Positions 1-64,000 of a DNA stretch of 64,000 nucleotides are shown one piece after another. The translations under genes and the position numbers were made by a program. This DNA is from Bacteroidota bacterium (GTDB lineage: Bacteria; Bacteroidota; Bacteroidia; NS11-12g; UBA9320): positions 1 through 64,000 of the forward strand of contig WGNA01000003.1 in the NCBI GenBank assembly GCA_016124755.1. The letters run 5' to 3'. The notes beneath the pieces are model-generated. The model was given only the letters and a program-made list of their open reading frames with translations, did not search any database and was not told where the DNA came from. Each line of letters starts with the position of its first letter. Position 1 is the first letter of the stretch.

Positions 1-369
1 AGAGCTCGTCATGTTGAGCGAAGCGAAACAACCCGAACGGGAACAGTAGTGGTAACGGTAACTGTAACGGTAACAGTTTCGGTCATGGGTTAAAGAGCAA
101 GAGAGCGAAGAGCGTGAGAGCGGGGATCCAGGGCACAGAGCGAAGTGGCCAAGAGCCATTGATCTATAGAAAATTCTGAGCTTGCGAAGAATCTCTGATA
201 TCAACCCCAAAAGAGCTCGTCATGTTGAGCGAAGCGAAACAACCCGAACGGGAACGGTAACGGTAACAGTAGCGGTTACAGCTACAGTTACAGTTACAGT
301 TACAGTTACAGTTACAGTTACAGTTACAGTTACAGTTTCCGCTTCTGTTACTGTTCCCCACCCCCGTTC
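1..369. repeat. Composite intergenic repeat with hexanucleotide array
   Basis: No credible gene. A stretch of just over 40 bp containing CATGTTGAGCGAAGCGAAAC occurs twice, at 1-43 and 211-253, so two units of about 210 bp lie in tandem. Between about 270 and 340 there is a near-perfect array of the hexamer TACAGT (GTAACT on the minus strand), flanked by degenerate GTAACG/GTAACA hexamers. The array begins directly after the minus-strand stop codon at 370-372. The same components recur at 19064-19258 and 28339-28960. Short reading frames here translate to repetitive CNCN or TVTV peptides and are not genes. Confidence 0.85.
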
Positions 370-1158
370 TTAAACTAAAAAAATAAAGAACAACATCAGA
401 TCAATAAATCCAATCACGATGGCGGCTACAGCCAGACCGGAGCCGCGATATTTTTCTGGATTATTTGTAATGCGGGTAACCCCGATCAATCCGAAAACTA
501 CTGCGAGCGGACCCAAAACCATCTGCAATAAAAACAACCCCGTTATCCCGAATATAAATCCGATCATCGCGGATCCGGGAAGTGAGAGATCATCCTTCGA
601 CTTTGATGTTGGCTGTTCTGATGAACCGGCAGACGGAGTATCCGCTTTCACATGTGTTTCAACCCGGCGCTCAAAAACGGTTTTAGTACCATTCGGATAT
701 TTAATCATAAAAACCGAATTCACACTCTTAATGAAAACCGGACCGTCCGGATTGTCGCACATTTTATAGCGAACTTCCGTTTCAGAAATTTCCAGCACTT
801 TGGCTTCAATTTCATCGCCGTTTCTCAGAAAAATAATATCGCAGACAACCGAATCTGTTCCACCGGAATAATTATTGGCAGACCCCGAAGAATCTTTTTC
901 TTTTTGATATCCGACAATGGTTTGTGAAAGTTCCTTTATTAATCGTGCCGACCGAAATTCAAATTTTGTTTGACTGCTAAAATCAGGAACTGAAACCGGT
1001 TTTATGCGCTGCAAATGTTGGGTCTTTATTGAGCTTTCCGACTTATGATTCGAAAAACCCTCAATGTGAAATCCTCGATTATATCGCCGTTTCTGAATTG
1101 TGCAAGAGGAAAACAGAACCGGAATTATAAAAACGAATAAAATTTTTAACGACCTCAT
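370..1158 (-). CDS. Lipoprotein with C-terminal DUF4190-like membrane domain, paralog 1
   Basis: Predicted lipoprotein of 262 residues. I chose the ATG at 1158 rather than an in-frame start at 1224 because the protein then begins with a clean type II signal peptide (lipobox LFSSC), and because the longer form would overlap the stop of the upstream gene. After the lipid-anchored Cys comes the motif IQKRRYNRGF, shared exactly with the next two genes. A central segment with NGDEIEAKVLEI and FMIKYPNGTK resembles a small beta domain common in Bacteroidota. The last 75 residues form two membrane segments with NNPEKYRGSGLA, typical of DUF4190. Function is unknown. It is the last gene of a three-gene minus-strand paralog array. 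Confidence 0.8.
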   Translation of the reverse strand: MRSLKILFVFIIPVLFSSCTIQKRRYNRGFHIEGFSNHKSESSIKTQHLQRIKPVSVPDFSSQTKFEFRSARLIKELSQTIVGYQKEKDSSGSANNYSGGTDSVVCDIIFLRNGDEIEAKVLEISETEVRYKMCDNPDGPVFIKSVNSVFMIKYPNGTKTVFERRVETHVKADTPSAGSSEQPTSKSKDDLSLPGSAMIGFIFGITGLFLLQMVLGPLAVVFGLIGVTRITNNPEKYRGSGLAVAAIVIGFIDLMLFFIFLV

Positions 1159-1210
1159 CTGAGATTGGTTTAGGAATTTGTTTAGCATTCGAATTGACAA
1201 AACAAGCATG

Positions 1211-2065
1211 TTAAAGTGAACCAAAAAATGCCAGTAAAATCAACAAGGCAAAAACAGTTAATAACAAGGCTAAAGATGCCAGAACAATTCCGGTAATGGC
1301 CATCGCGGAACCTCGGTATTCGTTGGGATTACTTTTAATCTTACTCAAGGCAACAATACCTGTAACCATTGCCAGAACTATTAAAATTAAACCCACTCCG
1401 GCAATACCAACCGCCGCTGTAAGATATATCATTATCCCACTGATAAGGGAAACAATTGCCGAGGCGGGAATGGTTCTGTCTTCATTCTGCAGTGACTTTG
1501 AAGGATGTGACTCGGGTACTTCATGTTGTGTATTATCAAAGGTCTGCTTCGACCCATCCGCACGCTTCACCATGAAAACAGATTTAACCGACTGCCCGAT
1601 AATTTCCCCGTCGGGCTGATCACATGGTGTGTAAAAAATTGAATCGGTTGTGATATCTGTAATCAGAACTTCGGCTTCATCGCCATTCGAAAAAATAATG
1701 TGGTCGCATTTCTCCGGATCAGCGTTGTTTTCTACCCTGTTTAAATCATTGAAGAACTTTTCGGTATTCTTATTTTTCGCGTGTTCATTTAACTCAGAGC
1801 CAGCAATCTGAGTTTTTTTGAACTCCTCAATTGGTGGAAGTCCGGCGTGTTTTAAACGCTGTAAAGTGAATTGCAAACTATCGTTATTCACCAAATCCTT
1901 CGAAGCCTTTAACAGAGGTTTGAAGTTCAATTTTTCAGCGTGATTTTTTGCACCGTTCCGGGTAAATCCTTCCAGATAAAAACCACGGTTGTACCTCCTC
2001 TTTTGAATGGTACACGAAGAGATGGCTAAAATTAAAGTTAGGAAAAGAAGCAGATTTCGAATCAC
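1211..2065 (-). CDS. Lipoprotein with C-terminal DUF4190-like membrane domain, paralog 2
   Basis: Predicted lipoprotein of 284 residues and the middle member of the array. Signal peptide MIRNLLLFLTLILAISSC ends in a lipobox (AISSC) and is followed by TIQKRRYNRGFYLEGF. The central block has FSNGDEAEVLITDI and FMVKRADGSKQTF, aligning with the two neighbours. The C-terminus has two or three hydrophobic segments with the DUF4190-like signature SNPNEYRGSAMAITG. The middle region, about residues 40-120, is charged and poorly conserved between paralogs, as expected of a linker. An N-terminal lipid anchor combined with C-terminal membrane segments suggests an inner-membrane protein with a periplasmic domain. 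No specific function is claimed. Confidence 0.8.
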   Translation of the reverse strand: MIRNLLLFLTLILAISSCTIQKRRYNRGFYLEGFTRNGAKNHAEKLNFKPLLKASKDLVNNDSLQFTLQRLKHAGLPPIEEFKKTQIAGSELNEHAKNKNTEKFFNDLNRVENNADPEKCDHIIFSNGDEAEVLITDITTDSIFYTPCDQPDGEIIGQSVKSVFMVKRADGSKQTFDNTQHEVPESHPSKSLQNEDRTIPASAIVSLISGIMIYLTAAVGIAGVGLILIVLAMVTGIVALSKIKSNPNEYRGSAMAITGIVLASLALLLTVFALLILLAFFGSL

Positions 2066-2235
2066 GGTATTAAAATTCAGGTTTCGGTTTTACAACAATG
2101 AATCACCGAAAATAAAAGAATTAGTCCGAAAATTTTTTGAAGAGAATTACCAGAGCACCCCGAAGCCAATCGGTTCATAGCAAAGCACCAGAAAATCCAG
2201 AATGAATAATTGTTCAATATCCAACTCCAGACATG

Positions 2236-3063
2236 CTAAAAAAGAGCGAGTGCCAAAGCCAACCACAAGGCTAACAGTATTACAGATAAAATCAGAAAAA
2301 TAATTCCCAAAGTCACACCGGCGGATGCTGCAGATGCACCCCGGTATGTATCTGGATTTTCATTGATAATTCTTGATGCACTCATGCCGTGAATTATCGC
2401 TAAAATGCTAAAAACGATTCCCAGCGACGGAAATAAAAAAGAGAGAATCCCGAATGTTAAAGCAGATCGGGAACGCGGAGCAAAATCCAAATATCTTCTG
2501 TCTACTCCATTCTGTTCAGAAAATCCCTGTGATACCTGAGGTTCAAAAACCTGTTTCGATCCATCGGCGTATTTGATCATAAAGACGGAACCGATGTCTT
2601 TGCTAATAGCTGAATCCGGTTCGTTGCAGTGAGAATAAAAAACCGAATCACTGGTAATGGAATCAATCTGAATTTGTAGTTCATCACCGTTTGCGAGAAT
2701 CATCAGTGCGCATCCCGAGGAGTCTGATTTTGTAAGAGAATCGGAAAAGTTAGGTCTGACTCGTTGGAATTTCCGAGCGCCAGAATTGATTACGTCACCC
2801 TCTATTTTTAAAATATATTCCGGAACCGAAAAAGCTAATTTACCGCGCAAACCATTGTGAAAGTTATTGGCAACCGGACGAATCGAATCAATGGTTTTAA
2901 TGGTCGGTCTGAATAGTTTTGGATCACTTTGTCGGGAAGGAAACCGGTTGACAAATCCCTCTAAATAAAAGCCACGGTTGTATCTTCTTTTCTGAATTGA
3001 GCAAGAGGTGAATCCGAAAATCAAACTTATACAAATGAGTACAATGGATGCTGAGCGTTTCAT
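2236..3063 (-). CDS. Lipoprotein with C-terminal DUF4190-like membrane domain, paralog 3
   Basis: Predicted lipoprotein of 275 residues and the first gene of the array. The signal peptide ends in lipobox GFTSC, followed by SIQKRRYNRGFYLEGF. The middle carries LANGDELQIQIDSI and FMIKYADGSKQVFEP, matching the paralogs. The C-terminus is a DUF4190-like hydrophobic pair with NENPDTYRGASAASAG. It is separated from paralog 2 by 170 bp, a larger gap than between paralogs 1 and 2, so it may have its own transcript. The three copies arose by tandem duplication (inference), with the terminal domains conserved and the linkers diverged. Function unknown. Confidence 0.8.
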   Translation of the reverse strand: MKRSASIVLICISLIFGFTSCSIQKRRYNRGFYLEGFVNRFPSRQSDPKLFRPTIKTIDSIRPVANNFHNGLRGKLAFSVPEYILKIEGDVINSGARKFQRVRPNFSDSLTKSDSSGCALMILANGDELQIQIDSITSDSVFYSHCNEPDSAISKDIGSVFMIKYADGSKQVFEPQVSQGFSEQNGVDRRYLDFAPRSRSALTFGILSFLFPSLGIVFSILAIIHGMSASRIINENPDTYRGASAASAGVTLGIIFLILSVILLALWLALALALF

Positions 3064-3218
3064 GATTCCGTTTTTTGTTCAGGCGGTCGCGACATAAATC
3101 CCGCTAAAAATAATACTCCGGATTGTGAACAAGGTGTGAATTGCGATCAACTGAAAAAAATGTTGCCAACATCTGCAATACAATTCACCTCGCGTTTGTT
3201 CAGGATATAGATAAGCAC

Positions 3219-4367
3219 ATGAAAATTCGGGTTGTCATACTATCTTTCTTCTTTCTGGTTTCCGGATTTACCGCTTATGCCGACTTCGATTTTTACGGTT
3301 ACAACATCGAACTTAACAAGAACAATTATCGGCTACCGGTGATCGCCAAACCGTTTCAGCAGAAAAATATTTCGATCTCACTGGCATCTCTTCCGGCCAC
3401 TCTTATTAATGATCTCGTTCAAAATTCCGGAGAAGCAAAATCGCTTTACAGTCTTGATGATCTCGGGTTGATTCAATATGTAAAAAAGGCATCCGCGTCG
3501 CTTTCTTCTGATGCATCACTCGCCAACCTTATTTCGTATCGCGTTTTAAAAGCGATGAATTACAGCGTGGTTCTCACATACACACAAAGCGAAGTTTCGC
3601 TGTTTGGAGAACTGGCTCAACAACCTGCAGAAGCCGTTTACATTTTTTACGAAAATCACCGTTACACCAATCTCAACTTCCGCGACAGCCGTATTAAAGG
3701 GGAACGATTCGTATTTAAATCAGTCGCACGACCCGATGTAAAAACCATTCATATTGATGTTGAAAATACCCCAAACCTTCATGCACGACTTAAAACCAAA
3801 ACCGTGAGCTGGTATCATCAGGGAAAAATTTACAGCATTAATTCTGTATCAAATGCTTCCCTTACTGAGTACCTCCGGGATCTCCCTCAACTTCCATTGG
3901 GAAAAGAATACATCGAAACCGGTTGTTCACAAGAATTTGAAAACACCGTTCTAAAATCCCTTCAATCTCAGATGTCTTCTTTGAAATCGGAAACTGAAAA
4001 AGCATCTTTTCTGCTGCATTTTGTGCAGTCTGCGTTTGGATACGAAACCGATCAGGAGCAATACGGACACGAAAAATATAATTTCCCTGAGGAAACAGTT
4101 GCTGCTGATTTTTCGGATTGTGAAGACCGAACGCTGTTACTGGCATTTTTATATAAGCGATTACTCGGTCTCAACAGTATCGCGTTGTATTTCGAATTCG
4201 ACAAGCACATTTGTCTCGCGGTTGCACTGCCCAACCACTCCAACAATTACTCTTTAAAATATCTGGAACAGCCGTATGTTTTGTGTGAACCTACCGGCGA
4301 CGGCTTCGAACTCGGTCAATCCGGACTTGAACTTTCCAGGATCACTGAAGTCATTAAACTATTCTGA
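3219..4367 (+). CDS. Exported transglutaminase-like protein
   Basis: Protein of 382 residues starting at the ATG at 3219. This start gives a signal peptide (MKIRVVILSFFFLVSGFTAYA), while an in-frame start at 3141 would bury it. Residues about 255-375 look like a transglutaminase/cysteine-protease fold. A candidate nucleophile lies in DFSDCEDRTLL (Cys about 301), a candidate His in DKHICLAVAL (about 330), and the third position falls in YVLCEPTGDG, where a Glu stands in place of the usual Asp. The N-terminal 250 residues have no recognised domain. It is transcribed away from the lipoprotein array and converges on the dehydrogenase at 4508. The fold assignment rests on motif spacing only. Confidence 0.65.
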   Translation: MKIRVVILSFFFLVSGFTAYADFDFYGYNIELNKNNYRLPVIAKPFQQKNISISLASLPATLINDLVQNSGEAKSLYSLDDLGLIQYVKKASASLSSDASLANLISYRVLKAMNYSVVLTYTQSEVSLFGELAQQPAEAVYIFYENHRYTNLNFRDSRIKGERFVFKSVARPDVKTIHIDVENTPNLHARLKTKTVSWYHQGKIYSINSVSNASLTEYLRDLPQLPLGKEYIETGCSQEFENTVLKSLQSQMSSLKSETEKASFLLHFVQSAFGYETDQEQYGHEKYNFPEETVAADFSDCEDRTLLLAFLYKRLLGLNSIALYFEFDKHICLAVALPNHSNNYSLKYLEQPYVLCEPTGDGFELGQSGLELSRITEVIKLF

Positions 4368-4507
4368 TAAAACAGAATTGAATTCAGGAATTATCAAATT
4401 CGAAAATTTATCCTGACAATGCCAAACCTAAAGGTAATTGGTTCAACCTGATCACAAAGGCATTCGTCAGGAATTCCCCAATTCTTAATTCTTAATTCAT
4501 CAATTCC

Positions 4508-5200
4508 CTACCTCGGTCCTTTCGGTTGCAGCGGTCTTATCTCCAGATTTACCGTATGAAAATTACCGGAAGTTTCAATGCAACGAACCATTACGTCTGC
4601 AACTTCATCCGGCATTAGCATATAATCGTGTGGAGTGATAGCGCTGTTGCGGAAGAAATCCGTTTTTACGGAACCCGGGAAAACACAGGTAACTTTTACG
4701 CCGAAATCGCGGAGTTCTTTGTACATCGACTGCGACATTCCCTTAACGGCAAATTTGGAAGCGCAATAACCTGAAGTTTGCGGATATCCCTCTAATCCGG
4801 CTGTTGAGGCAATATTCATTATGTGTCCGGAACCCTGTCTCTTCATACCCGGAATAATCAACCGACTCATATAAAAAATTCCGTTCACATTGGTTTCGAA
4901 CATTTCGTGCCACTGGTCCAGTGTATGATCTTCCATAAATCCGAAATATCCCAATCCGGCATTATTGATTAAAACATCAATACCGCTTTGTTCTGATAAA
5001 ATAATATTCACCGACCTTTCTACGGATTCTGAACTGCGGACATTTGTTTCCAGAAAGTGAAAATTAGTCTGTTGTAAATCCGGGCGATTTCTACCTAAAC
5101 CGTAAACAACAGCACCTTTATCCAACATATTTTTTGCGAGTGATAAACCGATTCCTTTGCTCACTCCGGTTATTACACACACTGAATTTTTTAATTCCAT
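4508..5200 (-). CDS. Short-chain dehydrogenase/reductase
   Basis: Classical SDR of 230 residues, an NAD(P)-dependent oxidoreductase of unknown substrate. The cofactor motif TGVSKGIG is at residues 11-18, NNAG at 79-82, catalytic Ser near 132, and the YCASK active site gives Tyr145 and Lys149. A PG motif after beta-6 (FPGSVKTDF) is present. Length and motif order are normal for the family. It starts 8 bp after the stop of the putative outer-membrane protein at 5209 and is probably the last gene of the four-gene minus-strand cluster. 3-oxoacyl-ACP reductase or a general carbonyl reductase are both possible. Confidence 0.85.
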   Translation of the reverse strand: MELKNSVCVITGVSKGIGLSLAKNMLDKGAVVYGLGRNRPDLQQTNFHFLETNVRSSESVERSVNIILSEQSGIDVLINNAGLGYFGFMEDHTLDQWHEMFETNVNGIFYMSRLIIPGMKRQGSGHIMNIASTAGLEGYPQTSGYCASKFAVKGMSQSMYKELRDFGVKVTCVFPGSVKTDFFRNSAITPHDYMLMPDEVADVMVRCIETSGNFHTVNLEIRPLQPKGPR

Positions 5201-5208
5201 TTGATTAA

Positions 5209-6402
5209 TTATTTAATAAATCCCAATCTCAATCCGAGTGATGTATGAGTACCCGGACTATAAACCGGAAGAGGAGAAATTCTGCTCTTTTCCCCATAAC
5301 TAACAACAACCGAATTTTGAACATAGCAATCAAAAAGCAGATGTTTCCGGAAAAGTGTCGTTACACCCACCGTGTAAAAACAATTGGTAAGATCAAATAC
5401 CCGACTTCCCCTGATACTATTCTGATTCTGATCCCGAATATTTCCCGCTTTTAAATGCACTTGTTCCGCACCAATTCCGTAATAGGCTCCGGTTCGTTTA
5501 CGGCCGAACGGAAATACACGGTATTCAAAACCAACATTATAAAATTCATAATTATCGCTCTGAATTAAGGAATACGCTTCTTCTCTGCTTCGGCCATAAC
5601 CCGCGGTAAAAACAGTCATCGCCTTTCTTCCCGTGGCATGGAGAAAATTACCTTCAATTCCGGTTTTTAACATCGCACCCACATCGAGCAGAAAACCGAA
5701 TTGCATATCGTTGGAATCTTTTTGTGCAGGAAGTTTTTGCGAATTCCGGAAAGCAATTCCATACGAAAGATTCGCGATCACATAAATATTATCCGGCAGC
5801 GGAGTGATCACATTTTTGGGTCTGAACATCACGAAATTGGAAGAGTCAACATCGTTAAAACCGAATCCGAAATTGACATCCAACACAGACTGATTAAAGA
5901 GAGTCCATTGCCTTCCAACCGCAACGCCGAATCTGCGGAAATTAAATTGTCGGATGTGCTGATCAAAAGGAACCCACGGAATAAAGCGGCTCATGTAATT
6001 TTCGTAACGCTTTCCGCCTTCGAAAAATAAATAGATATAATATCCCTGAAACACATCCGAATACTTATAAAAGTTGTGTTTTATCCCAACCTGATATGTT
6101 GTCTGCGCCAGAAAACCCATGCGCAATTCTGAACTCAACTGATTGTCGACATTCAGAAAATAATCCCTCGGATTTGTAACCGATATCTGAGAATTTTCGA
6201 AGTGAAGTTGATACCGGTCAGACATGTTGATGTCTGCACCAATCCGAATTCCGCTTTGCAGACTTTGAAGCGGATATTGGTAAATCACAAAATCAGGATT
6301 CTTCTTTGGCCGTCTCGGATATTTGGTTGCGTAAAGCGAAGATGCCGGCCACAAAACCAGCAAAACAAACCACCCGAAGCACTTCAGCCAACTGTTATAC
6401 AT
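5209..6402 (-). CDS. Putative outer-membrane beta-barrel protein
   Basis: Protein of 397 residues with an N-terminal hydrophobic export signal ending near SLYATKY. It contains many short amphipathic strands rich in Tyr, Phe and Gly (for example YGIAFRNSQ, VGFEYRVFPFG, TSLGLRLGFIK) and ends in a strand-like aromatic/hydrophobic segment. This composition fits an outer-membrane barrel or related surface protein, but no named family is recognised. It sits 27 bp downstream of the L,D-transpeptidase at 6430 and 8 bp upstream of the SDR gene, so it is probably co-transcribed with envelope genes. Confidence 0.6.
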   Translation of the reverse strand: MYNSWLKCFGWFVLLVLWPASSLYATKYPRRPKKNPDFVIYQYPLQSLQSGIRIGADINMSDRYQLHFENSQISVTNPRDYFLNVDNQLSSELRMGFLAQTTYQVGIKHNFYKYSDVFQGYYIYLFFEGGKRYENYMSRFIPWVPFDQHIRQFNFRRFGVAVGRQWTLFNQSVLDVNFGFGFNDVDSSNFVMFRPKNVITPLPDNIYVIANLSYGIAFRNSQKLPAQKDSNDMQFGFLLDVGAMLKTGIEGNFLHATGRKAMTVFTAGYGRSREEAYSLIQSDNYEFYNVGFEYRVFPFGRKRTGAYYGIGAEQVHLKAGNIRDQNQNSIRGSRVFDLTNCFYTVGVTTLFRKHLLFDCYVQNSVVVSYGEKSRISPLPVYSPGTHTSLGLRLGFIK

Positions 6403-6429
6403 TCCGCGTTAAAACTAAGGATTTGCCGG

Positions 6430-8286
6430 TCAATAATTCATGGCTTTTAGAATGTACTTGTTTTTGTCGTACACATCATTTCGATATTGAACCTTGCCTT
6501 CCGCATCAAACCAGATGGTATTATAAATAAAATAAACCGGCATTCCCTGATTTAAACGAATGGTTGTTGTTTTCTTAATCGGCTTGATTACCGCGAGTGA
6601 ATCGAGCGGGTCGTAATCTGCTTTTCGCGCCGAATCCAAAGGCTCATATCCCATCCAGATCCGGAAATCATCGGCATTGTTTTTCGTTACATTTCGCATT
6701 AAAAACTCTCCGAGCAGAATCGGTTTTTCAACCCGAACACAACCATGACTCACTGCACGTTCAGACCATTTGAATTTTGATTTCTGCGGAGTGTCGTGCA
6801 GATAAATGTGAAACGGATTGGGGAAAATGAATTTTATTTTACCCAAAGCGTTGTCGACTCCGGCTTCCTGAACAATGTCGAACGGAATATTCGTTGGTGA
6901 GTATTTGCTCCAGTTAATCGAATCTGACCGAACTTCCTTTCCTTTATAAAAAACACCGTATCCGTTTTTCTCAAGATAAAATTTGTCGTTTTTCATCTGA
7001 TAAAACATTTCCCGCGTGATGATGCTTCTGGGAACTGTCCAGGTAGGATTGATTACAAAATACGAAATATAGCTGTGAATCTGAGGCGTTTCGTGATCCG
7101 GCGGTTTTAGCCAATACTTTCCTTCTTTAACATATTTTGCATAACGCGCGTCGTAATCAAACGGGTGCGCTTTCCCGATGCAAACCCGGAAGGTATTTAT
7201 CGAATCCGGGATTTCTTCTTCAATCTGAAAAAGTTCTTTATCGTAATTTTCCTTTTTGATATTCCAGTGTAGGGTTGCTTCAAAGGCCGGCAGATTTACC
7301 GCGATGTACGCTTTGTCTTCCGGAAGTTCAAACCAACGGATGCGTTCCATATTCGCGGCAATCTGATCAATTCGATCCTGAAGAGATGCGTTTAGAAGAC
7401 CGAATGTTTTTCTTCCGAAAATGGCATCGTCGTACAAACCGTAACTCTGCTGAAACCTGCGCACAAGCGGTGCGAATGATTTGTTATAATAAAAAGGATC
7501 GGCTGTTTGGGATTCTTTTTCGGAAATAACTCCCATCAGATAAAGCTTCTTGGCAATTTGAGGAAGGATGTCGGTTGTATCTCCGGGTTCGAGTTTTTTA
7601 ATTCCGGCCGTATCAATTGAAAACCACTTTTCTCCTTCTTCGGCTCTTTTAAAATAAATTGTGAGTAGTTCTTTCAACCGGATATAGCTCTCTTCCGAAT
7701 GGCTGTTTTTACTTAAAACCTCCTGATACTTTTCATTATCTAAAACCTCGAAAAGATCAAAATCAGGATATTCCCGTTCCGGCAACTGGTAAATATTTCC
7801 AAAAACTTTCGCCGGATTTGTTCTTCCCTTTACCCGGTCGCGATGAAACGAAAGCATGTTATCGGAAACTAATAATTCGAGTTTTGCCATGTTGAGATAG
7901 AAGTCGTTTCCTTTTTCTTTCAACATCCGTTTTTGCAAATGAATAATGCTGTCGGTGCGGTAATATTCCTTCTTGAAACCTTCAAGTTGTGTATTGATTA
8001 AAACGGTTTCTAAAATCGAGGCAAGCGAATCATTCGACATGTAGATCGCCCAAACCGGTTCGAATTTCCGGTTAGAATAAAAAGTGAGTAACGTGTCTTT
8101 AAAACGAAGTCCTTTTGTAAAGGAATTAAATAGGTTGCTGTCGGTAAAAAAGGTTTTGGTTTGAGTAATCAGTTCCGATTTGTCGAACTGAAAATTTTCT
8201 TCAAGTTGTTCTAATTGCTGTTTAACCGGGTTTGAACAGGCCGTTAGAATAAAACACAGGAGTAGAAACAGATCACGTAATCTCAC
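6430..8286 (-). CDS. L,D-transpeptidase, YcbB/LdtD-like lipoprotein
   Basis: Peptidoglycan L,D-transpeptidase of 618 residues. It begins with a lipoprotein signal (MRLRDLFLLLCFILTAC). The N-terminal scaffold (about 30-260) includes the conserved SFHRDRVKGR segment of YcbB-type enzymes. A peptidoglycan-binding-like segment lies at about 270-305 (PLVRRFQQSYGLYDD). The YkuD catalytic domain occupies about 325-560, with HDTP at 497-500 and the active-site SHGCVR at 513-518 (Cys516). The length matches the long YcbB class. It forms 3-3 or Braun-type linkages at the stem-peptide diaminopimelate (family knowledge). It is 34 bp downstream of a second, different L,D-transpeptidase gene. Confidence 0.9.
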   Translation of the reverse strand: MRLRDLFLLLCFILTACSNPVKQQLEQLEENFQFDKSELITQTKTFFTDSNLFNSFTKGLRFKDTLLTFYSNRKFEPVWAIYMSNDSLASILETVLINTQLEGFKKEYYRTDSIIHLQKRMLKEKGNDFYLNMAKLELLVSDNMLSFHRDRVKGRTNPAKVFGNIYQLPEREYPDFDLFEVLDNEKYQEVLSKNSHSEESYIRLKELLTIYFKRAEEGEKWFSIDTAGIKKLEPGDTTDILPQIAKKLYLMGVISEKESQTADPFYYNKSFAPLVRRFQQSYGLYDDAIFGRKTFGLLNASLQDRIDQIAANMERIRWFELPEDKAYIAVNLPAFEATLHWNIKKENYDKELFQIEEEIPDSINTFRVCIGKAHPFDYDARYAKYVKEGKYWLKPPDHETPQIHSYISYFVINPTWTVPRSIITREMFYQMKNDKFYLEKNGYGVFYKGKEVRSDSINWSKYSPTNIPFDIVQEAGVDNALGKIKFIFPNPFHIYLHDTPQKSKFKWSERAVSHGCVRVEKPILLGEFLMRNVTKNNADDFRIWMGYEPLDSARKADYDPLDSLAVIKPIKKTTTIRLNQGMPVYFIYNTIWFDAEGKVQYRNDVYDKNKYILKAMNY

Positions 8287-8320
8287 AGAATTGGTTTAAG
8301 CGATCCTGAACGTGAGCCTG

Positions 8321-9094
8321 TTATCCCTTCAACCGCTGCAAAACTTCAAACGGAATATAGAGACTGTTGTTGAGGATCTTCGACCGCGAAAGATAACGCT
8401 TATCCGGATAATGAATGAACAGACACGTACCGTCTTTTATCGTGTCGACCAAAGATTTGTTCACTTTCTCAGAAACGGCGGGGCAACCAAACGATCTTCC
8501 GATACGCTGACCTTTGTCTACAATGCTCTGATCCACATAGTTGGCACCGTGAATTACAATTCCCCGGCAAAAAGCATTGGTATTAAACCCGTTTTCGAGA
8601 CCGTTGAGTTTGAGTGAATATTCGTGGCGTCCGTTGTAGGTTTCGCCGGTAACATAGAAACCAAGCGACGATTGTTGTGATTCGATTTTATTCGAAAAGT
8701 ACTTCGCGTATTCGTCACCGGTATTTTTTCCGTGGGCAACCAGTTCATTCATCAGAACGGTTTTGCTCTTCATGTCGAGAACCCAAAGTCTTTTTAATTT
8801 GCTGGATAAAGAGAAGTCGATTACCGAAAGATACCGGTCGTTTTCGAGTTGGCCGGTGTGCAGCAACAACAAATAACCTTTAACGGCTCTTTCGAAAACT
8901 GTATAGCTCATCACTTCACCACAAAATTCGAATTGGTTGTAAACCTCTTCCACAACCGACTCAACATCCTCCCCTCCTATCTTTACTTCAAGTTCGTACA
9001 TGAAGTCACTACTTTTTCCACCGGCGTTCGTAAACGACTGGCAAAAAATGGCAATAAGCAACAGCCCACACGTGGTTAAAACTTTACTCTTCAT
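8321..9094 (-). CDS. Murein L,D-transpeptidase catalytic domain protein, YkuD_2 type
   Basis: Protein of 257 residues with an N-terminal export signal (hydrophobic residues 4-20). The remainder matches the YkuD_2 class. There is a SLGFYVTGETY segment near 143-153, the histidine in RGIVIHGANYV (His182), and the catalytic cysteine in GRSFGCPAV (Cys204). This domain class has a GCPA context instead of the SHGCVR of the neighbouring enzyme, so the two genes are not recent duplicates. Predicted role: cross-linking or editing of peptidoglycan stem peptides in the periplasm. It is the first gene of the minus-strand cluster. Upstream, TATTTTCG resembles the Bacteroidota -7 box with one mismatch. Confidence 0.85.
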   Translation of the reverse strand: MKSKVLTTCGLLLIAIFCQSFTNAGGKSSDFMYELEVKIGGEDVESVVEEVYNQFEFCGEVMSYTVFERAVKGYLLLLHTGQLENDRYLSVIDFSLSSKLKRLWVLDMKSKTVLMNELVAHGKNTGDEYAKYFSNKIESQQSSLGFYVTGETYNGRHEYSLKLNGLENGFNTNAFCRGIVIHGANYVDQSIVDKGQRIGRSFGCPAVSEKVNKSLVDTIKDGTCLFIHYPDKRYLSRSKILNNSLYIPFEVLQRLKG

Positions 9095-9193
9095 GAACGG
9101 CCGCGAAAATAAACTTTATTACGAACCTTCATAATGATTGTGGTCATGATTTGAAAGGGTAATTCCTACTCCAGACAATGAGGTAATAAAAAA

Positions 9194-9220
9194 GGCCGGA
9201 GATGTTCAACATATCCGGCC
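9194..9220 (-). terminator. Rho-independent terminator of the pyrophosphatase gene
   Basis: GGCCGGA and TCCGGCC form a 7-bp GC-rich stem, extended inward by ATGTT/AACAT. Read on the minus strand it is followed by a run of T, and it lies about 30 bp beyond the stop codon at 9247. Confidence 0.85.
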
Positions 9221-9246
9221 CTTTCAATTCTTTTTAATGAAACTCC

Positions 9247-11634
9247 CTATTCCTGATGCGGAATGGAATCGCCATGCATTTGATTGTGCATTTCTCCGTG
9301 CATCTCACCATGCATTTCCTGATGGTGATCTCCACAGGAAGCTTTATCACCACCGCAGGATTTCTTTTCTCCTTTGCAATGTCCGGCACATGCCTTCTGA
9401 TATTCACCTCCGTCGGCCGACTGACAATGTCCATTCGTCATGCACTCAGAATGAATTCCGGCTGCATTTGCATTATTGGTCTGGAATCGCTGAGCCAGAA
9501 TCGGCGCGATAACCAAACCTACCAAACAGGTAAGTTTAATAAGAATGTTCATCGACGGACCGGAAGTATCTTTAAACGGATCACCAACGGTATCTCCGGT
9601 AACGGCTGCTTTGTGTGCATCAGAACCTTTGAAAGTCATTTCGCCATCGATCATAACACCGGCTTCGAAAGATTTTTTAGCATTATCCCAGGCACCACCA
9701 GCATTGTTCTGGAAAATCGCCCAGAGAACACCGCTCACACAAACACCAGCCATGTATCCGCCAAGTGCCTCAGGACCCATTAAAAATCCGATCAGAAGCG
9801 GACTTACAATAGTGATAGCGCCCGGCAACATCATTTCGCGCAGAGCCGCTTTGGTTGAAATCTCAACACATTTTCCGTATTCAGGCTTTCCGGTTCCTTC
9901 CATAATTCCAGGAATTTCCTTGAACTGACGACGAACTTCCTTCACCATATCCATCGCCGCTTTACCAACCGATCGCATGGCAAGTGCACTGAAAACTACC
10001 GGCACCATACCACCAATAAAGAGAGCTGCTAATACATCAGCCTTAAAAATGTTAATTCCTTCGATTCCGGTGAAGGTTACATAAGCCGCGAAAAGTGCCA
10101 GAGCTGTAAGTGCAGCAGATGCAATCGCAAATCCTTTACCGATAGCTGCGGTTGTATTTCCAACACTGTCGAGCACGTCTGTTCTTCCGCGAACTTCGCT
10201 TGGCAATTCACTCATTTCTGCGATACCACCCGCGTTGTCTGCGATGGGTCCGAAAGCATCAATAGCCAGCTGCATTGCTGTAGTCGCCATCATTGCAGAA
10301 GCCGCAATCGCAACTCCGTAGAAACCGGCAAGTGCATACGCTCCCCAGATCGCACCGGCAAAAAGAAGGATCGGTCCAAACGTAGACATCATACCAATTG
10401 ACAAACCGGCAATGATGTTGGTCGCAGCTCCCGTGCTGGAATTCTGAACGATATCCAGAACCGGCTTTTTACCAAGTCCTGTGTAATATTCGGTGAAGTT
10501 TGAAATCAAACCTCCAACAGCAAGGCCAATCAAGATGGCATAAAACACGTTCATGGCCGGCAATTCCAAGAGTCCTTGCTGGAAGAAAACCATCTGGATT
10601 TTTTCCGGCAACATCCAGTTTATGATAAAATAGGAAGCAATGGCCGTCATGATAATAGAAGACCAGTTACCCATATTAAGTGCTCTTTGCACTTCCTTTT
10701 CACGAGCGTTGTTGTCTTTAATTTTAATAAAGAGTGTACCGAGGATTGAGAAAATAATTCCCAGACCAGCAATCAGAATCGGCAACAGAATCGGGCCCAT
10801 TCCATGGAATGCATCGGTAAACTGAGTGGTGTGACTCATATCTTTAATGATATAGTTGCCCAACACCATGGAAGCGAGTACGGTTGCAACATAAGAACCG
10901 AAAAGATCGGCGCCCATACCGGCAACGTCCCCTACGTTATCCCCTACGTTATCGGCAATGGTAGCAGGATTCCGCGGATCGTCTTCCGGAATTCCGGCTT
11001 CAACTTTACCCACGAGATCCGCTCCAACGTCAGCAGCTTTCGTATAAATACCACCTCCAACTCGGGCGAAGAGTGCAATAGACTCAGCACCCAGAGAGAA
11101 ACCGGCTAAGGTTTCTAAAACAGTGGTCATTTGATGATAGAAGTCGCCACCCTCGGTCATGAACCAGTTGGTGAGGATTACGAACAACAAACTGAGTCCA
11201 AGTACGGCAAGTCCTGCAACGCCAAGACCCATCACAGTTCCGCCATTGAAAGAAACTTTTAATGCATTCGGAAGACTGGTTCTCGCCGCTTGAGTAGTTC
11301 GAACGTTGGCGGCAGTTGCGATTCGCATTCCGATGTTACCGGCAACCGCTGAAAACACAGCTCCGATTACGAAAGCGATTACAATAAACCAGTGGGTAGA
11401 TTCCACCATTTGGGAAAGAACACCGAGCAGAATTCCCGCGATCACCACGAAGATGGCGAGTATGCGGTATTCAGCATTCAAAAAAGCAAGCGCACCTTCA
11501 CGTACGTAATTGGCAAGGGTTTGCATCTTTTCATCCCCTGCGTCCTGTTTGTTAACCCACATGGATTTCACCACCATCACTGCGATGCCGATGAGCCCGA
11601 ACAGAGGCAACAAATAGATTAGATTTTCACTCAT
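9247..11634 (-). CDS. hppA: Membrane-bound proton/sodium-translocating pyrophosphatase with Cys/His/Met-rich tail
   Basis: Multi-span membrane pyrophosphatase (795 residues from the ATG at 11634; a TTG lies just before it). It couples PPi hydrolysis to H+ and/or Na+ export. Signature loops are present: [18 protein letters not shown] (about 202-219), [18 protein letters not shown], and [26 protein letters not shown] (about 493-501) has Ala and Gly at the two positions that distinguish K+-dependent enzymes (family knowledge). TM6 reads [10 protein letters not shown] without the usual gate Glu, while TM5 has Glu184 in FSLGAES. The last 70 residues are not part of the usual enzyme: 6 Cys, about 10 His and four EMHG-like repeats. 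Monocistronic with its own terminator. Confidence 0.95.
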
Positions 11635-11916
11635 CAAATACTTTTTTAAGAAGTCCGCGAAAATAAAGAAATGAGATGATTTGAAAATCTGTGGTTACGG
11701 CTTGTTGAGAAGTTGAAAACTCAGAGGTGTAATTGTGCGTGGGAATTGATTGCTCTTGCAACGCAACCCATCTCAATTTCATCCTTAGAGAAAAACAAAA
11801 CTCACAACTGTGTCGGAATAACCAATCCTTAACATTACCGACCCGGGTGTGACGCTAAAAATTTTAAAACGTAGTATTCTCGAATGTGTAAATCAGCACT
11901 CTTAATAAAAAAATGC
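11635..11916. other. Intergenic region between divergent genes
   Basis: About 280 bp between the divergent hppA and a secreted-protein gene. On the minus strand, TATTTTCG about 20 bp before the hppA ATG is a one-mismatch Bacteroidota -7 box. No other structure was recognised. Confidence 0.4.
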
Positions 11917-13899
11917 ATGCAAAAAGTTATCACGCTTTTTTGCTTTTGGCTTTATCTGTATTCTAACGTCAATGCGCAATTAGAAGTAAAAATTTCCAAT
12001 GGTAACATCAGCGCATGCAGTGGCGACAGCATTTTATTGGATTCTAAAATTATTCAGGGCACACCTGTAAGTTATGTCTGGAGTTGTTCCTCCACAGGTT
12101 TTAAAGACAGCACAGCTCCAAAAACAAAAGCTGCATTTACATCCACCGGTTGGTTAATTCTCACGTGCAAAGACGCAACTTCAACATCTATTGATTCGGT
12201 AATGGTTACGGTTTCCTCAAGTCTCAACCTCATTATGCCGAGCGACAAACGCATCTGTTGTGATGACGATCCGCTGGATTTGACATTATTCGAAAACAAA
12301 GATCAAACGGGTGGTAATTGGTTCTGTAAAATCTCACCCACACTAATCTCGAATGATACCTTGTACCCCAAAATTGAATGTGGAGCTTATGACAGAACCT
12401 TTTTTATCACGTACAGCTATACTGGAAGTTCGGCACAATGCTCGGATATGGATTCGTTCAAAGTAACCCTTGGTGCACTTCCTTCAGTGATACTTCAAGA
12501 CAGTTCTTTTTGTCAGGGCAGAGGAGTGGTGAATCTGAAAAACGATCACATTATAATAACTCCTTCAAATCCCAACCTTGGCCGCCAGACCTGGAGTTGT
12601 GTTGATTGCGGCTCTTATAATTCCAATAAAATCATTGAAGATTTGGGATCAGGATTGCCTGGCGCTCCGCAAAACTATGTGATTAATATTGATGATAGCT
12701 CAATGCCACTCGGTTCGAAATCACGCGATTCCGTTACGATAGAATTGTTGTATGCAAATTCATTTGGATGTGAGAACCGGGACACGGCAACGCTCACTAT
12801 TTATAAATCACCCAAAATCAATTTTCAGGGATTTGACCGCTTGTGTTGGGATGAGGGAATCGTGGATCTGAAAAAACTCTCGAACGTTACTCCAACCAAC
12901 GGATACTGGTTTGCTGTTGACACGCTAACTTCGATCTACCGGCCTGCCTCAGATCTTAATCCCGTTTTAATGAATGGCCCGAATAAAGGCGACACACTTA
13001 ACACTTTAAAATTGCCACAACCGGTATATCCGAATCCGCACAAATATTATATGCGGTATTACCATGATGCATCTGGTTGTCCGGTTTTTCGCGACACCGT
13101 ATTAATTATCAATCCACTTCCAAAGCCTGTTATCACGAAGAAAGACTTTATGGCTTTTTCGACTAAAGAGCCTTTTGTTTTATGTGAAAACCATTATGCC
13201 TTGCCACTTGATGCCGGTTTTAAAGGAGGAATCTGGAAATCAAACTATCCTTCAAGTATTAAAAAGGATTCGTTCTACGCAACTCTTTCTCCGAAAGAAA
13301 AGCCCATCCACATTTATTACGAATACAAAGATGTGCATGGATGCTTCGGTTCCGATTCAATCTCGGTTTCTATTGAATATTTACCAACCATTCAGGTTAT
13401 TCCACATGATCTAAAAATCTTTAGTGACACACCAACCGTTGTTAAAGTTTATGCAAATCATACCCATGCTTCCGGCATTACCTGGACATCTTTAACTGGT
13501 GGTTCGATTAATGAAACCAAAGCCGATACCGTTTTATACACGATTTCGAATACAGACGACTCGTGTCGGAAATTTCTGCTTTATGTTCAAACCCGTTCCG
13601 GATATGCATGTCCGTTCACCGATGATTTATTTACCGCAGAACTTTGTCCGGAAGCACTTTCGGTTGAAAACCTGACTCCTACTCTGACTATTAAAGTGTA
13701 TCCGAATCCCTCGAATGGTTCGTTCACCATTTCAAATGCAGATCAATTCGAAACAGAATTTTTTACGGCTGATGGCAAGTTGTTGCAAGTGAATAATACC
13801 GAAAACGGATTTGAGACGGATTATAAAGGATTGATCTGGATTCGATGTGTGGATTTACAGACCGGATTAATGGGAATAACCCGTTTGGTTTTGCGTTAA
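11917..13899 (+). CDS. Secreted Ig/PKD-like protein with T9SS type A sorting domain
   Basis: Secreted protein of 660 residues. The ATG at 11917 is preferred over one at 11884 because it starts a standard signal peptide (MQKVITLFCFWLYLYSNVNA). The body consists of successive beta-rich segments of roughly 80-100 residues with paired cysteines and DxVxVT-type strands, resembling PKD/Ig-like modules though degenerate. The C-terminal 75 residues begin IKVYPNPSNGSFTIS and end GITRLVLR, a canonical type A T9SS C-terminal domain. The protein should therefore cross the outer membrane via T9SS and be released or attached to the surface (family knowledge). Ligand or function unknown. Confidence 0.8.
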   Translation: MQKVITLFCFWLYLYSNVNAQLEVKISNGNISACSGDSILLDSKIIQGTPVSYVWSCSSTGFKDSTAPKTKAAFTSTGWLILTCKDATSTSIDSVMVTVSSSLNLIMPSDKRICCDDDPLDLTLFENKDQTGGNWFCKISPTLISNDTLYPKIECGAYDRTFFITYSYTGSSAQCSDMDSFKVTLGALPSVILQDSSFCQGRGVVNLKNDHIIITPSNPNLGRQTWSCVDCGSYNSNKIIEDLGSGLPGAPQNYVINIDDSSMPLGSKSRDSVTIELLYANSFGCENRDTATLTIYKSPKINFQGFDRLCWDEGIVDLKKLSNVTPTNGYWFAVDTLTSIYRPASDLNPVLMNGPNKGDTLNTLKLPQPVYPNPHKYYMRYYHDASGCPVFRDTVLIINPLPKPVITKKDFMAFSTKEPFVLCENHYALPLDAGFKGGIWKSNYPSSIKKDSFYATLSPKEKPIHIYYEYKDVHGCFGSDSISVSIEYLPTIQVIPHDLKIFSDTPTVVKVYANHTHASGITWTSLTGGSINETKADTVLYTISNTDDSCRKFLLYVQTRSGYACPFTDDLFTAELCPEALSVENLTPTLTIKVYPNPSNGSFTISNADQFETEFFTADGKLLQVNNTENGFETDYKGLIWIRCVDLQTGLMGITRLVLR

Positions 13900-14359
13900 A
13901 ATCATTTAAGTTTTTTCGTATAGATAGACCAAGATTGTTAATTGGTTGAGAATCGAAATACAATCTCTTCTCTCACTTTTTTCTTGATAAAAAAGTAAGC
14001 AAAAAATCAAGTCGGAAAGAAAGCTGCCCAAACGCCCTTTATCATTTGTTGAAAATCTGGGGAAAGAAGTGACAAGCACTTTCCCCGATTTTCTACCAAA
14101 TGACAAATTCCCGCCGGGGCTATCCCGCCTTTCCGACATCCCACCCACCCGTTCCTATTCTTGTTTTAGGATCCGCTTCGTACAATTCATTTTGATCTTT
14201 TTACTACCAAAATGGATGTGATCCGCAAGTTTGTGTAATCATACTGAGAAACATTAAATCATTTGTACGAGGGCTTGATTAATGATGAAAGTTCAGTGTT
14301 GAGCAAGCTTTGATTCTCCATCAGATTCTATAGTGAATCGGTATATCTTTGCCGCCTTC
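13900..14359. repeat. Intergenic region containing a long imperfect hairpin
   Basis: Between a T9SS cargo gene and lepA lies a structured element at 14011-14137. Outer arms GTCGGAAAG (14011-14019) and CTTTCCGAC (14129-14137) are exact reverse complements. Inside, 14041-14066 pairs imperfectly with 14079-14104, with a small AAGTG/CACTT stem at the tip. Just upstream is a poly-lysine-like AAAAAAGTAAGCAAAAAATC stretch. A possible 80-residue minus-strand reading frame across it (13906-14148) has no protein-like features and follows the palindrome, so I treat it as non-coding. Confidence 0.7.
14344..14351 (+). promoter_or_regulatory. Candidate -7 promoter box of lepA
   Basis: TATCTTTG fits the Bacteroidota -7 consensus TAnnTTTG. 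It ends 8 bp before the chosen lepA ATG, which would leave a leader of only a few bases. No good -33 TTG is seen at the expected spacing. Confidence 0.5.
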
Positions 14360-16150
14360 ATGAAACACATCCGGAATTTTTGCATCATTGCCCACATCGA
14401 CCACGGGAAATCAACATTGGCCGACCGCCTTTTGCAACAGACCAAAACCGTTGACGAACGCGATCTGAAAGAACAGGTTCTGGATGATATGGATCTTGAA
14501 CGCGAGCGGGGAATCACTATTAAATCGCATGCTATTCAGATGGAATATAACTTCGAAGGCGAAGACTATATTCTGAATCTGATCGACACTCCGGGACACG
14601 TGGATTTTTCGTACGAAGTTTCCCGTTCGATCGCAGCTTGTGAAGGAGCCTTATTAATTGTGGATGCTTCACAAGGAATTCAGGCACAAACGATTTCCAA
14701 TTTGTACTTGGCTCTGGATCACGATTTAGTGATTATTCCGATTCTTAATAAAATGGATTTGCCGGGTGCAATGCCGGAGGAAGTAAAAGATCAGATTGAA
14801 GAATTAATTCTTTGCGATCGGAACGAAATTATTCCGGCCAGCGGAAAAACCGGGATGGGAGTTGATGATATTCTAGAAGCCATTGTTCATCGTATTCCTC
14901 CGCCAAAAGGCAATCCGGAAGCGCCGCTCAAAGCCTTGATTTTTGATTCGGTGTTCAATTCTTTCCGGGGAATCATTGCATACTTTAAAGTAATCGACGG
15001 GGAAATCCGGAAGAATGATAAAGTAAAATTCATCAATACCGGAAAAGAATACATCGCCGATGAAGTAGGTGTTTTAAAACTAAAGCAACAACCCCGGGCC
15101 GTTATTAAAACCGGTGATGTGGGCTATATAATTTCCGGGATTAAAGAAGCACGGGAAGTAAAAGTCGGTGATACGATTACGCATCTCGAACGTCCGACCA
15201 CCAGTGCGGTAAAGGGTTTTGAAGATGTAAAACCGATGGTATTCGCGGGAATTTATCCGGTGGATACGGAAGACTTTGAAGAACTGCGCGACAGTATGGG
15301 TAAGCTTCAGCTCAACGATGCGTCTCTGGTTTTTGAACCGGAATCATCAGCGGCTCTTGGCTTTGGATTCCGTTGCGGCTTCCTCGGCATGCTGCACATG
15401 GAAATTATTCAGGAACGTTTGGAGCGGGAATTCGGAATGACGGTAATCACGACGGTTCCGAACGTTTCGTATCATGCCTTTAAAAAGAGGGACGAACTCA
15501 TTATTGTAAACAACCCGACTGATTTACCGGATCCGGGAGCAATGACACATGTGGAGGAGCCGTACATCAACGCGCAGATTATTACCGCCGGAGATTACGT
15601 GGGACAAATCATGACGTTGTGTATTGAGAAGCGGGGAATTTTAAAAAATCAGGTTTACCTAACGACCAACCGGGTTGAGCTCACTTTTGAAATGCCGATG
15701 GCGGAAGTCGTTTTTGATTTTTACGATAAACTAAAATCCATTTCCCGGGGATATGCGAGTTTCGACTACCACCCGATTGAATATCGCGAATCGCATTTGG
15801 TAAAACTCGATATTCTGTTGAACGGAAAGCAGGTCGATGCACTTTCGGCGATCATCCATCGGGATAAAGCCTATGAATACGGAAAGAAGATTTGTTTAAA
15901 ACTCAAAGAACTCATTCCGAAACAGCAATTTGAGATAGCGATTCAGGCGGGTGTGGGAACGAAAATTATTGCCCGCGAAACCATTAAGGCGATGCGAAAA
16001 GACGTAACGGCTAAATGTTACGGTGGTGATATTTCCCGAAAACGAAAACTCTTAGAGAAACAAAAGGCCGGTAAAAAACGGATGCGTCAGGTTGGAAATG
16101 TGGAGATTCCACAGTCGGCTTTTATGGCGGTGCTGAAGATTAACGATTGA
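14360..16150 (+). CDS. lepA: Elongation factor 4 (LepA)
   Basis: Translational GTPase EF-4 of 596 residues, close to the usual length. The ATG at 14360 is used because [18 protein letters not shown] is the standard N-terminus; a GTG at 14333 would add nine residues and overlap the -7 promoter box. G-motifs: AHIDHGKS (10-17), DTPGH, NKMD. Further LepA features include the [12 protein letters not shown] segment and the LepA-specific C-terminal region ending with [17 protein letters not shown]. It binds ribosomes and promotes back-translocation or ribosome maturation (family knowledge). Transcribed alone. Confidence 0.97.
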
Positions 16151-16969
16151 TTTTATCATCCGCCGTGCTCCTACGCTGTGCACCTTCGCTGAAGCTACTG
16201 CGTAAGAGAAAGCTACGGCGTAAGAGAAAGCCGATAGGCGACGGCGGATCGATTTTCGCATTTTCAATTTTGGCTTTTCGTTTTTAGATGCCACGTTCGT
16301 ACATCGTACCTCTAAAATCGTACTTGTGTTTAACCGCAAAGTCACGCAATTTTTTTTGCAGAGTAACGCAGATTTTTATACGATATCCATATTCTGATTT
16401 TTATCCCAATCAAATTGTCCGTAGCGAGGACGCAACGGACAGGCTCCGGTTGTGGCTTTGGAGGTATCGATTTTCATCCGCCTTTCGGCGGATTCGTTTT
16501 TCGTTTTTCCTAGCTCCATTCGTAAATCGTACCTCTGAAATCGTACTTTTATTTAACCGCAAAGTCACGCAAAGTTTTTTCGCAGATTAACGCTGTTTTT
16601 TTTTGAGCCATTCGTACGCGCATATAGGAAATTGTTTCGAAGTCGGTAGTGGGGACGCTACCGACAGATTCGATTTTTTTTACCGCAAATTCACGCAAAG
16701 TTTATCGCAGAGGAACGCAGTTTTTTTTTGAACCATTCGTAAGCTCATTTAGAAAATTGTTTCGAAGTCGGTAGCGGGGACGCTACCGACAGATTCGTTG
16801 TTTGTTTTACCGCAAAGTCACGCAAAGTTTTTTCGCAGAGGAACGCAGTTTTTTTGAGCCATTCGTACGCGCATTTAGGAGATTGTTTCGAAGTCGGTAG
16901 AGGGGATGCTAACGACAGATTCGATTTTTATACTGCATCGACCTCCGCAAAGTGATTTCAGTATTTTAC
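16151..16969. repeat. Repeat cluster A: tandem hairpin-bearing repeats
   Basis: Non-coding. At 16158-16249 arms ATCCGCCGT and ACGGCGGAT flank CTTCGCTGAAGCTAC-type sequence. From about 16290 a mosaic unit starts, with an initial copy of about 223 bp followed by copies of about 125 bp. Each unit has ACCGCAAAGTCACGCAAAG, then TTTTTCGCAGAGGAACGCAG, an ATTCGTAAGCTCAT spacer, and a 24-nt hairpin. Hairpins lie at 16417-16440, 16642-16665, 16767-16790 and 16893-16916. A second small hairpin (ATCCGCC-TTTC-GGCGGAT) is at 16476-16493. The same unit reappears after the next gene. Confidence 0.85.
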
Positions 16970-16977
16970 TATCTTTG
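16970..16977 (+). promoter_or_regulatory. Candidate -7 promoter box of the T9SS cargo gene at 16982
   Basis: TATCTTTG matches TAnnTTTG and ends 4 bp before the ATG at 16982, predicting an essentially leaderless transcript. No clear -33 element. Confidence 0.5.
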
Positions 16978-16981
16978 GTTT

Positions 16982-18487
16982 ATGAACCTTCACCAAACGT
17001 TGAAATCCAGTTTACTTTTTTTGATTGTCATTAGTTTTATCTCAAATGTTCGTGCGCAGAGTTGGGTTCAGGTGGGAGAAGATCTCACCACAAACCGGGG
17101 CATAAATGGGTTTGGTGGTGAAATACATTTAACGCCTGATGGCCGCTTTTTAAGCATGAATTGTAATAAAGCGTATGTGATGGGAATTATCAGACATCCC
17201 GGAATCGATCCTGAATCTCATATTTATGAATTAAAAGATGGTGTTTGGAAAGCAATCTGGAACGGCGATTCTATTCAAACCAATTACGGCCTTACCATTT
17301 CTAATGATGGTCTGACAATGGCTTATATAACTTTAGAACAGGATCTTCAACAGACAAATCGTGAAGCTATTCATTTCGTAATTCATGTTTTAAAAAGAAT
17401 AAATGAAAAATGGATACCGGTTGGGGAGCCCATTTTTAGTTTAAAGGAGACGTCCTATGCTAATTCGCCTGATAATGTAAGTCTGGCAATGGATGCCGAA
17501 GGAAATTCTTTGGCTATTGGATTTATATATGCTTGGGAAAATATGGACTCGTCGATTATTAATAGCGGCTCGGTTGAAGTGTATTCCTGGCAAGAAAATA
17601 AATGGATCAGAAATGGTCAAGCATTGCAAGGTCGGGATTCTTTTTTCATTGGCTCGTATGTTAATATGAGTGCAGATGGAAACAGAATCGCAGTTAGAGC
17701 TACTCATTTTTCTGGAAATGGTGGATATGTTGAGGTTTACCAGAAAAGTGGAGATAAATGGTTTCTTTTGGGGCAGCCTATTAACATCGGATACCATTTT
17801 TGGAACGGACAATCCTCCTTTTCTCTCAGTCAGGATGGAAAGAAAATAGCCGTCGGAGGTCTTCACTCGACTCCGGAACTTTTAGACTTGTCTTCCTTTG
17901 CAGTACATCAATTGCGTGACTCAACCTGGCAACCGGAAGATCATATTTTCACTGCTGCCGAAGATGTTAAACTGGGGGAACATATTCAGTTGAGTGGTAA
18001 TGGAAATACCTTGGTTTGTTCATATTACGAAGGTGGTATTCCCCATTTAAAAGTACTCCGGTTGTCTGGAAATAAATGGTATGAAAGCATTTCTACCGGA
18101 CTTAACTGCGGAACCGCCATTCAGGATTTAAGTATTAGTTATTCCGGTGATACGATTTCCGTTGGAATAGTTGAAAAAAGTGCAAATAAGCAATTGGAAA
18201 TTGTGAGAATTTATGCGTGGGACGAACACTCTTCCATTCGAAAAACGGAACCGATTAAGTGTTCGGTTTTTCCAAATCCGGCCAGTGATGCGATCACCAT
18301 TGTTTCGAATGAATTCATAAAAAATCCGGTAGTGGAAATTATGAATTCAACCGGTCAGGTGATCGTATTTGAAAATTTGAATTCCGGCACCTCGTTCTCT
18401 TTACCACTAAATCTAAATCCCGGATTGTATTATGTGCGGTTAAATTCAGATGTGATTTCGCAATGGACTTCGTTGGTGGTTAGATAA
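16982..18487 (+). CDS. Secreted propeller-like protein with T9SS type A sorting domain
   Basis: Secreted protein of 501 residues. The ATG at 16982 starts a clear signal peptide ending VRAQ; an in-frame ATG at 16952 lies upstream of the -7 box. The body (about 30-410) shows repeated blades of the form LSxDGxxIAVG followed by VEVYxxxGDKW (for example LSQDGKKIAVGG, MSADGNRIAVRA, LSGNGNTLVCSY), typical of a WD40/kelch-like beta-propeller. The C-terminal 75 residues start CSVFPNPASDAITIVS and end QWTSLVVR, a type A T9SS sorting domain. The gene is flanked on both sides by copies of the same hairpin repeat. Function unknown. Confidence 0.8.
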   Translation: MNLHQTLKSSLLFLIVISFISNVRAQSWVQVGEDLTTNRGINGFGGEIHLTPDGRFLSMNCNKAYVMGIIRHPGIDPESHIYELKDGVWKAIWNGDSIQTNYGLTISNDGLTMAYITLEQDLQQTNREAIHFVIHVLKRINEKWIPVGEPIFSLKETSYANSPDNVSLAMDAEGNSLAIGFIYAWENMDSSIINSGSVEVYSWQENKWIRNGQALQGRDSFFIGSYVNMSADGNRIAVRATHFSGNGGYVEVYQKSGDKWFLLGQPINIGYHFWNGQSSFSLSQDGKKIAVGGLHSTPELLDLSSFAVHQLRDSTWQPEDHIFTAAEDVKLGEHIQLSGNGNTLVCSYYEGGIPHLKVLRLSGNKWYESISTGLNCGTAIQDLSISYSGDTISVGIVEKSANKQLEIVRIYAWDEHSSIRKTEPIKCSVFPNPASDAITIVSNEFIKNPVVEIMNSTGQVIVFENLNSGTSFSLPLNLNPGLYYVRLNSDVISQWTSLVVR

Positions 18488-18519
18488 TATTTCCGTATAC
18501 AAAATTGAAGTCTTGGTTT

Positions 18520-18890
18520 TTATTCGATTTGGAGTTTACCTCGAAATCGGTAGCGGGGACGATGCCGACAGATTTGATGTTTGTTTTACCGCAAAGTCAC
18601 GCAAAGTTTTTTCGCAGATTAACGCAGTTTTTTTTGAGCCATTCGTAAGCTCATGTTGGAAATTGTTTCGATGCCGGTAGCGGGGACGCTATCGACAGAT
18701 TCCATTTTTGTTTTAACCACAAAGACACGCAAGGTTTTTTCGCAGTGGAACGCAGTTTTTTTTTGAACCATTCGTAAGCTCATTTAGAAAATTGTTTCGA
18801 AGTCGGTAGCGGGGACGCTACCGACAGATTCCATTTTTGTTTTAACCACAAAGACACGCAAGGTTTTTTCGCAGTGGAACGCTGATGCAC
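18520..18890. repeat. Repeat cluster B: three further copies of the hairpin repeat
   Basis: Three tandem copies of the unit found in cluster A, with a period of 127-129 bp. Hairpins are at 18546-18569, 18673-18696 and 18802-18825. The last is identical in sequence to that at 16767-16790. Each is followed by ACCGCAAAG or ACCACAAAG, then CACGCAA and a TTTTTTCGCAG stretch. Same orientation as cluster A, so the gene at 16982-18487 is bracketed by direct repeats. Confidence 0.85.
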
Positions 18891-19260
18891 TGCGTGCAAT
18901 TAATAATTAACAATTAATGGAATTAAGAAAGATATTCAATTCTGTGAACAATTTTTCGTTCTTCGATTCTTCGCTCTTCTCTGTTGCTGTCATAGAGATC
19001 CCGGAACGTGTTACATGATAACGCTCCATTGGCAATTTCGCTTTTCGAATTTTCGCTCTTCACTCTACCTGTTTCCGTTACTGTTACCGTTACTATTCTG
19101 GGTTGTTTCGCTCTGCTCAACATGACCGGCTTTCTTTTCTAAAACATGAGATTCTTCGGTGCCCTCAGAATTTAAATCCGTTCACTCGCTCTTTGCACTT
19201 CCGCTCTCCGTTACTGTTACCGATACCGTTACTGTTACTGTTACCGTTTCCGTTTCCCAT
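18891..19260. repeat. Composite hexanucleotide repeat, 3-prime of the caspase gene
   Basis: Non-coding. Reading the minus strand from the stop codon at 19261: three bases, then eight hexamers GGAAAC/GGTAAC/AGTAAC/GGTATC, then AGAGCG-type purine runs, a GTCATGTTGAGC block at about 19110-19125, and a second GTAACG/GTAACA array at about 19065-19100. These are the same components in the same order as after the sugar transferase at 28338, with matching parts at 1-369. Confidence 0.8.
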
Positions 19261-22200
19261 TCACCAAACCCTCCAGTCCTGTGTCGGATTCATCGACCGG
19301 CAATCGGGAGTTTGATAACCGCCGGTGGTTGTGGCAACATAGTCGGATACGTATTGAATGAGTTCGCTGATCGTAATTTCCCCGTCGTGATTGAGATCTG
19401 CGGCTTTGGATTGGGTTCCTTTTAAAATGGCATACGTAAAAATTCCGTTGTTCCAGGCATCGCTTTCCATGGCGTATCCGGTGCCGGAAGCCGATGAAAA
19501 AACGGTTGAACCGGTGCGGGCCGAAACATCACCAAATAGTTCTTTCATTAGTATGAAAGAATTGCTCTCTGTTTTTGAAATGGTTGCCGATTTTCCACCG
19601 CGTGTCGGATTTTGATAGACAACTAATTTGGAAGAATCAGATGTTGATGATGGTGCTTTTTGTTTTAATGATTCCGGATCGAGTTCGCCGCTGTGACAGG
19701 CATCTATCAATACAAATTTGTGAACGAGCGGCACTTCGTATAACCAGTCTTCAATGGCCTTATAGGGAATTGAACCGTTTTCAGGATGTGAAAAATCGGT
19801 GAGATTCGTAGAAAGAAAATAATCGTTTTGGGAATTCAATAAACCATGTCCGGCATAATAAAATATGAGATGGTCGTTCGTATTTGCATTCTTTAAAATT
19901 TGTTTAATGGAATCCAGAAGGGCCGGCGTTACTTCATCATTTATAAAAAGGTGCGCATAAACCTGATCGTAAACAGAATATTGAAAATCCAATTTCATCC
20001 CGAACAAATACTGATCATCGTTAATTCCGTTTTTGAAATTATTAAAAATATCGGTTGCATCTTTTGCTGCATATTTCAGATTCATATCGGATTGCCGGAA
20101 TTCTGAAACACCCATACAGATAAGGTATAAGTTTTTATTCAAACTACCAGGTCGATAATAATGATATGGAATTTTTACCGACTCGGTTCCACTACTGTCA
20201 ACAACAGCAATTTCAAATTCGTTTTCGTCTGCAACCAGCGGTACATCGAAATCCGCAATTCGTCCTTTGATCTTCTTTTCACCGGAAATATCTATACCGT
20301 TACCGCTAAATAAAGGACTTCCGTTCAACCATATTTTAACCTCTTTTATAATGTGTTTATCTTCTTCGATGGTAATAAAAAACCGAAGTGAATCTTCTCC
20401 TAATTTGTCGCCGGCATAAATTTCAAACCGGGGCTTATCTTCATTATTAAAATTGGAATTAAAGCTCAATTCGCGGCTCACCCGTTTCTCGTAACCGGCT
20501 TTGTAAGCGGCTACGATTTGGGGATCCTGCGAATGAAGTAACTGCACTATTTCGTCGGGACGATGAAGCCGAAGTTCAACATTGCGTAGGGAAAGGTTGC
20601 TGTTTTCCGATCTGAGTGTAACATATTTAGAAGCGTCCCTGGAACTTTTATAAAAATTTCCGGCATTCTGAAACAGATATTCCGGCGTTTCCGAAAATGT
20701 AAAAAGAGCTAAAAAGGATTCGCCTGTATTTGCATTAAACCATTCAACCGTTCCATTAACAAATGCAACCAACAGCGCATTTCCGGTTGGATCTATTTCG
20801 CATTTTGTCGGTTGTTGATCCAGCTTTGATTTCCAGATTACCTTACCTGTTGTTTTCGATAAACTAAATATTTCATACGCGTTATTTTCCTTTTGCGATA
20901 AGACAACAAGATTTTGATTAATGGATGTGAGTTGAAAATATTTTTTAGCTTTATAATTTAACGTAGAACTTCGGTTTACGGCTTTCGGATAAATATTCGA
21001 TATACCCATTTGAGGATCGGCCAGCCAGATGGTTTGATTTCGTTCATCCGTTGTTAATGCCGAGTTTGGAGAGATTTTTAGTGTATAATTTTTTTGATGT
21101 TTTCCGATTTCCTTTATAACCAGATCCTCATTATTTAACATCGCAAAATTGTGGTTGTCGATATTAGAAACATCCGAATACCAATTTTCGGAAAGCGCGG
21201 TCGAATCGACTTTTTCGCCGGTTGCAACATTCCAGATCCAGACAGAAGTACCCTTTCCTCCGGGTTTTGGATATTTTTCGGAGGAGATCGCTGCAACCAA
21301 TAAAGAATCATTATTCGTAAAAAACAACGAAGTAATTAAAGGCCATTCGTACAATTGAGGGCGCTGATAAATAAACTTTCGAATGGAATCCCCGGTTTCC
21401 GAATTGTATAAATAAATGGCCCGATCCACGGCAACTGCCAATTGATTTCCCGAATGATTATATGCGACAGCATGCGGATAACCGCCATCTGCACATCGAA
21501 ATTGCCGGGATAATTCAGCTTTGTTTAAATCGTAAATGGAGATATTAAAAACATCACGGCACAACGCCAATTGATTTGATTTAGGATTAAAAGAAATGTC
21601 CCGAACCGGCATCGACATATTCAGACAATCATGCGGGTCGGCATATTTTCCATCCACCACTCTTAATTCTCCTGCTTGATTAATAAAATAGATTTTGTCT
21701 TGTTTTTCGAAATCATCATACATCAAAACACCTTTGTTGATGTAAGCCATATCATACGATTCTGCCTGTAACGTTTGTAAATTCACAGTTCGTCCGGCTA
21801 TTAATAAAACAGAATCTTCATCGTCGAATTGAATAAAAGCACATTCATCTTCCAATGGTGGAAATTGGTATAACTCTTTGTCGTCGGTAGAATAGAGATA
21901 ACAAAGAGTGTCACCGAGAAACGCAACAAATTTTCCGTTTTTACTCACTTCCATATTGATAACCGGAACCCGTGACGAGATTGTCTGCATTAATACACCA
22001 ACATTGGTGATATACACTTTACTGTCTGATGAAAGAGCCTGCAAATACCCCAGATCGGAAGCTCTGTAAATAGCATCCTGCGCTATTTTATTCGGGAAAC
22101 CGCTGTCGAATTTCCGAGATTTACCGTCTTCCGAAAAGGTAAATGTTCTCAACCCATCGGGATAAACCACCGTGATATCGGTTTCGGGAAAAGGATCCGC

Positions 22201-22614
22201 CGTAAAGCGTGCTTCGATCCATCCTTCATCAATTTTATGAATTTGAAATTCCTCTTTCCAAAAATCATATATGGCAACGGAATCAAAATTTTTGTAGGTA
22301 ATTAATAACCGGTAAGTGTTTGGGTACGCACCGATTTCCAGACATTTTATCGGCTTGTGAAAAATCTGAAACGAATTTTTGAGTCGTTCGGTGGATGCCT
22401 GCCAGATTTTGATCCATCCATCTTCGTCACCGGTAATAACGAGGTGTTTAGACGGATTTGAAAACCGTGGAATTTGTTTAACAATGGTGGTTATTCTATG
22501 CTGGTGTCCGTACTGCGGAATAAATTCGGATTGAGCATTGGCCAATCGGGCTGATATGAAAATCATTAAACCCAACAAAAATTTCACTTGACCGTACTGC
22601 TTTGCCAAAACCAT
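19261..22614 (-). CDS. Exported WD40-propeller protein with caspase (C14) and EF-hand-like domains
   Basis: Protein of 1117 residues. The N-terminus MVLAKQYGQVKFLLGLMIFI...ANAQ is an export signal. Residues about 30-700 contain WD40-like blades (DEDGWIKIWQA, HSGNQLAVAVDRAIYLYN, GTSVWIWNVATGEKV, PTGNALLVAFVNGTVEWFN). Residues about 830-1060 are a caspase/metacaspase-type peptidase domain with the His of YYAGHG (His923) and Cys of DACHSG (Cys973), a normal spacing for the dyad. Near the C-terminus DLNHDGEITISE (1073-1084) is an EF-hand-type calcium loop with Asp/Asn/Asp and Glu at ligand positions. Predicted calcium-responsive periplasmic or surface cysteine protease. No T9SS tail is seen. Flanked by repeats on both sides. 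Confidence 0.85.
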   Translation of the reverse strand: MVLAKQYGQVKFLLGLMIFISARLANAQSEFIPQYGHQHRITTIVKQIPRFSNPSKHLVITGDEDGWIKIWQASTERLKNSFQIFHKPIKCLEIGAYPNTYRLLITYKNFDSVAIYDFWKEEFQIHKIDEGWIEARFTADPFPETDITVVYPDGLRTFTFSEDGKSRKFDSGFPNKIAQDAIYRASDLGYLQALSSDSKVYITNVGVLMQTISSRVPVINMEVSKNGKFVAFLGDTLCYLYSTDDKELYQFPPLEDECAFIQFDDEDSVLLIAGRTVNLQTLQAESYDMAYINKGVLMYDDFEKQDKIYFINQAGELRVVDGKYADPHDCLNMSMPVRDISFNPKSNQLALCRDVFNISIYDLNKAELSRQFRCADGGYPHAVAYNHSGNQLAVAVDRAIYLYNSETGDSIRKFIYQRPQLYEWPLITSLFFTNNDSLLVAAISSEKYPKPGGKGTSVWIWNVATGEKVDSTALSENWYSDVSNIDNHNFAMLNNEDLVIKEIGKHQKNYTLKISPNSALTTDERNQTIWLADPQMGISNIYPKAVNRSSTLNYKAKKYFQLTSINQNLVVLSQKENNAYEIFSLSKTTGKVIWKSKLDQQPTKCEIDPTGNALLVAFVNGTVEWFNANTGESFLALFTFSETPEYLFQNAGNFYKSSRDASKYVTLRSENSNLSLRNVELRLHRPDEIVQLLHSQDPQIVAAYKAGYEKRVSRELSFNSNFNNEDKPRFEIYAGDKLGEDSLRFFITIEEDKHIIKEVKIWLNGSPLFSGNGIDISGEKKIKGRIADFDVPLVADENEFEIAVVDSSGTESVKIPYHYYRPGSLNKNLYLICMGVSEFRQSDMNLKYAAKDATDIFNNFKNGINDDQYLFGMKLDFQYSVYDQVYAHLFINDEVTPALLDSIKQILKNANTNDHLIFYYAGHGLLNSQNDYFLSTNLTDFSHPENGSIPYKAIEDWLYEVPLVHKFVLIDACHSGELDPESLKQKAPSSTSDSSKLVVYQNPTRGGKSATISKTESNSFILMKELFGDVSARTGSTVFSSASGTGYAMESDAWNNGIFTYAILKGTQSKAADLNHDGEITISELIQYVSDYVATTTGGYQTPDCRSMNPTQDWRVW

Positions 22615-23176
22615 GTTTACCCGTTATATCGGGAATTGATCAAAGGTCAATAGAATTTGAGAATTGGGGAAATGATTGATGAGAGAATTTGTGAAAAGCG
22701 AAAAGTGAAAAGCGATCCGCCTTCGCTGAAGCTTCGGTAGTTTTAATGCAGGAGATACATGATTAATGAAATTGCGGTCCGCCTTCGCTAAAGCTACGGC
22801 GGACGAGGAAATTGCGTGACTTTGCGGTTAAAACTAAAAGTAAAAATTGAGGTACATAATTGGCGGACGGTCCGCCTTCGCTGAAGCTTTCTCTTACGCC
22901 GTAGCTTCAGCGAAGGAGCACGGCGGACGAGGCTTAACGATTGAAGCGGTTATATTGGGCGATGTGCGCGGCCTGGCGGCAACGTTGAAAAACAGCGACT
23001 GAAAGAAGCTCGTTTTATAGCGATTGTCTGCCCCGCAAACACGACCAATATTTGAGCGGAAAGCGTGTTAAAAGCCAAAAATAAAATTCGAAGATGGTAG
23101 ATTTACGGAGTACGATCGAAGTTAATACCGATACCAATTAATGTATAAATTGAATGTACAAAAGGTTTTTCCCGAA
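22615..23176. repeat. Repeat cluster C: cruciform-forming intergenic sequence
   Basis: No gene seen. At 22777-22804 GTCCGCC and GGCGGAC pair around TTCGCTAAAGCTAC. At 22870-22928 a larger structure has the same outer arms plus a perfect 14-bp inner inverted repeat (22875-22888 with 22903-22916). At 22811-22832 is an exact reverse complement of 16329-16350, part of the ACCGCAAAGTCACGCAA unit of cluster A. The stretch 22940-23170 shows nothing recognisable. Confidence 0.75.
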
Positions 23177-24355
23177 TCAATGACCAGCCAGAATTCGTTT
23201 TGCGTCGCTCTGAACTCCGAGAGCAAGCCAGTTTGCAATTGCCTGACGGTTATCGACAATCAAGAGTCGTTTTTGATCAAATTCGTTAGTGATATTTCCG
23301 AGTTCGATGTAGACGGCGGACACTTTGGTTTCTCTTAATACAAACAGGTCACGCGACTTAACAACACCTTTGTAACCGCGTGTTTTCTGATGTTCGTTGT
23401 ATTTGCGATCAATAGTGCTGAGCAATGTATCAGCGGATTCTTTCCCCTCGGTACTTCCCGGAAAATGATAAAAGAAGATGTCGATTTTTTCGCCTTCGCT
23501 TCGGGAGTCGACGTGAATGGCAATCATTTTTTCGACTTTGGCATCTTTGTGTTTTTCATGGAGTCGGTTAACAGCATCAACTCTTTGCTTTAATCTGGCA
23601 TTTTGATTCGCCGGAATTTTTTGATCAAACCAGCAGGTTTCGTCTTTGTCGTGGCCGAGGTAAACCAGATCGCGGATTCCATCATTCATGTCGCGGGTGA
23701 TCATGTAAACTGTTGCACCGTGTGTCATGAGGTTTCTGGCGAGTCTTAAGGTAACATCATAAGCGTATTCATCTTCGCATAAATATTCGCCGTCTTTGGT
23801 CGTCATTGCTCCGGGATCGGGACCGCCATGACCACTAACCAAATAGTAAACACACTCCTTTAGTGATTCGTCTTCAACGGTAATTTCCTGATACGCCTCC
23901 CCCATTATCGGAGAAATAAATGTGTAAGGTTTGAAGCCGCTGGTTTCTTTTAATCCGAATAATTCGTGGTACGGAACCCAAAGATTTTTATCGTTTTTGT
24001 ACGCAGATGGTTTGATGTTTTTTTCGACTAAAGCTTCATTGAATTTTTGAATTCGAACTGCTTTGTCGTAATCGGTAATTCCCAGTGTTGACCGGATGCT
24101 GGTTCCGTTATAAATAAAAATTTTGATGGGGAGAATGTAGGATTTATCGAGGATGAGATAGTCGGTGGGGCCGAGATGATTCAGGTCTAAAAAGGAATCG
24201 AGGTTAGCGGTGTTCTGATGCAGATTGTATTGCCTTAGAATAGAATAAATACCATCACCTCTTTTGGCCTTCACGACCAGATTTTCGGCTGCCTGTGTAT
24301 TCAGACTAATGGCAACCAGAAAGGGAAGTACGATTTTTTTAAGAGCTCCAGCCAT
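23177..24355 (-). CDS. N-acetylmuramoyl-L-alanine amidase (Amidase_3) with N-terminal LysM-like region
   Basis: Cell-wall amidase of 392 residues. The ATG at 24355 is chosen because it starts the signal peptide AGALKKIVLPFLVAISLNTQ; it overlaps the stop of pcm by 17 bp. A LysM-like segment (VVKAKRGDGIYSILRQYNL) follows. The catalytic domain contains VSGHGGPDPGAM (zinc His), an Asp/Glu-rich EDEYAYDVTLRLARNL segment with the second ligand candidate, IAIHVDSRS (third ligand His) and VYIELGNITNEFD (catalytic Glu). It cleaves the MurNAc-L-Ala amide bond in peptidoglycan (family knowledge). Role in cell separation or turnover is inferred. Confidence 0.9.
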   Translation of the reverse strand: MAGALKKIVLPFLVAISLNTQAAENLVVKAKRGDGIYSILRQYNLHQNTANLDSFLDLNHLGPTDYLILDKSYILPIKIFIYNGTSIRSTLGITDYDKAVRIQKFNEALVEKNIKPSAYKNDKNLWVPYHELFGLKETSGFKPYTFISPIMGEAYQEITVEDESLKECVYYLVSGHGGPDPGAMTTKDGEYLCEDEYAYDVTLRLARNLMTHGATVYMITRDMNDGIRDLVYLGHDKDETCWFDQKIPANQNARLKQRVDAVNRLHEKHKDAKVEKMIAIHVDSRSEGEKIDIFFYHFPGSTEGKESADTLLSTIDRKYNEHQKTRGYKGVVKSRDLFVLRETKVSAVYIELGNITNEFDQKRLLIVDNRQAIANWLALGVQSDAKRILAGH

Positions 24356-24989
24356 GTTTACCAACGAGAGGAACAAATCTAAAATCCCCGTGTTCCGAGC
24401 GTTGATAATTGTTTTCAACAAGCCTTTCGATCAGTACCATTTTTTGGATGTGGCGATCGCCCACCGGGATAACCAGTCGTCCTCCGACTGCGAGCTGCTC
24501 TTTCAAACCTTCTGCCAAAGCACCGGCACCGGCTGTTACGACTATTCCTTTAAAAGGAGATTTTGCCGGCAGACCTTTGCTCCCGTCTCCGAGATAACAG
24601 GCAGCAGGATAACCGAGATCCTGAAGTAAAGAAGTTGTTTTTCGAAAGAGTGATTCGATGCGTTCGATAGTATGAACTTCTGCTCCAAGCCGGGATAAAA
24701 TTGCGGCCTGATATCCTGAACCTGTACCGATTTCTAAAATTCGATCACCGGGTTTTACCTGCAAAAGTTCGGTTTGAAAAGCTACAGTATAGGGTTGCGA
24801 AATAGTTTGCCCTTCACCAATCGGGAAGGCTTTGTCTTCATAAGCTTCATCGGCAAAATCGCGCGGAAAGAAAAAGTGCCGGGGAACAGCCATCATCGCT
24901 TCCAAAACTTTTTGATCCCGGATTCCTTTTTCCCGCAGCAAATCGATCAGTCGCTTTCGTCTCCCTTTGTACTTATATCCGTCCTCCAA
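24339..24989 (-). CDS. pcm: Protein-L-isoaspartate O-methyltransferase
   Basis: SAM-dependent repair methyltransferase acting on isoaspartyl residues. Motifs: MAVPRHFFFPRDF, the family core GEGQTISQPYTVAFQTELL, SAM motif I EIGTGSGYQ, and HTIERIESL. No ATG exists in frame upstream of the core. I place the start at a TTG (24989) just before the conserved GYKYKGRRKRLIDLL segment, giving 216 residues, the normal family length. The frame stays open to a TTG at 25079, which would overlap the start of the divergent gene at 25074. The amidase gene follows with a 17-bp overlap. The start is uncertain; the function is secure. Confidence 0.9.
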   Translation of the reverse strand: MEDGYKYKGRRKRLIDLLREKGIRDQKVLEAMMAVPRHFFFPRDFADEAYEDKAFPIGEGQTISQPYTVAFQTELLQVKPGDRILEIGTGSGYQAAILSRLGAEVHTIERIESLFRKTTSLLQDLGYPAACYLGDGSKGLPAKSPFKGIVVTAGAGALAEGLKEQLAVGGRLVIPVGDRHIQKMVLIERLVENNYQRSEHGDFRFVPLVGKHGWSS

Positions 24990-25073
24990 TGTGTATGGTT
25001 TTATTGACAATCCCTGAAAAGATAATTTCAAGTCGCCTGGTGAAAAGTCGTATTTCGTAATCACGAAATCGGC

Positions 25074-26030
25074 ATGCAAATAAATTCAAAATCGCTGAAC
25101 ATCGGGATCGTTGGAAAGGGCGATTTTTCGGAAGAGTTGATCCACAACCTCCAGCAAAAAAAGATGTTGGGGATGTGTTGCGGTTTGTATAGCCACCCAT
25201 TTGAAGAATTAATTACGCTCAGAAATTTTGAAGAACTCGAATTATCGTCTGATGCGGTTTTAATATTTGATCCCGAATTCTGTTTGTACGAAAATGTGGT
25301 TGAGGTAGTAAAAAGTTGCAAGCATATTTTTATAGCCGACACAACACATATCAGCCGTCACGAACTTAAAAAGATCTCTGCCTTTGCCAAAGAAGCCGGC
25401 GTTGTGGTTCAGATCAGCAATCCTATGAAGTACACAAATGTTCATGCGGAACTAAAAGGTCAGGAGGTTGAGCCACACATTATTGAATGCAGCCATTATA
25501 TCTGTCGCAAAGGTCAGCAGGATAAATTATCATTAATTGAAGACATTCTTCTTCCCGATATCGACATCGTTCTTTCTTTAGCCAATTCACGGGTAAAGAG
25601 TGTATTTGCCACCGGAGTAGGAGTGTTGTTCGACGATCCGGATGTTGTGAATGCCCGTATTGAATTTTATAACGGATGCAACGCCAGTTTGTCTTCGAGT
25701 CGCATAGCAGATAAAGATGTTCATAAAATACGGTTCTTTCAGAACAGTTACTACTACACGCTAAACTACCAGAATCACAGTCTGCGGGTAGTGAAAGGTC
25801 AGGATAAACTTATGGAAGGGCCTTTTACTCAGGGTGAGGAATTAGCCGACGAAACCAACTATCACGAAACCGTAAATCGGCAGGAAATTTTGGAAAAAGA
25901 ACTGGAATCTTTCTACTATTGCATCGTATTGGGGTCAACCTCCGGCGGCAACATCGATCAGTTTATTGAAGCTCGAAACGTTACCGATCTTGTGGTTGAT
26001 CAGTTGGAAAGGAATTTCAGACGTAAATGA
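25074..26030 (+). CDS. Gfo/Idh/MocA-like Rossmann-fold protein
   Basis: Protein of 318 residues. The N-terminus LNIGIVGKGDFSEELIHNL is a Rossmann nucleotide-binding turn (GxxGxG-like). The middle includes the VEVVKSCKHIFIADTTH and FAKEAGVVVQISNPMKYT segments seen in Gfo/Idh/MocA oxidoreductases. Overall similarity is weak and the canonical EKP motif is not visible (the position reads DTTH), so catalytic activity is doubtful. First gene of a three-gene plus-strand set in which each junction is a four-base overlap, implying translational coupling with the lipoprotein and the polyprenyl sugar transferase. A role in surface-glycan synthesis is inferred from context only. Confidence 0.65.
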   Translation: MQINSKSLNIGIVGKGDFSEELIHNLQQKKMLGMCCGLYSHPFEELITLRNFEELELSSDAVLIFDPEFCLYENVVEVVKSCKHIFIADTTHISRHELKKISAFAKEAGVVVQISNPMKYTNVHAELKGQEVEPHIIECSHYICRKGQQDKLSLIEDILLPDIDIVLSLANSRVKSVFATGVGVLFDDPDVVNARIEFYNGCNASLSSSRIADKDVHKIRFFQNSYYYTLNYQNHSLRVVKGQDKLMEGPFTQGEELADETNYHETVNRQEILEKELESFYYCIVLGSTSGGNIDQFIEARNVTDLVVDQLERNFRRK

Positions 26031-26935
26031 TCAAAATCCCCCGGGGGCTTCGAACCTCCATCTTCATTATAACAGCCCTCATTCCGGCTTTTATTAATCC
26101 CGCCTGCTCGCTATTCGATCGAACCGAGCCTGTTCCGGCGTATGTATATGTAGATACCTTCTCATTAACCACACCTTCAAACAACAGTGAGGGCAGCAGT
26201 GCACACAACATTGTTGATGGCTGGGTTTATTCGAACGGAACACTAATCGGAGCATTTGAACTTCCGGCGATGGTTCCGATTCTAGCATCCGGCAGTCATT
26301 ATATTACTGTATTACCGGGAATCAAGAAAAACGGAAGAAGTAACGACCGGCAGACTTATCCTTTTTATAAATCTTTCTTAGACACACTTAATCTGGTTGG
26401 AGGGCATATCGACACACTTCATCCGACAACAGAATATTACAGCGGTTCTGTGTTTAAATGGATCGAAGATTTTGAGGATAAATCGATCAGTATTGAAAAG
26501 AGCGGAACGGATGTAACAGTGGATTCGGTTCAGCTTACAACCGATCCTGCCCTTATTTTCAACGACGGAAAAAACAAAGTTTCCGCATTTGTTGAACTTC
26601 CGGCAGGAACACAGTATTTCGAGAATTCATCCATTTCTAAGTTTGATATTAACCGAAACGTAGCGGTGTATCTCGAGATGCATTACAAATTAGATGTTCC
26701 TATGGAGGTGGGTTTGTATGCTATTAATTCGGCAGGTGAAGAATTCGCACAAATTCCGATACTGGGTTTATACGAAACCAATGGAGAGTGGAAGAAAACC
26801 TATATTAGTCTGGCAGAAGATATTAATGTATCCGATTACACCGGAGCAACTTTTAAAGTATTTTTCTCGGCAAGAAATTCGGGGTCTGAAGCAAAGCGAA
26901 TCTACCTCGATAACATAAAACTCATTAGTTTTTGA
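26027..26935 (+). CDS. Hypothetical lipoprotein
   Basis: Protein of 302 residues. A basic N-terminus (MIKIPRGLRTS) and hydrophobic stretch end in lipobox INPAC at Cys27, so it is a predicted lipoprotein. The mature part has beta-rich segments: residues 40-130 mention extracellular-style VYVDTFSLTT and an LPGIKKNGRSNDRQTYPFY segment, and the C-terminal half resembles a galactose-binding jelly roll (WIEDFEDKS to [12 protein letters not shown]). ATGA overlap with the upstream gene and TTGA overlap with the downstream sugar transferase indicate an operon. No named family recognised; a carbohydrate-binding role is possible. Confidence 0.75.
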   Translation: MIKIPRGLRTSIFIITALIPAFINPACSLFDRTEPVPAYVYVDTFSLTTPSNNSEGSSAHNIVDGWVYSNGTLIGAFELPAMVPILASGSHYITVLPGIKKNGRSNDRQTYPFYKSFLDTLNLVGGHIDTLHPTTEYYSGSVFKWIEDFEDKSISIEKSGTDVTVDSVQLTTDPALIFNDGKNKVSAFVELPAGTQYFENSSISKFDINRNVAVYLEMHYKLDVPMEVGLYAINSAGEEFAQIPILGLYETNGEWKKTYISLAEDINVSDYTGATFKVFFSARNSGSEAKRIYLDNIKLISF

Positions 26936-28338
26936 GAAGAGCTTTTTACACGGTTCTGTACATCGTTTCCGATTTTTTTACCGCCGCTCTTGCGTGGTTA
27001 TTGTTTTTTATTTTCCGAACTCATTGGCTCGAAAACAAAGAAATAGCAGACGCTTTTCGCGATGCTAATCTCTGGAAAGGCCTAATTTTAATTCCCCTTG
27101 GCTGGTTGTTCGCGTATTATCTGTACGGACAATACCGCGACGTTCTGAGAAAATCCCGATTGCGCGAATTAGGCCAAATCTTTCTTGTGAGCTTCTCGGG
27201 AGTTCTGGCCATATTTTTTGTGCTGATACTTGATGACGAAGTTCGAAACTATACCAAGTATTATCAGTCATTCACTGCACTTTTACTCTTCCACTTTTGC
27301 ATCACCGAAATCGCCAGGTTTATACTAACCACACATCTTGGAAAATTAATTAAAAGACGAAAAATTGGTTTTCCAACCGTATTAATCGGATCGGATGAAA
27401 AAGCATTAGCCCTATTTGAAGAACTGGAAAACGCCCGTTCGAGTGAGGGATATTTCTTTTCCGGTTATGTAACAGTTAATGGAGAAGAGAAGGGAATTTT
27501 CAACAACCGGCTTCCCTGTCTTGGCAATTATGAAGATCTGCCGACGCTCATTGAAGAACATGGAATTGAAGAAGCATTGCTCGCCCTGGAAACAAGTGAT
27601 CATAGTAAGGTAAATAAAATTATTGACCGTTTGAGTGGATCGGGAGTTACCGTAAAAATTACCCCGGACATGTATGACATTCTTTCGGGAAATGTTCGAA
27701 TCAACAATATTCTCGGTGCGCTTTTAATTCAGATCAGTCCGTATATGATGCCCGACTGGCAGCGAAGTGTAAAGCGCATGATGGACATTTCGGTTTCTCT
27801 TTTAGCGCTAATAATAGGTTCCCCTTTATACCTCATTCTGGCTCTTGCCGTAAAGTTGGGAAGCAAAGGCCCGGTGCTTTTTAGTCAGGAAAGAATTGGT
27901 CTGGTTGGAAAGCCTTTTATGATATATAAATTCCGAACGATGTATGTGGATTCGGAAAAAGCAGGTCCTCAACTTTCATCGAAAGACGATCCGCGGATTA
28001 CACCCACCGGAAAATTTCTGCGCAAAACCCGGTTAGATGAACTTCCACAATTCTGGAATGTTTTAATCGGCGACATGAGTTTAGTCGGTCCACGTCCGGA
28101 GCGCCAGTTTTTTATTGACCAATTACTGGAACGCGCTCCGTATTACAAACGACTTCATCGCATAAAACCCGGACTCACCAGTTGGGGACAGGTAAAATTC
28201 GGATACGCTGAAAACATTGATGAGATGATTCAGCGGATGAAATACGACATTCTGTATATCGAAAACATGTCGTTATCTCTGGATTTTAAAATTCTGATTT
28301 ATACGGTTCTGATTGTATTTCAGGGAAGAGGGAAGTGA
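26932..28338 (+). CDS. Polyprenyl-phosphate sugar phosphotransferase (bacterial sugar transferase family)
   Basis: Membrane enzyme of 468 residues that transfers a sugar-1-phosphate to undecaprenyl phosphate to initiate exopolysaccharide or O-unit synthesis (family knowledge). Four N-terminal membrane segments (about 5-125) are followed by a Rossmann-like middle ([19 protein letters not shown]). The C-terminal catalytic domain has [54 protein letters not shown] and [10 protein letters not shown]. The start is a TTG at 26932 overlapping the previous stop (TTGA); no ATG is near and the membrane segment begins at once, so TTG is probably genuine. A repeat array starts nine bases after the stop. 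Confidence 0.9.
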
Positions 28339-28975
28339 GGGGAGGAGGTAACGGAAACGGTAACGGGAACAGTAAGGGCAGTCTTTAAGAGGAAAAGAGC
28401 GGGAGAGCGAAAGGGCAGAGAGCGTTGAATTCTGAGTGGAGCGAAGAATCCCCGATTTCCCAAAAAAGTGACCGTCATTCTGAGCGAAGCGAAGAAACCC
28501 CGGGGACAGGAACCGTAACTGAATCTGTAACGGTAACAGCAATCATTCTTCTATTAGTCGATAGGATTTATGGTAAGAGCGGGAGAGCGAAAGAGCCCGA
28601 GAGCGTTGAATTCTGAGTGGTGCGAAGAATCCCCGATTTCCAAAAAAAGTGACCGTCATGCTGAGCGAAGCGAAGAAACCTTGGGGACTGGAACCGTAAC
28701 TGAATCTGTAACGGTAACAGCAATCATTCTTCTATTAGTCGATAGGATTTATGGTAAGAGCGAAAGAGCCCGAGAGCAGAGAGCGTTGAATTCTGAGTGT
28801 AGCGAAGAATCCCCGATTTCCAAAAAAAGTGACCGTCATTCTCAGCGAAGCGAAGAAACCCTCGGGACTGGAACAGTAACGGAAACTGTAACGAGTAACG
28901 GTAATTCCTCGTGCGGATAACGCAATCAAAAAGAGCGGGAGAGCGAAAGAGCCCGAGAGCAGAGTGCGTTGGGTA
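28339..28975. repeat. About three tandem copies of a 180-bp composite repeat
   Basis: After the sugar-transferase stop come GGTAAC/GGAAAC/GGGAAC hexamers, then a unit repeated with a period of 180-181 bp. AGCGTTGAATTCTGAGTG starts at 28421, 28602 and 28782, and each copy contains CGAAGAATCCCCGATTTCC, then GTGACCGTCATTCTGAGCG-type sequence, CGAAGCGAAGAAACC, and hexamers GTAACT/GTAACG/GTAACA. A fourth partial copy begins near 28930. Copies are nearly identical, so the expansion is recent. Translations (for example 28570-28920) are repetitive and not gene-like. Confidence 0.9.
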
Positions 28976-29181
28976 AAATGTGAGAATGAAACAAGATTTC
29001 GATTTGCGGGATTAAACGAATTTTGTTTTCGCGCGCACGTAGAAGGGCTTAAGCCCTTTCTCATTGTCTTCTTCAGCAGAGCCCTTCCCTCCTCAACCCG
29101 AAATCCATAACAATAAAAAAGGCGCTTCTGCATGAAACGCCTTATTATTATTCTGAAACTTAATCCAGATTGTATAATTCG
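28976..29181. other. Intergenic tail with palindrome and terminator
   Basis: Contains the palindrome AGGGCTTAAGCCCT at about 29044 and the terminator described separately. No gene. Confidence 0.5.
29118..29144 (-). terminator. Terminator of the FKBP operon
   Basis: AAGGCG and CGCCTT form a stem around a 13-base loop. On the minus strand it is followed by TTTTTTATTG. It lies about 40 bp beyond the stop at 29182. Confidence 0.75.
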
Positions 29182-29904
29182 TTATTTCCCTACCACGTCA
29201 ATCAACTCGACTTCAAAAATCAGAGTTGAATAGGGAGGAATACTTCCCCTGCCATTCGGGCCATACGCCAGATCATACGGAATATAAAGCATCCACTTTG
29301 AACCTTCCGGCATCAGTTTCAGCGCTTCCGTCCAGCCTTTAATAACCTGATTCACACCGAAACTCGATGGCTGTCCCCGATCAACAGAAGAGTCGAAAAC
29401 TTTTCCGTCGATAAAGGTTCCGTGGTAATGCGTAACTACATTATCCCCATCCACCGGTTTAACCCCGGTTCCTTGCTGTATTACTTTGTATTGAAGTCCG
29501 CTCGGTAGCGTTACCACTCCCGGTTGCTTTGCGTTGTTTTCCAAAAATTCAGCACCTGCGCGCATCATTTTTTCAACTTTGGCATTTTGCAATTCCTGCA
29601 CATATCCGTCAACCGTTTGTTGAGCCTTTTGCAACTCAGCGGGATTCACCTGATGATCAAATGCTTTTTTCATTCCGGCCACAAAAGCGTCGAAATTCAA
29701 TTCGTTAATATCGGCACCCATAATATTTTTACCGATGCTTATGCCCAGCGCCATGGAAACTGAGTCGAGTTTGTTTTTTAAAGGAGTATCCATCACAAGT
29801 GTTTCTTTTTCTGCCTGCGAAATACTGTGCTTTTGCGCGGCAATAAAAAAAGCAACCACCGCAATTGACAATGCTGTGGTTGCTAAAATCTTATTAATCT
29901 TCAT
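29182..29904 (-). CDS. FKBP-type peptidyl-prolyl cis-trans isomerase (Mip/FklB-like)
   Basis: Protein of 240 residues with an N-terminal hydrophobic export signal or anchor (ILATTALSIAVVAFFIAAQ). Residues about 40-125 match the FKBP N-terminal dimerisation helix (LDSVSMALGISIGKNI, VDGYVQELQNAKVEKMM). The C-terminal FKBP domain has GLQYKVIQQGTGVKP, VVTHYHGTFIDGKVFDSS, VIKGWTEALKLMPEGSKW and YGPNGRGSIPPYSTLIFEVEL. Predicted periplasmic proline isomerase and chaperone. It is the last gene of a minus-strand operon after an ABC-F gene and another FKBP. Confidence 0.92.
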   Translation of the reverse strand: MKINKILATTALSIAVVAFFIAAQKHSISQAEKETLVMDTPLKNKLDSVSMALGISIGKNIMGADINELNFDAFVAGMKKAFDHQVNPAELQKAQQTVDGYVQELQNAKVEKMMRAGAEFLENNAKQPGVVTLPSGLQYKVIQQGTGVKPVDGDNVVTHYHGTFIDGKVFDSSVDRGQPSSFGVNQVIKGWTEALKLMPEGSKWMLYIPYDLAYGPNGRGSIPPYSTLIFEVELIDVVGK

Positions 29905-29995
29905 GTAGCTAAAATAATTTCTTTATGGTTTCCGAAAACAGCCATCGATACACAGATGACCAAATCGGTAAACAACAAAGACTTTTTATTAGAAA

Positions 29996-30745
29996 TTATC
30001 TACCGGAAGGTACGGTCATTCCTTTGAGGCTTTCAAGTTCCGGCATATTGGAAGGAACGATGTCGAGCAACTCTACTTCAAAAACCAAAGTAGCACCAGG
30101 AGGTATCACGCTTCCGTTTCCTTCTTTGCCATAAGCCTGTTCGTAAGGAATTACGATCTTCCATTTGCCGCCTGATTTCATTTTCGGCAATACTTCTTTC
30201 CATCCCGGTATCATTTCGTTGAGTAAGAAACGAGCCGGCTTTTCATTGGTCTGATCGAAGGTTGTTCCGTTTGTAAGACTGCCGTTATAATGACAAACAA
30301 CCGTATCGGTGAGTTTCGGAGAATTTCCGGTTCCGGCTGTGATCACCTGATAAGCAATTCCACTCGGAAGCACCTGAACATCTTTCTGTTTTTTGAATTC
30401 TGCCATAAACTTCTCCCCTTCTTCCATATTCGGTTTTGCCTGCTCTTCAATTTCGGCGTCCTGCATCTTTTTGTCGTATGCCATTAACACAGGACGAAGA
30501 GATTCCATATCAACCAACAAATTGCTGTCTCCCCCATTCTGAAAATCTTTGATGGCGCGGGCAACCAATTCGTAGTTGATTTCTTTCCAGTAAGGCGGAA
30601 CCGAACGGCTTGCCAAAAACAACCCCAAACCATAAGAAGCAGAATCCGATTCTGTTTTTAAAAGTTTGGATGCGTCGTTTGAATCTTTGCCTTTACATCC
30701 CATCCATACCAGCGGGATCAGGGCTAACATTAAGTATTTATTCAT
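29996..30745 (-). CDS. FKBP-type peptidyl-prolyl isomerase, lipoprotein
   Basis: Protein of 249 residues. Signal peptide MNKYLMLALIPLVWMGC has a lipobox, so a membrane-anchored PPIase is predicted. The FKBP N-terminal region (SASYGLGLFLASRSV) is followed by a typical FKBP domain (GIAYQVITAGTGNSP, VVCHYNGSLTNGTTFDQ, MIPGWKEVLPKMKSGGKW, YGKEGNGSVIPPGATLVFEV). Paralog of the next gene but anchored by lipid instead of a hydrophobic N-terminus. It starts 22 bp after the ABC-F stop and is probably in the same transcript. Confidence 0.92.
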   Translation of the reverse strand: MNKYLMLALIPLVWMGCKGKDSNDASKLLKTESDSASYGLGLFLASRSVPPYWKEINYELVARAIKDFQNGGDSNLLVDMESLRPVLMAYDKKMQDAEIEEQAKPNMEEGEKFMAEFKKQKDVQVLPSGIAYQVITAGTGNSPKLTDTVVCHYNGSLTNGTTFDQTNEKPARFLLNEMIPGWKEVLPKMKSGGKWKIVIPYEQAYGKEGNGSVIPPGATLVFEVELLDIVPSNMPELESLKGMTVPSGR

Positions 30746-30767
30746 TTCTAAAATAATGGTCTGATGA

Positions 30768-32489
<1,722 letters not shown>

Positions 32490-32570
32490 TCAAGAGTAAA
32501 ATAAAGTCAGCCGGATTTGAATCAATAAAGGGAATCTCGTAGAAGTTTTCACGCCATTCCCACTTGCAAT

Positions 32571-34517
32571 TCAATTACTGCGAATCAGTTTAAAGTTTCT
32601 GCTTTGCTCCAGATTACCCCCACTGATTTCAATGAAATAGATTCCGTTAATTAATTGGTTTAACTCAAAATAGTTGAAATCACCATCTATTTTCTCCGAG
32701 AAAATGATCTCACCGATGGAGTTCATAATTTGCATTTTGTATAAACCTTCGTTTGGGATTACACTAACATTTATTGCCTGACTAAACGGATTTGGATAAA
32801 CTCTTACATCGGGTTTACTGAAATCTATCCCCAATAACGATTCGGTTTTACTGCATGAATATTTAACATTATTGCTTTGAATAAATATCTTGTTCGAGCC
32901 ATGATTGTCAAGACTAAATTGAAGCCGGTCACCACAATTAATGGTTAAATAAAATCCATATTCGAATTGAAATGCTGATGTATCTGATAATTGAACGCTG
33001 TAGCACTGACCATTGTCCGGTAGACATAAGGTACGATCAAGACCATAATATTTGTTCAGATTCTGGTTGGAAGAATCCGTACATAAGCACAAATCTTTTA
33101 GAGCTGCAGAGAGATAAATCTTTCCATTGCTTTCACCTTTTATAATTATTCGCGTGTTGGATGTTTCCGGAAATGTATAAAGAGCATTTAACTCAATACG
33201 GTTGTGATATGGCACACATTCGATACATCGTTTGTTGCTCTCCGACAAATTGTTGTTATGCACAAGAAACATTCGCTGACCAGATACAAGCTCTTGATAT
33301 TTTAAAGAAACAGTAAGCCAGGAATTATCTGCCAACCTGCGCTTATAAACCACGTCATAAATAGAAATATCACTATTATCAATTGAATCTAAACCGATTT
33401 TTATCAATTGGCTGTTAGAATCAATCGCAATATATGGGTGTTTTCTTTTTCGGGTTATTGCGTCAACCAATTCGTAATTAACGAGAAACATATTATTGTT
33501 GATTGGAAATACATCCGTATTCGAATAAAAATCCGGGATGATGCTCACCTTATCCCGAATGAATTTAGTGAAGTTACCAATATGCTTAATTTCTCCATCT
33601 GTAGCACTTAGTTGAAGCACTTTAACTTGTTGATCAGAAACAGAGTATGGAGCGTATTCCGGCGGGACGGTCCAGTTTAAGGAAGACGAATATTTGGTGT
33701 AATAAGAATAACAAATCTGATTTTCCAACACAAAGGAGAATTTCCCTCCGCTAATTTGAAAGTCCTTATCTTCAATTAAGGTAGACCATAATTCATCTCC
33801 ACTTGAGTCTATTTTAACAATTTGAAAACATTGATTTCTGTCGGAACCGGTGCATTTCACATTCCTTTTTATTCCGACAAATTCATTCTTTAAATCTGGT
33901 ATTAATTGTAAATCATGATAAACTGCAAGCGATGATAGATGTAAGATTTCCTGAGAATTGGAAATATTGAACTCCATGTCTAATTCATCTTGCATTAATG
34001 AAAAAGAGCTTGGTGAATTTTGCTTCCAATGAGTTGCCAATAATGAATTGTTCGAGCCAGACATTAAATTATCGGCTGTACGATATTGCGCTTTCCGAAT
34101 TTTACCAGCCTTCCAAGCAGCTATAAAAGGTTCTCCTTTAATTGCACCGCTGAAAATTAATGTGCCATCAACCAATACAAAACTATTAGCATAAATGTCT
34201 GTTGCAGAATTGTTATTAATTGGCAGTCCTAAATCTTCTTTATATACAACCGTACTATCAATGAATTTACCTGAAATACTTTCCCGAAAGATCATGATAC
34301 CATATTCTGTGTAATCCTGATTACGGTTCCTGGCAACCATTGACAAACAAATTAGTGTATCGCCATTCTCTTTAATAATTGGATTTATTGATCTGGGAAT
34401 TTCATGGATAATGGAATTTTGAGAAAATACCGAAAAAGAAAATCCGTAGATCAATGCTAAAAGAAATACCCATTGGGTAAACCGGAAAATTATTCCCGGG
34501 GTTTGGTTTGTTTTCAT
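32571..34517 (-). CDS. Secreted protein with T9SS type A sorting domain
   Basis: Secreted protein of 648 residues. The ATG at 34517 is chosen over one at 34544, since it directly precedes the signal peptide (MKTNQTPGIIFRFTQWVFLL...FSQ). The body is beta-rich with repeated strands such as DELWSTLIEDKD and NNMFLVNYELVD, possibly a degenerate propeller, with no named domain. The C-terminal 75 residues begin DVRVYPNPFSQAINVSV and end SRNFKLIRSN, a type A T9SS C-terminal domain. An isolated gene between the ABC-F operon and the act operon terminator. Function unknown. Confidence 0.75.
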   Translation of the reverse strand: MKTNQTPGIIFRFTQWVFLLALIYGFSFSVFSQNSIIHEIPRSINPIIKENGDTLICLSMVARNRNQDYTEYGIMIFRESISGKFIDSTVVYKEDLGLPINNNSATDIYANSFVLVDGTLIFSGAIKGEPFIAAWKAGKIRKAQYRTADNLMSGSNNSLLATHWKQNSPSSFSLMQDELDMEFNISNSQEILHLSSLAVYHDLQLIPDLKNEFVGIKRNVKCTGSDRNQCFQIVKIDSSGDELWSTLIEDKDFQISGGKFSFVLENQICYSYYTKYSSSLNWTVPPEYAPYSVSDQQVKVLQLSATDGEIKHIGNFTKFIRDKVSIIPDFYSNTDVFPINNNMFLVNYELVDAITRKRKHPYIAIDSNSQLIKIGLDSIDNSDISIYDVVYKRRLADNSWLTVSLKYQELVSGQRMFLVHNNNLSESNKRCIECVPYHNRIELNALYTFPETSNTRIIIKGESNGKIYLSAALKDLCLCTDSSNQNLNKYYGLDRTLCLPDNGQCYSVQLSDTSAFQFEYGFYLTINCGDRLQFSLDNHGSNKIFIQSNNVKYSCSKTESLLGIDFSKPDVRVYPNPFSQAINVSVIPNEGLYKMQIMNSIGEIIFSEKIDGDFNYFELNQLINGIYFIEISGGNLEQSRNFKLIRSN

Positions 34518-34746
34518 TCTAATTGGGTTACGACAATTGGTCAACGGTCACTCGCGTTGTGTATTGTTTCAACTTGAGGCCGAGAATGAAATTTACAATT
34601 CTTAAAACTTTCTATACCGAAGACAGATCCGTTTTGCACTTACTGATTTCCATAGCTTCAAGTAACCACTTTGGGCTCTTATGATCATAGGTTGTGCGAA
34701 CCAACTCTCATTAGTCGTGAACCTATCTGTCAAAAGCATGAATATA

Positions 34747-34772
34747 AAAAAAGGGGCTCAAAGGCCCCTTTT
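34747..34772 (-). terminator. Terminator of the act operon
   Basis: AAGGGGC (34751-34757) and GCCCCTT (34764-34770) form a strong stem with a six-base loop. On the minus strand it is followed by a run of eight T. It lies 22 bp beyond the actF stop. Confidence 0.9.
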
Positions 34773-34794
34773 CAATTTCTTTTAACAATCCGTG

Positions 34795-36153
34795 TTAAAC
34801 TCCCACATCGTGATTAACAGATTCGAGAATATACGGATGATTTATGGCATAAAGATTCTTTCTGGAAAGTGCGTGCAAGACCCAATAAATAAAGAATCCT
34901 GCGAACGCTATTGTCATTCCGAATTCTAATAAACCAAAACCGGATTCATCATGAAGTACGCCCGGCATAATCATCAGATATAAATCTAACCAGTGACCAC
35001 AAAGAATAATCAAAGCTGCGATCAACATTACTTTCGGATTTCTCTTCGCATTACGCATCATCAAAATGAGGAAAGGAGCAAAGAAGCACATCAGAATATT
35101 GGTTCTGAATAACATTTTATAATGAGGATTCAGTCTTGCGTCGAAGTACACAACCTCCTCAGGAATATTCGCATACCAAATCAAAAGGAACTGAGAAATA
35201 AAAATGTATCCCCAGAAAATTGAAAAGGCAAACATGAACTTCCCTATGTCGTGAATCACTTCATCTGATACAATTTCCATATATCCTTTAGACTTAAGCC
35301 ACAATGTGAACAAGCCAATTACGGAAAGTGTGGTTACGAACGCTACCGCAAAATTGTAAACCGAATAAATTGTTGAGTACCAGTGCGGATCAATACTCAT
35401 CATCACCAACCAACTGAGAATCGAGAAACTAAAAGCAAAAATTACGATGAATGCCGCAGAGAACCGGATGCTTTTATAAAAGTATGTTGTACCTCCGTTT
35501 GCATCTTCATTGGTAGAGAGTTTCCCGAGAATAAACCGGAACAACCACCAGACTAACATTATTGCCGGAACTCCAAACAAGAACCAGCCTTTGTTCAGGA
35601 ACCAATCTTTATCATCCAGTATTTTATCGAAGCCGGTATCTTCCGGTTTCAACCCTTTTTCCAAATATTCAATCCAGTGATACAAATAATCGCGACCAAA
35701 ATAGATAACGATTCCAATGGTGATAATTCCAATTGGCAGATAAGAAGACATAGCTTCCATAATTCTTTTCAGCAGTGTCGCCCATCCGGCATTTGCAGCA
35801 TAATTAACTGCCATAAAGAATAAAGCCCCCACTGCAAACAACATGAAATAATAAGAATTGAGCAGGAAGTTCGCCCAGATTCTCTTCATGCCTGTTGAAT
35901 GCTCAGCGTGCTCTTCACCGTGTCCGGCATCGGTTGCTTCTTCTGCTGCTGCGGCTCCTCCTTCGTGCTGAGGCGCATCTACAACCAGAGCTGTATGTTC
36001 TGCATCAGCTGGATGATCCTGGTTCTTCACCTGTCCCATTCCGATAAAGGTCAGGATTAGACCGAGAATGAAAACACCTCCCACGATCATTCTGGATCGC
36101 TTGGTGAAGACAAATTTTTCGTTTTTAACTTCCGTGATATAATGGTGTCCCAT
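34795..36153 (-). CDS. actF: Alternative complex III subunit ActF (quinol:cytochrome c oxidoreductase membrane subunit)
   Basis: Membrane protein of 452 residues with about ten hydrophobic helices. After the first helix there is a charged His-rich insert (about 45-90, HGEEHAEHSTG). The order of helices and segments such as NFLLNSYYFMLFAVGALFF, DKDWFLNKGWFLFGVPA, and WGYIFISQFLLIWYANIPEE is characteristic of ActF. ACIII oxidises quinol and passes electrons to a c-type cytochrome or oxidase. Last gene of the operon, 18 bp after actE, followed by a strong terminator. Confidence 0.9.
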   Translation of the reverse strand: MGHHYITEVKNEKFVFTKRSRMIVGGVFILGLILTFIGMGQVKNQDHPADAEHTALVVDAPQHEGGAAAAEEATDAGHGEEHAEHSTGMKRIWANFLLNSYYFMLFAVGALFFMAVNYAANAGWATLLKRIMEAMSSYLPIGIITIGIVIYFGRDYLYHWIEYLEKGLKPEDTGFDKILDDKDWFLNKGWFLFGVPAIMLVWWLFRFILGKLSTNEDANGGTTYFYKSIRFSAAFIVIFAFSFSILSWLVMMSIDPHWYSTIYSVYNFAVAFVTTLSVIGLFTLWLKSKGYMEIVSDEVIHDIGKFMFAFSIFWGYIFISQFLLIWYANIPEEVVYFDARLNPHYKMLFRTNILMCFFAPFLILMMRNAKRNPKVMLIAALIILCGHWLDLYLMIMPGVLHDESGFGLLEFGMTIAFAGFFIYWVLHALSRKNLYAINHPYILESVNHDVGV

Positions 36154-36171
36154 CGTATTGGTGTATTCTCG

Positions 36172-37224
36172 TTACTTGATAAAATAAATTTCTACTCGTC
36201 TGTTCTTTTCCCGATTCTCTTTCGAATCATTCGGAACCAGCGGCTGATTAGCCCCCATACCCTTTGCAGTAAAGCGATTTGCCGGTACTCCTTTTTCAAC
36301 TAAATAGTCGATAACCGCATTCGCCCGAATTTCGCTCAGCTTGTCGAGAGCCGCATCTGCATTAATATCGGAACTAACATGGCCAACAACCATTGCTTTC
36401 AGTGAAGTATTGGCTTTCATAATCTGCGCGACTTTATCAAGATAAGGCTTTGATTCATCCTTCATCTTTTTAAACCGAACATTATCAAACCGTACATTCT
36501 GCATGCTTTCCATAACAATCTTCATCGTGTTGGCATCAACTGCTGCAAATTGAACCCCGGTAAGATAAGACGGACCGCTGATCGCGTCGTTTGAAACTGT
36601 ACCTTCTTCAGACATTGAACCGGTAGTGGAACCAGTTTCATTTCCGCCTTCTGCATATTTAAATTCATCGCCAAGGCTGAGTTTCCGAACGTACATCATC
36701 ACCTGCCATCTTTGATCCGGTGTTAACACAGATGCATGAGAACCCATGTTGTTTTTACCGTAAGTAATGGTGTGAAAAATTTTCCCATCCGGCAGTGTCT
36801 TGATGTATTCATCCTGATAACCACTCCAGGGTGGAGGTGGATACTGACCGCTTTTAATAACGCCCCCATCATTTTTACCGGATTTACCGTGACAATGCTG
36901 GCAATTGATATTGTATAATCTTTCCCCTTCTGCCACATTAGTTTCGGTTGCACGAAGCGGGTTTGTCCAGGCAGCAGAAGCTTCGTATCCTTCGGGATAT
37001 GTTAGATATCCGAGTTGGCCCTGAGCGATGGTTCCCGGAACAGGAGTTCGCATGGTCATACCATTCGGATTATACTGCATTTCTTCGGTTTGGGTATAGG
37101 CCTCATACGCTTGGGAAACATACATGTTCGGCGCGTATTCAATCCCGGGATTGTTACCACCGGAATAACATCCGACAGAAACAACAGACATTGAGGCCAT
37201 CACCACCAGGATTTGATTTTTCAT
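36172..37224 (-). CDS. actE: ActE-type monohaem cytochrome c fused to an OmpA-like domain
   Basis: Lipoprotein of 350 residues. The ATG at 37224 puts a lipobox (VSVGC, Cys19) at the expected place; an ATG at 37254 would precede it. Residues about 90-185 are a cytochrome c domain with CQHCH (108-112) and a candidate axial Met160 in KNNMGSHA. Residues 245-350 are OmpA-like: AMVVGHVSSD, KLSEIRANAVIDYLV, AKGMGANQPLV and NRRVEIYF. OmpA domains bind peptidoglycan, so the fusion may tether the complex to the wall (inference). A Ser/Gly/Thr-rich linker (about 193-212) joins the two. Position between actD and actF fits ActE. Confidence 0.9.
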   Translation of the reverse strand: MKNQILVVMASMSVVSVGCYSGGNNPGIEYAPNMYVSQAYEAYTQTEEMQYNPNGMTMRTPVPGTIAQGQLGYLTYPEGYEASAAWTNPLRATETNVAEGERLYNINCQHCHGKSGKNDGGVIKSGQYPPPPWSGYQDEYIKTLPDGKIFHTITYGKNNMGSHASVLTPDQRWQVMMYVRKLSLGDEFKYAEGGNETGSTTGSMSEEGTVSNDAISGPSYLTGVQFAAVDANTMKIVMESMQNVRFDNVRFKKMKDESKPYLDKVAQIMKANTSLKAMVVGHVSSDINADAALDKLSEIRANAVIDYLVEKGVPANRFTAKGMGANQPLVPNDSKENREKNRRVEIYFIK

Positions 37225-37256
37225 TCTGTTTCGATTAATCGAATTTATTTTCATCC

Positions 37257-37829
37257 TCAGTGTTGATTATCGTTTGAGTGTTCCGGATTGTGTTCTCTAA
37301 TTTCAATAGCACCGGCAGATGTGATGATGCTGTCGAATTCACTTCTGGATACTTCACCCAATTGATCCGGAGTAACCACGAGCAGCATTCTGTCGTCGGT
37401 TTGTCGTGGATCGAGAATATCCGGAATTTTACCGTGAATCATTTTCGCTCTGATGAAGAACAGGATTCCAATTCCAAACGCGGTGAAGAGAATTGTACAT
37501 TCAAAAGTCACCGGAACCATACTTGGAATCATCATGTAGTTCTGTGGTTTACCACCAATGATCATCGGCCAGCTCTTAAATGTGTGCAAGTGGCTTGTCA
37601 TCGTATAGAACTGCAAAAGCAATCCAAGACAAAACCCTGTAAATCCGCAGAGAAACGCACCTACTGTAAGGTTGGATCTTTTGATCCCCAATGCCTTGTC
37701 GAGATTGTGAATCGGATACGGAGTAAAGCAGTCGAGGATTTCAACTCCGCGCTTTCTCAGTTTTTCAACCGAATGGAGCAGGTTGTCTCCATCGTCGTAA
37801 ACTCCAATAATTAATTTTTTGTCTAACAT
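37257..37829 (-). CDS. actD: Alternative complex III subunit ActD (DUF3341)
   Basis: Membrane protein of 190 residues with two transmembrane helices (about 57-78 and 108-128). DUF3341 features include VYDDGDNLLHSVEKLRKRG, a DCFTPYPIHNLDKALGI segment and FECTILFTAFGIGILFF. Both termini are on the same side. Located between actC and actE with spacings of about 20 and 32 bp. Its presence is diagnostic of an act operon. Function within the complex is structural (family knowledge). Confidence 0.93.
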   Translation of the reverse strand: MLDKKLIIGVYDDGDNLLHSVEKLRKRGVEILDCFTPYPIHNLDKALGIKRSNLTVGAFLCGFTGFCLGLLLQFYTMTSHLHTFKSWPMIIGGKPQNYMMIPSMVPVTFECTILFTAFGIGILFFIRAKMIHGKIPDILDPRQTDDRMLLVVTPDQLGEVSRSEFDSIITSAGAIEIREHNPEHSNDNQH

Positions 37830-37849
37830 CTTCTAACCTTAGATAAATA

Positions 37850-39196
37850 TCACTCTCTGCTTTTAATAATACTCTTAACCTCAGCCATATTGATAACCGG
37901 CAGGAATTTGCTGAACAGGAAGAAACATGTGAAGAATAATCCCATGGTTCCCACGAAGATTGCAACTTCAACGATAGTCGCGCTATACATCGCCCAGGAT
38001 GAAGTAAGGTAATCACGGTGCAGTGAAGTCACGATAATTACAAATCGCTCGAACCACATTCCGATATTCACAATGATGGACATGATAAAAATAAACCACG
38101 GAGTTGTTCTTGCCCACTTGAACCAGAAAACCTGAGGCGCAAAAAGGTTACAACTCATCATGGTCCAATATGCCCATGAATAAGGACCGAAAGCTCTGTT
38201 GAGGAATGCATACTGTTCGTATTCAACACCCGAGTATGCTGCAATGAAGAACTCAGTGAGATAAGCAAGTCCGACCATGGAGCCGGTAAGCATAACCACC
38301 TTTGTCATCGCTTCAAGGTGTCCTATAGTAATGTAGTCCTGAAGATTGAGAACACTTCGGGCAATAACAAGAAGAGTTAACACCATTCCGAATCCGGAGA
38401 AGATCGCACCCGCAACGAAGTAAGGCGGGAAAATCGTAGTGTGCCATCCCGGTTCAACCGAGGTCGCAAAGTCCATGGATACAATTGTGTGAACCGAGAG
38501 TACAAGCGGCGTGGATACACCGGCAAGTATCAAAGCCACGATTTCGTATCGGTGCCAGTTTCGGGCAGATCCGTTCCATCCCATTGAGAAGAAGCCGTAC
38601 CAGAATTTTCTCATCTTGCTGGTAGCTCTGTCCCGTACCGTTGCGATATCCGGAATTAATCCAAGATACCAGAACAGAAGGGATACAGAGAAGTATGTGG
38701 AGATCGCGAATACGTCCCACAACAACGGTGAGTTAAAGTTTACCCAAAGTGATCCGTAGGCGTTTGGAAGAGGAAGAGGCCAGTAGCCGAGCCACACACG
38801 TCCCATGTGAAATAACGGGAACATCGCGGCACAGATAACGGCGAAAATTGTCATTGCTTCTGCACTTCGGTTAATACTCATACGCCATTTCTGACGGAAA
38901 AGGAGAAGGATCGCTGAGATGAGCGTTCCTGCGTGACCAATACCAACCCAGAATACGAAGTTGGTAATATCCCATCCCCACATAACGGTTTTGTTCACCC
39001 CCCAGGTTCCGATTCCTTCCCAGACTGTCCAACCAATTGAAATAACAAAAATGGTCAGACAGATAAAGGAGATCGTAAAGCCTAACCACCACATTTTAGT
39101 GGGTTTGTTTTCAATCGGCCGGCATATGTCATTGCTCACATCACTGATGCTCTTATCACCGGTGACGAGTGGCTTTCTGATCGCTGCTTCGTACAT
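37850..39196 (-). CDS. actC: Alternative complex III subunit ActC (NrfD/PsrC-like)
   Basis: Multi-span protein of 448 residues with about ten helices, NrfD/PsrC-related. Segments such as [52 protein letters not shown] and [21 protein letters not shown] are characteristic of ActC. This is the quinol-binding membrane subunit (family knowledge). Spacing to actB is 19 bp and to actD 20 bp. No missing key segments noticed; length is typical. Confidence 0.93.
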
Positions 39197-39215
39197 TGAT
39201 TTCTGTCTCGATTAA

Positions 39216-42200
39216 TTATGATTGATGAACTTCTTTAACTTCTTCTTTTCGGTTGCGGATCTTGGTGAGGTAAACCACAGATGGCGCTGTGTCGATCTCT
39301 TCCAGCATTTTGTAAGCTCTTTCATTTTTAAAGAGTTTCGCAATTTCACTGTTTGGATCATTTTGATCTCCGAATACAATGGCGTTGTTCGGACAAGCTT
39401 TAGCGCAAGCAGTTTGTGCTTCTCCGTCTTTCAGCTTGCGGTTTTCACGCTTAGCCTGAAGTTTCGCCATTTGAATATTCTGTACACAGAATGAACATTT
39501 CTCCATTACCCCTCTTGATCGAACTGTAACGTCAGGGTTTAATACCATTCGGCCGAGTTCGTTATTAAAGTGGTAATCGTATTTCGGATTGAGGTTGTAA
39601 CGGAACCAGTTGAAGCGACGAACTTTATACGGACAGTTGTTTCCGCAGTATTTCGTGCCTATGCAACGGTTGTACGTCATTTGGTTCAAACCTTCAGAAC
39701 TGTGTGTGGTTGCGAGAACCGGACAAACTGTTTCACAAGGTGCGTGATCGCAGTGCTGGCACATAACCGGCTGATGAACCACTTTCACATTGTCGTAATG
39801 TCCGTAGTCTTTGTCTTCATCAGAAGCTTTATCCAAACCGGCGATTTCATTTTCCTTGGTAACGAATTCTCCTTTCTGGAAGTCCTGATCAACGTATGAA
39901 GGACCGATGCGAACTTTTGTATGTGTATCTGCATCCACTTCAAATGCATAATATCGGTCAACCCGAATCCAGTGCATTTCACGTCGGCGGCGAATTTCAT
40001 TTCGTCCAACAACCGGAACGTTGTTCTCGATGCTGCAACTCACTATACAAGATCCGCAACCGGTACAGGCATTCATATCGACTGCCATTCCCCAATGATG
40101 ACCTTTTGTATAATCGTACTCTTCCCACAAGGAAACAATGTGAGGTTTGTGCTCGTTGCGAACGTTGTTGTGTTCTTTGTATTCGTCGAGGGTCGCTTCA
40201 CGCATGAAATCACGACCTTCAATCATGTGGTGGGTTTGAGTTTGTGCGAATACATATCCGCTTCCCACTTTCTCAAGGGTAACACTCATTCCCTGATATT
40301 CTGTTCCGTTTGAGGTAGCGGATACCATCGGATATGCATTCTGACCGAGATCGGTAAGATCATTTTTTTGAGACGTAGCTGCCTCACGACCATAACCTAT
40401 TGCAAGTCCCACACTGTTTCTCGCCTGTCCCGGCTGAACCAGCAACGGAAGCTTTTCAATCGTATGGCCATTTGCTGTAACTTTCATCCAGTCGCCCTGC
40501 TCCCATCCATTGATTTTTGCATCGTGCATGCTAACCGTTACGTAATTATCATACGCAACTTTGGTAACCGGATCCGGCATTTCGTGAGCCCATGGGTTTA
40601 ATGCCCAAGATCCGTCACGTGGTCCGACTTTTTGATATAATGCCAGTGACATTCCGTTGCCTGATTTTCTACCGGCAATATCGGATGCTGCGTTATCAAG
40701 TGAGCCACTGTATGAAGGTGATGATCCCGTAGCAGAACCGAAGAATCCATCGTGAATGGATTTATCTGCATTGCCGCCATTAGCATTAATAAATTCGATC
40801 ACCCAGTTATGTGACGCCTGATCGTTATCGGCGGTTTTAACATCTGCACCAGACCAAATACGAAGGGTTTCAGAAGCAGCTCGGGTGTTAAATACTTTTG
40901 AAATTACAGGTTGGCTGATGGTATAATAACCTTCTGCAGGTTGCTGAACATCCCAACTTTCCAACCAGTGATTATCAGGAGCAATAATTTGAGCAAGCGC
41001 TGAAGTTTCGTCGGCAACAATGTTGGTTGAAATCACTTTCACCTTTTTCAGACTCTCAGCCAGGGCAACTCCTCTGTGGTATGAATAAACCGGATTACAG
41101 TTTACAAAAAGAACTGCATCAGCTCTTCCACCTTTTACATCGGCAACAAAGGCATCGAATGCCTGCTCATCAAATTGAGAAGAATTCATTCCACCTGCCA
41201 GATTCAGAGTTGAACCATAATTGCCTAACAGGTTATTGATCGCATTCACAATCTGTTGATCGTGCATGTTGTTAGATCCGCTGATCACAAGAGATTTGCC
41301 TCTTGCGTTTACCAGATCTTTAGCTATTACTTCAAGATTATTTCCCGGAAGTTCCTGAGAAGCTACGCCAGAAATCGCCGAACCGCCCAGTTGAGCAGCT
41401 ACTTTATTATAAAGGTTGGCGAGATACAAACCGTGTTTTGAAACCGGGATCGGGAAACGGTAATCAGCGTTGGTTCCGGTAACACTCATGAGCGATTCTA
41501 TCTGATAGTGTTTGCTCATTTTAGGATTTTCCGGAGAAGGAACCCTTCCCTTGGTATAATCAGCACTAAATCGAACGGGAGAAATCCAGGTACCAAGGAA
41601 ATCAGCACCAAAACTCACGATCACTTCCGCTTTGTCGAACATATAATTCGGAATAATCTTCTTTCCGAAATCAGCTTCATTTGCTTTGGTAATTCCCGAA
41701 TAGGAAATCGGGTCGTACACCACATGAGAAGAACCCGGATACGCTGAAAGCATCGCGTCGATCGAAGCTTTCATAATCGGGCTGGTAACTGTTCGGGTTA
41801 CTATTCTCAAACCGCTGGATGCTTTAAGAACACCCATCACCTTTTTGTCTACCTCTGCCCAGTTCGCATTCTCTTTACCATCCACTACCGGATTAGAAAG
41901 CCGATTAGTATCGTATAAAGAAAGAATACTTCCCTGACCGGAAGCACACAGACCACCCTGACTTAGAAAACTGTTAGGATTTCCATCGAGTTTAATCGGG
42001 CGACCTTCCCGTACTTTAGCTAAAATCGGAAAACCTTCATTGTAAACACCGCAGTTTGTTGCATAATAGAGCGGCATGCCCGGTGTTACGGTTTCCGGTT
42101 TTTCAATGTAAGGAATGGCATATTTGATCGGAGCTTTGTTACAGGCTGCCAAAGCAACCGCACTCACGCTGAATCCGAAAAACTTAAGGAAGTCTCTTCG

Positions 42201-42332
42201 GTTTGCCGTGAGTTCTTCGGCGTCTCCGAAAATCTCATCCATTGGCAGAGCATCCGAAAACTCGTTTCCATTGCTGATGGTTTTGGATTCGAGTTCTTCT
42301 ACGCCCCTCCAGTATTTATTTGAATTTCCCAT
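39216..42332 (-). CDS. actB: Alternative complex III subunit ActB (TAT-variant molybdopterin oxidoreductase-like, Fe-S)
   Basis: Protein of 1038 residues. The N-terminus carries a TAT-variant signal NRRDFLKFFGFSVSAVALAAC (Arg45-Arg46), read as a membrane-targeting rather than fully cleaved signal. Residues about 70-730 resemble a molybdopterin oxidoreductase domain; in ACIII this domain binds no cofactor (family knowledge). The C-terminal third holds four cysteine clusters: CTGCGSCIVSC, CQHCDHAPCETVCP, CIGTKYCGNNCP, and CSFC with CAKACP, matching three [4Fe-4S] and one [3Fe-4S] centre. Second gene of the operon, 32 bp from actA. Confidence 0.95.
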   Translation of the reverse strand: MGNSNKYWRGVEELESKTISNGNEFSDALPMDEIFGDAEELTANRRDFLKFFGFSVSAVALAACNKAPIKYAIPYIEKPETVTPGMPLYYATNCGVYNEGFPILAKVREGRPIKLDGNPNSFLSQGGLCASGQGSILSLYDTNRLSNPVVDGKENANWAEVDKKVMGVLKASSGLRIVTRTVTSPIMKASIDAMLSAYPGSSHVVYDPISYSGITKANEADFGKKIIPNYMFDKAEVIVSFGADFLGTWISPVRFSADYTKGRVPSPENPKMSKHYQIESLMSVTGTNADYRFPIPVSKHGLYLANLYNKVAAQLGGSAISGVASQELPGNNLEVIAKDLVNARGKSLVISGSNNMHDQQIVNAINNLLGNYGSTLNLAGGMNSSQFDEQAFDAFVADVKGGRADAVLFVNCNPVYSYHRGVALAESLKKVKVISTNIVADETSALAQIIAPDNHWLESWDVQQPAEGYYTISQPVISKVFNTRAASETLRIWSGADVKTADNDQASHNWVIEFINANGGNADKSIHDGFFGSATGSSPSYSGSLDNAASDIAGRKSGNGMSLALYQKVGPRDGSWALNPWAHEMPDPVTKVAYDNYVTVSMHDAKINGWEQGDWMKVTANGHTIEKLPLLVQPGQARNSVGLAIGYGREAATSQKNDLTDLGQNAYPMVSATSNGTEYQGMSVTLEKVGSGYVFAQTQTHHMIEGRDFMREATLDEYKEHNNVRNEHKPHIVSLWEEYDYTKGHHWGMAVDMNACTGCGSCIVSCSIENNVPVVGRNEIRRRREMHWIRVDRYYAFEVDADTHTKVRIGPSYVDQDFQKGEFVTKENEIAGLDKASDEDKDYGHYDNVKVVHQPVMCQHCDHAPCETVCPVLATTHSSEGLNQMTYNRCIGTKYCGNNCPYKVRRFNWFRYNLNPKYDYHFNNELGRMVLNPDVTVRSRGVMEKCSFCVQNIQMAKLQAKRENRKLKDGEAQTACAKACPNNAIVFGDQNDPNSEIAKLFKNERAYKMLEEIDTAPSVVYLTKIRNRKEEVKEVHQS

Positions 42333-42364
42333 GTATCTGTGATAGTGAAATTAAATGCAATAGA

Positions 42365-43243
42365 TTAATAATGGCACTTCGCACATTCAAGTCCTCCGTT
42401 TTGGGCAACGGTAACATAGTGCTCGCCTTTTTTCTTCATCTCTTCGTGAACCTGCTCGTAGTACTTGTTTCCAATGTACTTTCCGTTATCATCCTCATTC
42501 ACGTCGATTCCTCTCTGACGGTGGCAGTTAATACACCATCCCATCTGAAGAGTGGAGAACTGATAAACTTTCTCCATTTCCTGAATCGGTCCGTGACAAA
42601 CCTGACATTCAACTTTACCTACTGCTACGTGTTGAGAGTGGTTGAAGTAAGCCAGATCCGGGAGATTGTGAATTCGAACCCATTTGATCGGGGTCTTTTT
42701 CGCATTCGGATCATAAGTAGAGGTTTCCGGATCAAAACCAACTGCTTTGTAAATCTTCATCAACTCGGGTGAAGGCTGGCCATTATATTTATCCCTTAAC
42801 TGAGCTCCTTTATGACAGTTCATACAGGTGTTGAGTGATGGAATACTTGCATGCCGGCTCAAAGAAGCAGTGGTATGACAGTATTGACAATCAATTCCCA
42901 TCTTGCCTGCATGAAGTTCGTGTGAATACGCAATCGGTTGATCGGGCGAGTAGTCCTGCTGAACTCCAACCTCAGTCATACCGTAGTTGTAACCCCAGCC
43001 GCCAAGAACGAGAACCATAATGGCAATAACTACTAAAGTAACAATGGTTGGGTTCCAGTCTTTGGTTTTGGATTTTACGACTCTTTCATACCATCCGGGT
43101 TTAACTTCTTCCGGATACTTTTCCTGGATCATTCCGCGAACCATGCGCATCACTCCAACGAGCAGACCCGCAATCAGCAAAAGCACGAGAACCAGAATTA
43201 CAATGGCAACAAACGTGGAATTGTTATAGAAAGTTCCTGACAT
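42365..43243 (-). CDS. actA: Alternative complex III subunit ActA, pentahaem cytochrome c
   Basis: Protein of 292 residues. Two hydrophobic segments (about 10-35 and 66-88) precede a haem domain with five CxxCH motifs: CQYCH (119), CMNCH (140), CQVCH (213), CINCH (237) and CAKCH (287), the last almost at the C-terminus. Five haems is the number usual for ActA. It is the first gene of the operon and the periplasmic electron exit or relay subunit. A candidate -7 box lies about 110 bp upstream. Confidence 0.95.
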   Translation of the reverse strand: MSGTFYNNSTFVAIVILVLVLLLIAGLLVGVMRMVRGMIQEKYPEEVKPGWYERVVKSKTKDWNPTIVTLVVIAIMVLVLGGWGYNYGMTEVGVQQDYSPDQPIAYSHELHAGKMGIDCQYCHTTASLSRHASIPSLNTCMNCHKGAQLRDKYNGQPSPELMKIYKAVGFDPETSTYDPNAKKTPIKWVRIHNLPDLAYFNHSQHVAVGKVECQVCHGPIQEMEKVYQFSTLQMGWCINCHRQRGIDVNEDDNGKYIGNKYYEQVHEEMKKKGEHYVTVAQNGGLECAKCHY

Positions 43244-43353
43244 CTAAACGAATTTTCTTTTGACGTTATCAGTTTTTAGTGGCGTTAAAAAACACTGTAT
43301 TTCAAGGCGTTAAACCTGCTTGTTACAGTAATCTTGCACTACCACAATCGCGG

Positions 43354-43361
43354 CAAATATA
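43354..43361 (-). promoter_or_regulatory. Candidate -7 promoter box of the act operon
   Basis: Minus strand reads TATATTTG followed by CCGCG, matching TAnnTTTG. It would give a leader of about 105 bases before actA. A clear -33 TTG was not found. Confidence 0.45.
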
Positions 43362-43459
43362 CGTTGCCATAAAACCGTGACAGGGTGCATATTACCCACA
43401 ATATTTAATTTAGAAACCATCTAAATAGAAATCAAAATCGGGTTGTGAGGCCTTGATCT

Positions 43460-44416
43460 TCAAAGGTTTTTATTGTGGTCGTACGCTTTTATTATAGCTT
43501 TCACCAAATGGTGCCGAACCACATCAGAAGTATCGAGATGAACCACCTGTATGCCTTCGATGTTTCCCAAAATCTGAATCGCTTTTTCAAGTCCTGATTT
43601 CTGATTTCTCGGCAAATCGATCTGACTCAAATCCCCGTTTATGATCATCTTGGCGTTTGGTCCCATTCGGGTGAGAAACATTTTGAGCTGAGTTTCGGTT
43701 GCGTTTTGGGCTTCATCCAGAATTATATAACAGTTATTGAGACTTCTCCCGCGCATAAATGCAAGTGGAATCACCTCAATTACCCCACTTTCTAAATATT
43801 TCAGGTATTTATCGTTCGGGATCATGTCCATCAGCGAATCGTACAGTGGTTTGAGGTACGGGTCAATTTTTTCTTTCAGATCGCCCGGTAAAAATCCAAG
43901 ACTCTCTCCTGCTTCCACAGCCGGTCGGGCAAGTATGATTCTCTTGATTTCCTTTTGCTTTAGTGCCCTCACCGCAATAGCAACCGCTGTATAGGTTTTC
44001 CCCGTTCCGGCAGGCCCTACTGCAAATACAATATCATTCTTAGTTGAAGCTTCAACCAGCTTCTTTTGATTTTCCGTTCGGGCTTTAACCATTAGTCCGC
44101 GTGGCCCATACACCAAAACATCGGAAGGCAAAGCAGAAGACCCGGTTCCGTTTTCCGCAATTCGGTTCTCGGTAAGAAGAGACTCTACATCCCCCGCCGT
44201 GAGGTTCGGATACTGATCTAAATGGTGAAAAAGCCGCTCAAGCTTTTCTTCAAAAACGAGTAATTCATCTTCTGCACCGCTGGCTTTTATTTCGTCACCA
44301 CGCGACGTGATTTTTAGTTTGGGAAAATGAAGTTTTAGGAGTTTGAGGTTGGCGTTGTCGATCCCAAAAAAGCGTATGGGATTCACCTTTTCAACGCGGA
44401 AGATTTTTTCTGTCAA
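43460..44416 (-). CDS. PhoH-family ATPase
   Basis: Protein of 318 residues. An N-terminal KH-like segment (DNANLKLLKLHFPKLKITSRG) is followed by a PhoH NTPase domain with Walker A VGPAGTGKT, LARPAVEAGESLGFLPGD, and Walker B VILDEAQNAT. It ends with SGLEKAIQILGNIEGIQVVHL and a C-terminal helix. The length matches the usual PhoH/YbeZ proteins. Predicted RNA-related ATPase often partnered with YbeY (family knowledge), though ybeY is not adjacent here. Divergent from the SAM hydrolase-like gene at 44493. Confidence 0.9.
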   Translation of the reverse strand: MTEKIFRVEKVNPIRFFGIDNANLKLLKLHFPKLKITSRGDEIKASGAEDELLVFEEKLERLFHHLDQYPNLTAGDVESLLTENRIAENGTGSSALPSDVLVYGPRGLMVKARTENQKKLVEASTKNDIVFAVGPAGTGKTYTAVAIAVRALKQKEIKRIILARPAVEAGESLGFLPGDLKEKIDPYLKPLYDSLMDMIPNDKYLKYLESGVIEVIPLAFMRGRSLNNCYIILDEAQNATETQLKMFLTRMGPNAKMIINGDLSQIDLPRNQKSGLEKAIQILGNIEGIQVVHLDTSDVVRHHLVKAIIKAYDHNKNL

Positions 44417-44492
44417 TAGTTACTGTGTAATTGAATTCTGAAAGGATACAGATTGTTAATTTCGCCTTCAAATCTAAGCCATTTCAAAGAAA

Positions 44493-45263
44493 TTGAACCT
44501 CGTTACACTTACTTCGGATTATGGTCCGCGATCTATGTATACAGGACTGGCAAAAGCCGGTTTGCTGAGCAGGATTTCCAACCTTGAAATCATAGATCTC
44601 AGACACAACATTGCCCCGTGTAGTGTTACCGAAGCTGCCTATATTATGCTGAATACCGCCTTCCTTTTTCCAGTCGGTAGCATTCATATTATTGCCGTTG
44701 ATAATCGTATCCGGATCAAACACAAAGAGATTCTGATTGCCGAAGCCAAAGGACATTTTTTCATTTCATACAACACAGGAATAATCCCCTTCATCAGTTC
44801 AGAAAATCCATCCAGGATTTGGGTTGCCGACACTTACGACGGTGATCATTTTCATTCTGTATCCGGTGTTTTTTCAAAAGCAGTAGAATTAATTCTTGAC
44901 GGTGGATACAAAAAATTAAATCCTGCAGGGGCAATGGCAGAAACTACCGTGTTTCAAAGTCCGAATATTCAAACCGACCGAATGGTGGGCACTGTTATGT
45001 TTTTTGATGACCGGGGTTTTGCCTACACCAATATTCATCGGTCTGAAGTGGAGAATTTTATTAAAGGAAGTAAGGTAGTAATACAACTTACCGCACACGA
45101 TTCGGTTGACAAAATTGTTGATCATCTCACCGATTCACGTGAAGGAAGTGCGGGTGCATTTTATAGTGGTGGTGGATATCTGGTAATAGGAATTTACCAC
45201 GACGACACCCGAAATCTTCTTGACTTCACAAAAGGATCAAACATTATTATAGAAAGAAGATGA
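44493..45263 (+). CDS. SAM hydroxide adenosyltransferase-like protein (DUF62/fluorinase family)
   Basis: Protein of 256 residues of the family that includes SAM hydrolases, chlorinases and fluorinases. The family turn TLTSDYG is at residues 5-11, followed by IIDLRHNIAPCSVTEAAYIM and FPVGSIHIIAVD, and the C-terminal domain starts near VGTVMFFDDRGFAYTNI. After SDYG the sequence is PRSMYTG, so a Ser sits where family members usually have an Asp that contacts the SAM ribose. The next gene starts with a four-base overlap. Predicted to convert SAM and water to adenosine and methionine, with reduced certainty because of the substitution. Confidence 0.8.
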   Translation: MNLVTLTSDYGPRSMYTGLAKAGLLSRISNLEIIDLRHNIAPCSVTEAAYIMLNTAFLFPVGSIHIIAVDNRIRIKHKEILIAEAKGHFFISYNTGIIPFISSENPSRIWVADTYDGDHFHSVSGVFSKAVELILDGGYKKLNPAGAMAETTVFQSPNIQTDRMVGTVMFFDDRGFAYTNIHRSEVENFIKGSKVVIQLTAHDSVDKIVDHLTDSREGSAGAFYSGGGYLVIGIYHDDTRNLLDFTKGSNIIIERR

Positions 45264-45568
45264 TCGTACGATTGGTTAAAATGACATTCAGGCACGATGA
45301 AACCGAAACTTTTGAAAGGCTCTTTTACGAGAGGCAGGAGAAAATATCTTCATTCGAAGGTTGCGTTTCCGTTGAATTATTAAAAGAGAATAAAAGTCAC
45401 GAAAACGGTGTCGTTTACTTCACACGAAGCATCTGGAATAGTGAAAACGATTTGAACAACTACCGAAAATCTGAGTTCTTCGCCGATACGTGGAAATCAA
45501 CAAAAGCGTTGTTTGCAGGCAAAGCAGAGGCGTGGACGCTGGAATTGGCCTCACCGGAAATACATTAG
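45260..45568 (+). CDS. Antibiotic-biosynthesis-monooxygenase-like (ABM) small protein
   Basis: Protein of 102 residues. IVRLVKMTFRHDETETFERLF, ISSFEGCVSVELLKENK, and YFTRSIWNSENDLNNYRKS match the dimeric alpha-beta barrel of the ABM superfamily. It starts inside the end of the SAM hydrolase-like gene (ATGA overlap). Actual substrate unknown; members include monooxygenases and simple stress proteins. Confidence 0.8.
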   Translation: MIVRLVKMTFRHDETETFERLFYERQEKISSFEGCVSVELLKENKSHENGVVYFTRSIWNSENDLNNYRKSEFFADTWKSTKALFAGKAEAWTLELASPEIH

Positions 45569-45611
45569 TTCAGATATTAACTTTATAATTGTCACCTAAG
45601 AAGCAGGATTC

Positions 45612-47918
45612 ATGAGCATGAGAAAAAGTATCTTCAAGTCTTTCATCTTTTTACTACTAACATCGGGCTCTATCAGTGCCTTTGCGCAAGCCGACAGAAT
45701 CCGTCAGGCGCTCAACGACGGTAATGCAAAGCGCGCAATGAATCTTGCCGAAGAAGCAGAGGCTGATCCCGAATTCAAGAAAGATCCTGAGATTTATTTC
45801 CTTAAAGCAGAAGCCAATTACGAGCTGATGAAGGATATGTATTATCTCAAGAAAAATCCGGATGCTTTAAAAACCGGAATCCGCGCGATAGAAAAAGGAA
45901 AGTCGAAAAACGGTGAGAAGATTCTCGCTGGATACGATGAATTGGTTGACAAATATGTAGATCTCAACGATACGGTGGCATTTAATGAGTACCGAACCAA
46001 TCGTTACGCGAAAGCTGCCGGAATTTATCAAACCAGTTACGAACTAAACGGTAATCGAAAATCCTACTTCTGGATGGGTAAGTGCCTTATTGGGGCTGAG
46101 GATACTGCAGCCGGCGAGCAGATTTATAACTCAATCATAAATTTTTGCAACGAACAAAAAGTGATGGGGCGAAAGTCGGATAAGCTTTACGAAGAAGCCT
46201 ATATCTATTTCGCCGATAAATACTGGGCTAAACAGAACTACGATTCTGCGAATGTTTATCTGATCTGGGCCAGAAAGAACTATGGCGGGAATGTAAAACT
46301 CGATTATTATCAGAAGCAGATTGCCAAACAACGCATTGCAGAAATTCCGCCGTCGAGCCTTATGATGGAAATAATTCAGGATGCATTGAGCTATTTCCCG
46401 AAAGACACCTTCTTTATTGAAAAGGAAAACGCACTTTATCTCTACCTAATGAGAAACGATCTAGGTAATAAAGACACCATAGCACTTGACACAATGCTCG
46501 ATGAATTTATTGCGGATAAAATCTACAGAAATGAATCGAAGGATGTAAAATTCTACACTCAGTACGATCAGTTTGTGGAGTCTAAAGCCGAAAACGTGAT
46601 CTGGAAATTAGTTGCCTATTATTCAAAATATGAGCATCCTGACATCATGAACTACCTCTGCCACAAATACATCAAGCAAACGGCAGCATCTACCAAAAAG
46701 GAAGACATGAAAAAGCGGTATCAGGTAATTGTTGATTACGCCGCACGTTCCAAAAGTCTTGAAATGGCGAATCAGATTTTAACGCTCGCCATGAAGCTTT
46801 ACGGAAACAAAGACCCGGAATTACTTTCTATCCAGAATTCACTCATCTCACAGAATCTCAAAAAAGAACTCAGTCTGCCGGATCTTCAGGCATTGTACCG
46901 GATGATGAAACGGGCGAATCCCGATTTGTCTAAACCGAGTGAAGATTTCGCCAAAGTTTCTCAATATTATGTTGATCAATTGATCCGCGACCATCAGTAT
47001 ATTCTGGCGAAAGAAATTATTAAGGAACACGCCAAAGCCGAGAAAGACAATAAAATCTGGCCTGAAAAACTCAGAGTTTTGGCTAAAGAAGACTTCGTTC
47101 ACAGCTATTACGAAACCCGCATTAAAGAAGAAGAAGTGGCCGGAATGAAGGTTCCGGGCTTTCAATGGAACGGCGATATTTACAATTGCAACGAAGGCGA
47201 AATCGATCAAAAGACGCAACAGAAAGTGGAAGACCGGATTAATTATTTCCGTCGTCAGGCCGGTTTACCTTTAATTTATCTCGATCCCGAATTAAATCAA
47301 TGGTGTCAGAAAGCCGCATTAATGATGGAAGTTAACCGGGCTCTGAGTCACGAACCTAAGGGAAACTGGTCTTGTTTTTCTGACGAAGGTGCAGAGGCTT
47401 GCAAATATTCTCTTCTCATTAAAGACGCGAATACAACGATGGCTGTTACGTCTTTCTTCGCCGATAATTCAAATCCTACTGTGGGTAACCGGAGATGGTT
47501 ACTTTACCCGAACGGACTTGCACTGGGTCACGGATCAACTGAAAATTACTGCGCGATCTGGGCTCTCGACGACAGCGGTGTTGTTGACACAAACAAATAC
47601 AAAAACGATTTCGTTGCCTGGCCTCCGGAAGGTTTGCTCCCGAAAATGATGGTATTCAGGCAATGGTCTTTTTCTATCAATCAGGATATAAAAGGTGCCA
47701 AGGTTACGCTCACAGAAAATGGGAAAGAAATACCCATCTCATTAAATCCGGTAATTGAAGGATACGGATTACCTACACTGGTTTGGACTCCACAACTCGA
47801 TCTCAGCACATTCCCTTCAGATAAAGACCGGGAAATAACGGTTACCGTGTTGTTGAAGAACGGTCGCAAATACACTTACATAGTTCGCATCATGAATTTT
47901 GACGCCGTGGGTTACTGA
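45612..47918 (+). CDS. Exported TPR-like protein with C-terminal CAP (SCP/PR-1) domain
   Basis: Protein of 768 residues with a signal peptide (SIFKSFIFLLLTSGSISAFAQ); an ATG two codons downstream is an alternative start. Residues about 30-510 are helical with TPR-like patterns (NAKRAMNLAEEAEADPEF, KAAGIYQTSYELNGN, YDSANVYLIWARKNYGG). Residues about 535-660 match the CAP superfamily: INYFRRQAGLPLIYLDPELNQWCQKAA with the typical spacing to ALSHEPKGNW, then the NRRWLLYPN and HGSTENYCAIWALDD signatures. A beta-rich tail follows. No T9SS tail. A GCAGG purine stretch precedes the start. Function unknown; probably periplasmic. Confidence 0.75.
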   Translation: MSMRKSIFKSFIFLLLTSGSISAFAQADRIRQALNDGNAKRAMNLAEEAEADPEFKKDPEIYFLKAEANYELMKDMYYLKKNPDALKTGIRAIEKGKSKNGEKILAGYDELVDKYVDLNDTVAFNEYRTNRYAKAAGIYQTSYELNGNRKSYFWMGKCLIGAEDTAAGEQIYNSIINFCNEQKVMGRKSDKLYEEAYIYFADKYWAKQNYDSANVYLIWARKNYGGNVKLDYYQKQIAKQRIAEIPPSSLMMEIIQDALSYFPKDTFFIEKENALYLYLMRNDLGNKDTIALDTMLDEFIADKIYRNESKDVKFYTQYDQFVESKAENVIWKLVAYYSKYEHPDIMNYLCHKYIKQTAASTKKEDMKKRYQVIVDYAARSKSLEMANQILTLAMKLYGNKDPELLSIQNSLISQNLKKELSLPDLQALYRMMKRANPDLSKPSEDFAKVSQYYVDQLIRDHQYILAKEIIKEHAKAEKDNKIWPEKLRVLAKEDFVHSYYETRIKEEEVAGMKVPGFQWNGDIYNCNEGEIDQKTQQKVEDRINYFRRQAGLPLIYLDPELNQWCQKAALMMEVNRALSHEPKGNWSCFSDEGAEACKYSLLIKDANTTMAVTSFFADNSNPTVGNRRWLLYPNGLALGHGSTENYCAIWALDDSGVVDTNKYKNDFVAWPPEGLLPKMMVFRQWSFSINQDIKGAKVTLTENGKEIPISLNPVIEGYGLPTLVWTPQLDLSTFPSDKDREITVTVLLKNGRKYTYIVRIMNFDAVGY

Positions 47919-47962
47919 GTTTTTTTTACCGAGAGTTTAAACTAAAGTAAACAGCGGTCGCC

Positions 47963-47970
47963 TACCTTTG
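47963..47970 (+). promoter_or_regulatory. Candidate -7 promoter box of the gene at 47976
   Basis: TACCTTTG matches TAnnTTTG and ends 5 bp before the ATG at 47976. This predicts a leaderless or near-leaderless mRNA. Confidence 0.5.
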
Positions 47971-47975
47971 AGGTG

Positions 47976-50900
47976 ATGCCAACCACAACCGTTCAGAAAT
48001 TTTCGTTTCATTTCTTTTCTGTTCCGGTTTTACTCTTTTTACTAATTCAAACCGGATTTGCTCAAACCGGATACGTTGAAAACAAAGGGCAATGGAATGC
48101 TGAAATAAAATTCAGGATGACCGTTCCCGGAGCCATTATCTATCTGAAACAGAATTCCGTTTCCGTACTTCAATATGATGATAAACAATGGTCGGAGATT
48201 GTGGATCAGCATCATCATTCTTCCGGAAAGCTCGAAAAATTCATTCAGAATGTTACGGATAAAAAGCTACATCTGCATCATTACGAGATATCATTTCCGG
48301 GTGCATCAGCAATTGTAAATCCGGTTGGTGAACAGGCTTCCTCCTGCCACTACAATTACTTTATAGGCAATGACGAAAATAAATTTGCCAGCAACGTAAA
48401 AGATTTCAGTTCGGTTCGGTATCCGGAAATCTATCCGGGAATTGATCTTCTTATTTATGCAACCGGCTATGGTTTAAAATACGATTTCATCCTGAGCCCC
48501 GGCGCTGATTTGTCTTTAATTAAAGTGCTGTATAATCACGTAGATCAGATCCGGTCTGAGTCGGACACAACCGTATTAATTAAAACTTCGCTTGGAGAGT
48601 TCCGGGAAATTCTGCCTCATTCCTATCAATACATCAACGGAAGTATTTTTAATGTGGCTTGTCAATTCCTGTTAAATAAGGATACGCTGAGTTTAGGCTG
48701 TAAAGAATTTAGTCCGCAGCATACACTCACCATTGATCCACAGGTTGTTTTTGCAACTTATGCGGGAAATACTGCCGATAATTTTGGCTACACTGCGACA
48801 TACGACGATGATGGTCATTTGTTCTCCGGTGGTATTTGTACCAGTCCGGATTTTTCATTTAATAAAAACGGGAGATATCCCGCAACCACCGGCGCATTCG
48901 ACGAAACCTATAACGGAGGAGGTGTTTACGGGGAATATTTCTTCTCGTGTGATATCACTTTGAGCAAATACAGTCCGGACGGAAGTACCCTTCTGTATGC
49001 GACCTATCTTGGCGGATCGCACAATGAATATCCGCAGAGTATTATTGTTGACCACACAGGAGAATTGGTTGTATTTGGGACGACATTTTCAACGAATTAT
49101 CCGACAACAGCCAATGCTTTTCAACGAAACATTAATGGAAAAAGCGATATCATTATTACCCGCTTCTCCCCGGATGGAAGCAGTCTGGTAGGTTCTACCT
49201 ATGTCGGTGGTTCTGAAATGGATGGCCTGAATGAAGACGGAGTACTGAACTTCTTTTATGCCGATAATTTCAGAGGTGAGGTTATACTCGATTCAAACAG
49301 CAATGTTTACGCAGTGAGCACCACTTTTTCGACCGACTTCCCGGTTGTCAATGCCTTTCAAAATACCTTGTCGGGAGGGTCAGATGGAGTTATTCTTCGG
49401 TTTAACCCCGATCTGAGTTCATTAAAATGGAGTTCGTATCTCGGAGGAAGATTGAGTGACGCATTGTACAGTATTGATATTGATACTTCCGGTAAAATCT
49501 TCGTTTCAGGAGGAACAAGAAGTGATGATCTTCCCAAGTCTACAGGCAAAATCGGAACAACATACAAAGGTGGAATTTCAGATGGGTTTATCGCTAAAGT
49601 TGATCCTTTTACAAACAGCCTGATTAAAACTGCCTATTGGGGTTCCAATTCTTATGAGCAGATTTATTCATTAGAAATCGACAATGATAATAGCGTATAT
49701 GTAGTGGGGCAAAATCTGGAGAAGATGCCGGTTGTAGGTACCGTTTATGAAAACCCGAACTCCGGTCAGTTTCTCTCAAAATTTGATGACGAACTGGATA
49801 ACGTTATCTGGTCTACCGTATTCGGAACCGGTGACGGAAAACCCGACATTACCATCAATGCTTTTCTGGTTGATGAATGCGGAAGACTATTTATTTCGGG
49901 CTGGGGTGGTAAAACGAGCAATTACAGTTTCAGCAATACGAACAAGTTGCCGATTACTTCCGACGCATATCAGAAGACAACTGATGGAAGTGATTTCTAT
50001 TTAATGGTGTTGAGCAGAAACGCCAAAGCACTTGCGTATGCAACCTATTTTGGAGGGAGCAAAACGCACGATCACGTTGACGGAGGAACAAGCCGTTTCG
50101 ATAAAAAAGGTGTGATTTATCAATCGGTTTGTGCCAGTTGTCCTGATATCGGGCAACATGCCATCAGTGATTTTCCGACCACACCCGGTGCCTTCGCCGA
50201 GAAAAACATTAGCCCAAGATGCAGTAACGCATCCTTCAAAATTGCATTTGGTAATCTCAACCGTCCTCCGCAATTGAGCAGCAAACTTTTGCATGTTCGG
50301 GTTTTAGATACATTGAATCATACCTACGTGATTCACGATCCTGATGAAGACAGCATTTTTGTTACGATGACGACAGATCAGAAAATGATAGGTCGTTTCA
50401 GTGGTTTCAATTCGTATTCAACCGGAGAAACAAACTGGTCGCAACGCATCAGTTTCTCTCCGATCTGTGGCGATGAAGGCGATACTATTCGGGTAAACTT
50501 TTATGCAGTCGACAAAGGTTGTCCTGAAATTAAAGACAGCCAGTCTTATATTGACATTGTTGTAGATCCTGCTCCTGTGATAGACCCACCGGAATATGTC
50601 TGTCTCAATTTTGCTGAAAATGATGCGATTCGGTTGACCTGGGATGCCATCCAGGAATCGAAGTATTTCGATAAAATCACTTTATACAGAATCGATCCAT
50701 CGGGTAATGTTAAAATTCTGACCACAACAACTGCTTATGCCGGAGGAAGCTTTACCGATCTCGACGTTATCGCCCCGAAAAAAAATAATTACATCTACTA
50801 CATGATTGTTACGAATGTTTGTGGAGTCGATGGTCCATCATCCTATAAAATTTCAACTACCAAGGAATTTATTTTCCCGATAAAAGTGTCGTACGTAACC

Positions 50901-51707
50901 ACCGCAACCGTAACCGACGAAAATGAGGTTGAAGTTTATTGGGCGCATTCAGATGAAGAAGATTTTGGTAGTTACGATATCTATAAAAAGAAGAACAATC
51001 TTCAGGATTCCTTTGAATATGTTACCTCTACCTACAACCGGCACGACACCTCCTTTACAGATAAAAAAGTTCAGGTAAACAAGCAGTCGTATTGTTATGC
51101 CATAGTGGTTACAGACAATTGCGGTCATGTAAGTCAGCGAAGCAACAAAGGATGCACAATAGTTCTCGACGGTATCAGCACTCCATTCAAACACCATGTT
51201 TTCTGGAATGAATACGAAGTCTGGGATGCCGGGGTTGAACGGTACACGCTGAGCCGAAGTGTGGATACCGGTTCATTAAGACCTATTGTTTCCACAGAAT
51301 TCAATATCACAACCTTTAACGACACCAGCTTTGATTACAATTGGGGCGGATACTGGTATCGGGTTACGGCATACGAAAACGCAGGAGACTACAATGCAGA
51401 AAGTCAATCGAACAAAATTTATCTTATTCAGCCACCGCTGCTGCACGTACCGAATGCCTTTACCGCCAATGGCGACGGGTTAAATGAATTATGGGGTATT
51501 GTTCCGGTTTTTGTAAAGGAATATCATGTGCAGGTTTACGATCGATGGGGCAGCAAAGTCTACGATTCTCAAGACAAACTAACCGATTGGGACGGATTTA
51601 TCAGAGGTGTTCAGACTGCCAATTCGGTTTATGTTTATGCGATTCGATACACAGGTTGGGATGGATCGGTTCATTATCGCAAAGGAACTGTGACCATCCT
51701 CAGATAA
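47976..51707 (+). CDS. Large secreted SBBP-repeat protein with gliding-motility/T9SS type B C-terminal domain
   Basis: Secreted protein of 1243 residues from the ATG at 47976 (a GTG at 47973 is less likely). Signal peptide ends LIQTGFAQ. Residues about 30-250 form a DUF7948-like domain (GYVENKGQWNAEIKF). Residues about 260-740 contain SBBP-type propeller blades (YATYLGGSHNEYPQSI, VGSTYVGGSEMDGL, WSSYLGGRLSDALYS). Residues about 790-1140 have cadherin/fibronectin-like modules. The end (LLHVPNAFTANGDGLN, VYDRWGSKVYDS, GTVTILR) is a CHU_C gliding-motility-associated domain, a type B T9SS signal. Confidence 0.9.
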   Translation: MPTTTVQKFSFHFFSVPVLLFLLIQTGFAQTGYVENKGQWNAEIKFRMTVPGAIIYLKQNSVSVLQYDDKQWSEIVDQHHHSSGKLEKFIQNVTDKKLHLHHYEISFPGASAIVNPVGEQASSCHYNYFIGNDENKFASNVKDFSSVRYPEIYPGIDLLIYATGYGLKYDFILSPGADLSLIKVLYNHVDQIRSESDTTVLIKTSLGEFREILPHSYQYINGSIFNVACQFLLNKDTLSLGCKEFSPQHTLTIDPQVVFATYAGNTADNFGYTATYDDDGHLFSGGICTSPDFSFNKNGRYPATTGAFDETYNGGGVYGEYFFSCDITLSKYSPDGSTLLYATYLGGSHNEYPQSIIVDHTGELVVFGTTFSTNYPTTANAFQRNINGKSDIIITRFSPDGSSLVGSTYVGGSEMDGLNEDGVLNFFYADNFRGEVILDSNSNVYAVSTTFSTDFPVVNAFQNTLSGGSDGVILRFNPDLSSLKWSSYLGGRLSDALYSIDIDTSGKIFVSGGTRSDDLPKSTGKIGTTYKGGISDGFIAKVDPFTNSLIKTAYWGSNSYEQIYSLEIDNDNSVYVVGQNLEKMPVVGTVYENPNSGQFLSKFDDELDNVIWSTVFGTGDGKPDITINAFLVDECGRLFISGWGGKTSNYSFSNTNKLPITSDAYQKTTDGSDFYLMVLSRNAKALAYATYFGGSKTHDHVDGGTSRFDKKGVIYQSVCASCPDIGQHAISDFPTTPGAFAEKNISPRCSNASFKIAFGNLNRPPQLSSKLLHVRVLDTLNHTYVIHDPDEDSIFVTMTTDQKMIGRFSGFNSYSTGETNWSQRISFSPICGDEGDTIRVNFYAVDKGCPEIKDSQSYIDIVVDPAPVIDPPEYVCLNFAENDAIRLTWDAIQESKYFDKITLYRIDPSGNVKILTTTTAYAGGSFTDLDVIAPKKNNYIYYMIVTNVCGVDGPSSYKISTTKEFIFPIKVSYVTTATVTDENEVEVYWAHSDEEDFGSYDIYKKKNNLQDSFEYVTSTYNRHDTSFTDKKVQVNKQSYCYAIVVTDNCGHVSQRSNKGCTIVLDGISTPFKHHVFWNEYEVWDAGVERYTLSRSVDTGSLRPIVSTEFNITTFNDTSFDYNWGGYWYRVTAYENAGDYNAESQSNKIYLIQPPLLHVPNAFTANGDGLNELWGIVPVFVKEYHVQVYDRWGSKVYDSQDKLTDWDGFIRGVQTANSVYVYAIRYTGWDGSVHYRKGTVTILR

Positions 51708-51798
51708 TCCTGATGAAAATTGTTGATATTGATGCTTACTTAACTGAATCGTAAGCTTTTGATCTTATTGATATCAGTTTTTCCAGTATTTATTTGTA

Positions 51799-51806
51799 TA
51801 TCTTTG
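51799..51806 (+). promoter_or_regulatory. Candidate -7 promoter box of the CapD-like gene
   Basis: TATCTTTG matches TAnnTTTG and lies 25 bp upstream of the start codon. An upstream TTTTT run at about 51778 is a weak -33 candidate. Confidence 0.5.
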
Positions 51807-51831
51807 TCGGGTGTAGATAGTAAACTACGAA

Positions 51832-53742
51832 ATGCCAATTAACTATATCCGTCGATTTACCAACAGGCACATGCCCCGTTGGGTCGTACTCAACTTTGAT
51901 CTTCTTGTCGCCGCCCTGTCTTTTTCATTCTCTTATCTGCTGATTCAGAATGTAAGACATCATCAGTTCAGTGTGAAGGGTTGGTTGTACCCGCTTGTTT
52001 TGGTTTTGAGTATCCGATTAGTGGGTATTGTAATCACCAAGTCGTATAAAGGAATTATCAAATACACCAGCTCTCAGGATGCTGTGCGAATCTTCAAAGC
52101 AATGGTAATGAGTACCGCCGGTATTCTTTTCGTTCAACAGTTCGTGCTTCTTGCATTCGGGACTAAAATTATCACGGCATCTGTAATTGTTGTTGACTTC
52201 GCTTTATGTCTTATTCTGCTCACTTCGCTGAGATTAGGTTATAAAATATTGTATCGGTCTCTGGCCAAGAATCCGCTAACTGTTCAAAAGAATGTGGTTA
52301 TCTACGGAGCCGGATCAACCGGTATTGCGGCGAAGCGCAGCATCGAAACCGACAATTCCAGCAATCTCCGGGTTATCGCATTTCTGGATGACGATAAACA
52401 ACTTGCCGGAAAACTCGCAGAAGGAATTCCGATTTATAATTTCTCTCAACGATTTGAAGACGTTCTCCATAAGTTCAATCCCAGTGAATTGATTATCGCC
52501 ATCCCCAATCTGGTTGGATATAAAAAGAAAAAGGTAATTGAACTTGGCCTTAAACACAACCTTACCATTAAGAATGTTCCCCCCGTCGACACCTGGATCA
52601 ATGGAGAATTTTCATTCAAACAAATCAAGGGAGTGAACATCGAAGATCTTCTGGGCCGTGAACCGATTAATCTGGAGAATAATAATATTCAGCGTTCGAT
52701 TCTCGGAAAGACTGTTCTCATCACCGGTGCTGCCGGTTCAATCGGAAGTGAGATCGCGAAACAATGTCTGTGGTACAAACCCGCGAAACTCATTTTGCTG
52801 GATCAGGCGGAAACTCCGCTTTACGAACTCGAATATCAGTTAAAGTCGGATCGTATTGAAATGGTAATAGCAGATGTTTCCAATCAATCGAGAATGGAAA
52901 ATGTCTTCAAAACTTTTAAACCTGAAGTTGTCTTCCACGCCGCTGCATACAAACACGTTCCGCTGATGGAAGACAATCCGTACGAAGCACTAAAGACAAA
53001 TGTTTTCGGAACACGGATTACAGCCAACCTCGCAGTGAAATACGAAACGGAAAAATTTGTTTTCGTATCAACCGATAAGGCTGTGAACCCTACAAATATC
53101 ATGGGGGCTTCCAAGAGAATAGCCGAGGTTTACGTTCAGTCGTTCAATAATTTTCTGAGCCTTAAAGACGACCACCACACCCGTTTTATCACTACGAGAT
53201 TCGGAAATGTTCTCGGGTCGAATGGTTCCGTAATTCCCAGGTTCCAGAATCAGATTGAAAAAGGAGGACCCATCACGGTTACTCATCCCGACATTACCCG
53301 ATATTTCATGACTATTCCGGAAGCTTGTCAATTGGTTTTAGAAGCCGGTGCAATGGGGAACGGCGGAGAAATTTTCATTTTTGATATGGGTGAGTCGGTT
53401 AAAATTGTTGACCTCGCGAAAAAGATGATCCGACTTTCCGGATTCGACGAAGGAAAAGAAATCGATATTGTCTTTACCGGTTTGCGTCCCGGGGAAAAAC
53501 TCACCGAAGAATTACTCAATCAACACGAGAGTACTATCGGCACTCATCATCCGAAAATTATGATTGCCCGGGTTCGCGAATACAACTTCCATGAGGTTAA
53601 CGACATCATCGACAGTCTTTGTAACCGGGAAGAAAGATTAACCAACCGGTTGATTGTAACGACGATGAAACAACTGGTTCCGGAATACATCAGCAACAAT
53701 TCGCAGTATGAAGCGCTCGATAACAAAGCGGTTGTTTCCTGA
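51832..53742 (+). CDS. Membrane nucleotide-sugar 4,6-dehydratase (CapD/WbpM/FlaA1 family)
   Basis: Protein of 636 residues. Four N-terminal membrane helices (about 18-140) precede a first Rossmann segment (NVVIYGAGSTGIAAKRSI). A second NAD-binding site VLITGAAGSIGSEIAKQ is near residue 300. The SDR core has VFHAAAYKHVPLMEDNP, FVSTDKAVNPTNIMGASKR and RFGNVLGSNGSVIPRF. At the canonical YxxxK position the sequence reads MGASK, with Met in place of Tyr, as in the long WbpM-type members. Predicted to convert UDP-GlcNAc-type sugars to 4-keto-6-deoxy forms for surface glycans (family knowledge). Confidence 0.93.
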   Translation: MPINYIRRFTNRHMPRWVVLNFDLLVAALSFSFSYLLIQNVRHHQFSVKGWLYPLVLVLSIRLVGIVITKSYKGIIKYTSSQDAVRIFKAMVMSTAGILFVQQFVLLAFGTKIITASVIVVDFALCLILLTSLRLGYKILYRSLAKNPLTVQKNVVIYGAGSTGIAAKRSIETDNSSNLRVIAFLDDDKQLAGKLAEGIPIYNFSQRFEDVLHKFNPSELIIAIPNLVGYKKKKVIELGLKHNLTIKNVPPVDTWINGEFSFKQIKGVNIEDLLGREPINLENNNIQRSILGKTVLITGAAGSIGSEIAKQCLWYKPAKLILLDQAETPLYELEYQLKSDRIEMVIADVSNQSRMENVFKTFKPEVVFHAAAYKHVPLMEDNPYEALKTNVFGTRITANLAVKYETEKFVFVSTDKAVNPTNIMGASKRIAEVYVQSFNNFLSLKDDHHTRFITTRFGNVLGSNGSVIPRFQNQIEKGGPITVTHPDITRYFMTIPEACQLVLEAGAMGNGGEIFIFDMGESVKIVDLAKKMIRLSGFDEGKEIDIVFTGLRPGEKLTEELLNQHESTIGTHHPKIMIARVREYNFHEVNDIIDSLCNREERLTNRLIVTTMKQLVPEYISNNSQYEALDNKAVVS

Positions 53743-53787
53743 ACGAATTCAACACCGATAAACAAAAGGTAAAAACTATCTTCAATA

Positions 53788-53817
53788 AAAAAAGCCCCGT
53801 GTATAACGAGGCTTTTT
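53788..53817. terminator. Bidirectional terminator between convergent genes
   Basis: AAAAAGCC(C)CGT pairs with ACG(A)GGCTTTTT around a short TGTATA-type loop, with A and T runs on each side. It serves both the CapD-like gene (+) and the dehydrogenase gene (-). Confidence 0.85.
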
Positions 53818-53838
53818 CTTTATATCTAATAGTTCGAA

Positions 53839-54939
53839 TCAGATTCTTGATTTCACAAGCATGATGTCGTGAATTCTCTTTTCTGCAAGTTTGGTAGCTG
53901 CAGCTTGAGTGTGAATTCCTTCTTCATCAGAAAGCTTGTAAATAGATGAAAGTGTTTCGTAAATACGTTCGGTATCCCGGATCGCATTTTCTCTGTGGTA
54001 TCCGGTGTATTCAGAATACACATTGATTAAACCTCCTGCATTAATGAGGAAGTCGGGTGCATACAGAATTCCTTTATCGGTAAGCATAGGTCCGTGAATA
54101 TCTTCATCTTCCAACTGGTTGTTTGCAGCCCCAGCAATAATTTCACATTTCAATCGATCGATGGTTTCTGAATTTACGATTCCACCCAATGCGCAGGGGG
54201 CAAAAATTTCAGCATCCGTATCGAAAATTTCATCTCCGGTAACTACCTGTGCGCCATATCGGTTAGCTGCTTCGTTGAGTGCATCTTCATTCATGTCTGA
54301 AACATAAAAGCGAACACCGTCTTTGTGTAGATATTCTAAAAGGTGCATACCCACTTTACCAATTCCCATCACCGCTATTTTCTTTCCGGTAAGAGATTCG
54401 GTTCCCCATTTCCGTTTTGCGGAAGCTTTAATTCCAACATAAACTCCGTACGCGGTAACCGGTGAAGGATCTCCTCCCCCGCCCCGGCTTTCAGGAAGCC
54501 CTACAACATGGTCTGTTTCCATATTAACATATTCCATGTCTTTGGTTGTTGTTCCAACGTCTTCGGCAGTAATGTATTTACCTCCGAGGTTATTTACGAA
54601 TCTTCCGAATCGTCGCATCAATGCTTCGCTCTTATCGTGATGAGAATCACCGATAATTACCGCTTTAGCTCCTCCGAGATTCAATCCGGAAATAGACGCT
54701 TTGTAGGTCATTCCCCGACTGAGTCGAAGAACGTCGCGAACAGCTTCCGCTTCGTTGTGATACATCCACATTCTGGTTCCTCCGAGTCCGGGGCCAAGTG
54801 TGGTGTTGTGAATTGCGATCAGGGCTTTGAGGCCGGTTTGGGTATCATTACACACCAGAATCTGTTCGTGATTGTGCTCTGAGAGCCCTTCAAACATATT
54901 GGTCTGCAATTGGTTTTTTAGTTCAGATACTTCGATCAT
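53839..54939 (-). CDS. Leucine/phenylalanine/valine-type amino-acid dehydrogenase
   Basis: Protein of 366 residues of the Glu/Leu/Phe/Val dehydrogenase family. The substrate domain has LGGTRMWMYHNEAEAVRD and the catalytic-Lys region GLNLGGAKAVIIGD. The NAD domain has GKKIAVMGIGKVGMHLLEYL, the acidic ribose-binding YVSDMNE and PDFLINAGGLINVYSEY. The length is that of leucine dehydrogenases rather than glutamate dehydrogenases. It reversibly deaminates branched-chain amino acids to oxo acids (family knowledge). Transcribed divergently from the ABC exporter with 78 bp between starts. Confidence 0.92.
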   Translation of the reverse strand: MIEVSELKNQLQTNMFEGLSEHNHEQILVCNDTQTGLKALIAIHNTTLGPGLGGTRMWMYHNEAEAVRDVLRLSRGMTYKASISGLNLGGAKAVIIGDSHHDKSEALMRRFGRFVNNLGGKYITAEDVGTTTKDMEYVNMETDHVVGLPESRGGGGDPSPVTAYGVYVGIKASAKRKWGTESLTGKKIAVMGIGKVGMHLLEYLHKDGVRFYVSDMNEDALNEAANRYGAQVVTGDEIFDTDAEIFAPCALGGIVNSETIDRLKCEIIAGAANNQLEDEDIHGPMLTDKGILYAPDFLINAGGLINVYSEYTGYHRENAIRDTERIYETLSSIYKLSDEEGIHTQAAATKLAEKRIHDIMLVKSRI

Positions 54940-54967
54940 CTCAATAGTATGTATATGTATGGCGGCT

Positions 54968-54975
54968 TAATTTTG
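54968..54975 (+). promoter_or_regulatory. Candidate -7 promoter box of the ABC exporter
   Basis: TAATTTTG matches TAnnTTTG, 42 bp upstream of the TTG start at 55018. A -33 TTG was not found. Confidence 0.35.
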
Positions 54976-55017
54976 CCGATGCGAAATTAGTCTTTTTTTT
55001 ACCAAACAAATTGAAGC

Positions 55018-56802
55018 TTGCAACCTCTATTCTACCTCAATAAATACTTCGTAAAGTACCGCTGGTATTTAGTTTTCGGCATCGTCTTTATCATCCTGTC
55101 AAACGTTTTTGCCATTCTCATTGCGCCAATTGTTCGCACGGCAATCGACACGATGATCGACAACATTAAGGTGTATAATTCACTAGGTATTCGCAAAGAA
55201 ATATTCGCCGGTTCTGTTGCCCGGTCTGCCATATATTTCGGATTGCTGGTTTTGGGAAGCGCATTGATCAAGGGAGTCTTCATGTTCTTTATGCGTCAAA
55301 CCATTATTGTGATGTCGCGACACATTGAATACGACCTCAAGAATGAAATTTTTGGTCATTATCAAAAACTCGGAGCATCGTTCTACAACCGCAATTACAC
55401 AGGTGATTTAATGAACCGTATCAGCGAGGATGTGAGTCAGGTTCGGATGTATCTCGGGCCGGCGATCATGTACACCATTAACCTCTTCTTCCTTTTTATA
55501 CTGGTGATTTCTGTTATGGTTTCCATCAATCCGCAGATTACACTTTATGTGTTGTTGCCACTCCCGGTTTTATCGGTTTCCATTTATTATGTGAGTGAAC
55601 TCATTAATAAAAGAAGTTCCGTACTTCAGGCAAAACTTTCCGGAATCACAACTTATGTTCAGGAAGCATTTTCCGGAATACGGGTTTTAAAAGCGTTTGC
55701 TGCTGAACCCGCCTTCACAAATGCGTTTAGTGAAAAGAGTGATGACTACAAAAAACAATATATGAAATTGGTGCAGGTGAATGCTTTATTTCACCCGCTC
55801 ATGATGATGCTGATCGGATTATCCGTAATTATCACGGTGTATTTTGGCGGAAAGCAGGTAATAGACGGAACCTTTTCGTTCGGGAATATCGCAGAGTACG
55901 TGATTTATGTAAATATGCTCACCTGGCCGGTAGCTTCATTGGGCTGGGTTACCAGTATTATTCAACGGGCATCTGCATCACAGGAAAGAATCAATTCATT
56001 TTTGAATGAAAAACCGGAAAACAAAACCGGAATAAAGGACTTCACTTTTCAAGATTCGATTGAATTTAAAAATGTAAACTTCCGTTTTACCGAAACTGCC
56101 AAACCGGTACTGGAAGACATTTCCTTTAAAATTGAAAAAGGCCAAACCCTCGGTATCATTGGAACTACGGGAAGCGGAAAATCAACACTTGCTTCTCTCC
56201 TGCTCAGATTATATGAACCAACCAATGGAGAAATTACATTAGACAACCTGGCGATTCACAAAACCGATCTGGTGAATTATCGGAATTTGTGGGGTTATGT
56301 GCCGCAGGATATCTTTCTGTTTTCGGAAACCATTCGTGAAAATATCCTATTCGGAAAAGACGAGTTGAATGCAGAAAGTGCCGATGAGCAAATCCGTAAA
56401 TATTCGATAATGGCGGATGTCTGGAAAGATATTGAATCGTTCCCCAAACAACTTGAAACCATTTTGGGTGAACGTGGAATTACGCTGAGTGGCGGACAGA
56501 AACAAAGAGTTGCAATTGCAAGGGCGCTCATTCGGGAGCCGCAAATTATTCTGCTGGACGATTCACTTTCGGCTGTGGACACTCATACAGAAAAAAACAT
56601 CAAACAAAATCTTCGGAACATCTCCGATAATCAAACCCTGATCATCATCTCTCATCGGGTTTCAAGTGTGGAAGACGCAGACCATATTGTTGTACTTGAC
56701 CAGGGCCGCATTGCTGAACAGGGAAGTCCTTCGGATCTTTTGCGTAATAATGGATTGTTTGCGCAAATGGTAGAGACACAATCACAACTCGATGCCGTGT
56801 AA
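55018..56802 (+). CDS. ABC exporter, MsbA-like fused permease and ATPase
   Basis: Half-transporter of 594 residues. Six transmembrane helices lie in residues 10-320 (YRWYLVFGIVFIILSNVFA starts the first). The ATPase domain has Walker A GTTGSGKS, Q-loop YVPQDIFLFSET, signature LSGGQKQR, Walker B ILLDDSLSAVD and H-loop ISHR. The start is a TTG at 55018. No upstream ATG is in frame, and the first helix follows within a normal distance, so TTG is likely genuine. Substrate unknown (lipid, peptide or drug). A single gene, followed about 100 bp later by the DUF3276 operon. Confidence 0.92.
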   Translation: MQPLFYLNKYFVKYRWYLVFGIVFIILSNVFAILIAPIVRTAIDTMIDNIKVYNSLGIRKEIFAGSVARSAIYFGLLVLGSALIKGVFMFFMRQTIIVMSRHIEYDLKNEIFGHYQKLGASFYNRNYTGDLMNRISEDVSQVRMYLGPAIMYTINLFFLFILVISVMVSINPQITLYVLLPLPVLSVSIYYVSELINKRSSVLQAKLSGITTYVQEAFSGIRVLKAFAAEPAFTNAFSEKSDDYKKQYMKLVQVNALFHPLMMMLIGLSVIITVYFGGKQVIDGTFSFGNIAEYVIYVNMLTWPVASLGWVTSIIQRASASQERINSFLNEKPENKTGIKDFTFQDSIEFKNVNFRFTETAKPVLEDISFKIEKGQTLGIIGTTGSGKSTLASLLLRLYEPTNGEITLDNLAIHKTDLVNYRNLWGYVPQDIFLFSETIRENILFGKDELNAESADEQIRKYSIMADVWKDIESFPKQLETILGERGITLSGGQKQRVAIARALIREPQIILLDDSLSAVDTHTEKNIKQNLRNISDNQTLIIISHRVSSVEDADHIVVLDQGRIAEQGSPSDLLRNNGLFAQMVETQSQLDAV

Positions 56803-56904
56803 CGGTACTTCCGTTCGCGTTCCGAATGCCATCTTTTTGTTTGTGAATCAAATTATTATTTCTTTTTTTTGATGTCGTTAAAATGTCTGATAATCTGAAA
56901 AGAA

Positions 56905-57201
56905 ATGCATAACAATCAAGAGAACCGGGAAGTATTTTCCAAGAGGGTGAGGGCTGGAAAAAGGACGTATTTCTTTGATGTAAAGACCACTAAAGGGAAC
57001 GATTACTATATTACCATTACCGAGAGCAAGAAGAAATTTGATGATGGTAATTATGTAAAACACAAGATATTTCTATATAAAGAAGATTTCAACAAATTCA
57101 TGGATGCCTTTACGGAAACCATTAACCACGTGAAATCTGAATTAATGCCCGAATACGATTATGAAGAGTTTCGTCGCGACGACGATGAAGATGATGAGTA
57201 G
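56905..57201 (+). CDS. DUF3276 / PUR-family nucleic-acid-binding protein
   Basis: Protein of 98 residues. VFSKRVRAGKRTYFFDVK, NDYYITITESKKKF and HKIFLYKEDFNKFMDAF are the conserved blocks of DUF3276, whose fold is a PUR-alpha-like single-strand nucleic-acid-binding domain. The C-terminus is highly acidic (RRDDDEDDE). Widespread single-copy gene in Bacteroidota. First gene of a tight operon ending with a cobalamin adenosyltransferase gene. Confidence 0.9.
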   Translation: MHNNQENREVFSKRVRAGKRTYFFDVKTTKGNDYYITITESKKKFDDGNYVKHKIFLYKEDFNKFMDAFTETINHVKSELMPEYDYEEFRRDDDEDDE

Positions 57202-57219
57202 GATCTGAAGAGCAGAGGC

Positions 57220-57729
57220 ATGGTTAAATATTACTGGATTTTTGGAGGCATCGCCGGTTTGAGTTCGGTGGCGCTTGAATATCTTCTTTTCTCAGGTTAT
57301 CTGGGATACGAACACACATACGGAGTGGTTTTGGGCAAATTTCTTTCAATGCTCGTCTGTCTGGTTTTCTGTGTGATTCTCATTAAAAAACTGAAAGGAA
57401 GAATTAGTTTTCTGCGAACTTCTTTCACCGGCTTAATGCTGGCACTCATCTGTTCCGCTATTTCCGGAATCGGCTACTCTTGGATGTACGCGCCGAATGG
57501 TGAATTTTTTCAGCCTACGAAGGATCATGTTCTGGAAGGTTGGAAAAAAGAAAATGCAAACAAGCCGGATGAGTTAATGAAAATTGATGAAGTAAAAACA
57601 AAGATCAACGAAAGATTCTCTCTGAAGAATCACACTTATTTTGATCTCGCCGGCTATCTGGTTTGTGGATTATTCTTCTCGGCATTGCTCGCAGCTTTTG
57701 TTGCCGATCGTTCAAGTTTAACCGGCTGA
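57220..57729 (+). CDS. DUF4199-like small membrane protein
   Basis: Protein of 169 residues with four predicted membrane helices (about 3-22, 36-54, 66-88 and 142-163) and a soluble loop of about 50 residues before the last. KYYWIFGGIAGLSSVALEYL and FLRTSFTGLMLALICSAISGIGYSWMY fit the DUF4199 family common in Bacteroidota. Function unknown. One base separates it from the SRPBCC gene. Confidence 0.75.
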   Translation: MVKYYWIFGGIAGLSSVALEYLLFSGYLGYEHTYGVVLGKFLSMLVCLVFCVILIKKLKGRISFLRTSFTGLMLALICSAISGIGYSWMYAPNGEFFQPTKDHVLEGWKKENANKPDELMKIDEVKTKINERFSLKNHTYFDLAGYLVCGLFFSALLAAFVADRSSLTG

Positions 57730-57730
57730 T

Positions 57731-58153
57731 ATGGCGAATACAATTATAGAAAGTGATTCCGTAATCGTCGACCGACCATTAGGTGCTGTGTTCGCATTTC
57801 TTTCCGATTTGCGCAACTACGAGCCGCTGATGAAAGGTATAATTACCGGTTTTAGTGCAGATGAGGATCGGGCAAGTCTCTCGGTTCAGGGACTCGGAGA
57901 GTTTTCTATTGCCAAATCTGATGTTCAGTTTAATAAGAGTATTACCCTTCACCCATCCGGTAAGTTGCCGTTTCCGTTTGATATCATCTGGTCGTTTTCA
58001 GAATTAGGAGATAAACAAACTTTTGTGAAAGGAGCTGTTCATGCCGAATTGAACATGTTTATGAAAATGATGGCAGAAGGGAAACTGAGGACTTTTGTTT
58101 CTTCTCAATCGGAAAAGATGAAAGACTACCTCGAATCTCAAATCCCGGCCTGA
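57731..58153 (+). CDS. SRPBCC/START-like small protein
   Basis: Protein of 140 residues. An N-terminal strand-helix arrangement (ESDSVIVDRPLGAVFAFLSD, RNYEPLMKG) and central beta strands resemble the helix-grip fold of polyketide-cyclase/START proteins, which bind hydrophobic ligands. No catalytic residues identifiable. It sits between the DUF4199 gene (1 bp gap) and plsC-like gene (2 bp gap), so it is co-translated with lipid-related functions. Confidence 0.75.
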   Translation: MANTIIESDSVIVDRPLGAVFAFLSDLRNYEPLMKGIITGFSADEDRASLSVQGLGEFSIAKSDVQFNKSITLHPSGKLPFPFDIIWSFSELGDKQTFVKGAVHAELNMFMKMMAEGKLRTFVSSQSEKMKDYLESQIPA

Positions 58154-58155
58154 TT

Positions 58156-58905
58156 ATGTCACGAACTCTGCGATTTGCATGGGCCGTGTGGTTTCTGATT
58201 TTGTTCGTTGTCTTCTTTTTAATTTTTTATCCCTTCTTCTTACTCTTGCTCAACCAAAGGAGCACGTACCCGTTGGCGCATAAACTCAGATCTGTTTGGG
58301 GGAGAATAATCATGTTCTTCAGCGGGTTAATGCCCAAAACAACTTTTGAAGAACCGCTTGATAAAAGGCGCAATTACATCTTTGTCGCGAATCACTTTTC
58401 GTATCTGGATATTTTAAGTCTTAATGTTCAGTTGAATCATTATTTCCGGTTCATGGCAAAAAGTGAATTAGGAAAAATCCCCTTGTTTAAAATTTTCTTT
58501 CGCACCATCGATATTTCGGTAAATCGCAAAAGCACTTCTGCCGCCGGCAAAGCTTATGAATACGCATTAAGAGCGGTTAGAGAGGGCGATAGTCTCGGCA
58601 TTTTCCCGGAAGGCGGAATCGGGAAAGGCGCACCTAAAATGCAGCACTTTAAAACGGGGGCATTTAAAATGGCGGTTGAATTAAATGTTCCGATTGTGCC
58701 CGTAAGCATTCTCGACAACTGGAAACGCATGCCGGACGGTGGACTCTCCGAAGGCGGAACACCCGGAAAAATGAGAATGGTAGTTCACAAACCAATTGAA
58801 ACAGAAACTTTAACCGAACGCGACGTAAAACCTTTAATGGAACGCTGTTTCGCCTTAATACAGGAAACAATCAATAACGCTAACTTTGAAGCCCGTTTGA
58901 AATGA
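58156..58905 (+). CDS. plsC: 1-acyl-sn-glycerol-3-phosphate acyltransferase
   Basis: Membrane acyltransferase of 249 residues. One N-terminal membrane helix (about 10-32) precedes the PlsC domain. The catalytic HX4D motif is NHFSYLD, the substrate motif is FPEGGIGKG, and VPIVPVSI ends the core. It acylates lysophosphatidic acid to phosphatidic acid in the inner membrane (family knowledge). Its stop overlaps the gatC start by four bases. Confidence 0.92.
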   Translation: MSRTLRFAWAVWFLILFVVFFLIFYPFFLLLLNQRSTYPLAHKLRSVWGRIIMFFSGLMPKTTFEEPLDKRRNYIFVANHFSYLDILSLNVQLNHYFRFMAKSELGKIPLFKIFFRTIDISVNRKSTSAAGKAYEYALRAVREGDSLGIFPEGGIGKGAPKMQHFKTGAFKMAVELNVPIVPVSILDNWKRMPDGGLSEGGTPGKMRMVVHKPIETETLTERDVKPLMERCFALIQETINNANFEARLK

Positions 58906-59210
58906 AAATCACCGACAAAACAATCGACGAACTTGCTCATTTAGCAAGGCTTGAATTTAGTGATGAAGCTAAAGAGAGAATCAAAGAAGATCTCGGGCGC
59001 ATTCTTGAATTCTGCGAACAACTCAATGAGGTGGATACCGAAGGTGTTGAGCCGTTAATTTATATGTCGGATGTTACAGACGGTCTTCGGGAAGACATTC
59101 CTGCAGCACCACTTCCCAAAGCAGAAGCTCTGAAAAATGCGCCTAAAGCAGATTCGGATTATTTTAAGGTTCCGAAGGTTTTAAATAAAAAAGGCACCAA
59201 AGAGAATTAA
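58902..59210 (+). CDS. gatC: Aspartyl/glutamyl-tRNA amidotransferase subunit C
   Basis: Protein of 102 residues. KTIDELAHLARLEFSDE, ILEFCEQLNEVDTEGVEPLIY, LREDIP and FKVPKVL are the conserved GatC segments. It stabilises GatA in the GatCAB complex, which amidates misacylated Glu-tRNA(Gln) or Asp-tRNA(Asn). gatA and gatB are not in the window. The start overlaps the plsC stop (ATGA). Confidence 0.93.
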   Translation: MKITDKTIDELAHLARLEFSDEAKERIKEDLGRILEFCEQLNEVDTEGVEPLIYMSDVTDGLREDIPAAPLPKAEALKNAPKADSDYFKVPKVLNKKGTKEN

Positions 59211-59219
59211 TCTTCATTG

Positions 59220-59768
59220 ATGAAAATTTATACCGGAATCGGAGACGAAGGAAAAACGAATATTCTGGGAGAAAACGGAGTTTCCAAATCTGAAAGCCGG
59301 ATTGAAGCCTACGGAAATGTTGACGAATTGAATTCCTATATTGGCTGGATTTCAACCTTTGAAACTGTAAGCGAATACAAACCGCAACTTCGGGAAATTC
59401 AAAACCGGCTGTTTGACATTGGAACTGAGTTGGCGGCAACAGAAGACGCATTAACCAAACTCAAATTTCATCGCATCGAAAAATCGGATATTGAAAAATT
59501 AGAACTTTCAATAGATGAAATGACCACCACGCTCCCGGATTTAAAAGCTTTTATTTTACCCGGAAGTTGTGCAGAAAACGCGGCTTGTCACATTGCCCGA
59601 ACTGTTTGCAGAAGAGCCGAAAGATCAATTGTACTTCACCACAAACACCACCCGGTTCAAAAAGAACTGCTTGTTTTCATGAACCGTTTATCGGATTATC
59701 TCTTCACTCTTGCCAGAGTGGTTAGCGTTAAAAAGGGAGTTTCTGAAATTGAATGGAAGAGTAAGTAA
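59220..59768 (+). CDS. Cobalamin adenosyltransferase, PduO type
   Basis: Protein of 182 residues (ATG at 59220; a TTG precedes it). KIYTGIGDEGKTNILGE, SRIEAYGNVDELNSYIG, LPGSCAENAACHIARTVCRRAER and MNRLSDYLFTLARV match the PduO-type ATP:cob(I)alamin adenosyltransferase family. It converts cob(I)alamin to adenosylcobalamin. Last gene of the operon, converging on the TPR lipoprotein. Confidence 0.93.
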   Translation: MKIYTGIGDEGKTNILGENGVSKSESRIEAYGNVDELNSYIGWISTFETVSEYKPQLREIQNRLFDIGTELAATEDALTKLKFHRIEKSDIEKLELSIDEMTTTLPDLKAFILPGSCAENAACHIARTVCRRAERSIVLHHKHHPVQKELLVFMNRLSDYLFTLARVVSVKKGVSEIEWKSK

Positions 59769-59780
59769 CCGAAATCCGAA

Positions 59781-60587
59781 TTACTTCTTCTGACTATTGA
59801 TATAATCTTCGTAGCGTTTTTGCTCCTCTAATTTTTTCAGATCCATTGGAGAAAGCTGTTTCGGTGTTCCGCCCCCGCCTTGCGACTGCATTGCCTGATA
59901 TTCCTTCAACTGTTCTACACCAATCAGCGCAGATTCAAAATTGGGTTCAATTGCCAGACATTGTTTGAGATAATTACCGGCTTGTGAGAAATTATTCTCA
60001 TTCACAAACACCTGAGCCTTTAAGAAATAGACAGCCGCTTTAATGTCTATCATCTGTGTTCCCTGAGCTCCCGGGAATTCAACTTTTACAGTACCATCAG
60101 CACTTAGAATCTCATCCAATCGCTTATTAAAGGCAGCCATATCATTTCGGTTCGACTCAATTTTTGCGAGTTGATAAAGATATCTCAGATCCGGATTTTC
60201 CTTGTATAACGCATTGTAGTTCTTCACGGCATCAGCGTAATTTCCCGTAATTGCCTGACCTTCCGCAACCAATTCCATCGCCTTATAATTCTTTGGTTGT
60301 GCCGCAACCACCTTTTCAGCCAGGTTTAATCCGGCTTCCACCAAACCGTTTTTCATATAAAGTCTTGACAGCGAATCCGAGTAACGAATGTTATTGGTAT
60401 CGTTCAATAAAACATAGTTCAAGGCAACCATTGCGGTATAGTCATCCTGATTTTTCAGTGCTCTTTCGTAAACTGCAATATGTGTTGCCTGATCGCTTCC
60501 TCCGGTTGCAGAACCTGAGTTCGAATTTTTACAAGACACGATTGACATCATCACAACAATTGAAAAAATCAGGGCTTTGCTTGTCAT
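59781..60587 (-). CDS. TPR-repeat lipoprotein
   Basis: Protein of 268 residues from the ATG at 60587. A longer frame to 60716 would run through the candidate -7 box and is not preferred. The signal MTSKALIFSIVVMMSIVSC ends in a lipobox. The mature part contains at least three or four TPR-like helix pairs (AMVALNYVLLNDTNNIRYSD, AGLNLAEKVVAAQPKNYKAM, AVKNYNALYKENPDLRYLY, AGNYLKQCLAIEPNFESAL) and ends in a basic tail. Likely a protein-interaction scaffold in the periplasm or outer membrane. Function unknown. Confidence 0.8.
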   Translation of the reverse strand: MTSKALIFSIVVMMSIVSCKNSNSGSATGGSDQATHIAVYERALKNQDDYTAMVALNYVLLNDTNNIRYSDSLSRLYMKNGLVEAGLNLAEKVVAAQPKNYKAMELVAEGQAITGNYADAVKNYNALYKENPDLRYLYQLAKIESNRNDMAAFNKRLDEILSADGTVKVEFPGAQGTQMIDIKAAVYFLKAQVFVNENNFSQAGNYLKQCLAIEPNFESALIGVEQLKEYQAMQSQGGGGTPKQLSPMDLKKLEEQKRYEDYINSQKK

Positions 60588-60601
60588 TTTAATTTTTTTG
60601 G

Positions 60602-60609
60602 CAAACATA
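60602..60609 (-). promoter_or_regulatory. Candidate -7 promoter box of the TPR lipoprotein
   Basis: Minus strand reads TATGTTTG followed by CC, matching TAnnTTTG, 14 bp before the ATG at 60587. The presence of this box favours the shorter start. Confidence 0.45.
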
Positions 60610-60702
60610 CACTTTTGCCTCAAGCAATGAATATTACTGGTTCCGCGAAGGATAAAAAGACCATAGTGACCGACTGATTTTAAAATATTTTTTACCTGGC
60701 TC

Positions 60703-60732
60703 TTGGTTATTAACAATTTGAATATAATTTTG
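60703..60732 (+). promoter_or_regulatory. Candidate Bacteroidota promoter of the PKD-protein gene
   Basis: TTG at 60703-60705 and TAATTTTG at 60725-60732 are separated by 19 bp, which fits the -33/-7 arrangement known for Bacteroidota sigma-A promoters. The start codon follows 38 bp after the -7 box. This is the best-spaced promoter pair found in the window. Confidence 0.6.
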
Positions 60733-60770
60733 TGGACAACTACTACTGCTACTACTAACTTTTGCCTGTG

Positions 60771-63700
60771 ATGAAAATGTTGAGGCCACTCTTATGTTGT
60801 GTCTTTTCTTTGGGTAGTCTTCTATCCTATTCTCAGTGTACAGGTGTGTTTATTCAAATCGACGACTCGATGCAGTGTGCGCCGGCCGTTGTGGGGTTTC
60901 AGTTAATTAACGCGCCCTCGAATACATCTTTCTACTGGGATTTCGGAGACGGATTTGTCTCCAACTCAGACACCGTTTACGAATTTTTTGTTGATGCACG
61001 AATTGTTGATGTTGCTGTTAAACTCGTCGACACAAGTGGAAATCAATGTATCGTTGAAAAGAAGAAGGCGGCAACAATTCTTGCCAAGCCTACGCCTTCT
61101 TATCAAATCTCAAGAAACAAACTTTGCGACGGACCGGATTCGGTTACGCTCATCAACACCACTGCGGATATTGCTTCCCTGAGCTGGATTGTTGATGGAA
61201 CAAATTATCCCAACGGCGGTGACACTCTGATTCATTATTTCAAATCAAGCGGCACCAAGGATATCAGTATGATTGTAACCGATTCGTTCGGCTGTCAGTC
61301 GGTTGAAGTATTTTCAGATGTAGCCGTGGTTCACCCCGATATTGATGTGGAATTTACTGCCAATGATACGCTCGGGTGTATCACCAAGGAAGTACAATTC
61401 TCTGCGATAATTAATGCGCATGGAGAAACGATCACAGAATACGACTGGGGATTTGAAGGTGCCAATTTATTGGGTTACTCCGGAGAAACTCCGCCAAAAC
61501 TCACCTATAACTATGCCGGCGATTTCGACACCAGACTCGAAGTAACAACCCAAAACGGCTGTACACATGAAATCTATAAAAAAGACTATTTGAAATTCGG
61601 GGATTCCATTGCTCTCGGAGTTAAAATTTCGAAATCGGTTACCTGTATAAATGATTCTGTTGGCATTCAGATTCTTCAGGATTTGCCGGGAAAATACTCC
61701 TGGCACTTCGAGGGCAATCCCGGGTTTAGAAAAATCAAAGATTCGTATTACCTGCTTAAATACGATACCGCCGGAGTGTTCGATGTTACAGTTGAAATGA
61801 CGCACAACGGTTGCTATTCAAAGCTAATTTCAAACGACCTCATTAAGGTTAATAAAGTTACGGCGAACTTTTCAAGTGACGACAATTATCATTGCTATAA
61901 ACCGCACATCACACACATGAAAAATTCCAGTTCTGTAAGCGACGGTTCCTGGGCTTACAGTGAATGGACTTATTACAATGGAAAAGACACCGTACGGCAA
62001 TCTGCATTTTATAATGATTCGATTGATGCATCCGACTGGGGACGATATAATGTACGACTGGTAGCGACAGATCTGTATGGCTGCACAGATACGATAATTA
62101 AAAATGATTTTGTTCGGGTAACTCCCATTAGCCCGAGTTTTAAAAGTGATCAGCACATTGGATGTGTTGATGAACTAATTACCGTTAAAAGTTCAACTCC
62201 GGCCAGTTCTTATTTATCGAAGGATACATTTTACTGGCAGCTCTTCGACACCAACGGAATGGATGTTTTGTACACCGGAAGCGGAAGTAAGTTCACGCAT
62301 ACTTTCGACAAACCCGGGAAGTATGATGTTAAGATGTGGGCCGGTAATTCAATCGGTTGTTTTGATTCCGTTCTTCGAGAGAAATACATTGAAATTGTTA
62401 AACCGGAAATTGATTTCAGGATTACCGATTCAACGCTCTGCAAATTATCCGATACGCTTGAAATAAATGTTTTCACTACGCCGCGTTCGGCACCATTTGA
62501 ATTTGCCTATGACCTGTACTCTCCGTCGGTTAGCAAAACTCTTCACTTCGATTTTGACTCGTCCCGAAGACTTTTCGAAATGCCGCAGTTGCCGTATGGT
62601 GCTTACAATCTGAGATACATTCACCGCATTAATAACGGTTGTTACGACACTATTATAAAACCCGATTTTATTTATTTAAACGGAATAGACGGAGATATAG
62701 AAATCGGATCCGATAATGTTTGCAATGGCGATACGGTTAAACCTTCCTTCGTTATTAAAAGCAATTATCATTATCCGGAAACCGAAGATTCGCTTACGTA
62801 TCAATGGTGGTCAACCCCCTCCGTAGCTGATTCATTATCGCTAAATTTAATTTCTTCGAATCCGGAATTTCAATTGAGTTCCGTTAGAACCTACAAAATC
62901 AGAAATGAAGTTTCAAATTCATCGGGGTGCGTCTCTAATTTCCATACAGATAAAATAAATGTAGGGGTTAAAGCCGCTTCTGAAGTATCGGCAAACATCA
63001 CATGTTCGTCTGATACGGTGTGGCTTATCAACCGTTCCGAACTGAATCCGACATCTGTCCATTGGAAAATATCGGGTGCAAATTCCGGTGAATTTGAATA
63101 CCGCGAATTGAATCTGGATTCGGCGATGTTTATTCCTAAAAGTCAGGATGAATTCTTTTTGGAAATGGTAGCCGGGAAAAATGGCCGGTGTTTCGATTCC
63201 ACTTTTAATGTTGTTAAGTCGGTAATTGTTAAAAGTAATTTTTCCTTAATTGATTCTAATCTGTATTGCGCCCCCGTTTATACCCAATTCAGCACAACCA
63301 GTGAAAATGCAGACACTTTTTTCTGGGATTTCGGAGATGGCAGTAAAGTAAAAACCACCGATAAAAATATTGCTAACATTTACCAGCGAAATACCGGAAA
63401 CGGCGCCGGTTTCGATGTTCAGTTAATTTCTAAAAGTTATTTGGGATGTTCAGATACCATTCGCAAACGAGGTATTGTTGAAATTTCGGGACCGGTAGGA
63501 ACCTTTAATATTTCTCATATCAAAGGATGCGAACCTTTAGATGTTAAACTAAAAAATGAAGGCAACAGCTTCTCCCGTTTTTTCCTGAATTATAGAGATG
63601 GAAGTCCTTTGGATTCTGTCAATTTTAAAAATCATATTTATAAAGTTAATAACGGGAAAGACCTCCAACGCTTCATTCCTTCTGTTTATGTTATTGATAA

Positions 63701-64000
63701 TTTCGGATGTTCGGCTGTGTATGAATCACCCGATACCGTGATTGTTTATAAGCGGCCGGTTGCAGCCAAATTACCTACGAATCTCGACAATTGTGAACCC
63801 GCCCGAATTAATATTTCGGTTCCCAAAAGCAAACTCATTTACTCGTGGCGATTAGACGATAATGTTGTTGGTACAGACACAAATATTAATCTGGATAAAA
63901 TAAAATCTGGTTCTCATGCACTCGAATTAGTTGTCCGAAATTCACACGCTTGCAGTGATTCATCCAAAACACCTTTCGTAGTGTTCGGACTCCCAAAAGT
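60771..64000 (+). CDS. Giant secreted PKD-repeat protein, partial (continues past window)
   Basis: Reading frame open from the ATG at 60771 to the last base, over 1076 residues with no stop, so it is truncated by the window edge. It begins with a signal peptide (MKMLRPLLCCVFSLGSLLSYSQ). PKD-type WDFGDG motifs occur near residues 64-69 (FYWDFGDGF) and about 852-857 (FFWDFGDGS), and related modules of 80-100 residues with one or two cysteines fill the interval (for example WGFEGANLLGYSGETPPKL, WHFEGNPGF). Homologous architectures end with CHU_C/T9SS type B domains, which would lie beyond the window (inference). Expected to be a surface adhesin or structural protein. Confidence 0.85.
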   Translation, partial: MKMLRPLLCCVFSLGSLLSYSQCTGVFIQIDDSMQCAPAVVGFQLINAPSNTSFYWDFGDGFVSNSDTVYEFFVDARIVDVAVKLVDTSGNQCIVEKKKAATILAKPTPSYQISRNKLCDGPDSVTLINTTADIASLSWIVDGTNYPNGGDTLIHYFKSSGTKDISMIVTDSFGCQSVEVFSDVAVVHPDIDVEFTANDTLGCITKEVQFSAIINAHGETITEYDWGFEGANLLGYSGETPPKLTYNYAGDFDTRLEVTTQNGCTHEIYKKDYLKFGDSIALGVKISKSVTCINDSVGIQILQDLPGKYSWHFEGNPGFRKIKDSYYLLKYDTAGVFDVTVEMTHNGCYSKLISNDLIKVNKVTANFSSDDNYHCYKPHITHMKNSSSVSDGSWAYSEWTYYNGKDTVRQSAFYNDSIDASDWGRYNVRLVATDLYGCTDTIIKNDFVRVTPISPSFKSDQHIGCVDELITVKSSTPASSYLSKDTFYWQLFDTNGMDVLYTGSGSKFTHTFDKPGKYDVKMWAGNSIGCFDSVLREKYIEIVKPEIDFRITDSTLCKLSDTLEINVFTTPRSAPFEFAYDLYSPSVSKTLHFDFDSSRRLFEMPQLPYGAYNLRYIHRINNGCYDTIIKPDFIYLNGIDGDIEIGSDNVCNGDTVKPSFVIKSNYHYPETEDSLTYQWWSTPSVADSLSLNLISSNPEFQLSSVRTYKIRNEVSNSSGCVSNFHTDKINVGVKAASEVSANITCSSDTVWLINRSELNPTSVHWKISGANSGEFEYRELNLDSAMFIPKSQDEFFLEMVAGKNGRCFDSTFNVVKSVIVKSNFSLIDSNLYCAPVYTQFSTTSENADTFFWDFGDGSKVKTTDKNIANIYQRNTGNGAGFDVQLISKSYLGCSDTIRKRGIVEISGPVGTFNISHIKGCEPLDVKLKNEGNSFSRFFLNYRDGSPLDSVNFKNHIYKVNNGKDLQRFIPSVYVIDNFGCSAVYESPDTVIVYKRPVAAKLPTNLDNCEPARINISVPKSKLIYSWRLDDNVVGTDTNINLDKIKSGSHALELVVRNSHACSDSSKTPFVVFGLPK

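Follow-up and report, generated by a model that had tools for sequence, protein, structure and literature searches.

A 26-nucleotide hairpin in a Bacteroidota genome, probably a new atypical REP family dispersed by a RAYT

The window considered here covers 64,000 nt of contig C4; the genome has 4.05 Mb and is placed in the Bacteroidota by its relatives and its type IX sorting tails. An earlier note, made from the letters of this DNA, reported at least seven hairpins within a repeat of about 125 bp, with copies on both sides of the gene that begins at 16982. All seven were found at the claimed positions, where shuffled sequences lead one to expect 0. The gene encodes a Por_Secre_tail protein and is a bystander; hairpins indeed lie on both of its sides, and the two arrays are direct repeats of each other. 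The features are as follows.

16417..16442, + strand: REP-like hairpin and AG, C subfamily, one mismatch (42.8 bits, covariance model)
16642..16667, + strand: REP-like hairpin and AG, G subfamily, one wobble (41.7 bits, covariance model)
16767..16792, + strand: REP-like hairpin and AG, G subfamily, perfect (46.1 bits, covariance model)
16893..16918, + strand: REP-like hairpin and AG, decayed copy (34.5 bits, covariance model)
18546..18571, + strand: REP-like hairpin and AG, decayed copy (34.4 bits, covariance model)
18673..18698, + strand: REP-like hairpin and AG, decayed copy (37.4 bits, covariance model)
18802..18827, + strand: REP-like hairpin and AG, G subfamily, perfect (46.1 bits, covariance model)
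16597..16973, + strand: left tandem array of 125-126-bp composite units (hairpin, CGCAAAG module and ATTCGTA.GC module; repeat families D1 and D2)
16982..18487, + strand: protein gene between both arrays, with a type IX secretion sorting tail (Por_Secre_tail)
18541..18890, + strand: right tandem array of 127-129-bp composite units, a direct repeat of the left array (repeat families D1 and D2)
22809..22832, - strand: inverted CGCAAAG module copy without hairpin (inverted repeat I5)

The stems are perfect in hairpins 16767 and 18802, and the wobble noted earlier in hairpin 16642 is a T-G at pair 9. Hairpin 16417 reads GTCCGTAGCG-AGGA-CGCAACGGAC, with a coupled C-G change at pair 4 and an A-A mismatch at pair 7. 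This change in both arms is real, but it is not a local compensation, because C-G at pair 4 marks one of two subfamilies found throughout the genome. Hairpins 16893, 18546, and 18673 carry one-armed disruptions.

Start-to-start distances between hairpins are 125, 126, 127, and 129, and 225 from 16417 to 16642. The spacing that suggested a 125-bp repeat therefore exists, but the conserved unit is just 26 nt (the 24-nt hairpin plus AG), and most hairpin copies in other parts of the genome do not share the remainder of the longer unit. In the 125-bp repeat, the hairpin and an unrelated CGCAAAG module are repeated locally in tandem. The periodicity is secondary, an intergenic piece with a REP and this module having apparently been tandemly duplicated on both sides of one gene. 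Likewise, the inverted piece downstream, previously taken as part of the same unit, exists as 24 nt at 22809-22832 identical to 16329-16352, but it belongs to the CGCAAAG module and not to the hairpin.

Long intergenic regions of this genome are composed of several short modules, including CGCAAAG. The latter spans about 40 nt with an inner period of about 10 nt, is intergenic, and occurs both with and without the hairpin (window positions 16331-16351, 16554-16574, 16807-16827, and 18586-18606; also L038 and L047); it was absent from the viral contigs searched. Modules GTTACTGTTACC, AATGAAAAG, and TTCGTAAATCGTAC behave like it. Short-repeat blocks at 16168-16352 and 22809-22931 of the window are mutually inverted and form the ends of a stretch of about 6.5 kb with two long genes. 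Long palindromes centered on GTAAGGCATGCCTTAC or a near variant were also observed (L001:1215-1282, and similarly in L012 and L051), with arms of up to 34 bp whose outer parts vary between copies.

The element itself consists of a 10-bp stem (GTCSGTAGCG), an RGGA loop, and a terminal AG. A pattern search followed by a covariance model found about 80 copies on 19 contigs of the genome, a lower bound because hairpins lie near several contig ends. All 66 of the 66 copies scored lie outside predicted genes, in either orientation, where genes were predicted with a simple script. Among 37 independent flanks the edges are sharp: the first position after the hairpin is A in 36 and the second is G in 37, strong conservation ends there, and the 5′ side is without conservation and just AT-rich. 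The loop is GGGA in 38 and AGGA in 27 of 70 copies from this genome, and stem pair 4 is C-G in 31 and G-C in 32, which defines the two subfamilies. Almost no variation is seen in the inner TAG/CTA pairs or in the AG end. In size and copy number the hairpin thus resembles REP elements, which are palindromes of 20-40 bp with many intergenic copies. It lacks the GT[AG]G foot of classical REPs, since the base is AG/CT and GTAG occurs only within the stem. No empty sites were encountered in the sampled DNA of this genome, the viral contigs searched do not have the hairpin, and its core is printed nowhere in the literature searched.

The earlier note took covariation in the stem as a sign of selection on structure, and larger alignments support this. 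For 40 distinct sequences from two genomes, both-side changes occur at 5 of 10 stem pairs, compared with 2.2 in shuffles (a value reached in 5 of 500), and the covariation score is 0.184, compared with 0.086 in shuffles (reached in 0 of 500). This excess is suggestive and not proof because the shuffles ignore the relatedness of copies. Most of the signal comes from pair 4, at which G-C and C-G occur with similar frequency. When hand-picked variants from other genomes, chosen partly via the structure model, are added, both-side changes extend to 7 of 10 pairs, with compensated changes at pairs 1, 2, 3, 5, and 10 contributed by those genomes. The expectation that compensatory changes would outnumber single-arm ones held only in part: covariation is statistically significant, but once pair 4 is set aside the 70 copies of this genome contain 44 cells with single-arm changes and 5 with compensated ones. 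Such an excess of single-arm damage fits copies that decayed neutrally after arising from a source under selection as a hairpin, and is what dead copies of a mobile element should show.

Significant covariation is also what a structured RNA or mRNA element would produce, be it a terminator, a stabilizer, or a small RNA selected copy by copy. The GGGA loop of the G subfamily is of the GNRA type, and 23 of the 59 copies with both neighbors known lie between convergent genes, as might suit such a function. Of the others, 10 lie between divergent genes, and among those between co-directional genes 8 point the same way as the genes and 18 the opposite way. Copies therefore show no preference for the coding strand, and RNA made from the sense strand is unsupported. 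There is no U-run, and the four terminator-like sites in the region do not include any of the seven hairpins. Rfam 15 gave no match in the window at gathering score, the whole unit has weak z-scores against shuffles (-0.7 to -2.4), and many copies have one-armed breaks. We consider an RNA role, which the earlier note had entertained, to be unlikely; the hairpin most likely represents a small mobile DNA element, not an RNA switch. This reading rests on the approximately 80 intergenic copies and on a variant that flanks a RAYT (REP-associated tyrosine transposase) gene in a related genome, as described below. It also implies that an RNA-like covariation signal can arise from a mobile DNA hairpin with two subfamilies.

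The near invariance of the inner pairs and AG end would likewise be compatible with recognition by a host DNA-binding protein, its sites having multiplied through ordinary duplication of the kind that carries copies locally in the tandem arrays. This seems very improbable. Stem pairs 1-5 and 10 change where pairing is kept, unlike what recognition of a double strand would require, and the same sharp edges recur in 37 unrelated flanks. Moreover, 38 relatives from the same family and order, a set without a same-genus genome, do not have the hairpin.

The arrangement of copies relative to each other fits a mobile element. Close inverted neighbors stand 66-84 bp apart, five with AG outward and one with AG inward. 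Both subfamilies are joined in four of the five AG-out pairs, compared with one of 29 direct neighbors (Fisher p 0.0005). Given this difference, the doublets do not derive from simple inverted duplication, and they have the appearance of composed units like those of REPINs and BIMEs (PMC3116915). By contrast, 28 of the 29 direct neighbors belong to one subfamily, so direct arrays, including the 125-bp ones of the window, look like local tandem duplications. Doublets of fixed spacing and orientation comprise only a minority of copies; there are just five outward doublets, and the majority of hairpins are singlets or members of direct arrays. Heterodimers are known to outnumber homodimers in most REP families (PMC3733652). 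It is conceivable, though rather unlikely, that the RAYT of this genome, unlinked to any hairpin copy, sustains an active REP population in trans, and that both stem subfamilies persist because each doublet requires one of either kind, under a compatibility rule at the covarying pair 4.

The distribution of the hairpin beyond its own genome is narrow. In a phylum sample of 395 genomes, a pattern allowing at most one mismatch located it in its own genome only, and the 394 others were without it. A stricter pattern applied to 84,980 species found it in one Lentimicrobiaceae metagenome-assembled genome (MAG). There, 17 copies have good scores, and the variant GTGCG...CGCAC adds another compensated change. 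When 395 genomes of the class were searched with the covariance model, the matches were G695 and G712, which belong to one family, plus weaker ones. Dispersed copies in G695, a MAG that is 67% complete, form a graded series up to ATCCGTAGCG-TGGA-CGCTACGGAT-AG (41.2 bits). It is in this genome that a RAYT gene is flanked by the same hairpin, and the encoded protein matches NF047646 at 85.3 bits (cut-off 80 bits). The copies beside it, and the RAYT of the window's own genome, are located as follows.

L166:1501-1526, - strand: G695 hairpin copy directly upstream of the RAYT, AG outward
L166:2200-2225 and 2256-2281, + strand: G695 hairpin copies directly downstream of the RAYT, AG outward
G000:C29:166464-167012: RAYT L033 of the window's genome (NF047646, 98.9 bits)

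The window's genome has three Y1 transposase genes, namely two IS200-like genes (L031 and L032) and the RAYT L033, so the proposal that a REP-type transposase resides elsewhere in the genome is supported, and in the relative such a gene is flanked by a hairpin variant. L033 carries the HUH, W, and Y motifs expected of a RAYT (NHLH, W125, and YLHNNP) and is 54% identical to the flanked RAYT of G695. A profile of RAYT proteins matches the solved Escherichia coli TnpA-REP structure 4er8 (E 0.0007). Membership of L033 and L166 in subclass 2.6 was judged by the motifs and phylum that PMC6006769 describes, not by the models of that study. The three Y1 genes have no hairpin copy within 1.5 kb, so that L033 is not flanked by the hairpin in its own genome. 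A repeated structure around L033 (TCCGTYGTCGCC...GCAGACGACRGA) was found only at L033 in the sampled DNA.

Hairpins are common beside RAYT genes of this group. Among 30 RAYT loci, some of which are related and thus not fully independent, a stem of 9 bp or more lies within 400 bp in 19, for a total of 38 hairpins (0.25 expected in shuffles), and 16 of the 38 have an RGA loop. At L087:1272-1847, in the Lentimicrobiaceae MAG, about 18 tandem hairpins with a period of 32-33 stand directly upstream of a RAYT. Their unit is GGCACGCGTC-TGAA-GACRCGCGCC-AG, whose stem differs from that of the window whereas the plan is the same (10-bp stem, TGAA loop, AG). Inverted hairpin copies were also seen on the opposite side of this gene. 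None of the copies of the window's family in this MAG lies beside its RAYT, which has a different hairpin. In a RAYT tree, the G695 protein groups with moderate support with others that have different flanking hairpins, and not with L033. The hairpins of its neighbors are GTGCGAGACC-GGA-GGTCTCGCAC-AGC, or a form with an AGA loop in L138. As a separate observation, hairpins in the RAYT flanks L133, L127, L128, L136, and L137 share an A-C mismatch at stem pair 4 (e.g., GGCAC...GCGCC); in the window's family, this is the dimorphic pair.

A different HUH enzyme encoded in the genome could also mobilize a REP-like element; candidates include the IS200-like Y1 proteins L031 and L032. Proteins of this type occur both here and in the Lentimicrobiaceae MAG, a G712 copy lies about 0.85 kb from an IS200-like Y1 gene, and L085, which is flanked by another family of inverted hairpins, has a copy of the window's family about 0.5 kb away. 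However, no such gene is bracketed by the window's hairpin, the sole bracketed gene seen is a RAYT, and L032 appears to be without its catalytic tyrosine. Judging from its residues, L032 (L032:1462-1944) is probably inactive, having HIGDQ where relatives have the catalytic Y (YxxxQ). We regard this route as about as doubtful as an RNA role. The L085 locus is of interest in its own right (L085:930-2120, contig C11 of the Lentimicrobiaceae MAG): a subclass 1.2-like Y1 gene is bracketed by several inverted copies of the hairpin GGACTCCCGCCAGGGAGTCC in a layout that is REPtron-like, and subclass 1.2 is described as generally without such structures.

A REP element dispersed by a Bacteroidota-type RAYT (subclass 2.6, Bertels group 5) is in our judgment the likely best explanation, and the hairpin probably stands for a REP family that is new and belongs to the atypical Bacteroidota type. 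The observed basis is the 26-nt unit, its approximately 80 intergenic copies, the AG-out doublets, the covarying stems, and the G695 RAYT bracketed by copies. The hairpin would be a non-autonomous palindromic repeat whose folded form is single-stranded DNA, and the RAYT, a tyrosine (HUH/Y1) enzyme, would act on this fold to cut, join, and copy the hairpin to new intergenic sites. TnpA-REP proteins cleave and rejoin REP sequences (PMC6006769). Because no copy lies beside the RAYT in the window's genome, we can only infer the cognate enzyme there; L033, or a lost relative of it, would have moved the window's copies. Bacteroidota REPs have been poorly described, and here one clearly bounded family comes with a copy number, a doublet geometry, and a RAYT bracketed in a relative. 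A general architecture for the REPs of this RAYT group is suggested: a stem of 9-10 bp, a short loop that is often RGA, and, in several, an AG end.

Among known systems, CGTC-tagged REPs (PMC3733652) offer one likeness, in that the other strand of the window's hairpin starts with TGTC and the loop has 4 nt. CGTC repeats occur in Bacteroidetes, and have a stem of 8-9 bp with AT at its base, a CCA tail, and no dedicated transposase (PMC3733652). In contrast, the window's hairpin has neither AT at the stem base nor a CCA tail, its stem beside TGTC starts S-G and its far end is GAC, and its relatives bracket a RAYT.

With the REPINs and BIMEs of Pseudomonas and Escherichia (PMC3116915, PMC2817692) the family shares intergenic placement, inverted doublets about 70-110 bp apart, mixed-subfamily doublets, compensatory changes, and a transposase flanked by copies. 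It differs from them in having an AG end instead of a GTAG/GTGG head, in that doublets are a minority, and in its count of about 80 copies.

Subclass 2.6 (Bertels group 5) TnpA-REP genes of Bacteroidetes are flanked by atypical hairpins that have copies elsewhere in the genome and are described as being without a GT[AG]G foot (PMC6006769). Those hairpins are described there as weaker structures identified by manual inspection, whereas the window's family has a strong 10-bp stem, an NGGA loop, and an AG end; also unlike them, the hairpin in the window's genome is not beside its RAYT. The two have in common the type of gene flanked, the phylum, the missing GT[AG]G foot, and the dispersal of copies.
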